From Candidatus Binataceae bacterium (GTDB lineage: Bacteria > Desulfobacterota > Binatia > Binatales > Binataceae), in NCBI GenBank assembly GCA_035500095.1, contig DATJXN010000145.1, positions 1 through 64,000 on the forward strand: a DNA stretch of 64,000 nucleotides, given 5' to 3'. Below, piece after piece: positions 1 to 64,000 of this stretch. Under the pieces are notes generated by a model. It did no database searches. It was not told where the DNA came from and saw only the letters and a program-made list of their open reading frames with translations. A program made the translations under genes and the position numbers. Each line of letters starts with the position of its first letter. The first letter of the stretch is position 1.

Positions 1-35
1 TCGTTCGCTGACTCCCTCCGAATGACACCTTGACG
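1..35. repeat. Interspersed repeat fragment, copy 1
   Basis: Bases 9-35 match 8773-8799 at 26 of 27 positions. The second copy belongs to a dispersed element recognisable by the phrase GTCATTCCGAG...CGAGGAATCCC, which is scattered through intergenic DNA of many unrelated bacteria and is often mistranslated as CHSERSEESR-type peptides. The copy here is cut by the window edge. Confidence 0.6.
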
Positions 36-77
36 CCTTTCCGGATACCTAGGTTATTTGCGCGACATCACACTAGT

Positions 78-437
78 CTAGGCGTTAGGGTCGAGTCCCC
101 ATTTGCGCTTGTTTTCGGCAACCTGGTCGGAGGTCGGATGCTCGGTCTGGGTGAAGGTCTTCACCTTGAACCGATCGGCCAGTTCGAGCGTGGCGTGGTT
201 GAGCGCGATATCGTCCTTGAAGACTTCAGGGGTCGCCGGCTCCTCGAAGATCGCCTGCCACGGGCACTCTGGCTCGCACGCGCCGCAGTCGATGCATTCG
301 TCCGGATTGATGTAGAGCATGTTGGGGAAGCGCTGTTTGTCCTCGCCCACGTACTCGTAAATGCAATCGACCGGACACACGCTGACGCATCCGGTGTCAA
401 CGCAGTCAATGCACAGTCGGGTTATGGTCCAGGGCAT
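78..437 (-). CDS. fdxA: 7Fe-type (3Fe-4S/4Fe-4S) ferredoxin
   Basis: A 119-residue soluble electron carrier. The first cysteine motif is C9-x2-C12-x4-C17-x3-C21-P and the second is C48-x2-C51-x2-C54-x3-C58-P, the spacing of Azotobacter FdI-like seven-iron ferredoxins. By that model C9, C17 and C58 hold the 3Fe-4S cluster, while C21, C48, C51 and C54 hold the 4Fe-4S cluster; C25 is also present. The C-terminal tail of about 50 residues is typical of FdxA and longer than in clostridial ferredoxins. The start is preceded by AGGAGAGGA. The gene is transcribed alone, divergent from the VOC gene. The redox partner is not evident from the neighbours. Confidence 0.93.
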
Positions 438-477
438 GTTCCGTCATCCTCTCCTGTCGGGCAGCGGCGCGTTCCAA

Positions 478-507
478 ATTATAACTGGCGGACGGTTTCG
501 CTGAGAA
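478..507 (-). promoter_or_regulatory. Candidate sigma70 promoter of the ferredoxin gene
   Basis: On the minus strand a perfect TATAAT lies at 483-478, about 40 bases before the ferredoxin start. A weak -35 (TTCTCA, 507-502) lies 18 bases further upstream. The -10 stands out in an otherwise GC-rich stretch. Confidence 0.45.
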
Positions 508-644
508 GCGCCGCGCCCGCGGCCTTGGCTTTTGTTCAGGCGCAACTTCTATAGCATAGATTGAGCGGCGGCAAGAATGAACCGCGACGCGTCCACGCGG
601 GCGTGCGCGAGCCCCGCGGACGGTTACACAAAGGGGTTGACGCG

Positions 645-1064
645 ATGGAGATAAATGGGGTCGCCCACGTTATGTTGACGGTCGGCAACTACGAGGCCTG
701 CCTGCCCTTTTACGAGAAGCTGCTGCCTTTTTTAGGCCTGACCTTCGTGGTGCGCAGGACCGCCTCCCAGTTCTATTGCATCGGCGGCCGTACCGGAATC
801 GGCATTCACAAGGCCGACGAAAAATATCGCGGCGAACGTTTTGCCCAGGGACGCCCCGGGTTGCATCACGTCTGCCTGCGCGCGCGCGAGCGCAAAGACG
901 TCGACGCGGTCCACGAGTTTCTGCGCGGCATCGGCGCGAACATCATTCATCCGCCCGACGAGGGCGCCTGGGCCAAGGGCTACTACTCGGTACTCTTCGA
1001 GGATCCCGATGGCATCCGGATAGAGGTCAATCATATCCCGGGCAAAGGGCTGCTGGCTGAATAG
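645..1064 (+). CDS. VOC-family (glyoxalase/bleomycin resistance/dioxygenase fold) protein
   Basis: A 139-residue single-module VOC protein. It opens with a beta strand and helix typical of the fold (NGVAHVMLTVGNYEACLPFY, residues 3-22) and ends with the strand DPDGIRIEVNHIPG. Metal ligands are plausibly His8, the His of GLHHVCL and the Glu of RIEVNHIP, as in glyoxalase I relatives. The reading frame stays open further upstream, but the ATG at 645 follows AAAGGGG and begins directly at the fold, so I prefer it. The substrate cannot be assigned; proteins of this length include lactoylglutathione lyases, methylmalonyl-CoA epimerases and ring-cleavage dioxygenase halves. Confidence 0.85.
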   Translation: MEINGVAHVMLTVGNYEACLPFYEKLLPFLGLTFVVRRTASQFYCIGGRTGIGIHKADEKYRGERFAQGRPGLHHVCLRARERKDVDAVHEFLRGIGANIIHPPDEGAWAKGYYSVLFEDPDGIRIEVNHIPGKGLLAE

Positions 1065-1070
1065 CCGCAC

Positions 1071-1119
1071 GCGCTCGGAAGAGGCAGGCTGTCAGAGGCA
1101 GGCGCTCGGAAGAGGTAGG
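1071..1119. repeat. Short direct repeat, 18 bp x 2
   Basis: The 18-mer at 1071-1088 (GCGCTCGGAAGAGGCAGG) recurs at 1102-1119 with one change, giving a 31-bp period in the gap after the VOC gene. No function is evident. Confidence 0.5.
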
Positions 1120-1198
1120 ACACGCGCGGCCCGTGAATGATGGTTGAATTTCCGATTATGCGGCGTGTTTCGCGCGGCCGGCGCGCGCGTATGCGTTC

Positions 1199-1228
1199 TT
1201 GGCGCGGTATCTCAAACCAGATTACAAT
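1199..1228 (+). promoter_or_regulatory. Candidate promoter of fumC
   Basis: TTGGCG (1199-1204), an 18-base spacer and TACAAT (1223-1228) lie about 46 bases before the fumC start. It is the best sigma70-like match in the 210-base gap between the VOC gene and fumC. Sequence match only. Confidence 0.4.
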
Positions 1229-1274
1229 CGCGGCTTTAGATTCCTTCAGCAAAAGTTTCGAGGAAGGCTAGCTC

Positions 1275-2678
1275 ATGGCAGACAAACACAACGTCCGCAC
1301 CGAAAGCGACAGCATGGGCTCGATCGAAGTCCCAGCCGAGCATTACTGGGGCGCGCAGACCGAGCGCTCGCTGCATCACTTCAACATCGGACCCGACCGG
1401 ATGGCGCGTCCGCTGATTCGCGCCTTCGGCCTGCTCAAGAAAGCCTCGGCCCAGGTCAACCAGGACCTGGGCAAGCTCGCCGCCGACAAGGCGCGGCTGA
1501 TCGTGCAGGCGGCCGAAGAGGTCGCCTCGGGCAAGCTCGACGCCGAATTTCCGCTGCGCGTATGGCAGACCGGCAGCGGCACGCAGACCAACATGAACGC
1601 CAACGAGGTCATCTCGAACCGCGCGATCGAGCTTGCCGGCGGCAAGATGGGCAGCAAGAAGCCGATCCATCCCAACGACGACGTTAACATGTCGCAGTCC
1701 TCCAACGACACGTTTCCGACCGCGATGCACGTCGCGGCAGCCGAAGAAATCGTCCATCGGCTGATCCCCGCGCTGAAAAAGCTGCGCGGCGCGCTCGACG
1801 ACAAGGCCCGCCAGTTCGCCGACATCGTCAAGATCGGCCGCACCCATCTGATGGACGCGGTGCCGCTCACCCTCGGCCAGGAATTCTCCGGCTATGTCGC
1901 GCAGCTCGACGCCGACTTGAGGCGCATTGACGCCGTCCTGCCCGACGTCTTCGAACTCGCGATCGGCGGCACCGCCGTCGGCACCGGCCTCAATACCCAT
2001 CCCGAGTTCGCCGAGCGCACGGCGGCCAAGATCGCTGAGCTTACCGGGTTGCCGTTCGTCTCGGCGCCCAACAAGTTCGCGGCGCTCGCCGCGCACGACG
2101 CGCTGGTGATGGCGAGCGGCGCGCTCAGGACGCTCGCGTGCTCGCTGATGAAGATCGCCAACGACATCCGCTGGATGGGTTCCGGGCCGCGCTGCGGCCT
2201 CGGCGAATTGCGCCTGCCGGAGAACGAGCCCGGATCGTCGATCATGCCGGGCAAGGTCAACCCGACCCAGTCCGAAGCGATGACGATGGTCTGTCTGCAG
2301 GTGATCGGCAATGACACGGCGATCGCTGCGGCCGGCACCCAGGGCAATTTCGAGCTTAACGTCTTCAAGCCGCTCATCATTCACAACCTGCTGCACTCGG
2401 TAACCCTGCTCGCCAACGCCTGCGTCTCGTTCACCGAGTTCTGCGTGCTCGGCATCGAGCCCGACCGCGAGCGCATCGCCGGCTACGTCGCGAACTCGCT
2501 GATGCTGGTCACCGCGCTCAGCCCGCATATAGGCTACGACAAGGCCGCCAAGGTCGCCAAAAAGGCACACCAGGAAAACACGACGCTCCGCCAGGCCGCG
2601 ATCGATCTCGGCTACCTCAAGCCCGAGGAGTTCGACCGCTACGTGCAGGCGGACAAGATGCTGGCGCCCGAAGGCTGA
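1275..2678 (+). CDS. fumC: Class II fumarate hydratase
   Basis: Fumarase C (467 residues, the usual length) interconverts fumarate and malate in the TCA cycle without an iron-sulfur cluster. Family landmarks are all present: the substrate-binding [13 protein letters not shown] near residue 99, [16 protein letters not shown] near 185, and the lyase signature [15 protein letters not shown] near 319 on the mobile catalytic loop. The N terminus ([20 protein letters not shown]) is characteristic of FumC rather than aspartase or argininosuccinate lyase. An AGGAAGG ribosome-binding site sits just upstream of the ATG. The MaoC gene follows after about 90 bases and may be co-transcribed. No frameshifts or unusual residues were seen. 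Confidence 0.96.
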
Positions 2679-2769
2679 CAGCCCGAAGGCTGAAAGACAG
2701 CCGGCTGAGCGACGCGTGCGAATCGCTTGGGCGCCGCCAATTCGACAATCGCATCGGAGGAAACGATCG

Positions 2770-3315
2770 ATGGAAAAGCTGCCGTCCGCCTACAAGCAGG
2801 TCGGACCCAACCGCTATCGCGAAGCCTACGGGCTTTTTTATGAAGACTTCACGCCGGGCGACGTCTTCGAGCATCGCCCCGGCCGCACGCTGACCGAAAC
2901 CGACAACATCTATATGACGCTGCTTGCGATGAACACGCATCCGCTGCACTTCGACTCTGCCTACGCCAACGCGACACAGTGGAAGCGCCCGCTGATGAAT
3001 TCGCTGGTCACCATCTCGGTGGTCACCGGGATGAGCGTGCACAGCACGAGCCAGAACGCCGTCGCCAATCTCGGCTGGGACAAGGTGCGGCTGGTCAACC
3101 CGGTCTTCGCCGGCGACACGCTCTACGCGGAGACGAGGGTCGTCTCCAAGCGCGAGTCGGAGAGCCGACCCACGCAGGGACTGGTCACGGTGCATACGGT
3201 CGGGATGAAAACCGACGGCCAAACCGGGCAATCGGGAACCGTGGTGATCGAATTCGATCGCACGTTCCTCGTTTACAAGCGCGAGCATTCGCCGCTCGGC
3301 AAGGCCAACTACTGA
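2770..3315 (+). CDS. MaoC family dehydratase (acyl-CoA hydratase type)
   Basis: A 181-residue single hot-dog-fold protein. It resembles mesaconyl-/itaconyl-CoA hydratase-like MaoC proteins: an N-terminal extension with YEDFTPGDVFEHRPGRT, NTHPLHFD near residue 58 at the hydratase active site, and NPVFAGDTLYAETRVVSKRE in the core. The catalytic Asp/His pair of (R)-hydratases seems to be represented by the His residues of NTHPLHFD. The start at 2770 is chosen because of the ribosome-binding site GGAGGAAACG just upstream; the open frame extends further 5' without coding character. It probably hydrates a branched or dicarboxylic enoyl-CoA; the true substrate is unknown. It lies between fumC and the ion-channel gene. 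Confidence 0.88.
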   Translation: MEKLPSAYKQVGPNRYREAYGLFYEDFTPGDVFEHRPGRTLTETDNIYMTLLAMNTHPLHFDSAYANATQWKRPLMNSLVTISVVTGMSVHSTSQNAVANLGWDKVRLVNPVFAGDTLYAETRVVSKRESESRPTQGLVTVHTVGMKTDGQTGQSGTVVIEFDRTFLVYKREHSPLGKANY

Positions 3316-3341
3316 GCACCTCGCCGTCAGTGGAGCGGCTG

Positions 3342-4484
3342 ATGACCGCGCGGGCGACGCGGCGCGAACGCACGCTCGGCCGCTTGCTGCCGCGCGCGCT
3401 CGCGGCCGCTCTGATGGCCGGCTTCGCGCTCACTGCAGGCCTCGCGTCGATCGCAATTCTCGCGGCTCCCGCCGCGGCCGCGCCGGCGCCGATCGCCGGC
3501 TTCCCCGCCGGGCTCGATCCCAATTCGCTGCTGTTGCCGCCGCCGACCGCGAACGGCCGGACCAAGGTGAGCGTCGCGCTGCACGTGCTCAATCTCTCGA
3601 GCATCAACGAGGTTACCGAACGCTTCCAGCTGACCGGTTACCTGCTGGCGCAATGGAGCGATCCGCGCCTAATGTATCAGCCGGCCGGCCCCCGCGACAG
3701 CTTTCGGAGGCTGACGCCGGACTCGGTATGGCGGCCGAAACTGGTCATCATCAACGTGGTCGAGCCGCGCCAGACTTATGAAACCTCGATGCGTGTCACG
3801 CCGGACGGGACCCTGTATTACATCGAGCGCTTCGACGCGCTCGTGACTTCGACGTTCCATCTCAAGCCTTTCCCTTTCGACAAGCAAAAGCTCGAGGTCC
3901 TCGTCCATCCGTTCACCGACCAGCAGCAGTACATCGACTTCGTGCCGAGTAGCCTGCCGGTATGGACCGCGACCGAGTTCAGCAGTTACTCCTCGCTCGA
4001 GTCATGGCAGTTCAGATCGCTGACCAACGAGCTCAAGCGGGCGCCGAGCCAGTACGGCGAGCAGGCCGTGGCCGAGGCGAAATTCGAGATCGCGGTCGAC
4101 CGCCGCTACGGGTTTTACCTGTGGAAGGTATTTCTGCCGCTGCTGCTGATGGTGGTCGTGTCGTGGTCGGTGTTCTGGTTCGATCCGCCCGAGGTCTCAA
4201 GCCAGGTAACGATCGCGGTAACGACGATCCTGACGATCATCGCGTTCGCGCTCGCGATCTCGCTGACCCTGCCGCGGGTGCCGTACCTGACCTTCGCCGA
4301 CGCGTTTTTCCTGACCTGTTACATTTTCGCGTTCGTGGCGATGCTTGAATTGACCGCGGTGCACGTCGCCTATCGCGGCGACCGGCGCAAGGCGGCGGCC
4401 AGGATCAGGCACACCGCCCGCTGGCTGGTGCCGGCCGCGTTCGTGGCGATCAACTGCGTCCTGATCGTGCATTTCCTCGCCTGA
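3342..4484 (+). CDS. Prokaryotic pentameric ligand-gated ion channel (Cys-loop receptor homologue)
   Basis: A 380-residue protein with the complete bacterial pLGIC architecture. A signal peptide (about 1-48) is followed by a beta-sandwich ligand-binding domain (about 75-255) containing VWRPKL (129-134) and the invariant FPFD (177-180) of the Cys-loop hairpin. As in GLIC and ELIC, the two loop cysteines are absent. Four transmembrane helices follow at about 257-279, 286-309, 317-341 and 361-379, with the M2-M3 signature LPRVPYLTFADAF (310-322). The M1-M2 linker reads FDPPEVSSQVT; compared with GLIC it has two extra residues, moving the acidic residue away from the usual -2' ring. The start follows a GGAG sequence. 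The gene lies 26 bases after the MaoC gene. Ligand and ion selectivity are unknown. Confidence 0.92.
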   Translation: MTARATRRERTLGRLLPRALAAALMAGFALTAGLASIAILAAPAAAAPAPIAGFPAGLDPNSLLLPPPTANGRTKVSVALHVLNLSSINEVTERFQLTGYLLAQWSDPRLMYQPAGPRDSFRRLTPDSVWRPKLVIINVVEPRQTYETSMRVTPDGTLYYIERFDALVTSTFHLKPFPFDKQKLEVLVHPFTDQQQYIDFVPSSLPVWTATEFSSYSSLESWQFRSLTNELKRAPSQYGEQAVAEAKFEIAVDRRYGFYLWKVFLPLLLMVVVSWSVFWFDPPEVSSQVTIAVTTILTIIAFALAISLTLPRVPYLTFADAFFLTCYIFAFVAMLELTAVHVAYRGDRRKAAARIRHTARWLVPAAFVAINCVLIVHFLA

Positions 4485-4501
4485 TCGTTTTCCGGCCTTG
4501 A

Positions 4502-6118
4502 TCACATCCTGAACACGCCGAACGCGGTGGCCGGCGGGACGCCCGCGTTCAGCGACGCCGCGATCCCGAGCGCCAGCATCGCGCGCGTCTCCAGCGGATC
4601 GATCACGCCGTCGTCCCACAGCCGCGCGCTCGAGTAGTAGCAACTCGACTCGTGCTCGTACTTCGCGAGCGTCGGCCGCGTGAACTCGGCCTGCTCGGCC
4701 GCGGTCATCGTCTGCCCCTGCGCCTTCAACTGGTCGAGCTTGACCGTGAGCAGGGTGTTTGCCGCCTGCTCTCCGCCCATCACCGAGATGCGCGCGTTGG
4801 GCCACATGAAAAGCATCCGCGGCGAATACGCCCGCCCGCACATCCCGTAATTCCCGGCGCCGTTGGACGCGCCGATTAGCACCGTGAACTTCGGCACCTG
4901 CGCGTTGGCGACCGCGTTGACCATCTTGGCCCCGTCCTTGGCGATTCCGCCCTGCTCGTAGCGCTTGCCGACCATGAAGCCGGTGATGTTCTGCAGAAAG
5001 ACGAGCGGGATGCGGCGCGCGCAGCAGAGCGCGATAAAGTGCGTCGCCTTGAGCGCCGACTCGCTGAACAGCACGCCGTTGTTGGCGATGATTCCGACCG
5101 GGTAGCCGTAGATGCGCGCGAAGCCGGTCACCAGCGTCGCGCCGTAACGCGGCTTGAACTCGTGCATCCGGCTGCCGTCGACAAGGCGTGCAATCAGCTC
5201 GCGCACCTCGTAGGGCCGGCGCGTGTCGCCCGAGACGACCCCATAGATCTCGCGCGGATCGTAGTACGGATCCTCGGGCTCCTCCTGCTGCAGCGCGTAC
5301 TCGGGGGCGACCCGCGGGCCAAGGCTCTCGAAGATCGACCGCGCTATCAAAAGCGCATGTTCGTCGTCGTCGGCCAGATGGTCGCTCACGCCGCTAAGGC
5401 GCGTGTGGACGTCGCCGCCGCCGAGTTCTTCGGCGCTGACCACCTCGCCCGTGGCCGCGCGCACCAGCGGCGGCCCGGCGAGGAAAATCGTGCCCTGCTC
5501 GCGCACGATAATATTTTCGTCGCACATCGCCGGCACGTACGCGCCGCCCGCCGTGCACGAACCCATCACCGCCGCCACCTGCGGGATGCCCGCGGCCGAC
5601 ATCCGCGCCATGTTGTAAAAGATGCGCCCGAAGTGCTCGCGGTCAGGGAAGACCTCCGATTGCAGCGGCAGGAAGGCGCCTCCCGAATCGACCAGGTACA
5701 CGCACGGCAGATGGTTCTGCAGCGCGATCTCCTGCGCGCGCAGATGCTTCTTGACCGTCATCGGATAGTAGGTGCCGCCCTTGACGGTCGCGTCGTTCGC
5801 GACCACCACGATCTCGCGCCCCTGCAAGCGCCCGATCCCGGTCACGATCCCGGCACCCGGCGCCTCGTCGTCGTACATCCCCCACGCCGCGAGCGGCGAG
5901 AGCTCCATGAATGCGCTCTGCGGATCGAGGAGTTTCCGAATGCGATCGCGTGCCAGGAGCTTGCCGCGCTCGAGATGGCGGCGGCGCGCCTGCTCGGGGC
6001 CGCCCTCGCGCACGCGCTCGACCGCCGCGCGCAACTGTTTGACCGCCGTCTCCATCAGCGCGAAATTTTGCCGGTATTCCGGGCTCGAGGTGTTGATGCG
6101 GCTCTCGATTCGTTCCAT
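4502..6118 (-). CDS. Acyl-CoA carboxylase carboxyltransferase (beta) subunit, methylcrotonyl-CoA carboxylase type
   Basis: A 538-residue biotin-dependent carboxyltransferase, matching the length of MCC beta. It transfers CO2 from carboxybiotin to an acyl-CoA (3-methylcrotonyl-CoA or geranyl-CoA in known relatives). MCC-like features are the N-terminal [76 protein letters not shown] (an oxyanion Gly-Ala pair) and [19 protein letters not shown] in the C-terminal crotonase domain. The partner biotin carboxylase/BCCP subunit is not in the window, so it must be encoded elsewhere or beyond the edge. The gene converges with the channel gene, with 17 bases between stops. The choice of acyl-CoA substrate is inference. 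Confidence 0.92.
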
Positions 6119-6234
6119 CGCGTCCCCTCTCTCCGTCGCTCTCCGTCTTCTCTCTCGCGGTTCGATCCGCTGCGGCGAGGACCTGATACCTGCCGCGGTC
6201 GGTTTGGGCTAGATATTAGCTTGACCCAACACCA

Positions 6235-6321
6235 GACGGCGAAGCGGTCTTACAACGTGACCGCGAAGCGGTCTTACAACGTGACCGCAAAGCGGTCTTA
6301 CAACGGGACCGCGAAGCGGTC
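6235..6321. repeat. 24-bp tandem array of small hairpins
   Basis: There are four copies of a 15-base near-palindrome, GACCGCgaaGCGGTC (6235-6249, 6259-6273, 6283-6297, 6307-6321), separated by identical 9-base linkers TTACAACGT (the last ends in G). Copy 1 has one arm mismatch and copy 3 has AAA in the loop. The array ends 17 bases before the mutS2 start, so it would lie in the mutS2 leader or promoter region. The regular 24-bp period puts successive hairpins on a similar helical face. It is not CRISPR-like, since the linkers are conserved. Confidence 0.9.
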
Positions 6322-6338
6322 GGGAAGGAACGAGGCGG

Positions 6339-8705
6339 GTGCGCGATCGCGACCTCAGAGTGCTCGAGTTCCACAAAGTGATCGGCCTGGTCGCGGCGCT
6401 CGCGGCCTCCGGGCCCGGCCGCCGCGCGGTGGAGATGCTCCGGCCCTCGGGCGACCCTGCCGAGGCCGCCGCGCGTCTTCGCGTAACGGCCGAGATGGTC
6501 GCGCTGCGCGCGCACGCCGGCGCGCTCCCGATGCAGGAGTTCGCCGACCAGCGCGAACTCCTGCTCGCCGCCGCGCGCGAGGGCGCCGTGCTCGACGGCG
6601 TCTCGCTGCTGAGCGTGCGCGATTTCGTGCTTGCCGCGCGTCACGTCGCGGCCTTCATGCGCTCGCGGGTCGAGCCCTATCCGAATCTCGCGGGCATGGC
6701 GCAGAACCTGGCGGCGCCGAAGGAACTCGCCGACGCGCTGCTCGGCGCCCTCGCCGACGACGGCGGTCTGCTGGACGAGGCAAGCCCGCAGCTTTTGCGC
6801 CTCCGGACCCGGCTTCGCGCCGAGCGGGTCGAGCTCGAAGCGCGCCTTGCGCGCTCGCTCAATGCGCCGGGGATGGATTCTTTCGTCTCCGACTACCTGG
6901 TCACCGTCCGCAACCATCGCTTCGTTCTGCCGCTCAAACTCAACTACTCCGAGCGCCTCGAGGGTATCGTGCAGGACCGCTCGGTCTCGGGCGAAACGCT
7001 GTTCGTCGAACCGATGTGGGCGGTCGAGCTCAACAACCGCCTGATGATGCTGGAACGCGAGGTCGAGGCCGAGGAACGGCGCATCCTGACCCATCTGACG
7101 GCCATGATCCGCGGCTACGGCGTCGAGCTCAGAATGACTTTCGACGCGATGGTCGCGCTCGACGCGCTCAACGCGCGCGCGATTTTCGCCGAGCGCCTTC
7201 GATGCGTCGAGCCGGTGCTCGGCAACTTCGGCGAAAGCGGCCTCGAACTGGTCGAGGCGCGCCATCCGCTGCTCGTCGCCGGCGGGCGCGATGCCGTGCC
7301 AATCGACGTGCGCATCGCGGCCGGCCTGCATGGCATCGTGATCTCCGGCCCCAACACGGGCGGCAAAACCGTCGCGCTCAAGACCATGGGGCTGCTCGCG
7401 CTGATGGCGCAGGCGGGTCTGCTTATCCCGTCGCGCGAGGGCAGCCGCATCGTCGTCTTTCGCAGTATTTTCGCCGACATCGGCGACGAACAATCGATCG
7501 AAGCGAGCCTCTCCAGTTTCGCCGCGCATATCGCCAACCTGAGCGAGATGGCCGCCGCGCTCAAGGAGCCGGCGCTGGTCATCCTCGACGAACCCGGCGA
7601 GGGCACCGACCCTGTCGAGGGCGCAGCGCTCGCGATCGGCCTGATGACCTATCTCGGCCGGCGGCAATGCCTGGTCGCGATCGCTACTCATTCGGCCGCG
7701 ATCAAGCTCCATGCGTATTCGCGCGCCGGCTTCGAGGCTTCGGCGGTGGACTTCGACGCCGAGCATCTCCGGCCGCTCTATCGGCTCAAGCCGCACACGA
7801 TCGGCCAGAGCTACGGGCTTGCCGTCGCCGAACGCCTCGGATTGCCGGGCGAGATCGTCGCGGCCGCGCGCGAGGCGATGCCGGCGGGGGCGGCCGAAGT
7901 CGAGCGCGTGCTCGGCCTGCTCGACGCCGAGCGCGCAGAGATTCGCGCCGAGGCGGAGCGCCTGCGCGAGGAGGAACGGCGTGCTGCTGAACGCGCTGCC
8001 GAAGCGGAAGAAACCGCGCGCCGCGCGCGCGCACGGATCGACGCCGAGCGCGAACGGGTCGTGGCCGAGGGCAAGGCGCTAATCGCGGAGATCAGGCGCG
8101 AAAGCGCGGCGCTCGCCGAGGAGGTCAGGGCCGGGCGTAAGAGTCAGCGCGAGCTTGCCTCGACGCTCGCGCGCGCGGCGGAACGAATCAGCGCGATTGC
8201 GCCGCGGGCCGGCGCCGAAGAAGAGGGCGCCGCGCGCGAGCCGCTCAAGGTCGGCGACCGCGTCGAGTTCGGCGATATCCAGGGCGACTTGATCGCGCTC
8301 GAACCGGGACGCGCGGTCGTGAGCCGCGGCGGACTCAGGATTGAGGTCGCGCCAGAGCGGCTCCGCCGCGCGCAACTTCGCGCCGGCTCCGCACAGGAAC
8401 GCGCCGGTCAGGAACGGGTGCCCAAAGTCACCGTAAGCGCGGCGTCGGGCGCCGACGGCGGCGATAGCGAGCTTAACCTTATCGGGATGCGCACGGCGGA
8501 GGCGCTCCGGCGGCTCGAGGAGTTCCTCGACCAGGCCTATCTCACCAACCGGAGCGAGGTGCGGATCGTGCATGGGATCGGCTCGGGGGCGCTCAAGAAG
8601 GCGGTCCACGAATATCTCGCCGATTCGCGCTATTGCGCGAGTTTTCGCCAGGCCGAGCCCCATCGCGGCGGCGCCGGCGCCACCGTCGTGCAGCTGAATC
8701 TCTGA
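6339..8705 (+). CDS. mutS2: MutS2 family endonuclease/ribosome-rescue ATPase
   Basis: A 788-residue MutS2, close to the family norm. It has the MutS core and ATPase domains but no mismatch-recognition domain. The Walker A motif GPNTGGKT is near residues 336-343, Walker B is VILDEPGEGTDP near 413-425, and a long Arg/Glu/Ala-rich coiled coil covers about 510-620. A KOW-like segment (LKVGDRVEFGDIQGDLIAL) and a C-terminal Smr domain (about 709-788) follow. MutS2 proteins are implicated in suppressing recombination and in splitting collided ribosomes. In the Smr domain the usual LDLRG motif reads LNLIG, while HGIGSG is intact. Translation starts at GTG (6339) after an AAGGAA-type site and directly behind the hairpin array. 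Confidence 0.94.
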   Translation: MRDRDLRVLEFHKVIGLVAALAASGPGRRAVEMLRPSGDPAEAAARLRVTAEMVALRAHAGALPMQEFADQRELLLAAAREGAVLDGVSLLSVRDFVLAARHVAAFMRSRVEPYPNLAGMAQNLAAPKELADALLGALADDGGLLDEASPQLLRLRTRLRAERVELEARLARSLNAPGMDSFVSDYLVTVRNHRFVLPLKLNYSERLEGIVQDRSVSGETLFVEPMWAVELNNRLMMLEREVEAEERRILTHLTAMIRGYGVELRMTFDAMVALDALNARAIFAERLRCVEPVLGNFGESGLELVEARHPLLVAGGRDAVPIDVRIAAGLHGIVISGPNTGGKTVALKTMGLLALMAQAGLLIPSREGSRIVVFRSIFADIGDEQSIEASLSSFAAHIANLSEMAAALKEPALVILDEPGEGTDPVEGAALAIGLMTYLGRRQCLVAIATHSAAIKLHAYSRAGFEASAVDFDAEHLRPLYRLKPHTIGQSYGLAVAERLGLPGEIVAAAREAMPAGAAEVERVLGLLDAERAEIRAEAERLREEERRAAERAAEAEETARRARARIDAERERVVAEGKALIAEIRRESAALAEEVRAGRKSQRELASTLARAAERISAIAPRAGAEEEGAAREPLKVGDRVEFGDIQGDLIALEPGRAVVSRGGLRIEVAPERLRRAQLRAGSAQERAGQERVPKVTVSAASGADGGDSELNLIGMRTAEALRRLEEFLDQAYLTNRSEVRIVHGIGSGALKKAVHEYLADSRYCASFRQAEPHRGGAGATVVQLNL

Positions 8706-8756
8706 CGTTCCGAGCGCAGCGGGAACCCGCTCCTGCGAAGAAACGAATCAAGATCA

Positions 8757-8839
8757 GGGATTCCTCGGTCGATGACTCCCTCGGAATGACACCTTGACGA
8801 TACCTCGAGGCTGTCATTCCGAGCGCAGCGAGGAATCCC
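8757..8839. repeat. Dispersed inverted-repeat element between convergent genes
   Basis: GGATTCCTCG...TCGGAATGACA (8757-8791) is inverted at TGTCATTCCGAG...CGAGGAATCCC (8812-8839), and a further partial copy (TCGGAATGACACC) follows. Another copy lies at 9-35. The element occupies the gap between the convergent mutS2 and asmA-like genes, so a transcript from either side would fold here. It is a REP-like dispersed repeat; a terminator role is possible but lacks a T run. Confidence 0.75.
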
Positions 8840-8861
8840 GGTCTCGGAATGACACCCTGAC

Positions 8862-11366
8862 TCAGTGGAACAACTTGTTGAGGGCGCCGCCCAGCGGGTT
8901 GCTCCCCGACGAACCGTTCTTGCCGTTCTTACCGCCGCCGAGAAATTTGTTGAGGTACTTGTCCGCCTGTTTTTGCACCAGGTGACCGGCCGCGCGCTGC
9001 GCCAGATACTGGATATCCGGCTGCACCGACGGTTTGGGCAGCTGTCCGGTGATTCGCACCGGAATATCGACCTGCTTCTGGTCGTTCGCGAGATAAACGA
9101 CGTTCTTCTTTTCTGACATCAGCTCGCGGCTCAGCTCCTGCGACAGCAGCAGATGCGCGCTCATGTCTATATTCTTGTCGAGATCGAACCATCCGTCGGC
9201 GAGCGCGCTGTAGTCCGGCGTCGCCGCCTTGATGTCGTGCGAGGTGATTCGCGCGCCCTGGATCACGAAGGTCAGGCCCAGCGCGGTGAAGCTGGTGTCG
9301 GGTGAATTGAACAGCGCCGGATGGCGCGCGACGACCGTCGGCGTAAGCAGCGTGTCGATCCCGGGGACGCCCTGCACCTTGCGCATCGCCTGTGCGCCGA
9401 TATTGACTCCGATAAGCTTGCCGTCGGCGACCGCCATCTGCCCGTTGCCCGCGAGCGTGGGCTTTATCGTATCGAACGTGTCGCCGCGCCCCGCGACGCG
9501 CACCTGCCCGGTCAACTGGCCGCGCACCGTGTCCGCCGCCTTGGATTTCTGCGAGATGAGCACCTGCTGAACGTCGATTCCATGCAGATTCACCCCCACG
9601 TTGAAGGCTGGGGCGGCGCCGAGCGTCGCCCTGGCGTTGCCGTCAACCGTGCCGTTGAAGACGCCCACCTTGAACGAGTTGACCGTCGCCGAGTGCCCGT
9701 CGTAAATCGCGTCCATCGCGAGGCTCCGGTACGCGACATTCTGCGCCATGCCCGAGGGCGAGGTCGCGGTCGCGGTCACCGTGGGCGCCGAAGTGCTGCC
9801 CTTGACCGTGCCCTTGACCGCTACCTGGTCCAGATGGTCGGCCGCGGCCTCGGGCTTGGAATTAGCGGTCAGCTCGGCCGGCTTTATTACGTCGGCGCTG
9901 AAATCGTAGCTCGCGTCGATCGGCTGAATCGATTGCGCGTTGACGGTGAGCCGCGCATGCCCCGAGCCGAGGTTGAACGCGAGCGGACCGGCGGTCGCGC
10001 TCTTACCCGCCATCTTGATGTCGCCGCTTAGCCCTCCCACTATCGAGCGCTTGCCTAGTGGCGTGACCGTGACCGAGGCCAGCGTGATGACGCCGTTTAC
10101 CTCGGGCTGCTTCTCTACCACTTTGACGGTGGCGTGAATCTCGGCCTTGCCCGAGGCGTCGTATTTGCTCAGTGGAACCAGCATCTTGCCCATCGAGGCG
10201 AGGTCGAACCGATTGCTGTCGAGCCGCGCGCTCAGGTTCTGGCCAAGCTGGATCTGCCCGGCCTTGAGATTAAGGTCGCCGAACACGAGGTTGGCGCTCT
10301 GGATCTCGACCTGCGCCGCCCCGCCTGCGGCTTTCCGCGAACCGGCCGCCGAGAGCTTGAGCGGTACGCCGGCTGCCTTGTCGAGCACGCCGCTGTACAC
10401 GACCTGGTTGCCGGTCAGGTCGGTCGCGAGATTGAACGCGACCGACTCGGTCGTGCCTTCAACCTTGATACTGGCCGCGAAGGGATTGGTGAGCTTGAGC
10501 TGCGGCGGTAGGGCCTGGGCTACCGGCGGCACCATCCTTAGCTGCGCCATCGTGAACGGCCCGGCGTCGAGGGTTAGCGAGAGCGGAATCGCGCTGAGAT
10601 CGACCGCGCCGTTGGTCATCAGCGGCCCGACCGTGCCGCTAAGCTGCAGATTTTTGTCCTGACCGAGGGCGGCGAGGCTCAGCTTGATGCCGACCGGCGT
10701 GCTGACGGAGAGATTATCGACATCGAGGTTGACCGAGCGGACGATGAGCGTGGACGCACCTTTTTGCTCGTAAACGATCGTCGCGTTCTCGACGGTGAGG
10801 CTTGAGACCGAGACGCTGCCAAGCGTTCCCGCTCCTGCACCCCCCAGCGCCGGTCCCTGCGGCTGCACCTCGCTAAGCGGCGGCCCCTTGGATTGGGATG
10901 TCCCGGCCGGCGGAGGCGGCGCAGCCGCCGATGGGGCCGCGGCCTCGCCACCAGAGGGTTTTTTTCCGATAGTGCTGACGTTCAGCTCGCCTCGCTGGTT
11001 GCGGATGATGTGTACCTGGGGATCTTTGAGCGAAACCTGGTCGACATCGATGCGATGGCTCAAAAGAGGTAGCAGCGCGACCCGCGCATAAATGTCGGCC
11101 GCCTGAACGAATGGATCCTTGGAGAATGCCGGGTCGTCGGCGATCGTCACGCCGCGAAGATCGGCGATCACTCCCCATCCGAGACTCGCGTGGATATCCT
11201 GGACGTCAACCTTACGGCCGACCGCGTCGCTGGCCTTCGAGAGGATAAGGCCGCGCTGCTTCTGGATAATGCCGTTAAGGTTAAGCACGGCGTAAAACCC
11301 GACGCCGGCCACCAACACCACGATGACGCCGAGCACGATGATGACTATCCGGATAAGCTTGCGCAT
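8862..11366 (-). CDS. AsmA family protein
   Basis: An 834-residue envelope protein of the AsmA-like superfamily (bridge-like lipid-transfer relatives such as AsmA and TamB). Residues 2-25 form a signal anchor (MRKLIRIVIIVLGVIVVLVA). The N-terminal domain (RKVDVQDIHASLGWGVIADL, VSLKDPQVHIIRNQRGELNV) is the AsmA module. A low-complexity Pro/Ala/Gly linker (about residues 145-185) is followed by a long repetitive beta-rich body and a C-terminal AsmA_2-type region (VNIGAQAMRKVQGVPGIDTL, ALGLTFVIQGARITSHDI). The start is placed at the ATG at 11366, behind GAAGGGGGGG. It is probably anchored in the inner membrane and spans the periplasm; the lipid-transport role is inferred from family members. Confidence 0.88.
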   Translation of the reverse strand: MRKLIRIVIIVLGVIVVLVAGVGFYAVLNLNGIIQKQRGLILSKASDAVGRKVDVQDIHASLGWGVIADLRGVTIADDPAFSKDPFVQAADIYARVALLPLLSHRIDVDQVSLKDPQVHIIRNQRGELNVSTIGKKPSGGEAAAPSAAAPPPPAGTSQSKGPPLSEVQPQGPALGGAGAGTLGSVSVSSLTVENATIVYEQKGASTLIVRSVNLDVDNLSVSTPVGIKLSLAALGQDKNLQLSGTVGPLMTNGAVDLSAIPLSLTLDAGPFTMAQLRMVPPVAQALPPQLKLTNPFAASIKVEGTTESVAFNLATDLTGNQVVYSGVLDKAAGVPLKLSAAGSRKAAGGAAQVEIQSANLVFGDLNLKAGQIQLGQNLSARLDSNRFDLASMGKMLVPLSKYDASGKAEIHATVKVVEKQPEVNGVITLASVTVTPLGKRSIVGGLSGDIKMAGKSATAGPLAFNLGSGHARLTVNAQSIQPIDASYDFSADVIKPAELTANSKPEAAADHLDQVAVKGTVKGSTSAPTVTATATSPSGMAQNVAYRSLAMDAIYDGHSATVNSFKVGVFNGTVDGNARATLGAAPAFNVGVNLHGIDVQQVLISQKSKAADTVRGQLTGQVRVAGRGDTFDTIKPTLAGNGQMAVADGKLIGVNIGAQAMRKVQGVPGIDTLLTPTVVARHPALFNSPDTSFTALGLTFVIQGARITSHDIKAATPDYSALADGWFDLDKNIDMSAHLLLSQELSRELMSEKKNVVYLANDQKQVDIPVRITGQLPKPSVQPDIQYLAQRAAGHLVQKQADKYLNKFLGGGKNGKNGSSGSNPLGGALNKLFH

Positions 11367-11520
11367 CACGGCCCCCCTTCTCCGCCCCAAAACTGGCTGA
11401 AGCGAACGCTATTCTCTCTCGAACGCCGCGCTATGCCAACGTACCAACCAGCTTTCTCGAACCGTTGCGAGGGTCGCCATGATGCGCGCCGCGGGCACAA
11501 TCGGTAGGCTTTAATCCCCG

Positions 11521-12339
11521 ATGGCGAAAAAGCGGAAAATCCCCTCGCGGCGTGACGAGCGCCCCGCATCGAAGCCGGAAAAGCCGGCCTTCAGCTCGCC
11601 ATTCAAGGACTTGAAGAAGCTGCTCGGCGAGCGGCAAAAATCAACGGGCGCGAACCGCGCCGCAAACAAGACCGATGCCAAGGCCGTCCCGCAGCCTGCG
11701 CCGGCGGTCAAGGCCACGACCGCGACAATGGCTTTGGCCGAGCCGGAGCCGATGCTGGACGACGCCACGATGTTTCAAAGGGCGGTTGACGGTGTCCGCC
11801 GCCTCGGCGGCCAGGGCCCGGTTCGTGTCGTGCCAAGACCGGAGGTGGCGCCGCTCGAAATCGTGAGCGAGGACGCCGAGGTCCTCGCGCAGTTATCCGA
11901 CCTGGTATCCGGGACGGGAAAGTTCGAGCTTAATGAGACCGAGGAATATGTCGAAGGAACCCGGCTCGGGCTCGACCCGCGCCTCCTCATCCAGCTTCGC
12001 CGCGGCGAGTTTGCCGTCCAGGCGCATATCGATCTTCACGGGATGATCCAGGCGGACGCCAAGCCTGCGCTCGAGGCTTTTATCCTGGACTCGGTGCGCA
12101 AGGGACTGCGCTCGGTGCTGGTCGTGCACGGCCGCGGACTGCGCTCGCCGGGCGGAACGCCTGTCCTCAAGCATGCGTCGGCGCAATGGCTCTCGCACGG
12201 ACACATGGGCGGATATGTGCTGGCGTTCGCTACCGCGCGGCCATCCGATGGCGGCGCGGGTGCGATGTACGTGTTGCTCCGGCGCGACCGCCGACGCGCC
12301 CGCTTCGACGTGCTGCAGGGGGCGAAGCGGCGGGATTGA
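11521..12339 (+). CDS. Smr-domain protein
   Basis: A 272-residue protein with a basic, poorly ordered N terminus (residues 1-60, Lys/Arg/Pro/Ala-rich), a middle region and a C-terminal Smr domain from about 165. The domain carries HIDLHGM near residue 168 (the LDLHG motif) and VVHGRGLRSPGG near 200 (the HGxG motif), as in YdaL/YfcN-type stand-alone Smr proteins. These act as nucleases on DNA or RNA; E. coli SmrB cuts mRNA between collided ribosomes. Here both signature motifs are intact, unlike the mutS2 Smr domain in this window. The gene is monocistronic and ends before a strong hairpin at 12390. Confidence 0.87.
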   Translation: MAKKRKIPSRRDERPASKPEKPAFSSPFKDLKKLLGERQKSTGANRAANKTDAKAVPQPAPAVKATTATMALAEPEPMLDDATMFQRAVDGVRRLGGQGPVRVVPRPEVAPLEIVSEDAEVLAQLSDLVSGTGKFELNETEEYVEGTRLGLDPRLLIQLRRGEFAVQAHIDLHGMIQADAKPALEAFILDSVRKGLRSVLVVHGRGLRSPGGTPVLKHASAQWLSHGHMGGYVLAFATARPSDGGAGAMYVLLRRDRRRARFDVLQGAKRRD

Positions 12340-12389
12340 TGCGAGCGAGACGCGGGCGATGAAATCAGGACATCGCCAATCTCAAAGAG

Positions 12390-12417
12390 AACGGGGCCGC
12401 TTCGAGCGGCCCCGTTT
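12390..12417. terminator. Bidirectional hairpin terminator
   Basis: ACGGGGCCGC (12391-12400), loop TTCGA, then GCGGCCCCGT (12406-12415) form a perfect 10-bp stem. It lies between the convergent Smr gene and atpE. Short T-rich tails occur on both strands (TTTGAG one way, TCTCTTTG the other), so it can serve both. Confidence 0.8.
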
Positions 12418-12469
12418 GAGTTCCAATTCGCGAAAGGCGACTCCTATTCGATAGGATTTCGCCCTGCGG

Positions 12470-12802
12470 TCAGATTTTGCCTTGCAGGATGAACGAGATG
12501 ACCAGCGAATACAGGGTCAGCGACTCGACGAACGCGAGTCCGATGATCATCGGCACGAAGAGCTGGTTGGTGCTGTTTGGGTTGCGCCCGATCGACTCCA
12601 TCGCAGAGGCCGCAAGCTTGCCCTGACCCATACCGCATCCGAGCGCCGCGATCCCGATTCCCAGACCCGCGCCGAGCCCGATCAGCCCTGCACGCATCCC
12701 GTCGCCACCCCCACCCCCGGGCGTCTGCGCCATCGCGAGCAGCGGGCTCGCCATCACCATCGCGGCTGCCATCCCGAGCCATTTGCCTAACCGTCCAATC
12801 AT
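12470..12802 (-). CDS. atpE: ATP synthase F0 subunit c, with N-terminal signal-like extension
   Basis: A 110-residue c subunit. Residues 1-25 look like a cleavable signal peptide (MAAAMVMASPLLAMAQ), followed by a Gly-rich linker, helix 1 (GLIGLGAGLGIGIAALGCGMGQG) and helix 2 (VPMIIGLAFVESLTLYSLVI). The ion-carrying carboxylate is E93. Relative to the Ilyobacter Na+ ring the offset is +28: Q60 (Q32), E93 (E65), S94 (S66) and Y98 (Y70) are present, but L95 replaces T67. The ion specificity is therefore ambiguous. The ATG at 12802 is chosen for its AAGGAGGAG site; the frame is open further upstream without coding character. It is the last gene of the F0 cluster. Confidence 0.93.
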   Translation of the reverse strand: MIGRLGKWLGMAAAMVMASPLLAMAQTPGGGGGDGMRAGLIGLGAGLGIGIAALGCGMGQGKLAASAMESIGRNPNSTNQLFVPMIIGLAFVESLTLYSLVISFILQGKI

Positions 12803-12977
12803 TTCACGTCTCCTCCTTGGTTTGCTCGCGGCCAACAGCCAAATCCATGGCTCTTTTTTCTTCCCCTCTATCCTCTTCCACACCGCGAACCGGACCGAGC
12901 ATGGTCGCGAATTTTGCTTATCTAAACAAAAGCCCTCAGAAACCTTCGGCACCGCTGCGATCGCTCCGAAGCGAAAA

Positions 12978-13673
12978 TTATTCGTAATGCGAATGACTCG
13001 CCATCCGCACGTACGATACCGCCAGGATCACGAAGACCAGGGCCTGAACGATACAGACGATCGAACCAAGCGCGTAAAAGGCGAGCGGGATGACGAGCTT
13101 GGTCAGCCCGGTGAACAGCCCGAGCACCTTGTGGTCGGCGAACATATTGGCGAAGAGACGGATGCCGAGCGAAAACGGGCGAAACAGGTTGTCGGCAACC
13201 TCGATCACCACGAAAAACCACGCCAGCCACCACAGCGGGCCGAGAAAACTCCGCAGGTAGGCGATGCCCTGATGCTTGAAGCCCTGGTACAGGTAATAGA
13301 CGAAGCAGATGATGGCGATCGCGAAGGTCAGGTCGGTGTCGGCGGTCGGCGGCTCCATCCCCGGGATCAACCCGAGGAAATTGGCGGTCAGGATGAACAT
13401 GAAAAGCGTGCCGAAGAATGGAACGTAGCTACGCGCACCGTGGCTCTCGAGCACGCCCGCGACGAAGCCATCGAGCCATTCGGCCATCACCTCGGCAACC
13501 GAGCGAACCGTGATTGCGCTCTCGGGGACCGTCGGGTCGGGCGATTCCAACAGCGCCTTGCGGGCCTTGAGCCCGAAAACGATCAGGATTCCCATCGCGA
13601 TCCAGGTGCCGACCACGACCGGCGGAAGATGCAGGAAGCTCGCGATGCCGTCGATGAAATTGACCGGGTTCAA
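12978..13673 (-). CDS. atpB: ATP synthase F0 subunit a
   Basis: A 231-residue membrane subunit forming the half-channels beside the c ring. The family signature FSLGIRLFANMFADH includes the essential stator arginine (E. coli R210 equivalent). Upstream helices include VPFFGTLFMFILTANFLGLIPG, another conserved segment. I place the start at a TTG (13673) rather than the ATG at 13730. The TTG is preceded by GGAGGCGATAG, and its last bases overlap the stop of the upstream atpI-like gene (TTGA), indicating translational coupling. The next gene, atpE, lies 175 bases downstream. F1 genes and atpF are absent from this window. Confidence 0.92.
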   Translation of the reverse strand: MNPVNFIDGIASFLHLPPVVVGTWIAMGILIVFGLKARKALLESPDPTVPESAITVRSVAEVMAEWLDGFVAGVLESHGARSYVPFFGTLFMFILTANFLGLIPGMEPPTADTDLTFAIAIICFVYYLYQGFKHQGIAYLRSFLGPLWWLAWFFVVIEVADNLFRPFSLGIRLFANMFADHKVLGLFTGLTKLVIPLAFYALGSIVCIVQALVFVILAVSYVRMASHSHYE

Positions 13674-14080
13674 ACTATCGCCTCCGCGCTCGGCTCGGCC
13701 CCCCGGGCGGTCCGCGCCGAAACGCGCCAAGTTTCAACAAAAATCGCGCCGAGCTGCGTCAAAAGGCCGAGCACAAATCCTGGAACATTTATCGTGGTGC
13801 GGCTTAAGAGCCAGGCAACGACCGTAACAATAAACAGCAATTTGAGCGGCGCCGCAACAATTCCGAGCCGGTTTGCGCCGCCGCTTTGCGTCGCGATCGC
13901 GATTATCCATCGTCCCACGAACGCGAGCAGAAAAAGGTTCGCGATCATCACCGCGCCGCCGACCGCGCATCCGAGCGCCGCCGCCGGCGAGACGGTGGCG
14001 AGCAGAAGCAGGCTCAGCGCGGCGGTCATCACTGCCGTCGCGCCCTGGATTCCGGCGATTGTCGGAACCTGCCACGTCAT
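13670..14080 (-). CDS. atpI: ATP synthase subunit I (AtpI-like) membrane protein
   Basis: A 136-residue protein with four predicted transmembrane segments (about 8-32, 35-58, 72-92 and 98-116), lying directly before atpB. This is the arrangement of the AtpI/UncI assembly factors that help insert the c ring. Sequence conservation in this family is weak, so the call rests on size, topology and position. Its stop overlaps the atpB start (TTGA). A 55-base gap separates it from atpZ. Confidence 0.8.
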   Translation of the reverse strand: MTWQVPTIAGIQGATAVMTAALSLLLLATVSPAAALGCAVGGAVMIANLFLLAFVGRWIIAIATQSGGANRLGIVAAPLKLLFIVTVVAWLLSRTTINVPGFVLGLLTQLGAIFVETWRVSARTARGAEPSAEAIV

Positions 14081-14135
14081 GGGAGCACGCTTGCGATGAA
14101 GAATTTCTGCGGCAATCGAAAGACTCTACCCGCGC

Positions 14136-14381
14136 TCAAAGATTCTTGCGAAACGACCGCATCTCGACGATAAGGCGATAGAAGCCAAGGAACACCCCGC
14201 CCAGCAATCCGACCAGCGTCCAGATCGAGCCGGAGTGAAAGTAGGCGTCCATATAATATCCTGCGACCGAGCCGCCGATAATGGGCGAAAAAAGTTCAAC
14301 GCCTATCGCAGCATAGCGCCATAGGTTCGGCCGTTCTTCTGCGGAAGACTCGCCGGAATCGTCGGGTGGCGGCCCTGCCAT
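14136..14381 (-). CDS. atpZ: AtpZ/AtpI-type F0F1 accessory protein
   Basis: An 81-residue protein with two transmembrane helices (about 22-41 and 52-69). It shows the AtpZ pattern: WRYAAIGVELFSPIIGGSVAGYYMD followed by a short loop, then GLLGGVFLGFYRLI and a basic tail. AtpZ proteins are linked to magnesium or calcium uptake and c-ring assembly and open many bacterial atp operons. The gene lies 21 bases after hemL, so the order is hemL-atpZ-atpI-atpB-atpE on one strand. Confidence 0.85.
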   Translation of the reverse strand: MAGPPPDDSGESSAEERPNLWRYAAIGVELFSPIIGGSVAGYYMDAYFHSGSIWTLVGLLGGVFLGFYRLIVEMRSFRKNL

Positions 14382-14402
14382 CTTTTATGACCCCTTTGGC
14401 GC

Positions 14403-15698
14403 TTAATTCCGCGCGAGCTCAGTGAGCGATTCGCGCGCAGCTTCGATCGTGCGGTCGATCTCGGCCTCGCGATGGGCAAGCGAAACGAACATCGCCTCGA
14501 ATTGCGAGGGCGGCAGATAGATCCCGCGCTCGAGCATCGCATGAAAGAAGCGCGCGAACATCTGCGTATCCGCCCGACGCGCCTGGTCCGCATCGCGCAC
14601 GGCCTCGACGCCAAGGAACGGCGTCACGAGCGATCCGACCCGGTTAACGCATCCCTTGAGATTCAAACGGCGGAGCTCGTCCGCAATGCCGTTCCCAAGG
14701 CGCGCCGACATTTCCTCCAGCCGCCCGTAGGTTCCCGGTCGGGCAAGAATTTCCAGCGTCTTTAGTCCCGCCCGTACCGCCACCGGATTACCAGAGAGCG
14801 TCCCGGCCTGGTAAACCGGCCCCGTCGGCGCCAGAAGATCCATCAGCTCGGCTCGTCCCGCGACCGCACCGATTGGCATCCCGCCACCGATCACTTTGCC
14901 CAGCATGATAAGGTCAGGCTCGGCGCCGAACATCTCGTGCGCGGTACCGTAGCGAAGGCGAAACCCGGTTATCACTTCGTCGCAGATGAGCAGGGCGCCA
15001 TGGCGATGCGCAAGGTCGCCCAGGTCCTTGAGAAATCCGGGCACGGGCGCGGCGACGCCCATGTTGGCCGCAACCGGTTCGACGATGATCGCAGCAATTT
15101 CGCGGGGTTCCGCGCGAAAATAGTGCTCGACCGCGTCCAGCGAATTGTAGCGCGCAACCCGCGTCAGCGCGGCCAGCGCCTCGGGCACGCCGGCGCTGTC
15201 GGGCACGCCGAGCGTCATCGCGCCCGACCCTGCGCGAACGAGGAGCGAATCGCTATGACCGTGATAACAGCCGTCAAACTTGACGATCCGCGGGCGCCCG
15301 GTCGCAGCGCGCGCGAGGCGAATCGCCGTCATCCCGGCCTCGGTGCCGGAGCTGACCAGGCGCACTTTGCGCGCCATCGGGATCGCCGCGGCGATCCCTT
15401 CGGCGAGCGCCACTTCGAGTTCGGTCGGGGCGCCGTAGCCGAGGCCGCGCGCGGCCTCCTCTGCTATCGCGGCGACGACCTCGGGATGGGCGTGACCGAG
15501 AATCGCGGGGCCGTAGGATCCGACGTAGTCGATGAAGCGATTGCCGTCGGCGTCAACCACGGCCGGACCGTCGCCGCGCGCGATGAAAAGCGTCGCGCCG
15601 CCGACCGCTTTCCATGCGCGCACGGGCGAGTTGACGCCGCCGGGGATGACGACGGTGGCGCGGGCGAGGAGCGCGGAAGAATTTTTTGCTTCGATCAT
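14403..15698 (-). CDS. hemL: Glutamate-1-semialdehyde 2,1-aminomutase
   Basis: A 431-residue PLP enzyme that converts glutamate-1-semialdehyde to 5-aminolevulinate, so tetrapyrroles are made by the C5 pathway. Landmarks are IPGGVNSPVRAWKAVGG at the N terminus, SSGTEAGMTAIRLARAATGR, KFDGCYHGHSDSLLVRAGSG, ICDEVITGFR, and the PLP lysine K268 in LGKVIGGGMPIGAVAG (E. coli K265). AGTLSGNPVA follows, as usual. The ATG at 15698 starts exactly at the family N terminus; upstream in-frame sequence lacks homologous character. The ribosome-binding site is weak. It heads the F0 gene cluster. Confidence 0.95.
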   Translation of the reverse strand: MIEAKNSSALLARATVVIPGGVNSPVRAWKAVGGATLFIARGDGPAVVDADGNRFIDYVGSYGPAILGHAHPEVVAAIAEEAARGLGYGAPTELEVALAEGIAAAIPMARKVRLVSSGTEAGMTAIRLARAATGRPRIVKFDGCYHGHSDSLLVRAGSGAMTLGVPDSAGVPEALAALTRVARYNSLDAVEHYFRAEPREIAAIIVEPVAANMGVAAPVPGFLKDLGDLAHRHGALLICDEVITGFRLRYGTAHEMFGAEPDLIMLGKVIGGGMPIGAVAGRAELMDLLAPTGPVYQAGTLSGNPVAVRAGLKTLEILARPGTYGRLEEMSARLGNGIADELRRLNLKGCVNRVGSLVTPFLGVEAVRDADQARRADTQMFARFFHAMLERGIYLPPSQFEAMFVSLAHREAEIDRTIEAARESLTELARN

Positions 15699-16278
15699 CT
15701 TTTGCACTCGGCTTTCGCTTTGCTCGCTAACACTTGCCGGGATGCCGGTCAAACGTGCGTAACCGTCTCGTGCGGCGAGAAATCGCTTCCACACAATGGC
15801 TCCCAGAGCCAGCAAGCGCGATCGATGAAAATCCGCGGCGCGCGGCGGGATCGCGAAGCGTTTTCGATTTTCACGATTCATGAAAAAAATCGCGCGCTTG
15901 TGAATCTGCGATCCGTTTTGCTTGAGCCGCCTGTGCAAAGGGTCTATCACGTTGTCTTCGCCAACACACTTAGAGAGCACATGAACGCGCGACTCGCGCG
16001 CAACTCGCCGTGGCGAACGGCGTCAGGGTCAATGTGGTCGTAGGGCGCTCGATCCGTTCTTTTGATTTCTTGAACTCGATTCCATCGCAATGGGTCGCGG
16101 CCCGCGAGGTTGATAGGCGGTTCGTGCGCGCGCGCTTCGATGTCTGCCGATGAGATAAAAGTTGCTTATCAACAGATGTTGATAAGCTTGTGCGTAATTC
16201 AGCCGACAACCTGCTCGTTTCGATAGGGGGATCGCGTGCCTTGGGTGACGGCTCACTGACTTCCGTGGGAGGGGAAAA
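15699..16278. other. 580-bp hemL-dnaA intergenic region
   Basis: This is the longest gene-free stretch in the window. It separates divergent hemL and dnaA. I see no convincing small gene; rpmH and rnpA, common dnaA neighbours, are absent. It holds a pair of inverted DnaA boxes at 16166-16185 and a weaker TGTGCGTAA at 16189-16197. An imperfect inverted repeat (TGAAAATC near 15825, GATTTTCA near 15868) is also present. The dnaA promoter should lie here. Confidence 0.6.
16166..16185. promoter_or_regulatory. Inverted pair of DnaA boxes upstream of dnaA
   Basis: TTATCAACA (16166-16174) and TGTTGATAA (16177-16185) form a perfect palindrome around a 2-base GA spacer, about 95 bases before dnaA. Each is one base from the consensus TTATCCACA. 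They probably serve dnaA autoregulation and/or origin function. Confidence 0.75.
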
Positions 16279-17631
16279 ATGGAAGGTTTGTGGCAGAGGG
16301 CTGCGGATCGGATACGAGACTCTCTGGGACAGGTAGGGTACGAAACGTGGATCGGACCGTTGAATTTTCTTGGGATGCAGGGGCGCACCGCCACCATTGA
16401 GGCCCCTAACCGTTTCTTTCGCGACTGGGTAAGCGACCGTTATCTCGAACTTTTGCGCCAATCGCTATCAGCAGAGGCCGGACAATCGGTTGACGTCAAG
16501 CTGACCTTGGGACTGGTCGGCAATGCGGCACTTCAGGAGGGTGTGCGGCGTCCGATGCCGCCGGCGCCCACGGCGCCGGCCGAGGCCGCGCCCCGCGACC
16601 GCCATCCGCAACTCAACGAGCGCTATACCTTCGGTGAGTTCGTGGTCGGCTCGGCCAACCAGTTTGCCCATGCGGCGGCGCTCGCCGTCGCCAACCAGCC
16701 GGGCGAAAAATACAATCCGCTTTTCATCTATGGCGGCGTCGGCCTGGGCAAGACGCACTTGGTGACCGCGATCGGTCATCACCTCTGGAACACCGGCAAG
16801 CGCAAAATCCTGTTCCTGCCGACCGAAGTCTTCATGAACGAGCTGATCACCTCGCTCAGACGCGACCGGATGGGCGAGTTCAAGGAGAAATTCCGTCGCG
16901 TCGACGTGCTGATCCTCGACGACGTCCAGTTTCTCGCCGGGCGCGAGCGAACCCAGGAAGAGTTTTTCCATACGTTCAACTCGCTCCATTCCGAACGGCA
17001 CCAGATCGTGCTGACGTCGGACAAGGTGCCGCGCGAAATCCCCGGACTCGAAGAGCGGCTACGCAACCGGTTCGAATCGGGGTTGATCGCCGATGTCGCG
17101 CCGCCCGACCTCGAGACGCGGGTCGCAATCGTGCAAAAGAAGGCGGCGCACGATAACCAGAGCCTGCCCTCCGACGTCGCGCTCTACATTGCGCAGAACG
17201 TTTCCTCCAACGTGCGCGAGCTCGAGGGCTGCCTGACCCGGCTCGCCGCGCTGGCCTCGATGGACCGCACGCCGATTACGGTGGACTTCACCCGCCAGGC
17301 TCTGCACGATCTCATCCGCGTGCAGGATCATCGCCCGTGCATCGACGGCATCCAGAAGACGGTCTCCGATTTTTTCCATATCCGCCTGGCCGACCTGAAG
17401 TCGAAGAAGCGCACCCAGCACATTGCGTTTTGCCGCCAGGTGGCGATGTACCTGTGTCGCAAGCTCACCGACAATTCGTTTCCGGTAATCGGGGAGCATT
17501 TCGGCCGCGACCATTCGACCGTGATTCACGCTTATAACCTGATTGCGCGCCGGGTGGGCAACGATTCGGCGTTTCGCATGTCGATCGAAAAAATCGAGCG
17601 CGAGCTGAAGATCGATCAGCGTCAGCCATGA
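16279..17631 (+). CDS. dnaA: Chromosomal replication initiator protein
   Basis: A 450-residue DnaA, the AAA+ initiator that opens the origin. Domain I is at 1-80 ([20 protein letters not shown]), followed by a Pro/Ala linker at 85-115. Domain III begins at [23 protein letters not shown] with Walker [10 protein letters not shown] near 152-160, Walker [11 protein letters not shown] near 211-220 and a sensor 2 region. Domain IV carries the DnaA-box-binding signature [14 protein letters not shown] near 409-422. The sequence [24 protein letters not shown]-type helix is conserved in form. The ATG follows a GGGAGGGGAAAA site. dnaN follows after 247 bases, the standard origin-region order. Confidence 0.97.
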
Positions 17632-17648
17632 AACGGCGCTAACAACTC

Positions 17649-17852
17649 TGTGGAAAAGTCGTTTAGAATAGTCACAGTATCGACAGGGGACGGAGGGCGC
17701 CGCAGCGGGCGCGATCGCGGGCCGGATCCGGCCAACTGTTTGCCAACAACCGATCGCACAACAATTACGAATGGTTGCGCTGCCCATCAACAAATTCACA
17801 GGACCTACTGCTACTCTTATGATCTTTAGATCTAGATCGGATCTTTAGGATC
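17649..17852. other. Candidate oriC / unwinding region between dnaA and dnaN
   Basis: The dnaA-dnaN gap contains TGTGGAAAA (17649-17657, one base from a DnaA box) and CCATCAACA (17784-17792, two mismatches). A DnaA-trio-like run follows, CTA-CTG-CTA-CTC-TTA (17805-17819), whose complement reads 3'-GAT-GAC-GAT-GAG-AAT-5'. After that comes an AT-richer stretch with five GATC sites (17821-17852). Box, trio and AT-rich stretch resemble the basal unwinding system described in Bacillus. Confidence 0.55.
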
Positions 17853-17878
17853 AGAAGAGTGCAGCGGGGAGAGGATAA

Positions 17879-19021
17879 ATGGAACTGACAATCGAGCGCG
17901 CGGTGCTGCAGAGCAGCCTGTCGCTGGTTCAGGGCATCGTGGAACGCCGCAACACGGTGCCGATACTCGGGCACGTGCTGCTCGAGCCCGACGGGGCCAA
18001 TGTGCGGCTGGCCGCGACCGACCTCGAAGTCGGCATTCGCACGGAAATTCCCTGCCGGGTCGAGAAGAAAGGCAGCTTTACGCTAAACGCGCGCAAGCTC
18101 TTCGAGATCGTGCGCGAGGCCGAGGGCGGCGAAGTCGCCTTCAAGTCGCTCGACAACGATTGGGTCGAGCTCAAGTGCGGGCGGGCGAAATTCAAAATGA
18201 TGGGGCTCGATCCGCGAAGCTTCCCCGCGATGCCCGCGCAGGCGCAGGCCAAGCCGCAGGGCGACGCTGCCCGCAAGGCGGCCAAGGGCGACCTCGGACT
18301 CCCGACCCGCGTCCTGGCGGAGATGATCGACAAGACGATCTTCGCGGTCAGCCCCGACGAGGCGCGCTACAACCTCGGCGGCGTGCTGGTCGAGGCTGCC
18401 GCCACGGGTGTTGCCAGGATGGTCGCGACCGACGGCCATCGGCTCGCGATGATCGAGCGCGAAGCCCCGGACTTCGAGATGCAGGGCAGCGCTATCATCC
18501 CGCGAAAGGGACTGGCCGAACTGCGCAAGCTGCTCGACCAGGAGGGCGACGAGCGAGTGCAACTGATGCTCGACGGGCAGCTCGCGTGGCTTAAGCGCGG
18601 GGCGACCGAAGTCTCGATGCGCCTGGTGGAAGGGGAATTTCCGGACTACCGCGGCGTCATCCCCAAGCATTCCAAATACTCGGTCCCAGTCGGCCGCGAC
18701 GGCTTGCTGAATGCGATCAAGCGGGCCGCGATTTTCTCTAATGAGCGCTACCACGGCGTCAAGCTGGGACTCTCGAGCGGCGCGCTCACCGTGTCCTCGA
18801 CCAGCCCCGAGATGGGCGAAGCCAGCGAGACCCTCGACGTCAACTTCAACGGCGAGGAGTTTTCGATCGGCTTCAACGCCGCCTACCTGATCCAGGCGCT
18901 CGGCGTGATGCCGGCCGAGAGCGACGCGAGCCTAGGGCTTAGCGACGAGGTCAGTCCCGGCGTAATCACCTCGGCGGCGGATTCGCAATTCACTTACGTC
19001 GTGATGCCGATGCGCCTTTGA
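17879..19021 (+). CDS. dnaN: DNA polymerase III sliding clamp (beta subunit)
   Basis: A 380-residue beta clamp with three repeated domains. Typical sequences include the N-terminal MELTIERAVLQSSLSLVQGIVERRNTVPIL-like opening, GVLVEAAATGVARMVATDGHRLAM in domain 2, VEGEFPDYRGVIP, and the C-terminal TYVVMPMRL whose residues help form the peptide-binding cleft. It tethers Pol III and other clamp partners to DNA. A GGGAGAGGATAA site precedes the ATG. It follows dnaA after the origin-like gap; recF and gyrB do not follow here. Confidence 0.97.
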   Translation: MELTIERAVLQSSLSLVQGIVERRNTVPILGHVLLEPDGANVRLAATDLEVGIRTEIPCRVEKKGSFTLNARKLFEIVREAEGGEVAFKSLDNDWVELKCGRAKFKMMGLDPRSFPAMPAQAQAKPQGDAARKAAKGDLGLPTRVLAEMIDKTIFAVSPDEARYNLGGVLVEAAATGVARMVATDGHRLAMIEREAPDFEMQGSAIIPRKGLAELRKLLDQEGDERVQLMLDGQLAWLKRGATEVSMRLVEGEFPDYRGVIPKHSKYSVPVGRDGLLNAIKRAAIFSNERYHGVKLGLSSGALTVSSTSPEMGEASETLDVNFNGEEFSIGFNAAYLIQALGVMPAESDASLGLSDEVSPGVITSAADSQFTYVVMPMRL

Positions 19022-19091
19022 GGCTGGCGCGCAAACGCATCCGCCATCCGGTCCAGGGCCCGCCCCTGGCGCCCCCGAGCGCAACGGCCAG

Positions 19092-21026
19092 TTAGGGAAC
19101 GGTCGAGGGCGAGTTGGTTGGCGACGCGACCGTGGATGGTAGAGCGTTAGCGCCGGGAGGTTCTACAGCCACCAGGAGTTCCTTGTTGAGCACGTGCTGG
19201 CGCCCCTCGAACGGAAAGGCTTGTTCGCTGGCGGCCACCCCGCCTGCGCCGCCGAGCTGATTCAATAGGTCTTGCAGGGTTTGACGGTCGCGCCGGCGCA
19301 CGATTATCCATCGGACCCTGTTTTCAAGTACGTCGCCTCGCAATTTGGCCGGATCGTCATAGTACGGCAGCGGATCCGGGAGATTGAGGTAGTAGAGCGG
19401 CCCGATGGTCTTGTACAGCACTACGCCCGTGGTGGCCGCGCCCATCTGGTGGCGGATATCCTGGGCGAATTGCTTTTCCCCGCGCCATCGATCGGCGGCC
19501 GGCATCGCAAAAATAAACAGGTAAGCTATGAAAAGTGCGCCGACGGTCATCGTTGACACCGCCACTCGCGGAGTGTCGAACTTTCTTAGCGCGTAGATTA
19601 CCGAGAGCAGCGAGACCGCCCAGCAAATCGCATAGATCACGCGATCGGGAGCTGCCGGCAGCGTCGCCATCGAGCCCTTGAATATCCAAGCAGGCGGGAG
19701 CATCACGATCGCTCCGCCCGCGACCGCTATCGCGATAACTCCGTAACCAATCCGAAGGAGCCGGCGCGGCAGCGGCGACAGAGACTCGACCGGCATCGCC
19801 AGCATTCGCGCGACGAGCAGTGCCGCGGCCGGAAGAATCGGCAGAAGGTAGTAGCTGCGGCGCGATCCGGAAAGCGTGAAGAAGACGAAGGTCGCCCAGA
19901 AATAGACCAGCGCGAAGCGATGTCCGCGCTCCACTTCAACGCCGGAATCGCTCCGGGATAGGTCAACCGGCCCGCGATGAACCGACCGGTGATGCGCCTG
20001 GGCGAGCGCGGCAGGCAGAAGCGCGGACCACGGCATCATCAGGGCGAAGATGACGTAGCAATAAAGATAGATGGGGCCGCGATGGTCGAACGGATGGAAA
20101 AACCGCACGACGTTTTCCCGATAAACCATCTCCAGCCCTTTTTCGGAGCCGGTGCGCGCGGCCGAGATCGCGAACGGCACGTAGTAAACCGCCGCCCCAA
20201 GCGGGATCGCAACCACCGATTTCCAGTTGAATAGCCATCGGCTGCGCTCGAAGAGCCATCCGATTCGGTCAGTCAGCGGGCCGCGTGCAAGGCGGCGTCC
20301 CAACTCGGCCCATCCATCGGCCAGACCCGAATACACTCCGAGCACGATCAGCGGCAGCACGAAGCCGAGCAGTCCCTTGGTGAGCGATGTCGCCGCCATC
20401 ACCAGCCATAGCCCGACCACCCACCATCCGTCCTGACGCCCTTCATTGCGCAGAAAAAGCGCGAACGCGGCCAGCTCGCCGGTGACCGTTTCAACGTCGG
20501 CCGAGGCATGGCGGGAAAAGAACACGAAGCTGAAACTGGTGGCGAGAATCACGCCGGCAAGCAGCCCGACGCGGCCGTCGTAGAGGCGCCGCCCGACGAT
20601 CATCACCAGCCATACGCCGAGCACTCCCGCAATGGCGCATGGCAGCCGCGCCGACGTCTCGTCGAGTCCGCCGGTCAGCCAGCTCGCGGCCAGCACCAGC
20701 CAGTATGAACCGAGCGGCTTGTCGAAATAGACCTTGCCGTTGATGGTCGGCCAGAAATAGCGCGAGGTGAGCTGCATCTCACGCGCGATTTCGGCCCATC
20801 GAAATTCAGAAGACCAGAGCGCTCGCGCGCCCAGGCGGGTAAGAAACATCACCGCCGCCAGCGTCAGGACGGCGGCCGCGGCCGCGCGCCACGAGAGGAC
20901 GTATCCGAAGACCTCTATTGAAGACTTGCACGCGGCATCCCGCGGCTCCGGCGGTCCGTCGGCGGCAGAACCCGGCGATCCGGCAAGACGTTCGGCGGCG
21001 CGGCGCGGGTGAGCGGTACTTTCCAT
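19092..21026 (-). CDS. GT39/ArnT-like membrane glycosyltransferase
   Basis: A 644-residue polytopic protein of the dolichyl-phosphate-mannose mannosyltransferase/ArnT superfamily, which transfers sugars from polyprenyl-phosphate donors outside the cytoplasmic membrane. About twelve hydrophobic segments follow a roughly 40-residue cytoplasmic N terminus. The first periplasmic loop has RWAEIAREM and YFDKPLGSYWL, the hallmark of the family. The usual DE pair before RYAE reads SE here (WSSEFRWAE), so the first acidic residue thought to act in catalysis is a serine. I set the start at ATG 21026; an in-frame ATG at 21137 gives an unlikely extension. It might decorate lipid A or another envelope glycan. 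It is convergent with dnaN. Confidence 0.85.
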   Translation of the reverse strand: MESTAHPRRAAERLAGSPGSAADGPPEPRDAACKSSIEVFGYVLSWRAAAAAVLTLAAVMFLTRLGARALWSSEFRWAEIAREMQLTSRYFWPTINGKVYFDKPLGSYWLVLAASWLTGGLDETSARLPCAIAGVLGVWLVMIVGRRLYDGRVGLLAGVILATSFSFVFFSRHASADVETVTGELAAFALFLRNEGRQDGWWVVGLWLVMAATSLTKGLLGFVLPLIVLGVYSGLADGWAELGRRLARGPLTDRIGWLFERSRWLFNWKSVVAIPLGAAVYYVPFAISAARTGSEKGLEMVYRENVVRFFHPFDHRGPIYLYCYVIFALMMPWSALLPAALAQAHHRSVHRGPVDLSRSDSGVEVERGHRFALVYFWATFVFFTLSGSRRSYYLLPILPAAALLVARMLAMPVESLSPLPRRLLRIGYGVIAIAVAGGAIVMLPPAWIFKGSMATLPAAPDRVIYAICWAVSLLSVIYALRKFDTPRVAVSTMTVGALFIAYLFIFAMPAADRWRGEKQFAQDIRHQMGAATTGVVLYKTIGPLYYLNLPDPLPYYDDPAKLRGDVLENRVRWIIVRRRDRQTLQDLLNQLGGAGGVAASEQAFPFEGRQHVLNKELLVAVEPPGANALPSTVASPTNSPSTVP

Positions 21027-21182
21027 TGCGCGATCAGGTTCGCAGCCTGTTCTCGCGCGTTCAAGGGGGAGAGCGGCTTCGCGGAAGGATACCGCCCTCG
21101 GGATACCGTCATGGCGAGCGAGTCCGATCTGAAACAAAGCGCGCCGGGAAAGGCCATTCGTGGTTTCCGATCGGTCCGGCTT

Positions 21183-21926
21183 TCAGCGGGCCTTGTCCTC
21201 CTCGGCTGAAAGTGCGGCGAGCTCGTCCGCCAGGATCGGCACGCCAAGATTGCACGCCTGGACGCCTTGCACGACACACAACTTGAGCACCTCCATGATT
21301 TCTTCCATCGAGGCACCCAGCTTGAGAGCGGCCTTGATATGGCGGCGCGTGCCCGGGGCGTACATATGAGTGTAGGAAGCGTCGAACGCGATACTTATAA
21401 GCTCGACAACTAGCGGACTCATCAGGCCGCTGCCGTAGATGCCCGCCCCGGTAGTCATGAATTCGTCCGTCCAGACCGGGTCCAGTTCAAGGAAGGGACC
21501 CCATGCGTCGTTCCATTGGCCCATCGCGCGCATCCGGTCGCACGCGGGCGTTGGATCTTTGGCTTTCGGCACGGGTTGCGCGCCCGCCGCTTTCGCCTCC
21601 TCGAGCAGGATGGGAGCGCCGAGGCTGCACGAATGAATCGCCATCACCGACGCCATCTTCAGCACCATCAGGATTTCTTCGCGCGAAGCGCCGGCTTGCA
21701 AGGCGGCGCGAATATGGCGGCGAGTGCCATCGGGATTCAGGTTGGTGCAGGCGGCGTTGAGCGCGACGCCTATCAGTTCAATCGTCTTGCGCGGCAGGAT
21801 GCCTGAGGTCCACGGGTTGGTCGTCATCCTCGCGCAGGCTTCGGCCCAGTCAGGGTCCCACGTGCGGAGTTGTTCCAAAGCAGCGTCCCAAGGCCCGCCG
21901 ATTCCGGTTTGTTTTGGAGTCGTCAT
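21183..21926 (-). CDS. Carboxymuconolactone decarboxylase (CMD) family protein, two-domain
   Basis: A 247-residue protein consisting of two CMD/AhpD-like helical repeats. Each contains a GTRRHI(R/K)AAL core followed by GAS-EEI and a hydrophobic helix (LKMASVMAIHSCSLGAPIL and LKLCVVQGVQACNLGVPIL). The AhpD redox pair CxxC is absent, so a peroxidase role is unlikely; each repeat keeps one cysteine near the end of its last helix. CMD proteins in aromatic pathways decarboxylate gamma-carboxymuconolactone. This one sits 103 bases downstream of a BKACE gene on the same strand, suggesting a joint catabolic role. The start at 21926 has an AAGGCAGAG site. Confidence 0.85.
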   Translation of the reverse strand: MTTPKQTGIGGPWDAALEQLRTWDPDWAEACARMTTNPWTSGILPRKTIELIGVALNAACTNLNPDGTRRHIRAALQAGASREEILMVLKMASVMAIHSCSLGAPILLEEAKAAGAQPVPKAKDPTPACDRMRAMGQWNDAWGPFLELDPVWTDEFMTTGAGIYGSGLMSPLVVELISIAFDASYTHMYAPGTRRHIKAALKLGASMEEIMEVLKLCVVQGVQACNLGVPILADELAALSAEEDKAR

Positions 21927-22029
21927 TTCTCTGCCTTGAAAGACAAAAGCCGGTTCAGCGGCTGCGTACAGCTCCGTTCCGGAAGCTGCACGCAGCCGGC
22001 CGGACACCTTCTATGTCGATGTCGTCGTA

Positions 22030-23139
22030 CTACAGAATGCGAGTCGGGTTCGACGGGACGGCCGCCGCCTTGGGTATCCGCCCGTCGGTCTCGTAGGTCA
22101 GGAATCCATTGTAGCCTTCAGCGCGATTTGGCGGCAGCCCGAGGTTGAACAGCGTCTCTTCCACGGTGTCGTACCAAACGCCGACTTTCATGATCTTGCG
22201 GGCTTCCTCAGCCGTCGCCACCCTGCGGCCAAACTGCTCGCAGAGCTTCACGGCCCACTCGATCTGCTTCACGGAATCCCAACGCTGTTTCTTCGCGTCC
22301 CAGATATTGTCCTCGTTGCCGACCCGTATATGGAGGCCCAGGATCAGCGCAAGATTCTGGATAGCTATATTGCCGCGCATGCTGCTCCAGAACGTCGCGC
22401 TGCTCGACCCGTGCGGCGTGCGCCGAACCATCTCCATCCAGTCGAACGGATTGCGGCCCATCGTGCCGCCGCCGTAGCCGCAGAGGGCCACGTTGAGCGG
22501 CCCCATATAGACGCCAGTGCGGATTAGGCGTTCGATGATCTCGAGCTGGTGAACGGTGCCGGGCACGAAATACGGTTGAATCTTGTGGGCGCGAAGGCGC
22601 TTGAGATGTTCAACATAGAAGGCCGGCGTCGAATCCACGACCATGTTGGCCCACGCGGCCGCCACCTTGGGGTCATCCAGGTGCGTTCCCTTGGCGTCGC
22701 CCGGCACGAAGGCGCTGGTGATGTCCCAAAGCGTCGTGCCGGTCGTCACCGTCACGAACTCGGGCTTCGGGTTAAGCTCGGTCAGCATGTGGCGGGTGTC
22801 ATAGTCGAGCCACTTGGCCTTGGCTTCCGCCGTGTGCGGGGCGAACGAAATCGATCCGCCAACCTGGAGAATCATCTTCGGCACCGCTTCCTTGAGGCGC
22901 CCGATGAAGTAGTTGTACTCGTCGAAGTTCGCGGAGCCCTGACCGGTCTTGGGATCGCGTATGTGAACGTGCAGCATCGTGGCACCGGCGTTGTAACAAT
23001 CGACCGCTCGCTGAAGCTGCTCGTCCCAGGTAAGCGGGATATCGCAGTCGCCGGGCAGCCATTCCGGTCCGAAGGGCGCCGCGGTGATGATCAGCGGCGC
23101 CATATTCTCCGGGAATAACGAATCGTCCGTGAAATACAT
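22030..23139 (-). CDS. BKACE family beta-keto acid cleavage enzyme (DUF849)
   Basis: A 369-residue TIM-barrel enzyme of the 3-keto-5-aminohexanoate cleavage (Kce) family. Members condense a beta-keto acid with acetyl-CoA to give acetoacetate and a new CoA ester. Zinc ligands are visible as H57 and H59 in MLHVHIRDP, after LIITAAPFGPEW. The acidic and glycine-rich barrel motifs include GSISFAPHTAEAKAKW and CGYGGGTMGRNPFDW. It is longer than typical Kce (about 275-310 residues), with an extended N terminus and an unusual C-terminal tail (GYNGFLTYETDGRIP). The substrate cannot be assigned. A strong AGGAGG precedes the ATG. A shared regulatory motif lies at 23179-23233. Confidence 0.87.
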   Translation of the reverse strand: MYFTDDSLFPENMAPLIITAAPFGPEWLPGDCDIPLTWDEQLQRAVDCYNAGATMLHVHIRDPKTGQGSANFDEYNYFIGRLKEAVPKMILQVGGSISFAPHTAEAKAKWLDYDTRHMLTELNPKPEFVTVTTGTTLWDITSAFVPGDAKGTHLDDPKVAAAWANMVVDSTPAFYVEHLKRLRAHKIQPYFVPGTVHQLEIIERLIRTGVYMGPLNVALCGYGGGTMGRNPFDWMEMVRRTPHGSSSATFWSSMRGNIAIQNLALILGLHIRVGNEDNIWDAKKQRWDSVKQIEWAVKLCEQFGRRVATAEEARKIMKVGVWYDTVEETLFNLGLPPNRAEGYNGFLTYETDGRIPKAAAVPSNPTRIL

Positions 23140-23178
23140 GAAGGAGTCCTCCTGAAAGTCCTGATTTCTGCGTACTAA

Positions 23179-23233
23179 ATGTCTTGCGAGACGCTCTTCT
23201 TGCCGTCAGACCTTGGTCTTGTCGAGCGCACTT
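23179..23233 (-). promoter_or_regulatory. Composite upstream module, copy 1 (BKACE gene)
   Basis: Read on the minus strand, AAGTGCGC (23233-23226) is followed after 7 bases by GACCAAGGTC (23218-23209). After 17 more comes TCTCGCAAGACAT (23191-23179), which is 40 bases before the BKACE start. The same three blocks in the same order occur upstream of the DUF1254 gene. The middle block is palindrome-like (GACC-N2-GGTC), suggesting a dimeric regulator. Confidence 0.5.
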
Positions 23234-23335
23234 CTGCTCGAGATCGTTTTGCCAAAAGCGGCTTTGCCGACGAATCCTGCTCACCCGCGAGCAGCCTGCG
23301 GATGCTGGTGAGGGAAGCGCCGCGCCCCCATTCTG

Positions 23336-24760
23336 CTAGCGGACGGCCTCGATCACAGGAGGCTTCCAGCTACCGTCCAGGATCGACGGCGAGTGCTCTC
23401 TGGGCCAGTACAGACGCAGCATGGGGATGAATTCGCCCTTGGGAGCAGGCAGCCAGTTCGATTCCCTGGCTTCGCCGGGCGAATCGGCCTGAAGGTACAA
23501 ATCCACCGACCCGTCCGCGTTGGTCACGAATTTGTTCCGCTGGCTGAGCGTGTAGCGGTTTAACGGGTTCGGAACGAAGAAGTAGTGGCTATCGTACATC
23601 GTCAGTGACCAGAATCCGTTGACGGGCGGTAGTGCGCCCTTGGCGAAATGCATCACGTACTTCTTCGACGCGCCGTCATAGTGCTTGCCGTGCACATCCG
23701 CCCTTGAGGTCGGGTAGATCGCGTCCTGCGGACGATTCGCCCCCAAGCCGATAGCCGTTATCAGGGCGCGCTGGAGATAGTCCGTGCCATAGATTCCCGT
23801 CTTGGTTGTCACGACCCAGCCGTTTATCGGTTTCATGTGTTTGAAGTACTCGAGGATCTTGACCATCGCGAACTTCGGCACGGCTTTAACCAGCTCCTCG
23901 TCGAGCAGGCCAAGCTTGCTCGAGTCGAACTTCTGTCCCGGGACAAGACCAATCCTGGCCATCTTGGCCAGCATCGGAGCATCCGCCGCCGCCGGCGGAT
24001 TGTCTTTCATCAGCTTCGCCAGGTAGTTGAAGTAGGCGTAGGTGTCCAACGAATCGACCTGGTCGCGGACCGCCTTCTTCATATCGAAGGCTGGATCGAC
24101 TTGCCCCGCCGGGGGCGTGTAGGCCTTGCCATAGGAACTCAATGGAACAACCGAGAACTTGTCCTGCAGCTCGTGAACGGCTTGATAGTCTTCCGGCGTG
24201 CCGGTGCAATAGATGCGTCCGAGCAACCAGACAATTCCGGTCGGCGATTTGAGTTCTTTCACTCCGTCAGGAAGCTTTCCCGTCCACCCGGGCCCCGTGA
24301 TCGCGTACCGCTGAGCTCCGCCGCCGCTGGTGCGCTTGCCCGGGACCGCGAAAACATCGGTCCACCCGTCGAGCATCGGCAACAGATAGTAGCGATCGCC
24401 CATGTCGGGCACGCTGATAATCCACGGCTCCTTGGAAACGTCGAGCCAGACGATCGTATAGAGGGTGTCCGCGTTCGGTGCGGTGACGCTGTGGTCATCG
24501 ACCGCCGGATAAGTCCGCAGCTTGAGCAGCTGACCCATGGGAGCACGGCTGGAGTCGGGCTCGGCGACGTTGGTCAGCGCTCGACGCGTCATGTCCATGG
24601 TCACCAACGGGTATCCGTAGATGTAGGCCTGGGTGGCGATGTCCATCACGTCCTCGGCATAGGCACGATGGCCGCCAGTGCTGAGGATGATCGCGGCTAT
24701 CAGCGATGCAGCCATCGAATGCCAACGAGCCCGTTTCGGTCTTGCAGCGGCAGGATTCAT
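23336..24760 (-). CDS. Secreted DUF1254/DUF1214 domain protein
   Basis: A 474-residue protein with a signal peptide (cleavage probably after AYA35). The DUF1254 half (about 40-170) has QAYIYGYPLVTMDMTRRAL and APNADTLYTIVWLDVSKEPW. The C-terminal DUF1214 half (about 340-470) has VNGFWSLTMYDSHYFFVPNP and NWLPAPKGEFIPMLRLYWP. These paired domains are common in soil bacteria and their biochemical function is unknown; the protein should be periplasmic. The start at 24760 immediately precedes the signal peptide. The gene is 196 bases upstream of the BKACE gene on the same strand, and both have the same upstream motif set, so co-regulation is likely. Confidence 0.88.
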   Translation of the reverse strand: MNPAAARPKRARWHSMAASLIAAIILSTGGHRAYAEDVMDIATQAYIYGYPLVTMDMTRRALTNVAEPDSSRAPMGQLLKLRTYPAVDDHSVTAPNADTLYTIVWLDVSKEPWIISVPDMGDRYYLLPMLDGWTDVFAVPGKRTSGGGAQRYAITGPGWTGKLPDGVKELKSPTGIVWLLGRIYCTGTPEDYQAVHELQDKFSVVPLSSYGKAYTPPAGQVDPAFDMKKAVRDQVDSLDTYAYFNYLAKLMKDNPPAAADAPMLAKMARIGLVPGQKFDSSKLGLLDEELVKAVPKFAMVKILEYFKHMKPINGWVVTTKTGIYGTDYLQRALITAIGLGANRPQDAIYPTSRADVHGKHYDGASKKYVMHFAKGALPPVNGFWSLTMYDSHYFFVPNPLNRYTLSQRNKFVTNADGSVDLYLQADSPGEARESNWLPAPKGEFIPMLRLYWPREHSPSILDGSWKPPVIEAVR

Positions 24761-25072
24761 TCTTGGACCAACTCTCTTTCGGTAAGTGAAAGCCTTCAGG
24801 CAGCAGTGATTCTCTAGCGGTCCTGCTTTCGGCGGACCTCTTCTCACCAGATATCCTGCGAGAAGTCCACGCCGGGCGGCTATCGGACCTTGGTCCGATC
24901 GAAACCCGCGCACTTGCGCTGGACACTGCATGGGCAAGGCGATTCTGGCTCCCGTACATCGCGGCGAGCGCTCCGCGCATGCAAGCGATAGAAACACCGC
25001 TTCGGCGCGTGCTACCGTCAAAGATACCCGGTTCGCGCCGCCGGGAAGCTCCCCGGGAGATTAACGATCACT
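24761..25072. other. 312-bp divergent intergenic region
   Basis: This gap separates the DUF1254 gene (minus) from the yyaL-like gene (plus). It contains copy 2 of the composite regulatory module (24851-24915) and no convincing gene. The imperfect inverted sequence GCGGTCCTGCTTTCGGCGGACC lies nearer the DUF1254 start, split here as GGTCC (24818) and GGACC (24834). Confidence 0.5.
24851..24915 (-). promoter_or_regulatory. Composite upstream module, copy 2 (DUF1254 gene)
   Basis: On the minus strand, AAGTGCGC (24915-24908) is followed after 12 bases by GACCAAGGTC (24895-24886) and after 22 by TCTCGCAGGATAT (24863-24851). Here the middle block extends to ATCGGACC-N2-GGTCCGAT, a perfect 8-base-arm inverted repeat (24882-24899). 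It lies about 90-155 bases before the DUF1254 start. Confidence 0.55.
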
Positions 25073-27157
25073 ATGAGCGACGAGCACGGCCAGGCGGCCT
25101 CCGGACGCAAGCCCAACCGCCTCATCAACGAGCAGAGTCCGTACCTGCGCCAGCACGCTCACAATCCGGTGGATTGGTACGCATGGGGCGACGAGGCGCT
25201 CGAGCGGGCGCGCGCCGAAAACAAGCCCATCCTGCTCTCGATCGGCTACTCGGCGTGCCACTGGTGCCACGTGATGGAGCGCGAGTCGTTCGAGAACGAA
25301 CAGATCGCGCAGTTGATGAACGAGAATTTTGTTCCGATCAAGGTCGATCGCGAGGAGCGTCCCGACCTCGACCAGATTTACATGGACGCGGTCCAACTGC
25401 TGACCGGGCGCGGCGGATGGCCGCTCACCGTGTTCCTGACGCCCGCCGGCGAGCCGTTTTACGGCGGCACCTATTTTCCGCCCGAAGATCGGCAGGGGAT
25501 GCCCGGGTTTCCGCGCGTGCTGACCGCGATCGCCAACGCCTATCAGACGAAGCCGGACGACATTCGCCAGAACGTCGAGCGGCTGGGCAAGGGACTTTCC
25601 GGACTAGCGGAGTTCACGCCCGACGGCGGCGAATTGAAACCCGACCTGGCGGAGAGCGGCGCGCGCGCTCTCGCCGAGCACTACGATCGGATAAACGGCG
25701 GCCTCGGGCATGCGCCGAAATTTCCCAACACGTTCGTGTTCTCGCTGTTTCTGCGGACGCATCAGGCGACCGGCGACCTCGAATTCGGGCACATGGTGCG
25801 CGAGACGCTGACCAAAATGGCCAAGGGCGGCATCTACGATCAGCTTGGCGGCGGATTCCATCGCTACAGCGTGGACGATCGATGGCTGGTGCCACACTTC
25901 GAAAAGATGCTCTACGACAACGCGCTGCTGGCACGGCTTTATCTCGACGCCGGCCGCGCGCTCGGCGAGCCCGAGTTCGTGGGCGTTGCGCGCGAGATTC
26001 TCGATTACGCGCTGCGCGAGATGAGCAGTCCGGAGGGCGGCTTCTACTCGACCCAGGACGCCGACAGCGAGGGCGAGGAGGGCAGGTTCTTCGTCTGGAC
26101 GCCGGCCGAGGCTCGCGCGGTGCTGGGCGAGGAGCTGAGCGTGATCGCGGAGCGCTACTTCGACATCACCGCGGAGGGGAATTTCGAGGGCGCCAACATC
26201 CTTCATCGCACGATCGGCGTGGACGACGCGGCGCGGCTGTTCAAGCGAAGTCCGGAGGAGATGGAACGCGCGCTGGGCGAGATTCGCCACCGTATGTTCG
26301 AGGCGCGCGAGCGCCGAGTCAAGCCGGCGCGCGACGAAAAGATCCTCGCCGCATGGAACGGCATGATGATCGGCACGCTGGCCGAGGGCTTTCGCGCGCT
26401 CGGCGATGAGCGCTATCTCAACGCCGCCGCGCGCGGTGCGGAGTTCGTGATGACGCGCCTGTGGGACGGCCACGCCCTCAAGCGTTCGTACAAGGACGGC
26501 GTCGCCCGCTTCAACGGCTATCTCGAGGATTACGCGCTCTTCGCGGGCGGGCTCATCGACCTGTACGAGGCCTCGCTCGACGGCCGCTATCTCGAACTCG
26601 CGCGCACGATGGCCGACGCGATCCTCGGGCGCTTTCTCGACGCGGACAACGGCGGCTTCTTTTTTACCTCGGCTGACCACGAACGGCTGATCGCGCGATC
26701 GAAGGCGGTCTTCGACGGCTCGACGCCCTCGGGCAACAGCGCGGCCGTGCTCGCGCTGCTCAGGCTTCACGCCTACACTGGCGAGGAGCGCTACTTCGCC
26801 GAGGCGCGGCGCACGCTCAATCTGCTCGCGAGCTTCGTCGAGCGCCAGCCGTTCGCGTTTTCGCACATGCTCGAAGCAATCGATCTTTACCAGCGCGGCG
26901 CGAGCGAGATCGTGATCGTCGGCGACTGCGCGGCGGATGAGCTCGAGGAGTGGATCGCGCGGCTCGGCCTGCTCTATCTGCCTAACCGCGCGCTGTTTCT
27001 GACCGACCCGCGCGCCGCGACAGGCGGCTTCGTGCCGGAGGCCGTGCGCGGCAAAACGCAGATTAACGGCAAACTTACGGCCTACGTCTGCCGCGAGCGG
27101 ACGTGCACGGCGCCGATCACCTCGTTCGAGGCGCTTAGGGGAGAGCTCAGGGGTTGA
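25073..27157 (+). CDS. YyaL/SPATA20-type thioredoxin-domain protein (DUF255)
   Basis: A 694-residue cytosolic protein. The N-terminal thioredoxin-like domain (about 15-180) opens with [20 protein letters not shown] and contains the CHWCH motif (C62, C65), followed by [20 protein letters not shown]. The rest (about 190-690) is an (alpha/alpha)6-barrel resembling N-acylglucosamine epimerases and glycosidases ([30 protein letters not shown]). The family is widespread from bacteria to mammals with no agreed reaction. Length matches the family. Its stop overlaps the TTG start of the following EEP gene, suggesting translational coupling. Confidence 0.93.
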
Positions 27158-28095
27158 GTGGGAACGCCGCGCGACGAACCGCAGCCGCCGGCGCCGCCGT
27201 GCTGCCGCTCGCGCCGATGGCGCTGGACCGGCCGGCGGTGGCCGGACGTTCGGTGCTCAAAGTCGCGGTTTTCAATGTCGCGGGTGGCGCGGACCTCGAT
27301 GCGATCCGCCGTTGTTTCATGCGTCCGCCGCTCGCCGACGCGGGCACCCTGCTGCTATGCGAGGCAAGCTGGCGGGTGCCGCGGCACGCGATGGTCGAAT
27401 TTGCGCCGAGTCTCGCGGCGGCGCTCAGGATGAGCTTCGTCTTTGTGCCGTCGTTCGGGCGCGTCGGCGCGAGCGGGGCAGTGCGCGCGCTCGGCAACGC
27501 GATCCTGTGTGCGCAGCCGATCGAGGATTTTCGCGCCATCCCGCTGACCCGGCCGCCGTTTCGCTTCTATCGGCATCCGCTGATCGGCGCTCACCAGGGA
27601 ATCCTGGCCAGTGTCAGGACCGGCGTCGGGCGGGTCACGATGGGCGTGGTGCATCTGGAGCGCCGATGGGATCCCGCGGGGCGCGCCCGTCAGATGGAGG
27701 ACTTTTTGCGGGCGATCGGCGACGAAGCGCGCGTCATCATCGGCGGCGATTTCAACACGAGCACGCTGGACATGGATCGGCGATGGTCGCTGTTGCGCGC
27801 GGCGGCGAAGATCGTCGCCTCTCCGCGGCGGTTTCGCGAGCCGCAGCCCTACGAGCCGCTCTTCGACAGAATGAACGAGCACGGACTGTCGATCAAAGGG
27901 GCGAACGTGGCGCATGCCCCGACGTTCACCTTGAGCCGGGCAGTGCCGATGCGCTGGCGGCCGAAGCTCGACTGGATCGCGGCGCGCGGAGTCGCGCCGA
28001 AAGAGGGATCTGCCGCCGTGGTGGCGGCGCGGACTTCGGTCCTCGGGCGGCGGGTCTCAGATCACGATTTCGTGCTGTGCGAATTCGGCTTGTGA
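27154..28095 (+). CDS. Endonuclease/exonuclease/phosphatase (EEP) superfamily protein
   Basis: A protein of about 313 residues with the DNase I-like fold. Motifs are [11 protein letters not shown] near the start, LLLCEASW (metal-binding Glu), [29 protein letters not shown] (catalytic Asp and Asn), PKLDWI and the terminal [11 protein letters not shown] (catalytic His). Substrates of this superfamily range from nucleic acids to inositol phosphates and lipids, so the role is open. The TTG start at 27154 overlaps the upstream stop as TTGA and follows GGGGAGAG; an ATG at 27217 is the alternative, giving 292 residues. The pairing with the yyaL-like gene appears to be a two-gene operon. Confidence 0.85.
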
Positions 28096-28131
28096 AAACG
28101 CAACCCCGGAGCCGTGCTCCGCTGCTCCAGG

Positions 28132-28347
28132 TCAGCACCGCTTGCGGATACGTTCGGCCTCCGCAATCAGCGTCGGATAGCCGAACGAGGGCTGAACGCC
28201 GCTTAAATCCAGATTGCCGAGCTTGCGCGAGCGCGTGATCATCGCGCCCGCGGCTGCGGCAACTTCCGCCGCGGACTCCTCGCTCAGTTCATATCCGTAA
28301 AGCTCGCGCGCCATCGCCTTGGCGGTGTTCGCCGTCAGCTTCGCCAT
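28132..28347 (-). CDS. Small amidase partner, GatC/AtzG-like
   Basis: A 71-residue protein directly downstream (32 bases) of the amidase gene on the same strand, with an excellent ribosome-binding site (AAGGAGGA). It is mostly helical at the N terminus (ANTAKAMARELYGYELSEES, residues 6-25) and has an extended tail (LDLSGVQPSFGYP). That shape is reminiscent of GatC and of AtzG, the small subunits that stabilise GatA and AtzE amidases. The homology claim is inference from size, position and form, as the sequence is too short for certainty. The frame extends much further upstream only by chance, within the amidase gene. Confidence 0.65.
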   Translation of the reverse strand: MAKLTANTAKAMARELYGYELSEESAAEVAAAAGAMITRSRKLGNLDLSGVQPSFGYPTLIAEAERIRKRC

Positions 28348-28379
28348 CGCGGGTCCTCCTTCAGATACTCCATAGCCTG

Positions 28380-29768
28380 TCAGATCTTCGGCAGCGGCAG
28401 CGGGCCGCGCGCGCGTTCGTACGCGTCGGCCACCTGCAGCACGGCGACCTCGTCGAAGGGTTTGCCGATGATCTGCATCGACAGCGGCAGGCCCTCGTTC
28501 GAGAGCCCGGTCGGAATCGACACCACCGGCTGGCCGGTCGCGTTGAACGGTCCGGTGAAGCGCACCATGTTGGCGATCATGTCGTAGGCGCGGTCGCCGA
28601 TTTTCGGCGCGACCGTCGCCTGCGACGGGGCGAGCAGCACGGCGTGGTCCTGCAGCGCGTTGAGCGCCTCGGCCAGCATCAGGTTGCGCTCGCGCTGCGC
28701 GCGGACGTAATTGACCGCCGTAATCGTCATCGACGTTTCGATGAGCGAGCGGACGTCGGCGCCGTAATCGCCGGGTCGTTCCCGTATCCATTGTTCGTGG
28801 AACTCGAGCGCTTCCGCCATCAGCACGACCATCGTGACCAGCGCGCCTTCGACGAACGAGGGAACCGAAACCTCTTCGACCGCGGCGCCCAGCGAGGCCA
28901 GTTGCTTCTGCGCCGCCGTGAAGGCCCCCGCCACGGGCTCCGAGACCCCGGTGTTGAGCTCGCGGATCACGCCGACGCGTATGCCCTTGAGGTCGCCGCC
29001 GAGGCGGCTCGTGTAGTCGGGCACCGGCTCGCGGCTGGAAGTCGCGTCGTTGGGATCGTGACCCGCGATGACGTTCAGCATCAGCGCCGCGTCGCGCGCC
29101 GTGCGCGTGATCGGACCGGTATGGTCGAGCGAGTCGGAAAGCGGCATTACGCCATAGCGGCTGACGCGGCTCCAGGTCTGTTTCAGTCCGACGCATCCGC
29201 AACACGCCGCCGGGATCCGGATCGAGCCGCCGGTGTCGGTCCCGATCGTCGCCGCCGCGGTGCGCGCGACGATCGCCGCGCCCGAGCCGCCGCTGGAGCC
29301 GCCCGGAATGCGTTCGAGGTCGTAAGGATTGTGGCAGGCGCCCCAATGCGGATTGTTGGTGGTCGCGCCATAGGCGAATTCATGCAGGTTGAGCTTGCCG
29401 AGCAGCACCGCGCCCGCCGCGCCAAGGCGCGTCCACACGGTCGAGTCGTGATTCGGAACGAACTCGCCCAGGATTTTCGAGCCGCCGGTGGTCAGGATGC
29501 CCTTGGTGTAGCAGAGGTCCTTGAGCCCGATCGGCACGCCGTGAAACGGCCCGCGCCATTTTCCCGCCGCGATCTCTTTCTCCGCGGTGCGTGCCATCGT
29601 ACGCGCGGCGTCGGCGGTCACGGTGATGTAGGAGGCGATGCGCTCGTCGACCGCTTCGATGCGATCGAGATAGGCCTCGGTCAGTTCGACCGGCGAAATT
29701 TCCTGCGCGCGCAGCTTTTGCGCCAGCGTGGCGACGTCGAAATCGAGCAGCGGGCTTGGATTTGCCAT
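28380..29768 (-). CDS. Amidase signature family enzyme (GatA/AtzE-like)
   Basis: A 462-residue Ser-cisSer-Lys amidase. The catalytic triad is visible as K83 (IGLKDLCYTKG), S158 (PGGSSGGSG) and S182 (TDTGGSIRIPAA), each at a +4 offset from GatA K79/S154/S178. The GatA-specific glutaminase partner GatB is not nearby, and the C-terminal half lacks obvious GatA hallmarks, so a catabolic amidase is more likely than tRNA amidotransferase. Relatives hydrolyse amides such as biuret-derived compounds, aryl amides or ureas. The small downstream gene probably encodes its partner. Start ATG 29768. Confidence 0.9.
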   Translation of the reverse strand: MANPSPLLDFDVATLAQKLRAQEISPVELTEAYLDRIEAVDERIASYITVTADAARTMARTAEKEIAAGKWRGPFHGVPIGLKDLCYTKGILTTGGSKILGEFVPNHDSTVWTRLGAAGAVLLGKLNLHEFAYGATTNNPHWGACHNPYDLERIPGGSSGGSGAAIVARTAAATIGTDTGGSIRIPAACCGCVGLKQTWSRVSRYGVMPLSDSLDHTGPITRTARDAALMLNVIAGHDPNDATSSREPVPDYTSRLGGDLKGIRVGVIRELNTGVSEPVAGAFTAAQKQLASLGAAVEEVSVPSFVEGALVTMVVLMAEALEFHEQWIRERPGDYGADVRSLIETSMTITAVNYVRAQRERNLMLAEALNALQDHAVLLAPSQATVAPKIGDRAYDMIANMVRFTGPFNATGQPVVSIPTGLSNEGLPLSMQIIGKPFDEVAVLQVADAYERARGPLPLPKI

Positions 29769-29897
29769 CGGTCACCTCGCGCGTGTGGAGTTGCTCTATC
29801 GCGGACGGGCCGGATGCCGAGGTGCGCCGGCGGAGCCCGTCCACGCGCGCCAGCCTAGCGCAATTTTCGGCGCGAGCGTGAGCGCTCGCGCCGCCGA

Positions 29898-32213
29898 TTA
29901 CTTCACGATCCCGCGGCGGCGGAGGTCGGCGATCCGGTCGCGGCCGTAGCCGAGATGGCGCGCGAGAATCTCGTCGGTGTGCTCGCCCAAAAGCGGCGCG
30001 GCATGCTCCGCCTTGCCGGGCGTCGCCGAGAACTTCGCCAGCGTGCCCGTTTGCACGACGCTGCCCCATTGCGAATGGCGCAATTCGGCGAGCAGCTGAT
30101 TCGCCTGGACCTGCGGATCGTCGAAGAGCTCGGCGGTGCGATGCGTGGCGAGTGCCGGAACGCCGGCGGCGCCGAGCGACGCCAGGGCGTCGGCGCGATC
30201 GACGGCCTTGAGCGCCGCGGCGATCGTTTCGGCAAGCGGGCTGTCCTCGGGCGCGCGCGCGGCCTCCTCATACGGCGTGCCGGCGCCGAGATTGCACACG
30301 CGGCGCATCGCTTTCCACTGCGTGGGCTCGGCGGCGTGGACGAAAATCCATCGTGCGTCGCGGCACTGGTAGGCGCGGCAGAGCGCCGAGCGTCCGCGCG
30401 ATTCGGGGCGGCCGTTTTCCATGTCGGGGCGGCCGTCGTAAAAGATGAATTCGCCCTGCTGGAACGCCATCGCGGACTGCAAAAGCGAGGTCTCGCATAG
30501 TTGGCCGCGGCCGAGCCGCGCGCGCGCGCGCAGCGCGAGCGCGCATCCGAATGCCGACAGCATCGCCGCCCCGTAATCGCAGACGGCGCAGGTCAGGTAG
30601 AGCGGCGGATGGCCGCGGCCGCCCTCGGCCGCCATCAGGCCCGAGCGCGCCTGCAGCAGGGGATCGAAACCGGGCTGGTCATGCTCGGGGCCGCGGTTGC
30701 CGAAACCATTGACCGACATATAAATGAGGCGCGGATTGATCGCCGCCAAAGCCTCGTAGTCGAGCCCGAAGCGGCGCATCCTGCCCGGGCGGAGGTTTTC
30801 GACCACGACGTCGGCGCAGCGCACCAGGCCGTGAATTATCTCGCGCCCCTCGCTGGAGGCGAGGTCGAGCGAGAGCCCGCGCTTGCCCTGATTCCAGCCG
30901 AGGAAGCCGAAGCCAAAGTGGCGGAAAGCGTCGCCCTCGAGGCTTTCGATCTTGATCACGTCGGCGCCCATCTGACCGAGGATCATCGGACCGTACGAGC
31001 CCGCGATGTAGCTGCAGAAATCAAGGATGAGGACGCCGTCGAGCGGGCCGCGAGCGAAGTTGCCGTTCTGCGGCGCGGCGGCGCGGACGTTCGGCACTGG
31101 CTCCAGGAGCCATCGTTCCGCGTCGCGGTCGCTTTCGATAGCTGGCGCCGGTCCGGCGATCGCGCCCGGCGTGCGCTCGAGGCCGACGGCGATGCCCGCC
31201 TGGATCGTCGCGCCCAGCGCGGGATCCTGGAGCGCGCGGCGCATCGCGAGCGCCTCGACCTGCGGGTGGCCGATGAAGTCCGTGCGCGAGAGCACGGGCG
31301 CGCAGGGGATGTCGTTTTCGCGCAGGATGAGGAGCCACTCTGCGCGTGGCCGCGTCGCGAATATTTCCTGCAGCAGATCTTTGAGAGCCTGGCGATGCGC
31401 GCTCGCGACGCCCCACGGCGCGCCCTCGAAGCGCGCGTCAGATACCAGTTCGGGCCGCTCGAGCGCGAGCGCGAGCTTGTTCCAAAAGGTCACGTTGCCG
31501 CAGGCGACGAAGAGGTATTCGCCGTCGGCGGCGCGAAACAGCCGGTAGCAAGGAATCGGGCCGAGCGGATCCAGCGGTCCTTCGTACATCCGCGTCATCT
31601 TCTCATGGCGCATGATGCCGCCGGTCTGCAGCGAAAACGCCCCAGCCAGCAGGGAGACTTCCACCAGTTGCCCGCCGCCGCCCGACTCGCGCGCGCTGAG
31701 CGCAGCGGCCACGGCGGTCGCGCCGAGCACGCCGGCCGCGTAGCTGGCGGCGGGAAAGTGCAGCGCCACGGGATTTCCGCTGAGCGCCCACTGGCTGCCG
31801 TAGATGCCGCCGAGCGCGGAGGCCAATTCGTCGCTGGCGTCGAAATCGGCGAGCGGCCCGCGGTTTCCGAGCGGCGGAACGTGCAGCACGATCAAATCCG
31901 GATTGATGCGGCAAAGTTCCGCATAATCAAGCTTAAGCTCGCGCATCCGCGCGCCGGTCCATCCGATCACCGCGACGCCGGCCCATCGCAGCAGCCGCTC
32001 GACCTGCGCACGTTCGGCCTTAACGTCGAAAAAGAGCGCGCGTTTGCTGCGATTGAGCGCGTGGAAATGCGCCGAGCCGCGCGCGCGGGCGCCGGCCGGG
32101 GGTTCGACCTTGATGGCATGCGCGCCGTGCTCGGCAAGCAGCATCGCGGCGTAAGCGGCGCCTAGGTTGGAGTCGAATTCAACCAGGTTGATGCCGTCGA
32201 GGGCCTTATTCAT
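29898..32213 (-). CDS. Fused two-domain CaiB/BaiF (class III) CoA-transferase-like protein
   Basis: A 771-residue protein containing two complete class III CoA-transferase repeats (about 1-375 and 385-771). Each opens with the family start (LDGINLVEFDSNLGAAYAAM; LDGVLILDFCSYIAGSYGPM) and has the KVEPP/KIESL and NRGP motifs. The usual catalytic aspartate after (V/E)xSLL is missing in both: residue 190 is Ala (EVSLLAGAF) and residue 579 is Gln (ETSLLQSAM). DNA of both sites was rechecked and is unambiguous. The enzyme may have an altered mechanism or a binding role; alternatively my alignment is off. The start at ATG 32213 gives the natural N terminus. The ribosome-binding site is weak. Confidence 0.85.
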   Translation of the reverse strand: MNKALDGINLVEFDSNLGAAYAAMLLAEHGAHAIKVEPPAGARARGSAHFHALNRSKRALFFDVKAERAQVERLLRWAGVAVIGWTGARMRELKLDYAELCRINPDLIVLHVPPLGNRGPLADFDASDELASALGGIYGSQWALSGNPVALHFPAASYAAGVLGATAVAAALSARESGGGGQLVEVSLLAGAFSLQTGGIMRHEKMTRMYEGPLDPLGPIPCYRLFRAADGEYLFVACGNVTFWNKLALALERPELVSDARFEGAPWGVASAHRQALKDLLQEIFATRPRAEWLLILRENDIPCAPVLSRTDFIGHPQVEALAMRRALQDPALGATIQAGIAVGLERTPGAIAGPAPAIESDRDAERWLLEPVPNVRAAAPQNGNFARGPLDGVLILDFCSYIAGSYGPMILGQMGADVIKIESLEGDAFRHFGFGFLGWNQGKRGLSLDLASSEGREIIHGLVRCADVVVENLRPGRMRRFGLDYEALAAINPRLIYMSVNGFGNRGPEHDQPGFDPLLQARSGLMAAEGGRGHPPLYLTCAVCDYGAAMLSAFGCALALRARARLGRGQLCETSLLQSAMAFQQGEFIFYDGRPDMENGRPESRGRSALCRAYQCRDARWIFVHAAEPTQWKAMRRVCNLGAGTPYEEAARAPEDSPLAETIAAALKAVDRADALASLGAAGVPALATHRTAELFDDPQVQANQLLAELRHSQWGSVVQTGTLAKFSATPGKAEHAAPLLGEHTDEILARHLGYGRDRIADLRRRGIVK

Positions 32214-32496
32214 CGGTAGGCTCGGTGCGAAAAGGGGCGCTTGTGCGCAAGGCTCGAAATTCTCACGGGGCGGGCGCGACGCGCAAGCGCTCAAAAACTG
32301 CTGGTTTCGCGGCCGTGAGCGGCTCCGCGCGGATGAATTCAATCGCGCATAACTCGCGCGTAACCAGCGCGTAACTTTTGCTCTTTAAAACACCCCTCGT
32401 TGAAAGTATCCCTACGCGGGACCGGTGCCATTTCGTCCAAAACAGGAAGCAGATGTTCGCGCTCGAGTTGCGAGACGCGACGACTCAGGGGGTCCA

Positions 32497-33270
32497 ATGA
32501 AGCTGGGAGGAGTACGTCGATTCGGGGTGGGATTGGTTGCCGGCGCCGCGCTGGCGATCGCGACAGGATGCTCGACGGCCGGATGGGGCCCGGCGCCAGC
32601 CAACACCGGCGCCCCGAGCGGAGCACACGGCGCTCCGCCCATGGTCATGACGACCGGGATGCGGCTTCACGAGAAGGAGGGCGAGGTCATGGTACCGCCG
32701 TGGGTACGGGTTCAGGACTGCTCGATCGTGGCTATTTCTACGCCTGACCGTTGGGCCTGCCCGGACGGCAAGGTTTACACCTCGTTTGACCTGGCTCGCG
32801 CGCGGACCGGTGAATACGTGCTGCCACCGCTGCCGCCGCCGGCGCCGATCGTGGTCACTCCGCTGCCTGAGGTAGCGGCTGCGTCGTCGACGGAAAAAAT
32901 TATCCTGCGCGGCGTGCACTTTGACTTCAACAAAGCGGACATCCGTCCGCAGGATGCTGCGGTGCTGGATGAGGCTGCGGGAACTCTGAAGTCGCATCCG
33001 GATGTCGCGGTGAACGTGAACGGTTATTGCGATTCGATCGGCGGCGTCAGATACAACCTCGGCCTCTCGCAGCGCCGCGCCGACGCGGTCGTGCACTACC
33101 TGGCCGATCACGGCGTAGCGGAGGGCCGGCTTAGTCCGCACGGCTACGGCAAGACAGACTTCATTGCGAGCAACAGCACCGACGAAGGCCGGGGGCAGAA
33201 TCGCCGCGTCGAAATGGTCCCGAACTCGACCGGCAAGGTCTTCATCATGGGAACCCCGGGCAGTCGCTAA
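32497..33270 (+). CDS. OmpA-family lipoprotein with an N-terminal Cys-pair domain
   Basis: A 257-residue outer-membrane lipoprotein. The signal peptide ends in the lipobox IATGC (C25). Residues 49-96 form a small conserved module (TTGMRL...VPPWVRVQDCSIVAIS...ACPDGKVYT) with C75 and C88. A Pro-rich linker (110-125) leads to an OmpA-like peptidoglycan-binding domain (134-243) containing VHFDFNKADIRPQD, NGYCDSIGGVRYNLGLSQRR and EGRGQNRRVE. OmpA domains bind meso-diaminopimelate in peptidoglycan, so it links the outer membrane to the wall. The 49-96 module recurs alone in the next gene. ATG 32497 follows CAGGGGG. Confidence 0.9.
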   Translation: MKLGGVRRFGVGLVAGAALAIATGCSTAGWGPAPANTGAPSGAHGAPPMVMTTGMRLHEKEGEVMVPPWVRVQDCSIVAISTPDRWACPDGKVYTSFDLARARTGEYVLPPLPPPAPIVVTPLPEVAAASSTEKIILRGVHFDFNKADIRPQDAAVLDEAAGTLKSHPDVAVNVNGYCDSIGGVRYNLGLSQRRADAVVHYLADHGVAEGRLSPHGYGKTDFIASNSTDEGRGQNRRVEMVPNSTGKVFIMGTPGSR

Positions 33271-33363
33271 AGACAACGCGGGCATCGCGAAAACCGGAAC
33301 GCGGGCTATCGGGGGAATATGAAGCTTGCACGCAAGCAAAGCGGCTCTGCCGCGGGGGATCGA

Positions 33364-33711
33364 ATGAGGTCAGAAGTAGTGCGCCGATTCGGGCTCGCGG
33401 CGATCATCGCCGCCGTCCTGGGATCGGCTGCCGGATGCTCATCCTTCAGCGAGCTCACTTCGTCGCAAAGAGGATGGGGTCCGCCTCCGCCGAGCGGCGG
33501 CGCACCGGTCGCGGCGCAGCAGGGCGCTCCAGCAATGTCCCAGACGACCGGGATGAAGCTCACTCAGAAGGACGAGTCCGTGAAAGTGCCGTCATGGATA
33601 CGGGTGCAGGACTGCGCGATCGTCGCGATCTCGACGCCGAGCCGCTACGCCTGCCCGGACGGAAGGGTCTACACCGGCACCGAACTCTACGATTCCCGCT
33701 CGGCCAACTGA
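33364..33711 (+). CDS. Lipoprotein paralogous to the N-terminal module of the preceding OmpA protein
   Basis: A 115-residue lipoprotein (lipobox SAAGC, C25). Residues 60-104 match the module of the upstream OmpA protein: TTGMKL, VPSWIRVQDCAIVAIST, RYACPDGRVYT. C84 and C97 have the same 13-residue spacing as in the paralogue. The start is set at 33364 because the signal peptide then aligns residue for residue with the paralogue (VRRFG) and GGGGGAT precedes it; ATG 33319 is the alternative. It has no OmpA domain. I do not recognise the module as a named family. Tandem duplication followed by gain or loss of OmpA is the simplest history. Confidence 0.8.
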   Translation: MRSEVVRRFGLAAIIAAVLGSAAGCSSFSELTSSQRGWGPPPPSGGAPVAAQQGAPAMSQTTGMKLTQKDESVKVPSWIRVQDCAIVAISTPSRYACPDGRVYTGTELYDSRSAN

Positions 33712-33728
33712 CGGGCTAATGGCAACGG

Positions 33729-33761
33729 ACGGATCAACGCAGCAAACGGATCAACGCAGCA
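33729..33761. repeat. 16-bp tandem duplication in the leader of the porin gene
   Basis: ACGGATCAACGCAGCA occurs at 33729-33744 and 33746-33761, separated by a single A (17-bp period). It lies about 90 bases before the porin start. No function is evident. Confidence 0.6.
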
Positions 33762-33853
33762 TGGGACTGCCGCAAGCGCGCGGCGATAGAAGGCAGGTCA
33801 CCGGTGACGGGGGTATTCGGCAAAAAAGCCGAAAAGCCGAGGAGAGAGGGTCA

Positions 33854-35614
33854 ATGAAAGGTAACAGGTTGCTAGCTGTCGCGCTCGCGATCGTAATCGT
33901 GGGCGGAGTCGTTGCCGCTGGGGCGCAACGTGCGTTCGCGCAAAGTTCCAGCAGCGGCGCGATGAAACTCTGGGTCGACCAAAGCACCGGCCAGGTCTTC
34001 GTGCGGCCGGGCAAGGGCCGCGTTCCGCTTTCGATAACTACGGAAGACGCGAACGCGATCGAGCAGCAGGTCGAGCAGAAGGTCCAGGCCAATACCAATG
34101 CTCAGATAAAGGCCCAGGTCGAGCAGAGCGCGGCGCAGCTGCAGGAGCAGAACCAGGCGCTGGCGACGCAGGTCGCGCAGATGCAGCCGGCGTGGAAGAG
34201 CTACATGGACGACTTCCACGACAAGTTCCGGCTAGGTGCAGTCTTCTACGGCGACTACCGCTTCTATACCAACACGGGTTTCCAGCCGCAGGAGATGACC
34301 CAGCTCACCAACCCGGGTCCGGGTAACAACGACTACAACTCGTTCGACGTCACCCGCACCTATCTCAATTTCTTCTTCTTTCCGACCAAGGACTGGGAGC
34401 TGCGGCTGACGCCCAATATGTACAAGACTATCGGCTCCTCGAACGACAAGGTCGGCCAGACGACGGGCTTCGGCAGCAACCTCGACGGGAATCTCGGAGT
34501 GCGGATGAAGTACGCCGTGCTCACCTACAACGGGCTGCTCAATTCGATTCCGATGCTCAAGGGCGGAGTGGTTATGCTCGGCGAGCAACCCAATCCGCTG
34601 GTCGACTGGGAAGAGCAGCTTTATGGATTCCGTTACGTCAACCTGACGCCGTGGAACTACCTGAGCCTGTCCTCGACGCAGGTCGGCGTGGGCATGGCGG
34701 GTCCCGTCAAGTTTGGCGAAAAGACCTATTTCGACTACGCGTTCGGCGCTTATGACAACTCGAGCTTCCACGCTTTCGAGCAGTCAGACACAAAGCAGGC
34801 CATGGTCCGTGGCACCGTGTACCCGTTCGGCGCGAAATGGCGTTTCGATGGATTGGGTTTCACCGGTTTCTATAACTATGGCTACGGCAACACCGCGCCT
34901 GACACCGCCGATCTGCCGACGGCACTGAAGGGCGGTGACGCGCAAATACAGAGGCTCGCGGCGCTCGTGCACTACACTGCCTATAACTGGGGTATTGCGG
35001 GCGAGTACGACTGGGGCCGCAACGCGTTCCAGGCGTCTAACCTGTGGTCGGGCAGCGGACCGGCTGACGCATTCGGATTCCCGACCGGTAAGCCGATCAC
35101 CTCGGGCACGTTCGCCGGCAATTCCTGCGGCGACGGAAAGACCACTACCATTGTCGGTGGCAAACCGACGGTTCTCAACCCTTGCTATCCGCTGTTTAAC
35201 ACCTACGGACCGCAAGCGTCGGCGCAGACGGCGATTCTGAACAACGGCCAGGCGGATCAGCAGGGCTTCGACTTCTTCGGCCACTTCCACATCCCGCAGA
35301 CGCCGCTCACGCTGTTCGGGATGTTCCAGTGGTTCATGCCGAATACCAACTTCGCCACTAACCCACTTGACTTTCAGCGCTGGATCTTCGGCCTGAGCTA
35401 TCAGTACAACGAGTACGTGCGATTCGCGATCGATTCGCAGAACATCTCGTACTACCACAACCAGCAGACGATTCCGATTTCCGTGCTGAAGCCGCTCGGC
35501 TACTCGCCCGGCGGGACGTTCAACGGTTGGACGTTGCCCAAGACCGGCGCCATTCCGGAGATGGTGCAGCGCGATACGCACTCCATCTTCGCCAACGTGG
35601 AGTTCAGCTACTGA
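33854..35614 (+). CDS. Porin-like outer-membrane beta-barrel with N-terminal coiled coil
   Basis: A 586-residue protein. The signal peptide is 1-29 (cut after AFA). After a short strand-rich segment (MKLWVDQSTGQVFVRPGKGR, 37-56), residues 64-112 form a Gln-rich coiled coil (QQVEQKVQANTNAQIKAQVE). The remaining about 460 residues are alternating amphipathic strands rich in aromatic, Asn and Gly residues, ending in FANVEFSY with a C-terminal aromatic, as expected for BAM-inserted barrels. The coiled coil could trimerise or bind the wall. It sits between two lipoprotein genes and pstS, so phosphate passage is a possibility, but no specific porin family can be named. ATG 33854 follows GGAGAGAGGG. 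Confidence 0.82.
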   Translation: MKGNRLLAVALAIVIVGGVVAAGAQRAFAQSSSSGAMKLWVDQSTGQVFVRPGKGRVPLSITTEDANAIEQQVEQKVQANTNAQIKAQVEQSAAQLQEQNQALATQVAQMQPAWKSYMDDFHDKFRLGAVFYGDYRFYTNTGFQPQEMTQLTNPGPGNNDYNSFDVTRTYLNFFFFPTKDWELRLTPNMYKTIGSSNDKVGQTTGFGSNLDGNLGVRMKYAVLTYNGLLNSIPMLKGGVVMLGEQPNPLVDWEEQLYGFRYVNLTPWNYLSLSSTQVGVGMAGPVKFGEKTYFDYAFGAYDNSSFHAFEQSDTKQAMVRGTVYPFGAKWRFDGLGFTGFYNYGYGNTAPDTADLPTALKGGDAQIQRLAALVHYTAYNWGIAGEYDWGRNAFQASNLWSGSGPADAFGFPTGKPITSGTFAGNSCGDGKTTTIVGGKPTVLNPCYPLFNTYGPQASAQTAILNNGQADQQGFDFFGHFHIPQTPLTLFGMFQWFMPNTNFATNPLDFQRWIFGLSYQYNEYVRFAIDSQNISYYHNQQTIPISVLKPLGYSPGGTFNGWTLPKTGAIPEMVQRDTHSIFANVEFSY

Positions 35615-35635
35615 GGTAGTCTCCATACCTCAACC

Positions 35636-35687
35636 GCGGCGGCGGCGCTGGATGAGTCCTCCCCGGCTCATCCGCGGCCGCCGCCGC
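35636..35687. terminator. Long GC-rich hairpin between porin and pstS genes
   Basis: GGATGAG (35650-35656) pairs with CTCATCC (35667-35673) across a 10-base loop. The flanking GCGGCGGCGG and CCGCCGCCGC arms extend the stem to about 20 bp. No T run follows, so it may be a Rho-assisted terminator or an mRNA-stability hairpin. Confidence 0.45.
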
Positions 35688-35827
35688 ACTTTCCGGCGGC
35701 GCGCGCCGTCAAGCTTTTTGACCTCAAGATTCGCCGGATCCGGGGCGCGTGGAGCGGTTAAAGTTTCGTCGCGCCCCAGCGGTCGGGTTGGTACAATCGC
35801 AAATCCACGGAACAAGGGACCACGACA

Positions 35828-36889
35828 TTGAAAAAACCGATACGCAGTCTTGCTGCCCACGTAATCGCATCGTCGGCGCTGCTCGCCGGCGCCGTTATGG
35901 TTCTCCTGGCCACGGCGCGAATCTCCAACGCCGCGCTCCGCGTGACCGGCGCCGGCGCGACTTTTCCCTACCCGATTTATTCGAAATGGTTCGACGAGTA
36001 TCACAAGCTGCATCCGGACATCGAGGTCAACTACCAGTCGATCGGATCGGGCGGCGGAATCAGGCAGGTAACCGATGGCACGGTGGACTTCGGCGCGACC
36101 GACGGGCCGATGACCGACGAGCAGATCAAGGCCTACAAGGACAAGCATCACTTCGGCATCCTGCATTTTCCGACCGTGATCGGCGCTGTCGTTCCTGCCT
36201 ACAACGTCGCCGGCATCAAGGAACCGCTCAAGTTTACCCCCGAGACGCTGGCCGGAATTTTCCTGGGCAGGATCACGAAGTGGAATGACCCGGAGCTGGC
36301 CAAGATCAACCCCGGCGTCAGCCTTCCCGACTCCGGCATCGTGGTCGCGCACCGTGCCGACGGCAGCGGCACGACCTACGTGTGGACCGATTACCTGAGC
36401 AAGGTCAGTGGCGATTGGGGCAAGAGCGTAGGCAAGGGCACCGCCGTCAAGTGGCCGGTGGGGCTCGGCGGCAAGGGTAATGAAGGGGTTGCGGCGGTTA
36501 TCAAGAACACGCCGAACTCGATCGGCTACGTGGAACTTATCTATGCGCTGAGAAGCGACATGCCCTTCGGCGAAGTGCGCAACGCCGCGGGCAAGTTCAT
36601 GAAGGGCTCGCTCGCCGGCGCGAGCGCCGCGGCGGCGGGCGTCGCAATGCCCGACGACTTCAGGGTATCGATAACCAATTCGGCCGCGCCCGACGCCTAT
36701 CCGATCGCGAGCTTCACCTGGCTGCTCATTCCCGAAAAGATTTCCGACCCGGCCAAGAAGACGGCCATCACGCAGCTGTTGACCTGGGTGCTGACCGACG
36801 GCCAGAGTATGAGCTCAAAGCTGTCCTATGCGCCGCTGCCCAAGAGCGTGGTGGACAAGGAGCTAAATAGCATATCGCTTATTCAGTAG
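35828..36889 (+). CDS. pstS: Phosphate ABC transporter substrate-binding protein
   Basis: A 353-residue periplasmic phosphate-binding protein. The signal peptide (about 1-36, cut after SNA) precedes GAGATFPYPIYSKWFDEY, the classical PstS start. Phosphate ligands lie in TGAGATFPYP, SIGSGGGI, DFGATDGPM and HRADGSGTTYVWTDYL (residues about 175-190). Translation begins at TTG (35828) with AAGGGA upstream, the only start that retains the signal peptide. PstCAB and PhoU are not in the window, so this is an isolated copy. No clear Pho box was seen upstream. Confidence 0.94.
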   Translation: MKKPIRSLAAHVIASSALLAGAVMVLLATARISNAALRVTGAGATFPYPIYSKWFDEYHKLHPDIEVNYQSIGSGGGIRQVTDGTVDFGATDGPMTDEQIKAYKDKHHFGILHFPTVIGAVVPAYNVAGIKEPLKFTPETLAGIFLGRITKWNDPELAKINPGVSLPDSGIVVAHRADGSGTTYVWTDYLSKVSGDWGKSVGKGTAVKWPVGLGGKGNEGVAAVIKNTPNSIGYVELIYALRSDMPFGEVRNAAGKFMKGSLAGASAAAAGVAMPDDFRVSITNSAAPDAYPIASFTWLLIPEKISDPAKKTAITQLLTWVLTDGQSMSSKLSYAPLPKSVVDKELNSISLIQ

Positions 36890-36918
36890 GCGGCGCGCTG
36901 CGACCGCGTTTTCCAGGA

Positions 36919-37353
36919 GTGCCACCGGTATCGCGCCGCGTCGCAGGGGCTCTTGCGCTCGCCGTCGCCGCGGCGCTGGTCGTCGCCGGATGCTCGATGC
37001 TGCAGGAAACTCCGCAGCAGCGCGCCCAGCGGATCGAACCGATGCTTGCGGCGGCCGGGTTCCACATGCTGGCCGCCGACACGCCCGAGCGAGTCGCCGA
37101 AACCCAGCGGCTGACGCCGCTCAAGGTTCGCTATTACCTCGACAACGGCAAGCCGCGCTACTGGTTCAACGATCCGGTGAGCTGCCACTGCGTCTATGTC
37201 GGCGGCGAGAAGAACTACCAGCAGTACGAGCGGATAAGGCTGAGCCAGCAGGCCGCGCAGCAGGAGGAAGCGGCGGCACGGATGAATGAAGACGCGGTCG
37301 AGCAGGAGCAGATGAACATGATGCTGTGGCCGGGACCGTTCATCATGTATTGA
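36919..37353 (+). CDS. Hypothetical lipoprotein
   Basis: A 144-residue lipoprotein (lipobox VVAGC, C25) following pstS by 29 bases. Residues 30-90 form a small domain (PMLAAAGFHMLAADTPERVA, TPLKVRYYLDNGKPRYWFND), and a VSCHCVYVG motif follows. The C-terminal part (about 105-130) is a Gln/Glu/Ala helix, ending in a Met/Pro-rich tail. I do not recognise the family. The start is a GTG that overlaps an AGGAG sequence too closely to be its ribosome-binding site, so the exact start is uncertain. Confidence 0.72.
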   Translation: MPPVSRRVAGALALAVAAALVVAGCSMLQETPQQRAQRIEPMLAAAGFHMLAADTPERVAETQRLTPLKVRYYLDNGKPRYWFNDPVSCHCVYVGGEKNYQQYERIRLSQQAAQQEEAAARMNEDAVEQEQMNMMLWPGPFIMY

Positions 37354-37386
37354 TCGCGCCGCGCGGGCTCGCCCGCCCGGCGGCGC

Positions 37387-38751
37387 TCAGCGCCCTTCGA
37401 GCGACTGGCCGGCGGCCCGTTCCAGTCCCGCCTTCGCCACCGCGAACGCGTACAGCGTGTTGACGTAGCCGGCCTTGTCCTGGATGAAGTCGCGCTCGGC
37501 GTCGGTCAGCTCGATGATGTTGCCGAGACCGGCGGCGTAGCGCTTGCGGGCGAGCGTGAGTTCGACGCGCGAAGCGTCGAGCGTGACCAGCGCTTCCTGG
37601 ATCTCCTGATGCGCGTTCTGCCAGTCGAGGAACGCGGTTTTGACCTCGAGCAGGATGCGCTGGCGCAAATCGGCGATCGAATGTTCGATCGCGTCGCGTC
37701 TGAGCCGCGCCTCCTCCATCTGATGCGTCGTCAGCAAACCGTTGAAGATCGGCCAGCTAATCACCAGTCCGATGTTGTAGTTGTTGACCGCCGGGAGCCC
37801 GGTCCCGACCGCATTATAGCTCGCCGCCGCGTTCACCGTCGGGAACAGGTCGCTGCGGTATTCGCTGATCCTTGCGCCGGCAGCGCGCGCCTGGTCTTCG
37901 AGCGCCAAGAGGTCGGGACGCAGCTTCATCGCGGCGCCGACGTAAACCTCGGCCGTGCCGACTATCTCAGTGGAGCTGAGCGTCTGCGAGAGCTCGTAGT
38001 CGGGCGCTTCGGCGCCGAGGCCCATCGCATTGTCCAGCGCCGCCTTGGCCGTGAGAACCGCGTTGCGCTCGGCGAGGAGCTGGGTTTCGGCGCGCGCGAA
38101 CTGCGCCTCGGCGGTATAGACGTCGATCTGCGGAGCCAGCGCGGCCGCCGCCCTGACCTTCGCTTCGTGCACCTGTTCCTGGCGCTGGGTGATCGCTTCT
38201 TCGTAAACGGTGACCAGTTGCCGGGCCGCGAGCAGCGCAAAATAGCGCTGCGAGGTTTCAAAAATCAGGTCAAGCTCGGTGAGCTTGAGTTGGGCAGCGG
38301 CGGCGTCTGCTTGCGCGCGGCGCTCGGTTACGAAGCCCCGTACGCGGCCGAAATCGAACAGGTATTGCGAGGCGCCGATCGCGCCCAGATAGTTGTTTTC
38401 GAGCGACCAGGCCTGCGGCTCGCCGGCTGCGCCGTTGTGGCGCGGGATGAAGCCGGGGTTGAGGTAGCCGGCCTCTCCGATGCCGTTCTGGGTCGCGCCG
38501 AGGTAGCTGGCGGCGCCGTAGAGTTGGGGCAGCATCGCTGACTTCGCCTCGCCGACCTGCTCCTCGGCCGCACCCGCCTCTGAGCTCGCGACCATGCGCC
38601 GTGGATGGTTTTCCAGAGTGAAGCCGATAGCCTCGCCCAGCGTGAGACGCTGGCCCGGCGTGGGCATCGAAAGTGCCCACAACGTGGGCGTCGGTGCGAG
38701 GACCAGGCAAGACAGCGCGACGGCGAGGGCGCGCCCAGGCGTGATCAGCAT
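37387..38751 (-). CDS. TolC-family outer-membrane efflux protein
   Basis: A 454-residue outer-membrane factor with a signal peptide (about 1-26). It has the two-fold OEP repeat: LTLGEAIGFTLENHPRRMVA...AKSAMLPQLYGAASYLG in the first half and MKLRPDLLALEDQARAAGAR...RSDLFPTVNAAASYN in the second. Long heptad-bearing helices (VHEAKVRAAAALAPQIDVYTAEAQF-like) build the periplasmic tunnel. It is the third gene of an RND-MFP-OMF operon, 15 bases after the adaptor gene. GGAGGGA precedes the ATG. Confidence 0.92.
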   Translation of the reverse strand: MLITPGRALAVALSCLVLAPTPTLWALSMPTPGQRLTLGEAIGFTLENHPRRMVASSEAGAAEEQVGEAKSAMLPQLYGAASYLGATQNGIGEAGYLNPGFIPRHNGAAGEPQAWSLENNYLGAIGASQYLFDFGRVRGFVTERRAQADAAAAQLKLTELDLIFETSQRYFALLAARQLVTVYEEAITQRQEQVHEAKVRAAAALAPQIDVYTAEAQFARAETQLLAERNAVLTAKAALDNAMGLGAEAPDYELSQTLSSTEIVGTAEVYVGAAMKLRPDLLALEDQARAAGARISEYRSDLFPTVNAAASYNAVGTGLPAVNNYNIGLVISWPIFNGLLTTHQMEEARLRRDAIEHSIADLRQRILLEVKTAFLDWQNAHQEIQEALVTLDASRVELTLARKRYAAGLGNIIELTDAERDFIQDKAGYVNTLYAFAVAKAGLERAAGQSLEGR

Positions 38752-38766
38752 AGTCTTTCCCTCCGC

Positions 38767-39945
38767 TCAGTTGCGGTTTGCTTTGACCAGTTCGGGTTGG
38801 AATCCCAGTTGGTAGTGATTGTCGAGCACCGTGCGCACCTGCTCGCCGCTGCTGAGCGCCGCGGTGAGCGAGCGCACCACTTTCTCGCTGCCGCTAAGCC
38901 CCGAGGTGATCTCCATGTAGATGCCGGTGTTGATCCCGATGGTCACCGGGACCTCCTCGAGCCGGCCGCCGCGCGCGACCAGGACGAAATGGCCGCCGTT
39001 CGGGCTGTCGGCGACGGCGCTGTCAGGCAGCTTGATCGCGTCGCCGTGGCGCTCGAGTTCGAGCGTGGCGTTGGCATACATGCCGGGGTAGATTTCTCGT
39101 CGCGAGTTGTCGAGGTCGATCTCGGTGAGCATCGTGCGCGTGGAGAAGTCCAGCGAATGGGCGAAGCGTGCGACGCTGGCCATGTAGGTGTGTCCGGGCA
39201 GCTCGCGAAACTCAAGCCGCACCGGCATCCCCACCCGCACGTAGCCGACCGCATCCTGCGGAACGTAAACGTACACCCGCAGCTTCGAGATGTCGGCCAC
39301 GCTCACCACCGGCGCCGCGCTCCCGCCCGCGTTCGCCGTGCCTTCCATCGGCGCCGTTGCGCTGTCCTGGCCGCCGGCCCTGATTAGCGCGCCGGGATCG
39401 ACGAAGCGCTCGGTCACGATCCCGTCGAAGGGCGCCACGATTTGCGTATACGCGACCATCGCCGCAAGCTCATTGTACTCGGCCTGCGCCTGCTGGAACT
39501 TGCTGAAGGCCATATCGACGTCCTGGCGCGCGACGAGCCGCGGATCCTCCTTCCACACCTTGTCGAGCCGATCGTAGGTGAGCCGCTGGATCTCCAGGTT
39601 CGAGCGCGCGCGGTCCAGCCGCTGGCGCAACTCGGGAACCTCGATGTTCGCCAGCACCTCGCCCTTCTTCACCGGGTCGCCCTTGTCGACCTGGATATCC
39701 TTCAAATAACCGGTGACCTTGGCGTAGAGCGCCGACTGGTAGTAGCCGACCGCGTCGCCGGGGAGCGTTATCGAGCGGATCGCTTCGCCGCGCTGCGGTC
39801 TGATGACGACCACCTGCGGCGCTGCCGCGGGAGCTTCGGCGTCCTCATGATGGCATCCGGCGAGCAGCGCGGCCCCGGCAAGCAGGATCGCCGCCGTGGT
39901 CGTCATCGCACGTGATCGATTCATCGTGACCCACCGCCTCCTCAT
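38767..39945 (-). CDS. RND efflux periplasmic adaptor (membrane fusion protein)
   Basis: A 392-residue adaptor with lipobox LLAGC (C31). Barrel-sandwich halves are at GYLKDIQVDKGDPVKKGEVLANIEVPE (about 80-105) and YTQIVAPFDGIVTERFVDPGALI (about 165-190), flanking an alpha-hairpin. Beta-barrel and membrane-proximal domains follow (VYVPQDAVGYVRVGMPVRLEF; LPDSAVADSPNGGHFVLV). The ATG at 39945 overlaps the stop of the RND gene as ATGA, so translation is coupled; ATG 39924 is an alternative. It joins the inner-membrane pump to the TolC-like channel. Confidence 0.93.
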   Translation of the reverse strand: MRRRWVTMNRSRAMTTTAAILLAGAALLAGCHHEDAEAPAAAPQVVVIRPQRGEAIRSITLPGDAVGYYQSALYAKVTGYLKDIQVDKGDPVKKGEVLANIEVPELRQRLDRARSNLEIQRLTYDRLDKVWKEDPRLVARQDVDMAFSKFQQAQAEYNELAAMVAYTQIVAPFDGIVTERFVDPGALIRAGGQDSATAPMEGTANAGGSAAPVVSVADISKLRVYVYVPQDAVGYVRVGMPVRLEFRELPGHTYMASVARFAHSLDFSTRTMLTEIDLDNSRREIYPGMYANATLELERHGDAIKLPDSAVADSPNGGHFVLVARGGRLEEVPVTIGINTGIYMEITSGLSGSEKVVRSLTAALSSGEQVRTVLDNHYQLGFQPELVKANRN

Positions 39946-42900
39946 CGCGCCGCCTCCTTCGCGGCGCGCCGCGAATAGAAGGCCTCATAGACCGAGGGCA
40001 CGAGGATCAGGGTGAACACGGTCGAAACCGCCAGCCCGCCGACCGCCGCACGCGCCAGCGGCGCCGACGCCTCGGACCCGGCGCCCAGCTCGAGCGCGAG
40101 CGGCATCAGCCCTACGATGGTCGCGAGCGCGGTCATCAGGATGGGCCGCATGCGGATGCGCGCCGATTCGACCACGGCGCGGCGCAGCGGATGGCCTTCG
40201 CGGCGGCGCTGGTTGGCGAAATCGACCAGCAGGATCGAATTCGAAACCACGATTCCCACCATCACGATGATGCCCATGAAGGATTCGATGTTGAGCGTGG
40301 TGCCGGTCAGGTACAGCGTCCAGATGACGCCGATCAGGCCCATCGGAACGGCGAACATGATTATCACCGGGTCGAGGAAGGAGCGGAACTGCGCGACCAT
40401 CACCAGGTACAGCAGGATTACCGCCATCGCCAGGCCGAAACCGAAGCTCGAGAACGATTTTTCCATCGAAGCCACCGAGCCGCGCAGTTGGTAGCTCATG
40501 TCCTCCGGCATCTTGATGCGCGTGAGCGCCTTGATCACCGCGCTCTGCGTGCCGCCCAGGTCCTGGGTGCGCGGTGCAACCAGCACGTCGACCACGCGCT
40601 GGATGTTGTAGTGGTCGGCCTCGGCGGGATGGCGTTCGGGGACGATGGTCGCGACGTCGCGCAGGGTCAGCGCGTCGAGACGTGCGCGCGGCGAGGGCGC
40701 GACCGAAACGGGAATATTCAGCAGCGTCTCGAACGATTTGATGTCCTGCTCGAAATATTGCGCGGTGAGGAAGTAGTCATTGCCGGACTTCGGATCGATC
40801 CAGATCGACGGGGCGATCATTTCGTTGGAGGTCAGCGCCGTGATCACGTTTGCCACCACGTCATACTGGTTGAGGCCGAGGCGCGCCGCCTTGACCCGAT
40901 CGACCTTGACCCTCAGCGTCGGATAGTCCGCCTCCTGTGGGATGAAAGTGTCGGCTATCTCCGGCACGCTGCGCAGCGCCTCCTCGACCGCGCGCGCGAC
41001 CGGAAACAGCGCGCGGTACGTCGGCGCGGTGAGCTGCACGTCGATCGGCGCTGCGAGCCCAAAGTTAAGCACGGAATCGATGATGCTGCCGGAGCTGAAG
41101 AAGGTCCGCACCTCGGGCACCGCTTTTGGCAGAAGCTCTTTCAGGCGATGCATGTACACGAAAGTCGAGACCTTGTGCGCGGGGTTGAGCGCCACCATCA
41201 TGAAGCCCGAATCCGGCGCGGCGTTCGAGGAATAGATCGAAGAGAAGCCGGGAGCGAGGCCGAGGTTGGAGACGATGGTTGAAAGCTCGGCGGGCGGGAT
41301 GACCTGGCGCACCGCATTCTCCATCCGCTCGGTCAGCTGCTCGGTGAGTTCGATACGCGTGCCGACGGGCGCGCGGTAGTCGATGATGAACTGGCCAGCG
41401 TCCGTCTGCGGGAAAAGCTCGGTGCCGATCAACGGGTAGATCGAGATGCTCAGCACAAACACCATCGCGACCGCCCCGATCACCAGGAGCTTGTGATTGA
41501 GCGCGCGGTCCAGGATCCGTTCGTAGCGCGCGGCGAACCGCTCGTAAACCCGCATGAACGCGCCGAACGGACCGTGGGTCGCGCCCTCCTCGGCTTCGCG
41601 AGCCGACTCCGCGGTCAGAAAGCGCGCGCAGTAAATCGGGATGACGGTCATCGCCACCAGGTACGACGCGATCATCGACAGCACCACCGTCACCGCCAGC
41701 GCGCTGAACAGGTACTTGGCCACGCCGAACAGGAACATCACCGGGAAGAACACGATGATGGTCGTGATGGTCGACGCCAGCACCGGCAACGCGACTTCTT
41801 CCGCGCCTTCGCGGGCCGCGATTTTCGGCTCCTTGCCCTCGGCCAGATGGCGATTGATGTTTTCCAGCACCACGGTCGAGTCGTCGACCAGGCGCCCGAT
41901 CGCGAGCGCGAAGCCGCCGAGCGTCATGATGTTGATCGTCGCTCCGCCCATCATGAGGCCGAAAGCGCCCGCAAGGATCGACAGCGGGATCGAGAGAAAA
42001 ATCGCGAAGGTCGAGCGGAAGCTGCCGAGGAAGATCAGGATCATCAGCGAGGCCAGCACCGCGCCGGACACGGCCTCGTGTTCGAGCGCGTCGATCGCGT
42101 TAAGAATGTAGGTCGACTGGCTGAAAATCGCCTGCAGCTTCATGCCCTTGGGCATCCCGGTTACTTTCGGCAGCACCTGGTCGATGCCGTTGACGATCGA
42201 GATGGTGTTCGAGCCGCTTTGCTTGAGCACCGGGATGTAAACTGAGCGCTGGCCGTTGATGCGCACGATATTCTGCTGGATCTGGGCGGCGTCCTCGGCG
42301 TGCCCGATGTCGCGCACGTAAACCGGCTCCTGTCCCCGCCCGACCTTGACCGGCACGTCGTTGATGTTGGCCGGGTTGTCGATCATCGAGTTGGTGTAAA
42401 CGAAGTAATCCTCGGTGCCGATCTTGGCGTCGCCCGCCGGGATGATCAGGTTGGCGCGGTTGAGCGCGTGCACCACGTCCATCGGGGTCAGCCCGCGCGC
42501 CTGCAGCGAGTCGCGGTCAAGATAGACCATGATCTGGCGATACTTGCCGCCGAACGGCGGCGGTACCGAGGCGCCCTCGACCGTGGCGAGAAAGTTGCGG
42601 ATGTTGTACTGGGCCTGGTCGCGCAGCTCGGCTTCGCTGAAGCCCTTGCCCGAGACCGTCACCAGCACCACGGGCAACGACGACGCGCCCGAGGGCAACA
42701 CCAGGGGCGGCAAGGTGCCCGGCGGCAGATGGCGCAGATCGGCCATCGCGAGGTCGCCCAGACCCGCCGCCGCCGCGCCCAGGTTCACCCCGGTGTGGAA
42801 GAAGACCTTGATGATGCTGACGCCGGGCAGCGAGCGCGACTCGATATGTTCGATCTCGCTGCCGAGGGTGAAAAAGCGCTCGAAACGGGTCGTGATGTCC

Positions 42901-43076
42901 CGTTCCATCTCCTGCGGCGGCATGCCGGGATAAAACGTGGCGACGACGACCGCCGGAATATGGAGCGGCGGAAATACGTCCACCGGCATCCGGGCGAACG
43001 CGTTCAAACCGAGAATGGTAATGATCAGCGCGCCCACGATTATCGTGTGGGGATTGCGCAGCGAGAAGGATGGCAT
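39942..43076 (-). CDS. RND efflux transporter permease
   Basis: A 1044-residue inner-membrane pump with the AcrB-like layout: TM1, a large periplasmic loop, TM2-6, TM7, a second loop and TM8-12. TM4 carries GRLVDDSTVVLENINRH, where adjacent Asp residues form the proton relay. Porter-domain and TM segments include LASLMILIFLGSFRST and MGLIGVIWTLYLTG. The divergent periplasmic loops suggest small-molecule (HAE-1-like) rather than metal export, but substrate is not predictable. First gene of the three-gene efflux operon; a GAGG site precedes the ATG. Confidence 0.94.
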   Translation of the reverse strand: MPSFSLRNPHTIIVGALIITILGLNAFARMPVDVFPPLHIPAVVVATFYPGMPPQEMERDITTRFERFFTLGSEIEHIESRSLPGVSIIKVFFHTGVNLGAAAAGLGDLAMADLRHLPPGTLPPLVLPSGASSLPVVLVTVSGKGFSEAELRDQAQYNIRNFLATVEGASVPPPFGGKYRQIMVYLDRDSLQARGLTPMDVVHALNRANLIIPAGDAKIGTEDYFVYTNSMIDNPANINDVPVKVGRGQEPVYVRDIGHAEDAAQIQQNIVRINGQRSVYIPVLKQSGSNTISIVNGIDQVLPKVTGMPKGMKLQAIFSQSTYILNAIDALEHEAVSGAVLASLMILIFLGSFRSTFAIFLSIPLSILAGAFGLMMGGATINIMTLGGFALAIGRLVDDSTVVLENINRHLAEGKEPKIAAREGAEEVALPVLASTITTIIVFFPVMFLFGVAKYLFSALAVTVVLSMIASYLVAMTVIPIYCARFLTAESAREAEEGATHGPFGAFMRVYERFAARYERILDRALNHKLLVIGAVAMVFVLSISIYPLIGTELFPQTDAGQFIIDYRAPVGTRIELTEQLTERMENAVRQVIPPAELSTIVSNLGLAPGFSSIYSSNAAPDSGFMMVALNPAHKVSTFVYMHRLKELLPKAVPEVRTFFSSGSIIDSVLNFGLAAPIDVQLTAPTYRALFPVARAVEEALRSVPEIADTFIPQEADYPTLRVKVDRVKAARLGLNQYDVVANVITALTSNEMIAPSIWIDPKSGNDYFLTAQYFEQDIKSFETLLNIPVSVAPSPRARLDALTLRDVATIVPERHPAEADHYNIQRVVDVLVAPRTQDLGGTQSAVIKALTRIKMPEDMSYQLRGSVASMEKSFSSFGFGLAMAVILLYLVMVAQFRSFLDPVIIMFAVPMGLIGVIWTLYLTGTTLNIESFMGIIVMVGIVVSNSILLVDFANQRRREGHPLRRAVVESARIRMRPILMTALATIVGLMPLALELGAGSEASAPLARAAVGGLAVSTVFTLILVPSVYEAFYSRRAAKEAAR

Positions 43077-43172
43077 CGCACAACCTCAGCCGGCCTGGGC
43101 GTCCTCGCGTCGCGCGCGCGAGGGCCGCGGTCTATCTCATGCCGCGGCGGACCTGAGCCGGCGCGGCGCGAA

Positions 43173-43559
43173 TCAGACGCGCAAGAATACGGTGTGGCTG
43201 AACGGATCTCCGCCGTCCGCATCGGTCGGAGCGATTCGGAGACGCCGTAACCTGGGTGTTTGCGAAGGGGCGGTCGCCGCGCGCGGAAAAAGCTTTGGCA
43301 GCGCCGCCACGAGAGCCGGTACGGCGAGGTTGTCCGGTGCCGGCGCGCGCCCGGAATGGTCGATTTGAGCTTCCACCGCGCGCCCGATCCGCTCGACGAG
43401 CGTGTGATGCGAGGCGCGCAGCCCCGTGTGCTCGGCGCCGCACGCCGGTAGGAGTCGATGGTTCAGATGGATCGGCACCACCACCGCCAGGCTGAGCGCG
43501 AGCGCCACCCCCACAAGCCAGAAGACTCGGGCATCGCGGCTGCTGGAGAAACCCGTCAT
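43173..43559 (-). CDS. Hypothetical membrane-anchored protein
   Basis: A 128-residue protein with a single N-terminal transmembrane helix (about 13-30, VFWLVGVALALSLAVVVPI) and a Pro/Arg/Ala-rich periplasmic part. It lies 96 bases upstream of the RND gene on the same strand. No domain is recognised and the ribosome-binding site is poor. It could be a small accessory of the efflux operon or a chance frame in GC-rich DNA. Confidence 0.45.
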   Translation of the reverse strand: MTGFSSSRDARVFWLVGVALALSLAVVVPIHLNHRLLPACGAEHTGLRASHHTLVERIGRAVEAQIDHSGRAPAPDNLAVPALVAALPKLFPRAATAPSQTPRLRRLRIAPTDADGGDPFSHTVFLRV

Positions 43560-43664
43560 CGGGGCGAGATTGTATTAGGCGACTGTCTGTGCGGCAACCG
43601 GCGCGGTTAACATCCGGGTAACGCATCGGCGTTGCACGATGCGCCGTGCTAGGATCGTTGCGTT

Positions 43665-45695
43665 GTGGCCGACAAAGTGATCGTCTTGCGCTCGGCGCGC
43701 AAACAAACCGACGAGTCGACCTTCCGCATCAAGTACGCCGAGCTGCTCAATCCCTCGCAGCTCGCCGCGGTGACCCATCGCGACGGCCCGATCCTGGTGA
43801 TCGCGGGCGCCGGCTCGGGCAAGACGCGAACGCTCATCTACCGCGTCGCCCGGCTTATCGAGAGCGGCGTGCCGCCGGGCGCAATCCTGCTGCTGACCTT
43901 CACCCGGCGCGCGGCGCAGGAGATGCTGCGGCGGGTCGAGTCGCTGGTGGGAGATCGCACGCGCGCGGTCGCCGGCGGCACCTTTCACTCGTTCGCCAAC
44001 CTGACGCTGCGCCAGTTCGGCTCGGCGATCGGGCTTAAGCCCAACTTTACGATTCTCGACCGCTCCGACATGGAAGACGTGGTCAACCTGCTGCGGACGC
44101 GAATGGGCCTCGGCTCGCGCGATCGGCGCTTTCCCAAGAAGGGCACGATCACGGAGGCGATCAGCATGGCGCGCAACAAACGCCGCGAGCTCGGTGAGGA
44201 GATCGAACTCGATTTTCCGCATCTCGCCGAGCATCGCGACGACCTGGTGCGGCTCGCCGCCGCCTACGACGGCTACAAGCGCGAGCGCGGATTACTCGAC
44301 TACGACGATTTGCTCTACCGGTTGGCCGAGCTGCTCGAGCAGCATGAAGGCGTGCGCCGCCGCCTCGGCGACACCTACCGCTATATCATGATCGACGAGT
44401 ACCAGGACACCAACCTTATCCAGGCCGAGCTGGTGCGGCTGCTCGCTTCGACCCATCGCAACGTGATGGCGGTGGGCGACGACGCGCAGTCGATCTATTC
44501 GTTCCGCGGCGCCAACTTCCGCAACATCATGGACTTTCCCCAGATCTTTCCCGGCGCGCGCGTGGTCAAGCTCGAACAGAACTACCGCTCGCTGCAGGGC
44601 ATCCTCGACGTCGCCAACGAGGTGATCTCGCGCGCGGCCGACAAATACACCAAGGTGCTCAGCGCCGAGCGCCGCGGCGAGTTCCGTCCACTCCTGATTC
44701 GCGCGCAGGACGAGCACATGCAATCGCGCTTCGTCGCCGAGCGCGTCCTCGAACTGCGCGAGCAGGGTGTCGAACTGGGCGAAATCGCGGTGCTCTTCCG
44801 CTCCGGCTTTCACTCGTTCGACCTTGAGCTCGAGCTGCAGCGGCGCGACATCCCGTTCATCAAGCGCGGCGGCTTCAAGTTCATCGAGACCGCGCACATA
44901 AAAGACGTGCTCGCGCACCTGCGCGTAGTCCTCAATCCCGCCGACGCCGTCTCGTGGCTGCGCGCGCTGATGCTGGTGCCCGGAGTCGGCCATCGCCGCG
45001 CCGAGCGTCTGATCGAGGAAATCGTCGCCGCACCCGAGCCCGAGCGGGCGCTGATGCGCGCGGCCGAGTCGATAGGATCCGCCGCGCGCCCGACCGGGAG
45101 TGGAGCTGCGGCGGCGGCCGCCGGGCGGCTCGCCGCGCTGCTGGCCGAGTTGCGGCGCGATAGCGGCGCGCGGCCCGCCGACCAGATCGCGCGGACGCTG
45201 GAGTACTACCTGCCGCTGATGCGCGAGAGCTATCCGGACGACTATCCCAAGCGCGAGCGCGACCTCGAACATTTCCAGACCATCACCGAGCGCTATCGCA
45301 GCCTCGAATCGATGCTGGCCGACGTGGCGCTCGAACCCCCTAGCGATTCGCTCGGCGACGTGCTCGCGGTCGAAGAGGACGAGGGCTATCTCACGCTCAG
45401 CACTATTCATTCGGCCAAAGGACTGGAATGGCGGGTCGTTTTTCTGATCTGGGCCGCCGACGGACGCTTTCCCGGGCCGCAGAGTGTCGGCGCGGAGGAA
45501 CTGGAGGAGGAGCGCCGCCTGATGTACGTCGCCGGCACGCGCGCGCGCGACGAACTGTACATCTCGTACCCGATTTACATGTTCGATCGCGCGCTGGGAT
45601 ACACGCTCGGCCGCGTGTCGCGTTTCCTCGAGGACGTTTCGGCGGAATTCCTGCCGACCGCGTCGCTCCAGGAGTCCGATGAAGAGCCGTCCTAA
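43665..45695 (+). CDS. UvrD/Rep/PcrA-family ATP-dependent DNA helicase
   Basis: A 676-residue superfamily 1A 3'-5' helicase. The motifs run in order: Q-motif LLNPSQLAAVTH (27-38), Walker A AGAGSGKTRT (47-56), Ia LLLTFTRRAAQEML, II IDEYQDTN (near 244), III VGDDAQSIYSFRGA, IV LEQNYRS, V TIHSAKGLEW and VI EERRLMYVAGTRARDEL. Slightly shorter than UvrD (about 720) because the C-terminal extension is missing. Likely roles are DNA repair and fork restart. The start is GTG 43665. It is divergent from the small membrane-protein gene. Confidence 0.94.
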   Translation: MADKVIVLRSARKQTDESTFRIKYAELLNPSQLAAVTHRDGPILVIAGAGSGKTRTLIYRVARLIESGVPPGAILLLTFTRRAAQEMLRRVESLVGDRTRAVAGGTFHSFANLTLRQFGSAIGLKPNFTILDRSDMEDVVNLLRTRMGLGSRDRRFPKKGTITEAISMARNKRRELGEEIELDFPHLAEHRDDLVRLAAAYDGYKRERGLLDYDDLLYRLAELLEQHEGVRRRLGDTYRYIMIDEYQDTNLIQAELVRLLASTHRNVMAVGDDAQSIYSFRGANFRNIMDFPQIFPGARVVKLEQNYRSLQGILDVANEVISRAADKYTKVLSAERRGEFRPLLIRAQDEHMQSRFVAERVLELREQGVELGEIAVLFRSGFHSFDLELELQRRDIPFIKRGGFKFIETAHIKDVLAHLRVVLNPADAVSWLRALMLVPGVGHRRAERLIEEIVAAPEPERALMRAAESIGSAARPTGSGAAAAAAGRLAALLAELRRDSGARPADQIARTLEYYLPLMRESYPDDYPKRERDLEHFQTITERYRSLESMLADVALEPPSDSLGDVLAVEEDEGYLTLSTIHSAKGLEWRVVFLIWAADGRFPGPQSVGAEELEEERRLMYVAGTRARDELYISYPIYMFDRALGYTLGRVSRFLEDVSAEFLPTASLQESDEEPS

Positions 45696-45727
45696 TCGCG
45701 GGACGCGCGCCGCGATCGTGCCGCGTC

Positions 45728-46237
45728 TTAACTCGCGCGCGCGAATTTCGCCTCGCCCGGTGCGGGCAGCGGATACTTGAGCTGCGCGATCACTTCCTCG
45801 AGCGAACTGTCGGCCTGGCCCGCGAGTTCCAGTTGAGCAAAGCGGCCGATCGCCGCTTCATGCACCACCATCGAGTGCGTCACCTCGCGCTCCTCCGCGG
45901 GCGCGGCGGCGTCGATCTCGCGGAATTTTGCGATGTAGAAGTCGGTAATCTCGCCGATTTCCTGCATGTGCTGCTGCCAGGATTTCAACGCATACGCTTT
46001 GGCGAATCCGGCGACCTTGTCGCTCACGTCGTCCTGGGCGACGCTCAGGCCGAGCCGGGCAAGGAATGGCCGCAGCCGCGCCTTGGTCTCGGTCTCGAGC
46101 TGCATGAGCGTGGCCCACTTGTAGCGGCGCTCCGCGTCTGTCTCGAGCGCGAGGTAGCTTGCGAGGATCGCTTCTCCGAACACTTCGCCCTGATACATGA
46201 ATTCGTTCACTGCGTTCAGATACTCGTTGCGATTCAT
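45728..46237 (-). CDS. Hypothetical all-helical protein
   Basis: A 169-residue soluble protein predicted to form four long helices (about 3-30, 36-62, 75-108 and 118-140). Each carries acidic or histidine residues (E18, E22; E48, E50; H90, E93; H126, E127) that could form a ferritin-like metal site, though the exact ExxH spacing is missing. The start has a good GGAGCAGGA site. It lies alone between the helicase and SDR genes. Function unknown. Confidence 0.75.
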   Translation of the reverse strand: MNRNEYLNAVNEFMYQGEVFGEAILASYLALETDAERRYKWATLMQLETETKARLRPFLARLGLSVAQDDVSDKVAGFAKAYALKSWQQHMQEIGEITDFYIAKFREIDAAAPAEEREVTHSMVVHEAAIGRFAQLELAGQADSSLEEVIAQLKYPLPAPGEAKFARAS

Positions 46238-46307
46238 GTTGGTCCTGCTCCGTTTTCGGATTGTAGAGCGTTCGCCGGTCCGGACAGGGGTGGCTCAAAT
46301 CGCGAGG

Positions 46308-47060
46308 CTAGACCGCGGTGTAGCCACCGTCAACGACGTATTCGGCGCCGGTCACGAACGAGGCCTCGTCGGTCGCGAGAAACAGCACCACGTAACCCAC
46401 TTCTTCGGGGCGGGCCGCGCGCTTCATCGGCGCGAGCGCCGCGATCGCGTCAAGGTCCTTCTCGGCGAAGATGTCCGTCATCGGCGTTTTGATCACGCCC
46501 GGATGCACCGAATTGACCCGGATGTTGAACGGCGCGTACTCGACCGCCGCGGTTTTGGTCAGCAGTCTCACCGCGCCCTTGCTCGCGTGATAGGCGGCGG
46601 AACCGCCCGAGCCGATGAGTCCGTAGATCGACGAGATGTTGATGATCGAGCCGGCGCCGCGCTTCTTCATCGCCGGCGCCGCGGCCTTGGTGCCCAGCCA
46701 CACGCCTTTCTGGTTCACATTGATGACCGCGTCCCATTCCTCCTCGCTGGTATCGCCGACGCCTTTGACGTTGAGAATCCCGGCGTTGTTGACGAGGATA
46801 TCGAGGCCGCCGAACTCGCGTTCGCAGGCTTCGACCGCGGCGCGCCAGTCGGCCGCGCGGGTGACGTCGAGGCGGACTGGCAGCGTGACGCGGGCACCGG
46901 CCTCGCGATTAACCTCTTCCGAGAGCTCGCGCGTCTCGGCGTCCAGCACGTCGCCGATCGCGACGCGCGCGCCTTCTTTGACGAAGAGCCGCGTTTCGGC
47001 CGCACCCTGTCCGCGCGCGCCGCCCGAGATGAGCGCCACTTTGCCTTTGAGACGATCCAT
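46308..47060 (-). CDS. SDR family NAD(P)-dependent oxidoreductase
   Basis: A 250-residue classical SDR. The cofactor motif is GGARGQGAAE (14-23), the structural NNAG follows near 90, and the catalytic set is ISSIYG (Ser), YHASK (Tyr and Lys near 154-158), ending with PGVIKTPM and TGAEYVVDGGYTAV. An acidic residue after beta-2 (GDVLDAE) favours NAD(H). Likely substrates are hydroxy- or keto-acyl or alicyclic alcohols. It starts a series of catabolic genes on the minus strand with the MaoC and HxlR genes upstream. Confidence 0.93.
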   Translation of the reverse strand: MDRLKGKVALISGGARGQGAAETRLFVKEGARVAIGDVLDAETRELSEEVNREAGARVTLPVRLDVTRAADWRAAVEACEREFGGLDILVNNAGILNVKGVGDTSEEEWDAVINVNQKGVWLGTKAAAPAMKKRGAGSIINISSIYGLIGSGGSAAYHASKGAVRLLTKTAAVEYAPFNIRVNSVHPGVIKTPMTDIFAEKDLDAIAALAPMKRAARPEEVGYVVLFLATDEASFVTGAEYVVDGGYTAV

Positions 47061-47160
47061 AGATGAAAGTCCTCTGACGCCCCGGCCGGCGGCGACACAG
47101 TCACCCTAATAGATCGATCGCCGAGCATCCGCAACGACGCACGCGCGGCGCGGCGGCGGC

Positions 47161-47628
47161 TCACTTTACGTAGAGAAAAATTCCCTCGTAGATGAGCGCC
47201 GGCTTTTCCTGTCCCACCACCTGCACCTGGGTCTCCGTCGTCACCTGCGTCCACTGCGGCTTGGCTTCGACCGCGACTACGCGCGAGCGCGCCTGGACCT
47301 TGGCCCCGGCGGGAACCGGCGATATGAAACGCAGCTTATTCGCGCCGTAGTTGACCACGTTGCGGAAACCCGTGACGTTCCAGTCCCGGGGGATCTCGAA
47401 GGCCGGGACGAGGCTTAGCGTCAGAAAGCCGTGTGCGACCGGCGTCTTGAATGGGCTTTCGCGCTTGGCGCGTTCGACATCGACGTGGATCCACTGATGG
47501 TCGCCGGTGACCTCGGCGAACTGATTGATCTTTTCCTGTGTCACGTCGATCGGTTTGCTCCACGCGCTGAATTCCGCGCTGATCTTCGAGCGCAGCTTTT
47601 CAATGTCGTCAAAGCGGATGCTTTCCAT
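47161..47628 (-). CDS. MaoC family dehydratase
   Basis: A 155-residue single hot-dog-fold hydratase. The catalytic motif FAEVTGDHQWIHVD (about 38-51) supplies Asp and His of (R)-specific enoyl-CoA hydratases, followed by PVAHGFLTLSL. Relatives hydrate trans-2-enoyl-CoA to (R)-3-hydroxyacyl-CoA. GGAGGAAGG precedes the ATG. It is 100 bases upstream of the SDR gene, on the same strand, and could supply its substrate. Confidence 0.93.
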   Translation of the reverse strand: MESIRFDDIEKLRSKISAEFSAWSKPIDVTQEKINQFAEVTGDHQWIHVDVERAKRESPFKTPVAHGFLTLSLVPAFEIPRDWNVTGFRNVVNYGANKLRFISPVPAGAKVQARSRVVAVEAKPQWTQVTTETQVQVVGQEKPALIYEGIFLYVK

Positions 47629-47728
47629 GGGCCTTCCTCCGGTGGCGGTATGAGCGCCTTGCCATGCGGTTGTTCTAGCTTCGCGGGCGCGAATAACGCA
47701 AAGCGCGGATTTGTGGCCCGTGCGCGCG

Positions 47729-48259
47729 TCACTCCTGCGCTCCGCCCTGCGCGGTCCTGGCGGGCGAAGCCGCGGGTTTGCGTGGGCGGTTGAGGCGCGC
47801 CCGCAGCGCGGCCTGCGCGCCCGGCCCGGGAATCATCCTGGCGTCGAGCCATTCGATCGTCCGTCCGTCTAGGCTGCTGACGCGGACCTCGATCGGCTGC
47901 GAGTTGACGCGGTCAACGACGATTACGGGGACGCGCCCGGGTCCGACCACCCATGAATCGCCCCATTCGCGCAGCGCCATCAGAACCGGAAACAGGGCGC
48001 GCCCCTTTTCAGTCAGCCGGTATTCGACGCGGCGCGCGTCGCCGGGCGCGACCGAGCGTTCGAGAATTCCGCGCGCGACCAGTTTCTTGAGCCGCGCGGC
48101 GAGAATGTTGCGCGCGATCCCGAGATTGTCCCGGAACTGATCGAAGCGCCGCGTGCCCATCAGCGCCTCGCGCACGATGAGGAAGGTCCACCATTCGCCG
48201 ATTTGCTCGAGCGCGCGCGCGATCGAGCAGTTCATATGGGCGAAGGTCTTGCGGCGCAT
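47729..48259 (-). CDS. HxlR-family transcriptional regulator
   Basis: A winged-helix regulator of 176 residues from ATG 48259 (182 if 48277 is used). The HxlR core is clear: CSIARALEQIGEWWTFLIVREA, FRDNLGIARNILAARLKKLV and the wing ILERSVAPGDARRVEYRLTEKG. The C-terminal extension of about 70 residues is Arg/Pro-rich. The cysteine near residue 11 could be a redox or ligand sensor as in some family members. It probably controls adjacent catabolic genes. Confidence 0.9.
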   Translation of the reverse strand: MRRKTFAHMNCSIARALEQIGEWWTFLIVREALMGTRRFDQFRDNLGIARNILAARLKKLVARGILERSVAPGDARRVEYRLTEKGRALFPVLMALREWGDSWVVGPGRVPVIVVDRVNSQPIEVRVSSLDGRTIEWLDARMIPGPGAQAALRARLNRPRKPAASPARTAQGGAQE

Positions 48260-48348
48260 CGAGCGCGAGGCTAACACGCTCGCGTTTCATGATGCAACTG
48301 ATATCCGACGGCGCGCGCCGCCGCTCGACCGTGCGTCGGCGCGCGCGC

Positions 48349-49311
48349 CTACGCCGCTGCCTGCGCGAGCCGCGCGTAGTGGGCCGCGATCTCGCGCCCG
48401 ATTGTCTCGACCTGACCGGCCCAGGCCTCCGGTTCGGCCACCGGCCACAGCACGAACTTGTCGAGGCCGCGCGTGATGTACTCGTCGACGCGCTTGATGA
48501 TGTCCTCGGCGGTGCCGAACACCGTGCGGCTGAAAAACTCCTCGCCGCCGCGGTCGAGCGAGCGCACCACCGGCTCCAGTTCGGCCCGCGCGCGGTCGCG
48601 CGAGGGGCCGAGCCGACAGAGCAGGATCAGGCCCGATTCGATTCGCGCGTCCGCGCGGCCGTACTCGGCCGCGTAGCCGCGGATCGACGTCATGTTGCGT
48701 GAGAATTCGTCGGGCGTCAGAAAGGACGCGAAGTACCCGTCGGCCATCCGCGCCGTGCGCCGCAGCGCCGACTCCGACTTGCCGCCGACCCAGATGTCGA
48801 TCGTGCCCGAGTCGTTGTTGGTGCGCCGCGTCGGATGCGGCTCGAGCGTGACATTGTCGAAATTGAAGAAGCGGCCGTGATGGCACACGTTGGATTGAGT
48901 CCACACCTTGCGCAGGACCTCGACCCCTTCGTCGAGGCGCCGCCCGCGCGTCTCCAGCGGAATTCCGGTCGCTGCGTAGTCGGCAAGGTTTGCGCCGGTG
49001 CCGACCGCCATCACCATCCGCCCGTGCGAATAGTAGTCGAGCGTGGCGAACGATTTCGCCACGGTCAACGGATGGCGCAAGTTGAGCAGCAGGACGCTCG
49101 GGCCGAGCTTGATGCGCGAGGTGCGCGAGGCCAGCACCGCGAGCGTCGCCACCACGTCAAGCTCGGGCGAGGGCGAGAGCAGATGGTCGGAGAGCCAGAA
49201 CGAATCGAGCCCCCAGTCCTCGGCCTTTTCGGCGACGTGCACGATGGTCTCCGGAGTCGGCATCCCGAGCCGCCAAAGACCGAACCCGACCCCAATTTTG
49301 ACCTGCTTCAT
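48349..49311 (-). CDS. LLM-class flavin-dependent oxidoreductase
   Basis: A 320-residue luciferase-like TIM-barrel protein, probably binding FMN or F420. Typical sequences are GLWRLGMPTPETIVHVAEKAEDWGLDS-like start, WLSDHLLSPSPELDVVATLAVLASRTSRIKLGPSVLL, and SHGRMVMAVGTG. The start at 49311 has AAGGAG at proper spacing, better than 49317. Members include monooxygenases and F420-dependent dehydrogenases; the specific reaction is not predictable. Divergent from the MBL gene. Confidence 0.9.
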   Translation of the reverse strand: MKQVKIGVGFGLWRLGMPTPETIVHVAEKAEDWGLDSFWLSDHLLSPSPELDVVATLAVLASRTSRIKLGPSVLLLNLRHPLTVAKSFATLDYYSHGRMVMAVGTGANLADYAATGIPLETRGRRLDEGVEVLRKVWTQSNVCHHGRFFNFDNVTLEPHPTRRTNNDSGTIDIWVGGKSESALRRTARMADGYFASFLTPDEFSRNMTSIRGYAAEYGRADARIESGLILLCRLGPSRDRARAELEPVVRSLDRGGEEFFSRTVFGTAEDIIKRVDEYITRGLDKFVLWPVAEPEAWAGQVETIGREIAAHYARLAQAAA

Positions 49312-49396
49312 AACCATCTCTCCTTAACTATGACCGCTCTCGCTTAGCCGGATAGTACCATAGCGGACGCTTGTCGGATCGGCTAATCTGTCGCCG

Positions 49397-50143
49397 GTGA
49401 GCGAGCTTGGAGTAACCATGCTGGGGACCGGCGACGCCTTCGCCAGCGGAGGACGGATGCAGTCCGGCTATGTCATCGACGCCGGTGGCGCGCTGATCCT
49501 GATGGAAGCCGGGCCGACGCTCCTTGCGGGACTCAAGCGCGCACAGATCAATCCCGCCGACATCGATTTTGTCCTTATCAGCCATCTGCATGGCGACCAT
49601 TTCGCCGGGCTGCCCTTCCTGATGCTGCAGTATATGTGGGAGAGCCCGCGCAAGCGCATGCTCACCATCGCCGGCCCGCGCCGCCTCGAGCAGCGCACAC
49701 GCACTCTTTTTCATAACATGTATCCGGGCATGAATACGCATCCGCTGATGCGCAAGGTCAGGTTCGTCGAGCTCGAGGCCGGACGAACCACGCGCGTGGG
49801 GCCGGCCCGCGTGGCCACCATCCGCACCCCGCACACCAAGCCCGACGTCTCGCTCGGCTTCCGGGTGACCGCCGGCGGCAGGTCGCTCGCGTTTTCCGGC
49901 GACAGCGGGTGGACGGAGGAGCTGGTGGGACTCAGCGCGGGCGCGGACCTGTTTTTGTGCGAGTGCACCTACTTCGGCAGCAACCACCTGGACTTCCATC
50001 TCAACTATCCGACGATCGAGCGCAACCGCGGCCGCTTCACGGCCAGGCGGGTCGTTCTTACTCATCTCGGCCGCGAAGTCCTCGAGCGCATGAACGACGT
50101 CGGGATGGAGACGGCGGACGACCTGATGAAAATCACCGCCTGA
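49397..50143 (+). CDS. MBL-fold metallo-hydrolase (RNase Z/arylsulfatase-like)
   Basis: A 248-residue metallo-beta-lactamase-fold protein. The metal motif HLHGDH is at 63-68 (H63, H65, D67, H68). Other ligands are likely in PHTK (near residue 144), FSGDSGW and the C-terminal LTHLGRE. The N-terminal VTMLGTGDAFASGGRMQSG resembles RNase Z and AtsA-like enzymes, but the exosite arm of tRNase Z is missing. Translation begins at GTG 49397. Its substrate is unknown. Confidence 0.9.
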   Translation: MSELGVTMLGTGDAFASGGRMQSGYVIDAGGALILMEAGPTLLAGLKRAQINPADIDFVLISHLHGDHFAGLPFLMLQYMWESPRKRMLTIAGPRRLEQRTRTLFHNMYPGMNTHPLMRKVRFVELEAGRTTRVGPARVATIRTPHTKPDVSLGFRVTAGGRSLAFSGDSGWTEELVGLSAGADLFLCECTYFGSNHLDFHLNYPTIERNRGRFTARRVVLTHLGREVLERMNDVGMETADDLMKITA

Positions 50144-50278
50144 CGGGTTTTGTGCCGCGCCCCCGGGCTGGCTATGCTCTGGGAGAACCGCCGGCGCGGG
50201 TGCCGAATTTTCTTTCGGATTCGATGCACGCGCGGCCGGCGCATCAGCAACAGAAAAAAGAACAAAGGAGCCTGCCGG

Positions 50279-51052
50279 ATGGGTATAGCGGACGGCAAGC
50301 GCGCGCTGGTGGTCGGCGTCGCGAACGAAAAGAGCCTCGCCTGGGGAATCGCGCAGGAACTCAAGGCGCAGGGCGCGGAAGTCGCGCTCACCTACCAGGG
50401 CGAGGTGCTCGAGAAGCGCGTGCGCCCGCTCGCCGAGTCGATCGGCGCGCTCGTGGTCGGCGAGCTCGACGTCACCAACGACATTCAGATCGGCCTGGTG
50501 ATGTCGGAGTTGCGCGAGCTGTGGGGCGGAATCGACATGCTGGTCCACGCCGTGGCTTTTGCCGAGCGCGAAGATCTGCGCGATCGCTTTCTGACCGTCA
50601 GCCGCGCCAATTTCGCCAAGGCGCTCGAGATCAGCGCCTACTCGCTGGTCGCGCTGGCGCGCGCGGCCGAACCGTTGATGGAAGCGCGCGGCGGCGGCTC
50701 GATCCTGACCCTCAGTTACCTGGGCGCGGTGCGCGCGGTGCCCAACTACAACGTGATGGGGGTCGCCAAGGCAGCTCTGGAAGCCTGCGTGCGTTATCTC
50801 GCAGTCGATCTCGGTGCGAAAAACATCCGCGTCAATGCGATCAGCGCGGCGCCCGCCCGCACGCTTTCGTCCTCGGCCATCCGCGACTTCTTCACCATGG
50901 CGCACGAGGTCGAGGAGCGCTCGCCGATGCGCCGCGCGATGAGGACCGAAGACGTGGGCAAGATGGCCGCGGCGATGCTGAGCGATCTCTCAAGCGGCGT
51001 CACCGGCCAGACCGTCTACGTTGACGTCGGCTACAGTATCGTCGGATTGTAA
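50279..51052 (+). CDS. fabI: Enoyl-[acyl-carrier-protein] reductase (NADH)
   Basis: A 257-residue FabI carrying out the last step of fatty-acid elongation. The signature Y147-x9-Y157-x6-K164 (SYLGAVRAVPNYNVMGVAK) matches E. coli FabI Y146/Y156/K163 at +1. The cofactor loop GVANEKSLAWGIA is near 13-25. Start ATG 50279 has AAAGGAG upstream; the frame runs further 5' without support. It may be the triclosan-target type; no other fab genes are close. Confidence 0.95.
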   Translation: MGIADGKRALVVGVANEKSLAWGIAQELKAQGAEVALTYQGEVLEKRVRPLAESIGALVVGELDVTNDIQIGLVMSELRELWGGIDMLVHAVAFAEREDLRDRFLTVSRANFAKALEISAYSLVALARAAEPLMEARGGGSILTLSYLGAVRAVPNYNVMGVAKAALEACVRYLAVDLGAKNIRVNAISAAPARTLSSSAIRDFFTMAHEVEERSPMRRAMRTEDVGKMAAAMLSDLSSGVTGQTVYVDVGYSIVGL

Positions 51053-51106
51053 ACGCCGCCGGACGTGCCGGCGCGAACAGGAATCTTCGGCAAGGAGTAC
51101 AGGGCG

Positions 51107-51883
51107 ATGGCTATCGTTGCGGTGCCCCAGCTCAAGGACAACTATGCCTATCTCGTGATCGACGACGCGAGCAAGCAGTGCGGCGTGGTCGACTGTTCCG
51201 AGGCCGACAAGGTGCTCGACGAGGTGAAGCGGCGCGGACTCAAGCTGACGACGGTCCTGCCCACCCATTGGCATCCGGACCACGTCGGCGGCAACGTGGA
51301 CTTGGTGCGTGCGGTGCCGGAGTTGCGCGTTTACGGAGCGCGCGGCGAGAGCGGGCGAATTCCGGCGATGACCGACGAGATAGATAACGGCGACGAAGTG
51401 GTAGTGGGGCCGATTCGCGGGCGCGTGATCGGGATCCCCGCGCATACGAGCGGCCATATCGCCTACTATTTCCCGACGCTCAAGGCCGTGTTTACCGGCG
51501 ACACTCTGTTCATTGCGGGATGCGGGCGCGTGTTCGAGGGCAAGGCCGATACGATGGTGGCGTCGCTCGCCCGGCTCGCCGCGCTGCCCGACGATACCCA
51601 GGTCTATTGCGGTCACGAGTACACCGAAAAAAACCTGCAATTCGCGCTGACGCTGGAGCCCAACAACGCGGCGCTCAAGTCCAAGTACGAGTGGACGCGG
51701 AAGGCGCGCGCGGAGGGGAAGTTCACGGTTCCGTCGACCGTCGGCGACGAGAAGCGCTTCAATCCGTTCCTGCGCACCGATAGCGCCGAACTGCGCGCAA
51801 GCCTTCGCAAGATCGATCCGTCGGTCGGCGACGAACCGGTCGCCGTCTTCGCCAAGACTCGCGAACTTAAAGATCGGTTCTGA
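51107..51883 (+). CDS. gloB: Hydroxyacylglutathione hydrolase-like (glyoxalase II)
   Basis: A 258-residue metallo-hydrolase. The dinuclear zinc motif THWHPDH is at 53-59 (H54, H56, D58, H59), and later ligands fall in HTSGHIAYY, FTGDTLF and YCGHEYTEKN (His near 169). The C-terminal helical domain ends with NPFLRTDSAELR, as in genuine GloB. Trp55 replaces the more common His in THHHxDH. It probably hydrolyses S-lactoylglutathione or a related thioester. Lies 54 bases after fabI. Confidence 0.92.
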   Translation: MAIVAVPQLKDNYAYLVIDDASKQCGVVDCSEADKVLDEVKRRGLKLTTVLPTHWHPDHVGGNVDLVRAVPELRVYGARGESGRIPAMTDEIDNGDEVVVGPIRGRVIGIPAHTSGHIAYYFPTLKAVFTGDTLFIAGCGRVFEGKADTMVASLARLAALPDDTQVYCGHEYTEKNLQFALTLEPNNAALKSKYEWTRKARAEGKFTVPSTVGDEKRFNPFLRTDSAELRASLRKIDPSVGDEPVAVFAKTRELKDRF

Positions 51884-52203
51884 GTAAAATCGGTTCCGAG
51901 TCCGGCGGGCCGCTAACTGAATCGGTTCTACATCCAGTAGGAATTTGCGCTAGACAGTTTTGTCTTCGCTCCCGCATTTTGGGCTTTCGTCGAGCAAGGA
52001 ATACCGCTGAAAATCGTCGCGATCGGGCAAAGCAAACAATAGGCGAATACGTCACGTGCTCATCATTGCCGACATTTGAAGAATGGAGCACAGTTTGAGT
52101 CCAATAAGGTCGATTAAATCCATTTGACAGAACACGTCCTGTTATCTATTCTCCAAAAGTCAGTTCCGGAAATTCCAGATCCTCAACCTCTAAGAGGTGT
52201 GCT
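51884..52203. other. 320-bp intergenic region before the Flp pilin
   Basis: Between gloB and the pilin gene, of lower GC than its surroundings. It has three copies of ATCGGTTC (51873, 51889, 51921; the first within gloB) and a strong promoter at 52124-52152. No gene was recognised. The leader from the promoter to the pilin start is about 50 bases. Confidence 0.55.
52124..52152 (+). promoter_or_regulatory. Strong sigma70-type promoter of the pilin gene
   Basis: TTGACA (52124-52129), a 17-base spacer and TATTCT (52147-52152), about 50 bases before the pilin start. The -35 is perfect. This is the clearest promoter in the window. Confidence 0.8.
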
Positions 52204-52395
52204 ATGGCGTCTGTTGAGGTACTTTTCGTCCGCGCGCGGGAGACATTGGTCCGTCGTTTTCGGGCACAGACTATGGTCGAGTATGCCCTGATCATCGCGT
52301 CCATCGGGGTCGTAGCGTGGGGCGCTTATAACGTAATGGGCCACAGCGTCGGAACGATGGCGAGCGGCATCGATTCGGATTTGACCACCGCGTAG
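52204..52395 (+). CDS. Flp/type IVb pilin
   Basis: A 63-residue pilin. A basic leader (residues 1-21) precedes the prepilin segment AQTMVEYALIIASIGVVAW. Cleavage after Ala21 would give the mature E5 and Y6 found in Flp pilins. The helix is followed by a short tail. Family leaders often end in Gly before the cleavage site; here it is Ala. No tad/cpa/rcp assembly genes are present, so it must be assembled from elsewhere. It has its own promoter and terminator, suggesting strong single-gene expression. Confidence 0.85.
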   Translation: MASVEVLFVRARETLVRRFRAQTMVEYALIIASIGVVAWGAYNVMGHSVGTMASGIDSDLTTA

Positions 52396-52486
52396 GATCG
52401 CCGCCAGCGAACGCGACGGATCGTGTCGCGCTGCCGGGATGTCTTTAGAACCCGACGCGGCGCGTCCGTCTTCTACACGAGTTGAG

Positions 52487-52512
52487 AACCCGCCCGGCAG
52501 GGCGGGTTTTTG
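52487..52512 (+). terminator. Rho-independent terminator after the pilin gene
   Basis: AACCCGCC (52487-52494), a 6-base loop and GGCGGGTT (52501-52508) form a perfect 8-bp stem with a T run (52507-52511). It lies about 90 bases after the pilin stop. Confidence 0.9.
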
Positions 52513-52609
52513 CTTTCATAGCGCCGTCAAAATGAAACGATTTCGCTGTTAAATCCGTTCATTTCGACGTCGCACGCACGATGTGCGATTTAATCACCAA
52601 GACGCTCGC

Positions 52610-53053
52610 TCATCCGTTAACCAATCTCCATTGAACCAGCGTCGCTCCCGGATGATCCTCGAAGACCGCTTCGACCTCGGCATCGAACGGCGCATCCAGC
52701 ATCGGGTTGCCGAGCAGATTGCCGGCCATCCGAACATTGCCGGCATCCGGGAGTTCGATCACCGCGATAATGAACGGTCCGGCGTCTTTGAGTGCCGGAT
52801 GCACCGGGTTCCAGGATCGGACCCAGGTGTAGAGCCTCCCGCGGCCTGACAGGCGATGCCATCCGAGTTCGCCGCTAAGACATTTGTGGCAAATCCATTC
52901 GGGGCCGAACTGGAACGTCTCGCAACGGCGGCATCGTTGCACGACCAGCTCGTGTCGGCGCGCGGCCTCCCAGAAACCGGCGTCCATCCCGTCGCGCTGC
53001 GCCTTTGGCGCGGGCAATCCCTCGGGCAGATAGTAGGGCGGGTTCTGAGCCAT
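52610..53053 (-). CDS. Zn-ribbon/OB-fold protein (DUF35)
   Basis: A 147-residue acyl-CoA-associated protein with rubredoxin-like zinc ribbon CRRC...CHKC (about residues 41-58) followed by an OB fold. DUF35 proteins pair with thiolase-like enzymes; in steroid-degrading aldolases (Ltp2 with its DUF35 partner) they are required for activity. Here the thiolase gene lies directly upstream, 54 bases away, on the same strand, and the pair is likely a complex. Confidence 0.92.
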   Translation of the reverse strand: MAQNPPYYLPEGLPAPKAQRDGMDAGFWEAARRHELVVQRCRRCETFQFGPEWICHKCLSGELGWHRLSGRGRLYTWVRSWNPVHPALKDAGPFIIAVIELPDAGNVRMAGNLLGNPMLDAPFDAEVEAVFEDHPGATLVQWRLVNG

Positions 53054-53107
53054 GCGAGTTTTCCTGCTTCGTCTATGCGATTGCGCGCGCGATGTTCCGA
53101 CTGCGCA

Positions 53108-54277
53108 TCATCCGCGCACGATAAGGTTGCTCACCGGCGAGACCATCGGGCCCGAGGCCACCAGCGCGATCTTCGCATCGGGCACTTGCGCGGTCGAGGT
53201 TCCGCGGCACTGCCGGACCGCTTCGTTGACGAGTTCGAGGCCGTGCATGTAACACTCGGCGATATTGCCGCCGCTCGTGTTGAGCGGGAGCTTGCCGTGC
53301 GGCGCGATCAGATTTTCGAACCGGCACAGATCCATCACGCCGTCGGGCTCGCAGAAGCCGTGCTCGACCAGGCTTATGGGCACGGCGCCGCTGAAGTGCT
53401 CGTAGATTTGCACCACGTCGACGTCGGCGGGACCGATCTCCGCCATCTGGTAGAGCCGCGGGGCCAGGCTTCTGAAATGCGAGGACGCGTAGTCGGGCGA
53501 GTTCTCGGCCGCCGCCGCCGCCCGATACGGCGCGCCCTGCGCCGCCGCCATCACGTACACCGGTTTCTGCTTGAGGTCCCGCGCGCGCTCGGCGCTGGTG
53601 AGGATCAGCGCGGCGGCGCCATCGTTTTCCATGCAGCAGTCATAGAGATGAAACGGCTCGACGATCCATCGCGAGCGGTCGTACTGCTCGCGCGTGAGCG
53701 GCCGTCCGTACATCACGGCGCGCGGATTAAGTTGCGCATGGTGGTAGTCGGCGAGCACCACCGCTGCGAGCGCATCCTGGGTGACGCGATGCTCGTACAT
53801 GAAACGGCGCACGCGCAGCGCGACCCACTGCGCGGGCACGAACAGCCCGTAAGGCCATGCGTAAGCGGCGGGTCCCGAGACGGTTTGGACCGGAGCGGCC
53901 TGGCCGAAGCGGCCGAACTGCCCCTGCGCGAGGGCGCGGAACACCACCACGTACTTGGCGTAGCCCGCGGCGACCGCCGCCGCGGCTTGGGCCACCGCGC
54001 CTGAGCCGCCGCCCCCGCCTCCGCCCCAGACCATGCTCGCCCACGCGTAGTGCGGCAGGCCAAGCGCGGTGGCGAGGCGCGCGGCGTCGTTGCGATCGTT
54101 GCTGTAAGAGGCGAAGCCGTCGAGGTCGGCAACCTTGATTCCGGCGTCCGCGACCGCGTTCAGGATCGCTTCGCAGGCGAGCTGGAATTCGCTGACCGGC
54201 GCCTGGCCGCGTTTGTAGTAGCGGGTCTCGCCGAGGCCGACGATCGCGACCTTGTCCTTGATGCTGTACTCGCCCAT
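53108..54277 (-). CDS. Thiolase-family protein (SCP2/lipid-transfer-type)
   Basis: A 389-residue thiolase-fold protein of the non-specific lipid-transfer group, which lacks a standard thiolase Cys nucleophile motif at the start and carries Tyr/Asp/His-type residues instead. Landmarks are KVAIVGLGETRYYKRG, GGGGGGSGAVAQAAAA, MENDGAAALILTSAER and NTSGGNIAECYMHGLE. Such proteins act as thiolases or, with DUF35 partners, as aldolases that cleave acyl side chains. Start ATG 54277 lies 16 bases after the upstream LLM stop. Reaction type is inference. Confidence 0.9.
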   Translation of the reverse strand: MGEYSIKDKVAIVGLGETRYYKRGQAPVSEFQLACEAILNAVADAGIKVADLDGFASYSNDRNDAARLATALGLPHYAWASMVWGGGGGGGSGAVAQAAAAVAAGYAKYVVVFRALAQGQFGRFGQAAPVQTVSGPAAYAWPYGLFVPAQWVALRVRRFMYEHRVTQDALAAVVLADYHHAQLNPRAVMYGRPLTREQYDRSRWIVEPFHLYDCCMENDGAAALILTSAERARDLKQKPVYVMAAAQGAPYRAAAAAENSPDYASSHFRSLAPRLYQMAEIGPADVDVVQIYEHFSGAVPISLVEHGFCEPDGVMDLCRFENLIAPHGKLPLNTSGGNIAECYMHGLELVNEAVRQCRGTSTAQVPDAKIALVASGPMVSPVSNLIVRG

Positions 54278-54293
54278 CGGCGCGCGCCGGAGC

Positions 54294-55409
54294 CTACGCG
54301 CTCGCCGCGTTTGCGTGCGCGTGACGATCGGCATCGAGGTCCAGAAAATGCGGCAGCACCTCTTCCGCCATCAGCCGCATCGACTTGAACCACGCCTCGC
54401 GATCGTCGGCGTAGTCGAAGGTGAAGAGCAGCAGCGTCCCGAAGCCGCCGAGCGCCTTATACATCTCCGCAAGCTTGTCGCGCACGGTGCGCGGCGACCC
54501 CACGAGCCATCCGTGATCGGACAGGTACTCGGGCGTCACCGCGTCGTCGGGCACCGACGGGTCGTCCTTGAGATATTTGGTGAACTGGAAATCGGCCATC
54601 AGCGGCAGCAAGTACTCGCGCATCATGCGGCCCATCATGCCCTGGACGCAGTGGCGATGCGCCTCCTCGTCGGTATCGGCAACGAAGATCTCGCGCACGA
54701 TGCGCCAGTCCTGCCGGTTGGGCCGCGCGTGGCTGCGCCGCGCACCCTCGAGCACCGCGTCCCAGTGCGTCGCGACGTAGCTCGGACTCATATTGAGACT
54801 GAGCGGCATGAAGCCGTGCTCGCCGGCGAGCTTGAGCGTTTCCGATCCCGGATTGAGCCCGGCGATTCCGATCGGCGGATGCGGCTTTTGCAGCGGGCGC
54901 AGATGATGGCCCAGCGTGCGCAGCATCGGACCCGGCACGTTCACGCTCCAGAACTTGCCCTTGTACTCGACGCCGCCGTCGCTTGCCCAGACCTTGAGCA
55001 TGATGTCGAGCGCTTCGCGGGTCATGTCGCGATTAACGCCCTTCATGCCGTCAACGCAGAACAGCTGCCAGTCGCTCGGCAGGCCGCTTGCGCCGATGCC
55101 GAGCATGTAGCGGCCCTCGGCCAGATGGTCCATGAAAGCGATACGGCAGGCGAGTTCGGCCGGATGATGATACGGCAGCAGATGGGCGCCGGGCGCAAGT
55201 TTGATCTGGCGCGTCTGCATGAGGGCCTGCGCGATGAGCAGGTCGGGCGCCGGATTGGGTTCCCAGCGCGAAGTGAAGTGCTCGCCGATCCATGCCTCGC
55301 TGTAGCCGAGGCGGTCGGCCTCGCGCAGCACGGCGAGGTCCCATTGCTGTCCGGCGAGCAGTCCGCGCTCGGGCGGATGCGACGGCATCAGAAAGAGTCC
55401 CAGCTTCAT
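54294..55409 (-). CDS. LLM-class flavin-dependent monooxygenase
   Basis: A 371-residue bacterial-luciferase-like oxidoreductase. Recognisable segments are MKLGLFLMPSHPPERGLLA, EAWIGEHFTSRWEPNPAPDLLIAQAL-type barrel strands, LAPGAHLLPYHHPAELACRIAFMDHLAEGRYMLGIG-type core, and the Arg-containing C terminus. CAGGAGG precedes the ATG. It may oxidise or Baeyer-Villiger-cleave a cyclic ketone, consistent with its neighbours (thiolase and a retro-Claisen hydrolase). The specific substrate is inference. Confidence 0.92.
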   Translation of the reverse strand: MKLGLFLMPSHPPERGLLAGQQWDLAVLREADRLGYSEAWIGEHFTSRWEPNPAPDLLIAQALMQTRQIKLAPGAHLLPYHHPAELACRIAFMDHLAEGRYMLGIGASGLPSDWQLFCVDGMKGVNRDMTREALDIMLKVWASDGGVEYKGKFWSVNVPGPMLRTLGHHLRPLQKPHPPIGIAGLNPGSETLKLAGEHGFMPLSLNMSPSYVATHWDAVLEGARRSHARPNRQDWRIVREIFVADTDEEAHRHCVQGMMGRMMREYLLPLMADFQFTKYLKDDPSVPDDAVTPEYLSDHGWLVGSPRTVRDKLAEMYKALGGFGTLLLFTFDYADDREAWFKSMRLMAEEVLPHFLDLDADRHAHANAASA

Positions 55410-55443
55410 ACGGCCTCCTGTATTCGCGTTGTTACGCGCCGCG

Positions 55444-55758
55444 CTATTTCAGTTGCGAGAATTCCGCCGGCGTCATGATCTTGTTGCTTTGGCTGACCAC
55501 CAGCGATCGCAGCTTGGGCACGATCGCCGCGCGGCGCGGGTCGCGTCCCCACGCGGTCCACTTCTGCTGGCGTTCGTTCAGATCGTTGAAGGCCCACAGG
55601 TGAACCAGCTCGTTGAGCGGCCCGATGTCGGTTGACCAGTAGCCGAGCGGTTTGAGGCCGTGCTCGGCCAGCAGCGGCAGCAGCTCATCCTTGGTGATCT
55701 GGATGTACTGCGGCGCTCCGCCCAACACCAGCGTGTAAGTCCGAAGTTCGTAGATCAT
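55444..55758 (-). CDS. NIPSNAP-family protein
   Basis: A 104-residue dimeric alpha+beta-barrel-type protein. It opens MIYELRTYTLVLGGAPQY, followed by LLAEHGLKPLGYWSTDIGPLNELVHLWAFNDLNER, the NIPSNAP pattern. The function is unknown, but the fold is shared by small monooxygenases. AAAGGAGA lies upstream. It is embedded in the catabolic minus-strand cluster with the LLM gene downstream. Confidence 0.9.
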   Translation of the reverse strand: MIYELRTYTLVLGGAPQYIQITKDELLPLLAEHGLKPLGYWSTDIGPLNELVHLWAFNDLNERQQKWTAWGRDPRRAAIVPKLRSLVVSQSNKIMTPAEFSQLK

Positions 55759-55796
55759 CGCGTCCGCGTCTCCTTTTTTTGCGCTGCTCCCTTATA

Positions 55797-56621
55797 TCAG
55801 CCCTTGGAGCCCCTGGCTCCCGGCCACGACGTCGCCGCCGCCAGGCCCTCCAGCGCGAGCCCGTAGCCGAGGTCGTCGAGCATCAGGCGCTTGAGCTGCT
55901 GAGTGATGGCGACGCGCGCATAGCGGACGGTGAGCGCCGGCTTGGCGACGATCAGCTCTGCCAGCTCCCAGGCGCGCGCCACCAGGCGATCGCGCGGCAC
56001 GACCTCGCTCACCACGCCCAGCTCCAGCGCCTCGCGCGCCGAGAGCTTTTGCCCGGTGAGCAGGAAATAACGGCCGCGATTGGGGCCCAGCACCAGCGGC
56101 CACACTATATGCACGCCGTCGCCCGGCACGATCCCGTTGGGAAAGTGCGGCGCGTCCTGAAACGCCGCGTTCTCCGAGGCGATCACGATATCGCACAGCA
56201 CGGCCAGCTCGGCATGGATCAGCGCCGGACCGTTGACCGCCGCGATCATCGGTACCTCGATGTTGAGATGGTTCATCAGTAGGTACTTCGCATCGTTGTA
56301 GATGTGATCCCAGGTGGTGGTGCGCACACCCGCGTGCGGCGGGGGCGCGGGCTCGCCGCTTGGGAGTTTGCCTACCGTTGCGCCGCGGCCGGCGCCGTGG
56401 TCGACCTCGGCGCAGAACGCGTCGCCGGTGCCGGTGATGATGACGCAGCGATTGCCGTGGTCGCGCCCGACGTCGGTAAATGCGTACGACAACTCCTCGT
56501 GCGGCGGCCCGCCCCATCGAAGCGGCCCGTCCTCGCTGTGCAGCGTCATCTGGATTATCCCGTCGCGCCTCTCCATCGTGACGTGCTTGTACTTGTTCTG
56601 ATATTCCTCGAACTTACTCAT
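55797..56621 (-). CDS. Crotonase-fold hydrolase resembling 6-oxocamphor hydrolase
   Basis: A 274-residue crotonase-superfamily enzyme. From memory, its sequence closely follows Rhodococcus 6-oxocamphor hydrolase, which splits cyclic beta-diketones by a retro-Claisen reaction: [31 protein letters not shown] and [13 protein letters not shown]. The active-site residues line up at a constant +14: H159 (H145), D168 (D154) and H136 (H122); H41 matches H45. The usual GGG oxyanion turn of hydratases (NGxAxGGG) is absent (NGPALIHAE), so simple enoyl-CoA hydration is unlikely. The start at 56621 follows AGGAGAAAGG. Confidence 0.8.
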
Positions 56622-56789
56622 CCCGGCCTTTCTCCTGTTGCCCGCGCTGGGCGTGATGCGAATCGGTTCCGAAGCTGATTTTGGCATCCTACTAAAGAGC
56701 GGGGCGCGACGGTTAGCAGTTTGCCGCCCTTGCCGAACGCCATCGGTTGGCAGCAGAGTAGGAACGCATTTGAGTCAACGCCTGTTTAG

Positions 56790-57683
56790 ATGAGAAGACC
56801 CGCCATGAACACCGGACGCCGCGAACGCATCATCGACGAGCATCAGGCCGTCAGCTGGATCGAGGACGGGATGACCGTCGCGATCGGCGAGCCTGCGCCG
56901 ATGGCGCTCGTGCGCGGAATAGTACGGCGCGGCGTGCGCAATCTCTCCGTCGTCGCGAGCGGCTTTGCGCTCGACATGCTGATCGCTGCCGGATGCGTGC
57001 GCAAGACCGTGAGCTACTACGCCGGCGGCGGCCCAGGCATCCCCGTCCTGCCGTCGTTCCGGCGCGCGGCCGAACGCGGTGAAATCGAAGTCTGGGAGTG
57101 CGAGGAGGGCATCCTGTGCGCAGGATTGCAGGCGGCGGCGCAGATGCTGCCGTTCATGCCGTGGCGCGGCGGCGTCGGCACCTCGCTGCCGGAGATAAAT
57201 CCCGATCTCAAGCTCTTCCGCGATCCTCTTCGCGGCGAGGAATTGATCGCAGTGCCGCCGATAAAGCCCGACGTGACATTGCTGCACGCCGCCGCTGCCG
57301 ACGCCCACGGCAACGTGCGCCATCTTGGCGGACCCGGATGGCTCGATTTGTTTCAGCATCGCGCCGCCGACCGCACTATCGTGCAGGTCGAGCAGGTGGT
57401 CTCGAACGAAGAAATCCGGGCCGATCCGTGGGCGACCACGATCGCCGACGCCGACGCGATCGTGCGCGCGCCCTTCGGCGCCCATCCGTTCTACAGCCGC
57501 GGCTTCTACATCACCGATGGGCCGCATCTGCGCGCCTACCTGCAGGCCGCCGACAAAGCCGCCGCCGGCGATCGCGCGGCGCTCGAGGAGTACCTCGACC
57601 GTCATTGCCGCAGGTCCGCGGGGCTTGCCGAGTACCTCGAAGCAATCGGCATCAAACGGCTGCTCGAACTGCACGAATACTGA
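56790..57683 (+). CDS. IpdA-like CoA-transferase family I alpha subunit
   Basis: A 297-residue class I CoA-transferase alpha-type protein. It is most like IpdA of actinobacterial steroid degradation by memory: CEEGILCAGLQAAAQMLPFMP (101-124), GVGTSLPE, HGNVRHLGG and APFGAHPF. E106 in EEG probably matches the essential Glu of IpdA. IpdAB opens a cyclic beta-keto-CoA ring as a hydrolase rather than acting as a transferase. The start may be 56790 or 56805; both are weakly supported. A membrane-protein gene separates it from the beta-subunit gene. Confidence 0.8.
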   Translation: MRRPAMNTGRRERIIDEHQAVSWIEDGMTVAIGEPAPMALVRGIVRRGVRNLSVVASGFALDMLIAAGCVRKTVSYYAGGGPGIPVLPSFRRAAERGEIEVWECEEGILCAGLQAAAQMLPFMPWRGGVGTSLPEINPDLKLFRDPLRGEELIAVPPIKPDVTLLHAAAADAHGNVRHLGGPGWLDLFQHRAADRTIVQVEQVVSNEEIRADPWATTIADADAIVRAPFGAHPFYSRGFYITDGPHLRAYLQAADKAAAGDRAALEEYLDRHCRRSAGLAEYLEAIGIKRLLELHEY

Positions 57684-57730
57684 TCAACGAAGCACGATCC
57701 GAAACTCCGGTTCAAAGGAGAGCTGCGCGC

Positions 57731-58354
57731 GTGGCGGAAGGGAAAAAATACTCGGGCAAGGTAATCGCGCTTTTCGCGTTTTTGCCTTGGCTGGTGTACG
57801 TCTTGGCCTCCGCTGCGGGGCGCTGGGACGTCGCGACCGCAGGCGGCATGATCATGTGCCTGGTCTATCTCTCGGTGCTCAGCCGGCAGGCGACGATCAA
57901 ACTGATGGACTGGACGACCCTCGCGTTCTTCTTGAGCGCGATGGTGTTGACGATGGGGCTCCGCTCCAACGTGCTCGTCACCTACCAGGTGATGATCATC
58001 TGGTCGTTCTATGCCGTCGCCGCGTGGGCGTCGGTCGTGCTGCGCCGCCCGTTCACCGCCGCCTACGCGCGCGAGGAGCAGCCGCCCGAGGTCTGGGACC
58101 TGCCGATCTTCCATCGCCTGAACTGGATCATGACGCTCTTCTGGTGCGGCCTGTTCAGCGTCAACGTCGGGTTTGGCGCGATCGCGGTGCTGGTTGGCGG
58201 CAACCTCGGCCGGCGGGTTCCCGGATTTCTCATCCCGACGGGATTGCTCATCTATGGCTTTTACTTCAGCGCACGCTTCCCGATTCGCTACGTGGCGCGC
58301 GTCAACGCCGGCGGCGCTGCGGCGGAGGCCGCCAACAGCAAGTCAACGGCCTAG
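57731..58354 (+). CDS. Polytopic membrane protein between the CoA-transferase-type subunits
   Basis: A 207-residue inner-membrane protein with about six hydrophobic segments (10-28, 36-52, 62-75, 82-103, 131-155, 165-183). A conserved-looking short soluble loop (EEQPPEVWDLPIFHRLNW) lies before the fifth. GTG 57731 follows AAAGGAGA. No family recognised. It lies 47 bases after the alpha gene and 69 bases before the beta gene, so all three are probably one transcript. It might transport the substrate or anchor the complex. Confidence 0.75.
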   Translation: MAEGKKYSGKVIALFAFLPWLVYVLASAAGRWDVATAGGMIMCLVYLSVLSRQATIKLMDWTTLAFFLSAMVLTMGLRSNVLVTYQVMIIWSFYAVAAWASVVLRRPFTAAYAREEQPPEVWDLPIFHRLNWIMTLFWCGLFSVNVGFGAIAVLVGGNLGRRVPGFLIPTGLLIYGFYFSARFPIRYVARVNAGGAAAEAANSKSTA

Positions 58355-58423
58355 CGCGCGATGGATCGGGCCCGGGCCCCCGGGCATCTGGCCGAAGTAT
58401 CCGTTGACCAGCATGAGGACAGC

Positions 58424-59209
58424 ATGACGAGCGAATACAGCGTGCAGGAACTGATGGCGGTGTTTTTGGCGCGTGACCTCAAAGATGGCGAACTTTTGCG
58501 CGTCGGCGTGGCGATGCCGGTCGCGGAAGCGGCGGTGCGCCTCGCCCATCTGATGCACGGCCCCAACATCGAACTGGTGTTTCTCGGCGGGCGGATGAAC
58601 GTCCACGATCTCGAAACCATCCCGATGCCTGCGTTCGGATGGGACCGGCGGGTGGTGCGATGGACCGAGTCATACAGCGACACCGGCCATCGTTTCGACC
58701 GGCTGAAGGATTGGAGCAAACACGTTTTCTTCATCGGCGGCGTCCAGGTCGATCGCTTCGGCAATACCAACCTGATCGGCATCGGCCCCGATTACCGGCG
58801 CCTGAAGTTTCGCGGCCCCGGTTCGGTCGGCACGCCCACGCTCAGCACCCATGTCGGCCGCTACTACATCGTGCTCAACAGCCACAGCCCGCGCCTGCTG
58901 GTCGAACGCTGCGACTATATCAGCGCCTGCGGATGGGGCAGCGGCGGCGCCGATGCGCGCCGCAAACTGGGGCTTCCCGGCGGCGGCCCCAGGTACGTCG
59001 TGACGCCGCTTTGCGTGATGGACTTCGAGGAGGAGACACGGCGGATGCGCCTGCGCTCGCTCCATCCGGGCGTCAGCGCTGCGACGGTGCGCGAGAGCAC
59101 CGGATTCGAACTGGTGATTCCGCCGTCGGTGCCGACCACCGCGCCGCCCACCGCAGAGGAGCTTGAGGCGCTCCGCACGCGCGTCGATAGCGCGGGCCGT
59201 CTGCGTTAG
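58424..59209 (+). CDS. IpdB-like CoA-transferase family I beta subunit lacking the catalytic Glu
   Basis: A 261-residue class I CoA-transferase beta-type protein. In glutaconate CoA-transferase the beta-subunit nucleophile is E54 in an ESG turn; here the aligned sequence is HGPNIELVFLGGRMN, with L54-G55-G56. Loss of this Glu is the known feature of IpdAB-like ring-opening hydrolases. GVQVDRFGNTNLIGIG and ERCDYISACGWGSGG are also in keeping with the family. The start at 58424 follows TGAGGA. Paired with the alpha gene across an inserted membrane-protein gene. Confidence 0.8.
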   Translation: MTSEYSVQELMAVFLARDLKDGELLRVGVAMPVAEAAVRLAHLMHGPNIELVFLGGRMNVHDLETIPMPAFGWDRRVVRWTESYSDTGHRFDRLKDWSKHVFFIGGVQVDRFGNTNLIGIGPDYRRLKFRGPGSVGTPTLSTHVGRYYIVLNSHSPRLLVERCDYISACGWGSGGADARRKLGLPGGGPRYVVTPLCVMDFEEETRRMRLRSLHPGVSAATVRESTGFELVIPPSVPTTAPPTAEELEALRTRVDSAGRLR

Positions 59210-59213
59210 CTTT

Positions 59214-59990
59214 TTATTCCGGCAGATTGCCGACGCGCGAGAACACCGCGTGCCAGCTCGCGCGAAACCACGGGACGCCGTCGCGCCGGCCGAATACCTG
59301 CCCGCGCACCAGCATCGCGCCGTTGCCCTGGATCGCGCAGTCGAGAATCGTTTCCTCGTCCACCGCGAAGGTTTGGCCGCGGCGATGGAGGTAAAATTCG
59401 TCGAAGTGCAGTTGTGCGCGCATCCGCGCCGCGTCGCGGCCGTCGGTCGAAATCAAATCCATGCGCCCGGCCGGATTGACGATCTTCATGTTCGGATCGA
59501 CGCCGACCTGGCTGAACGTCAGCTCGAACGGTCCGCTTCCGATCCGCTGGTAGCAGATGCGGTACGTCTTCGGCGTCCACACGCCGACTCTCGGCGCTCC
59601 CGGCATCCGCTCGATCGAATCGAGAAATTCGACGCGACCGTCCCAGCATCCGCGGAATATCGCCGGCAGGATTGGCTGCGCGTGTAACATCGAGGCCGGC
59701 GGCGGGGGAGGAGGCGGCGGAAGCGGCGGAGGTGGAAGTGGCGGCGGCGGCAGCTGTGGCGCCGGGGCCGGCGGCTGCGGCGTCGGAGGAATTACGGACG
59801 GAATTTCCTGGAGCTGATTGGAAGGCGGCAACGGCGGCCGCGCGGTCGGCACAGGCCGCGGGCGGAAGCTCGGCTGCGATTGCGGCGCCGGCGGCTGTAC
59901 TTCCAGCGGTTCCTGCGCGTGCGGCGCGGTCGGCGCCAGCATCAGCGCCATCGCCGCGAGCAGTGTCAACCCCGGTGTTCGCCGCCCCAT
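59214..59990 (-). CDS. Secreted proline-rich protein of unknown function
   Basis: A 258-residue protein with signal peptide (cut near AHAQ, 23-26), then about 70 residues of Pro-rich repeats (PPPPLPPPPLPPPP type) that form an extended spacer. A C-terminal domain (about 105-258) contains C-containing FRGCWDGRVEFLDS, TYRICYQRIGSGPFELTF and an EFYLHRRGQTFAVDEETILDC stretch; these could be a beta-rich ligand-binding fold. Probably periplasmic or surface-exposed. The Pro stretch is matched by GGCGG repeats on the plus strand. No family recognised. Confidence 0.75.
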   Translation of the reverse strand: MGRRTPGLTLLAAMALMLAPTAPHAQEPLEVQPPAPQSQPSFRPRPVPTARPPLPPSNQLQEIPSVIPPTPQPPAPAPQLPPPPLPPPPLPPPPPPPPASMLHAQPILPAIFRGCWDGRVEFLDSIERMPGAPRVGVWTPKTYRICYQRIGSGPFELTFSQVGVDPNMKIVNPAGRMDLISTDGRDAARMRAQLHFDEFYLHRRGQTFAVDEETILDCAIQGNGAMLVRGQVFGRRDGVPWFRASWHAVFSRVGNLPE

Positions 59991-60120
59991 CTTGACTGCG
60001 CCGTTTTGACCGCCTGCAACGACGCTTTCCCGATCGCAATTCTATCACTAAAATCCGAGCGCTGGCCCATTGCTCTCCCGCAGACACCGTCGATTCAAAT
60101 CTGCGATCGAGCTTGCGGGA

Positions 60121-60137
60121 GTGCCACGAACTGGCAC
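60121..60137. promoter_or_regulatory. Inverted repeat in the bufferin leader
   Basis: GTGCCA (60121-60126) and TGGCAC (60132-60137) with a 5-base gap form a perfect inverted repeat 22 bases before the bufferin start. It may be an operator or a leader hairpin just ahead of the ribosome-binding site. Confidence 0.4.
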
Positions 60138-60158
60138 GAAACTACAAGGAGTTCTGCG

Positions 60159-60455
60159 ATGAAGACGGCGAGAACGACGAAGGTAGCGGGTGCGATCCTT
60201 GCCACTGCGGTTGCGATGGCGTTCACCGGGAGCGCGCTTATGGCCGCCGACGCGCCGGGCGCGTCAGCCCAGCAGGCGCAGCTCAAATGTCTCGGCGCGA
60301 ACGCATGCAAAGGTCAGAGCGCGTGCAAGAACGCGAACAACAGCTGCAAGGGCCAGAATTCGTGCAAGGGCAAGGGCTTCATCGTCACGATCGACGCCAA
60401 ATCCTGCGCGGCCCAGGGCGGTCATCTCGGCAAGAAGCCGCCGATGGCGATGTAA
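60159..60455 (+). CDS. BufA2-type bufferin (Cys-rich metallophore-like precursor), orphan
   Basis: A 98-residue secreted peptide. A signal peptide (about 1-30, cut near LMAA) precedes a cysteine-rich core with C44, C50, C56, C63 and C69, spaced 6, 6, 7, 6, in a CKGxxxC pattern (ACKGQSACKNANNSCKGQ). A sixth Cys (C83) follows. That core matches BufA2 bufferins, copper-binding ribosomal peptides modified by a DUF692 (MNIO) enzyme. No DUF692 or partner gene lies within the window, so it is an orphan precursor. AAGGAG lies at correct spacing. Confidence 0.8.
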   Translation: MKTARTTKVAGAILATAVAMAFTGSALMAADAPGASAQQAQLKCLGANACKGQSACKNANNSCKGQNSCKGKGFIVTIDAKSCAAQGGHLGKKPPMAM

Positions 60456-60648
60456 CGCGCCGGCGCGAGTCGGCACGGGCCGAGCGGAGGCGTGCGCCTT
60501 CGGCAGGACTTTCCCGCTCTCGACTTTCAATGTTAGAGGCTTGGCTAGAACCTTGCCTTGGCTAGAGGCTTGGTTCGAGCCGCTGGAATGTCACGCGGAC
60601 CGCGTTCGTTTAGTCGACCGGCCGCGATCGCAAGGAGGATCGACAGGG

Positions 60649-61404
60649 ATGAAGCTTCAAGGGAAAGTGGCTCTCATAACCGGCGCCGGATCGGGAATGG
60701 GCAAGGCGACCGCGCTGCTCTTTGCACGCGAGGGAGCTAAAGTCGCGGCGGCAGATATCAGCGAGGCCGCGGTCGAAAAGGTCGCGCGCGAAATCCGCGA
60801 GGCCGGCGGCGAGGCGATCGCGATCGGCGCCGACGTCGCAAAAGCCGAGGACGTGCAGCGGATGGCCGCGACGACGGTCGAGCGTCTGGGACCGCCCAAC
60901 GTGCTCTACAACAACGCCGGCATCGAGGGCGAGACGAACTTCATCGCCCAGACCAGCGAGGAAGCCTTCGACAAGGTCATCGCGATCAATCTGCGCGGCG
61001 TGTTTCTCGGAATGAAGTACGTGCTGCCGCACATGGTCAAGCTCGGCTCCGGCTCGGTCATCAACCAGGCCTCGATCGCTGGGATGGTCGCGATTCGCGG
61101 CAGCGTTGCGTACTGCGCGTCCAAGGCCGGCGTGATCGCGATGACGCGCGTCGCCGCGTTCGAGTACGCCCGCTACAACATCCGCGTCAACTGCATTTGC
61201 CCGGGCGCGATCGAGACGCCGATGGCCGAGCGGATAAGGCATGGCGAACCGCCGCGGCCGAGCTCGGTCAAGCGGATTTCGCTGTTCAACCGGATGGGTC
61301 TGCCCGAGGAGATCGCCAAGGCCGCGCTCTTCCTGGCGAGCGACGACGCGTCATTTGCAACCGGCGCGCCGTTCGTGATCGACGCGGGCTGGACGGTAAC
61401 CTGA
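60649..61404 (+). CDS. SDR family oxidoreductase
   Basis: A 251-residue classical SDR. Motifs: GAGSGMGKAT (12-21), NNAG near 88, catalytic QASIAG (Ser) and YCASK (Tyr, Lys near 153-157), and TGAPFVIDAGWTVT at the C terminus. ADISE after beta-2 favours NAD(H). AAGGAGG lies upstream. It shares only general SDR similarity with the other SDR here, and is not obviously linked to the bufferin gene. Confidence 0.93.
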   Translation: MKLQGKVALITGAGSGMGKATALLFAREGAKVAAADISEAAVEKVAREIREAGGEAIAIGADVAKAEDVQRMAATTVERLGPPNVLYNNAGIEGETNFIAQTSEEAFDKVIAINLRGVFLGMKYVLPHMVKLGSGSVINQASIAGMVAIRGSVAYCASKAGVIAMTRVAAFEYARYNIRVNCICPGAIETPMAERIRHGEPPRPSSVKRISLFNRMGLPEEIAKAALFLASDDASFATGAPFVIDAGWTVT

Positions 61405-61425
61405 TCGCCGCCGCGCGGCACCCGC

Positions 61426-63102
61426 TCAGCACTGTCCCGAGCGCAGCACCTGCCCCGGCATCGCGCCGCTCGCGCGCCCGTGCTCGTAGAGCAGGCGCCC
61501 GTTGACGATCGTGTACTCGACGCCTTCGGCGGGCATCACCAGGCGCCGTCCGCCGCCCGGGAGATCGTACTGCATGTGCGCGCGCTTGGCCGAGCCAACC
61601 GTGTTGTAGTCGAAGATCGTAACGTCGGCGGCGAGTCCGCGAGCGAGACGGCCGCGCTTGCGTATGCCGAAGAAGTCGGCAGGCTCTGACGTGATGCGCT
61701 TGACCGCATGCTCGAGCGTCAGCGCCTGGCGCTCGCGCACCCACTTGCCGAGCAGGTAGGTGCAATAGCCGGCGTCACACAGCATATCGACGTGCGCGCC
61801 GCCGTCGGAGAGTCCGAGCATCGTGCGCGGGTCGCCGATCATCCGCGCGATGCCCTCCTCGTGGTACTGCGCCATCGTGTACTGGATGTTGAGGTCGTCC
61901 TCGAGCGCGAGGTCGAGGAAAGTATCGAGCGGATCGCGGCCGCGCTCGGCGGCGATTTCCGCGACGTTCTTGCGCTCAAGCGGCTTGAGCGCGGGGTTTG
62001 CGACTTCGAGCACTTCGACGCGATGCCACTTGCCGGTGAACAGATGCGGCCGCGTCAGCTCCTTGCGGAAGGAATCGCGAAACGCGGGGTCGGCGTAGAT
62101 TCGCTTCTGCGCTTCTGCCGGCTGGTTGAAGACGTGGTTCCACGCCTCCATGTCGGCGAAGCTGAAAGGGTTGCGCAGATCGATCTGCACCACGAACGGC
62201 TTGCACAGCACCTGCGGCACGCCGCCGCGCCGAATCAGCGGTTCCAGCCGCTTGAGCGTCTGTTCCGCGTATTCGGGCTTGTCCGGCCGCGACGCCATCG
62301 CGAGCCAGGTCACCGGCCGCGCGCTCTCGCCGAGGAGGAAGTCGAGGAGTTGATATTCGTCCTCGAGGACCTGGCCCGCGCGCCGCGTGAGCGCGATTTC
62401 GATCGCGCCCTTGCCGAGTTCCTTGAGTACGTTGGCGCAGGCCTTGAGCTCGTCGCGGCTGGCGAGCCGGCAGGCGAGGGGCTGGCCGCGAAAGCCGATG
62501 TGCTGTGCGAGCGTGGTGGTAGAAAAGCCCATCGCACCCGCTGTCATCGCTTCGTGGAGCAGCGCCGCGATGCGCTGAGTCTCGTTGGGGGACGCCGCCC
62601 GCTCCATCGATTCCGCGCCCATCACGAAATGGCGAAACGGCGTAAGCGGCGCGAGAAAGCCGACGTTGATTCCGACGCCCCGGCGCTCGGCCGCGTCCAT
62701 GAATTCGGGGAAGCTCACCCAGTCCCAGGTGATGCCCTTGCTCAGCGCGGCGAACGGAATCGCCTCGACGTTGACCAGGTCCCACGCCGCGACCTCGTGT
62801 ACCTCGGGCTTGCAGGGCGCGATCCCGACGCCGCAATTGCCCATCACAACCGAGGTCACGCCGTGCCACGAGGTGCAGGTGAGCAGCGGGTCCCAGCAAA
62901 TCTGCGCGTCGTAGTGGGTGTGCGGATCGACGAAGCCCGGCGCGACGATAAGCTCGCCGGCGTCGATGGTGCGCGCGGCGCCGCCGCTCACCTTGCCGAT
63001 TTCCGCGATCGCGCCGTCCTTGATCGCGACGTCGGCGCGCACGCGCGGCGCGCCGGTGCCGTCAACCACGGTTCCGTTCTTGATCAGGAGATCGTATGCC
63101 AT
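61426..63102 (-). CDS. D-aminoacylase/N-acyl-D-amino-acid deacylase-family amidohydrolase
   Basis: A 558-residue amidohydrolase with metal ligands H61 and H63 (VDPHTHYDAQ). Other motifs are GNCGVGIAPCKP (a Cys that bridges or binds metal in D-aminoacylases), LSDGGAHVDM (catalytic Asp) and GADVTIFD-like C-terminal small barrel. Family members hydrolyse N-acyl-D-amino acids, but several related enzymes act on other amides, so substrate is uncertain. GAGGGAGGGA precedes the ATG. Confidence 0.9.
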   Translation of the reverse strand: MAYDLLIKNGTVVDGTGAPRVRADVAIKDGAIAEIGKVSGGAARTIDAGELIVAPGFVDPHTHYDAQICWDPLLTCTSWHGVTSVVMGNCGVGIAPCKPEVHEVAAWDLVNVEAIPFAALSKGITWDWVSFPEFMDAAERRGVGINVGFLAPLTPFRHFVMGAESMERAASPNETQRIAALLHEAMTAGAMGFSTTTLAQHIGFRGQPLACRLASRDELKACANVLKELGKGAIEIALTRRAGQVLEDEYQLLDFLLGESARPVTWLAMASRPDKPEYAEQTLKRLEPLIRRGGVPQVLCKPFVVQIDLRNPFSFADMEAWNHVFNQPAEAQKRIYADPAFRDSFRKELTRPHLFTGKWHRVEVLEVANPALKPLERKNVAEIAAERGRDPLDTFLDLALEDDLNIQYTMAQYHEEGIARMIGDPRTMLGLSDGGAHVDMLCDAGYCTYLLGKWVRERQALTLEHAVKRITSEPADFFGIRKRGRLARGLAADVTIFDYNTVGSAKRAHMQYDLPGGGRRLVMPAEGVEYTIVNGRLLYEHGRASGAMPGQVLRSGQC

Positions 63103-63290
63103 CGCCGAAGTCCCTCCCTCGCGCGAAGTGAAGGCCTATCTCCTTTGTATCGGGCGCGCGCCCTCATGGGCAAGCCGCAACACCCGCGAAACGCGGGGCC
63201 GGTCTCTCCCTTTGGTGAACGGCTGCCGCCGTGGTATTCGATCCGGAGTCACCCGCTCGCGAAGCAACCTGCACTTTGGCGGAGGCCACG

Positions 63291-64000
63291 ATGTCGACGA
63301 CTTTTGGCGCGATGATGTTTCCGACCGATTATGCGATTCAGCCGATCGAACTCGCGCGCGCGATCGAGGAACGCGGTCTCGATGCGCTCTACTTCCCCGA
63401 ACATACGCACATTCCTACGAGCCGCCGCAGCCCCTGGCCTGGTGGCGGCGATCTGCCCGAGGAGTACTGGCACACCCATGATCCGTTCGTGGCGCTGGGA
63501 GCGGCCGCGGCGGCGACCACGCGCATCAAACTCGGCACGGGCGTGTGCCTGGTGATCGAACGCGATCCGATCGTGCTCGCCAAGGAGTGTGCCTCGCTCG
63601 ACATGATTTCAGGCGGACGCTTCGTGTTGGGAATCGGCGGCGGATGGAACGCCGAAGAGATGGAAGATCACGGCACTAACTTCCGTACGCGATGGGCGCT
63701 CTTGCGCGAGCGGATTCTGGCGATGCGCGAAATCTGGACCAAGGACGCGCCAGAGTATCATGGCGAATTCGTGAACTTTCCGCCGATGCGCGCGTTTCCC
63801 AAACCGGTGCAAAAGGGCGGGCCGCCGGTGCTGCTCGGATCGGAGGCCAAGCGATGCTTCGAGCGGGTGGCCGATTACTGCGACGGCTGGATGCCTATCT
63901 ACCGGCGCAATCACACGCTCGCCGACGGCGTGAAACAGTTGCGCGAGGCCGCAAGCCGTGCCGGCCGCCGCTTCGAGTCGTTTGCGCTTTCCGTGTTCGG
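63291..64000 (+). CDS. LLM-class (F420-type) oxidoreductase, truncated by window end
   Basis: About 236 residues of a luciferase-like oxidoreductase before the window ends; no stop is reached. GAMMFPTDYAIQPIELARA opens it, followed by ERGLDALYFPEHTHIPTSRR, and SGGRFVLGIGGGWNAEEMEDHG, the signature of the F420-dependent TIGR03619-like subgroup. GGAGG precedes ATG 63291. The third LLM gene in the window. Confidence 0.88.
   Translation, partial: MSTTFGAMMFPTDYAIQPIELARAIEERGLDALYFPEHTHIPTSRRSPWPGGGDLPEEYWHTHDPFVALGAAAAATTRIKLGTGVCLVIERDPIVLAKECASLDMISGGRFVLGIGGGWNAEEMEDHGTNFRTRWALLRERILAMREIWTKDAPEYHGEFVNFPPMRAFPKPVQKGGPPVLLGSEAKRCFERVADYCDGWMPIYRRNHTLADGVKQLREAASRAGRRFESFALSVF

Follow-up and report, generated by a model that had tools for sequence, protein, structure and literature searches.

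Introduction

A crotonase and the hydrolase IpdAB have been placed in one ring-cleavage pathway before, the precedent being EchA20 and IpdAB (PMC5380842). In SAR202, a role in the attack on recalcitrant alicyclic matter was proposed for type II Baeyer-Villiger enzymes among the luciferase-like monooxygenases (LLMs) (PMC5395668). Word searches of two SAR202 papers, this one included, turned up neither a crotonase nor an enoyl-CoA hydratase as a partner. Because of the EchA20/IpdAB precedent, the general idea of a crotonase acting with IpdAB is not new. The type of crotonase, the type of LLM, the clade of the IpdAB-like pair and the phylum are new here.

The Binatota are an uncultured phylum. 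Its main genomic survey covers methylotrophy, alkanes and pigments; a search of the text for words on the degradation of cyclic compounds, terpenoids or steroids, or on Baeyer-Villiger enzymes, gave nothing (PMC8262859).

Layout of the locus

We analyzed a 64-kb stretch (the window) of a metagenome-assembled genome (3.6 Mb, 95% complete) of a soil bacterium, Candidatus Binataceae of the Binatota, in which an earlier reading of the letters alone (the original prediction) had proposed a ring-cleavage locus. All genes named in that prediction were found as open reading frames at their expected coordinates, strands and order, and Pfam supported the family calls at the domain level. The minus-strand genes are transcribed in the order crotonase, NIPSNAP, LLM, thiolase-like and DUF35, and the plus-strand genes in the order IpdA-like, membrane protein and IpdB-like, in both cases with short, operon-like gaps (Table 1). 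The minus-strand products, listed from the DUF35 end, carry DUF35/ChsH2 zinc and OB domains, Thiolase_C_1, Bac_luciferase, NIPSNAP and ECH_1; on the plus strand, CoA_trans was found in both subunits and no family in the membrane protein between them, which also gave no Foldseek match below E 0.5 with a model of modest quality. The likely start of the thiolase-fold protein is the Met at 54277, and the conserved portion of the crotonase begins at Met 56621.

Table 1. Features of the locus, with positions in the window.
Feature	Position	Strand	Evidence or remark
DUF35/ChsH2-like zinc-ribbon and OB-fold partner subunit	52610..53053	-	Pfam; CxxC-x10-CxxC; PDB 9myr_B, 6ok1_B
Thiolase-fold protein, predicted Ltp2-type retro-aldolase	53108..54334	-	6ok1 match; Tyr294, His296, Tyr344 kept; no Cys at nucleophile position
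3,6-diketocamphane-monooxygenase-type luciferase-like monooxygenase, predicted type II Baeyer-Villiger	54294..55409	-	4uwm 213 bits; His46/Glu52
NIPSNAP protein, genus-specific addition	55444..55758	-	Pfam; only L038 and L040 among orthologous loci
Crotonase-fold 6-oxocamphor/beta-diketone hydrolase homologue	55797..56687	-	PDB 1o8u; tree; five active-site residues; Foldseek
Short divergent intergenic spacer between both operons, ~100 bp	56688..56789	.	Orthologous spacers
IpdA-like alpha subunit	56790..57683	+	IpdA catalytic-type glutamate is E106 of the frame
Multi-helix membrane protein between IpdA-like and IpdB-like genes	57731..58354	+	No known family or fold
IpdB-like beta subunit, with Leu in place of CoA-transferase Glu54	58424..59209	+	Frame open from 58361
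Conserved proline-rich protein, signal-like N-terminal stretch	59214..59990	-	Adjoins IpdB-like gene in family f1
Short-chain dehydrogenase	60652..61404	+	Linked with IpdAB-like genes in relatives
Amidohydro_3 family hydrolase	61426..63102	-	Linked in several relatives

The divergent spacers of orthologous loci are 70-171 bp long, measured between the aligned coding parts, and a search for a shared operator in them returned just short, weakly conserved pieces. No Rfam match was found in the 64-kb window, and the cluster itself contains no gene for a P450, a CoA ligase or a flavin reductase.

A crotonase of the 6-oxocamphor-hydrolase type

The best matches of the crotonase among solved structures were 6-oxocamphor hydrolase (1o8u) at E 2.9e-77 and the beta-diketone hydrolase of Anabaena at 2.8e-72; an enoyl-CoA hydratase followed at only 4.5e-20. 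A tree of 66 proteins placed the crotonase with 1o8u and 2j5g in a starred clade (SH-aLRT 100; branch length 1.92) apart from the enoyl-CoA hydratases. The catalytic residues of the beta-diketone hydrolase ABDH were reported as D153, H144, E243 and H43 (PMC3584854). In 6-oxocamphor hydrolase numbering, the window crotonase has all five of His45, His122, His145, Asp154 and Glu244. The first four of these are kept by every member of the clade, and Glu244 is replaced by Gln in two; outside the clade, no protein of the tree has His122, and most lack the other active-site residues as well. When the predicted structure of the crotonase (mean pLDDT 82) was used as a Foldseek query, places 1-12 were all taken by 6-oxocamphor/beta-diketone hydrolase chains.

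The tree and the residues rule out a standard enoyl-CoA hydratase, and the structural match, the tree and Foldseek bear out the original call of a 6-oxocamphor-hydrolase-like crotonase. Judged from sequence and model, the protein is a true homologue of the 6-oxocamphor/beta-diketone hydrolases, predicted to hydrolyze a diketone free of CoA. It shares its fold, the starred clade and the five active-site residues with 6-oxocamphor hydrolase (1o8u, 1szo) and the Anabaena enzyme (2j5g, 2j5s), but is ~48% identical to them (model alignment), has different operon partners, and contains, near residues 75-98, a stretch of low confidence that is partly absent from these hydrolases.

A predicted type II Baeyer-Villiger monooxygenase

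The original prediction had the LLM in the right family (Bac_luciferase) and missed its type. Against solved structures, its best match was 3,6-diketocamphane monooxygenase (4uwm), at 213 bits, with the next at 81. The window genome has about 80 LLM-family matches; with the diketocamphane enzyme as query, the window LLM scored 210 bits and the next protein 72. By sequence, the window LLM is thus the sole relative of diketocamphane monooxygenase among these LLMs.

Two cavity residues, His46 and Glu52, are common to the 3,6 and 2,5 diketocamphane monooxygenases (PMC4631483). Both are present in the window LLM, and they occur together in 32 of 32 diketocamphane-type LLMs versus 9 of 111 other LLMs. 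The match to the CAM-plasmid 3,6-diketocamphane 1,6-monooxygenase is full-length, with His46, Glu52 and Trp51 in common. However, identity is ~37%, and two FMN-contact residues of the 3,6 enzyme, His10 and Ser44, are Met and Gly in the window protein; the 2,5 enzyme differs at these two positions as well (PMC4631483). Since it lacks His10 and Ser44, we assign the window LLM to the wider diketocamphane type only and not as an orthologue of 3,6-diketocamphane monooxygenase. It is predicted from its sequence to be a type II Baeyer-Villiger monooxygenase that inserts oxygen into a cyclic ketone. With respect to cofactor supply, the genome gave three matches to flavin reductases and a single weak one of FMO-like type, and the sole trace of F420 supply is a CofD fragment at a contig end.

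A predicted Ltp2-type retro-aldolase

The protein originally called a thiolase is closest to Ltp2 (6ok1, 269 bits; next 147). The catalytic pair of Ltp2 is Tyr294, within the motif YDHF, and Tyr344 (PMC12329534). In the window protein, the Tyr294 equivalent lies in YEHF, and Tyr344 and His296 are also present, while the nucleophile position holds no Cys. Both tyrosines are kept in 34 of 35 related rows, the remaining row being gapped. The adjacent DUF35 protein has the zinc motif C-x2-C-x10-C-x2-C. These residues rule out a true thiolase, and we predict from them a retro-aldolase of the Ltp2 type with a DUF35 partner. The domains and the pairing had been recognized correctly, and the retro-aldolase residues had been overlooked. 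Compared with the steroid side-chain aldolase Ltp2/ChsH2-DUF35 (6ok1), the window pair has the two tyrosines, His296 and the zinc motif in common, but differs in having YEHF for YDHF and a stand-alone DUF35 protein without the fused MaoC hydratase. No steroid genes were seen around the window locus.

The NIPSNAP gene is confined to the genus of the window (L038, L040), and its presence in one genus only rules it out as a core member of the cluster.

An IpdAB-like pair outside the steroid IpdAB clade

Type I CoA-transferases have an essential beta-subunit glutamate that is absent in IpdAB (PMC5380842). At this position (Glu54), the window IpdB-like protein has Leu, and the IpdA-like protein has the alpha glutamate that is altered in entry 6coj. 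Among the sampled pairs, the beta and alpha glutamates were mutually exclusive. In a joint tree, the pairs that have the beta glutamate, one of them a second pair of the window genome, formed one clade (100/98, starred), and grouping the window clade with the CoA-transferases was rejected (AU p = 2.4e-4). The beta residue, the tree and the AU test together rule out an ordinary type I CoA-transferase of the GctAB type.

The same tree placed canonical steroid IpdAB in a third, separate clade and the window pair in a clade of its own, and we therefore refer to the pair as IpdAB-like only. Thus, the original IpdA-like and IpdB-like calls hold for the residue pattern and for a position outside the CoA-transferases, and canonical IpdAB is not what the pair represents. 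Like IpdAB, the COCHEA-CoA hydrolase of the glutaconate CoA-transferase superfamily, the window pair lacks the beta Glu54 and has the alpha glutamate. Unlike IpdAB, pairs of the window type form a separate clade, have Leu or Phe at the beta position and, in family f1, have a membrane-protein gene between the subunits. The locus thereby marks a CoA-transferase-like clade that has the IpdAB residue pattern and lies outside steroid IpdAB.

It might be argued that the locus encodes a Mycobacterium-type pathway for steroid rings C and D, in which the crotonase takes the place of EchA20 and the pair that of IpdAB. The action of EchA20 and IpdAB in sequence provides a precedent (PMC5380842), and aldolases like Ltp2 are also enzymes of the steroid side chain (PMC12329534). 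We regard this explanation as very improbable: EchA20 clusters with MenB (PMC5380842), whereas the window crotonase clusters with CoA-independent beta-diketone hydrolases, and the window pair falls outside the canonical IpdAB clade. A search of the window genome with the window IpdB (E <= 1e-20) returned only the ordinary CoA-transferase paralogue and no canonical IpdB; this absence is weak evidence against a steroid pathway, because some canonical copies elsewhere barely passed the same threshold.

A proposed ring-cleavage route

The presence of a camphor-type hydrolase, the genome's sole close relative of the camphor ring oxygenase, an aldolase and an unusual hydrolase pair makes the breakdown of a terpene- or sterol-like ring probable. 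On balance, we favor the reading that the locus serves to degrade an alicyclic compound, probably a terpenoid, through successive C-C cleavages. In the first step, the diketocamphane-type FMN monooxygenase would insert oxygen next to a ring ketone. The CoA-independent crotonase of the 6-oxocamphor-hydrolase type would then convert a cyclic 1,3-diketone to a keto acid by retro-Claisen cleavage, followed by CoA activation and beta-oxidation through enzymes encoded elsewhere. In a third step, the thiolase-fold/DUF35 pair might carry out an Ltp2-like retro-aldol cleavage of a beta-hydroxyacyl-CoA, and the IpdAB-like pair would finally hydrolyze a CoA-linked cyclic beta-dicarbonyl. We infer these reactions on the native substrate, their order and the kind of substrate from gene families that fit ring cleavage. 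Of the original prediction of a terpenoid or steroid-like pathway, the steroid part is not supported, given the position of the pair outside canonical IpdAB.

More tentatively, we suggest that Binatota possess an undescribed alicyclic (terpenoid-type) route in which a hydrolase and a monooxygenase, both of camphor type, work one after the other and supply an aldolase like Ltp2 as well as a third clade of the glutaconate-CoA-transferase superfamily, which would hydrolyze rings rather than transfer CoA.

The LLM and the crotonase might instead serve lipid or terpenoid tailoring rather than catabolism, as few LLMs and few crotonases of this clade have an established native substrate, and no role is assigned to the membrane and exported proteins next to them. 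We consider tailoring very improbable, since the Ltp2-like aldolase, the hydrolases, the dehydrogenases and a patchy, many-paralogue distribution suit catabolism better.

Whether both operons serve the same substrate is a separate issue. Three genera (g1, g2 and g175) share the order DUF35-thiolase-LLM-(NIPSNAP)-crotonase / IpdA-membrane-IpdB, which argues that the arrangement is not due to chance. However, the DUF35/aldolase/monooxygenase/beta-diketone-hydrolase operon and the IpdAB-like operon could be two independent neighboring modules acting on different substrates. In agreement with this, the two operons are unlinked in G293/G294, where they lie at different places (L045, L048 versus L113, L114), and in family f89 the IpdAB-like genes occur alone, without the crotonase operon (L115-L122). 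Two separate modules nevertheless seem rather unlikely, in view of the head-to-head layout with its short spacer in the three genera. In addition, each of the 28 genomes of the class in which the IpdB-like clade occurs (E below 1e-130) encodes a 6-oxocamphor-hydrolase-type crotonase too, although two families supply all 28 and common descent confounds the association. A single pathway using both hydrolases is what we infer for the divergent operons, and their separation in other genomes means that a shared function is not forced.

Occurrence in other genomes

Many genomes have a diketocamphane-type LLM without a crotonase within about 10 kb, and the enrichment of LLMs of any kind near these crotonases was not significant once diketocamphane-type LLMs were excluded (p 0.07). 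An operon in genus g186 (L075) encodes an LLM 62% identical to that of the window, an Amidohydro_2 protein, a GST-like protein and a deeply branching crotonase paralogue with 40% identity. It is a second pairing of a diketocamphane-type LLM with a 6-oxocamphor-hydrolase-type crotonase in the class.

The window genome has one gene for a crotonase of this type. At E <= 1e-45, such a gene was matched at least once in 46 of the 148 class genomes, with up to five in some. Among the matches listed, close relatives of the crotonase were found in Binatota, Chloroflexota including SAR202, Pseudomonadota and others. In a Dehalococcoidia locus (L199), the genes after that for the crotonase encode an LLM, a P450 and an HpaB-type protein, and a GMC oxidoreductase gene is divergent. 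The occurrence of these crotonases across phyla, again among the matches listed, and in some cases beside an LLM and a P450, points to them as a candidate hydrolytic ring-opening step.

Catalytic glutamate in IpdA/IpdB-type pairs

In alignments of IpdA-like (alpha) and IpdB-like (beta) subunits from genomes of the same class, the sampled pairs carried either the alpha-subunit glutamate without the beta-subunit glutamate or the beta-subunit glutamate without the alpha-subunit glutamate. The catalytic glutamate appears to swap position between the two subunits in these pairs. An ordinary CoA-transferase pair carrying the beta-subunit glutamate is encoded on contig 134 (L125) and is a useful internal control from the same genome as the IpdAB-like pair.

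Luciferase-like monooxygenases and neighboring genes

Whole-genome family search gave approximately 80 luciferase-like monooxygenase (LLM; PF00296) matches in the 3.6-Mb genome, an expansion similar in kind to that described in SAR202. In a genome search with the diketocamphane enzyme, neither additional LLM gene near the cluster qualified as diketocamphane type. The proline-rich protein matched no known family in Pfam; the position of its gene beside the IpdB-like gene is kept in relatives. The small pilin-like frame is flanked by a glyoxalase-II-like gene and DUF35.

Features neighboring the cluster and the second LLM/crotonase operon (L075, genus g186)
Feature	Location	Strand	Remark
Nmad2, MazG_C and uracil-DNA-glycosylase-like genes	L075 3913-6355		immediately upstream of LLM/crotonase operon
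Additional LLM gene	window 48349-49317	-	PF00296 match
Small open frame, Flp/Fap pilin-like	window 52204-52395	+	E 0.00096, weaker than Pfam cut-off
Proline-rich protein	window 59214-59990	-	adjoins IpdB-like gene
Additional LLM gene	window 63345-63998	+	PF00296 match
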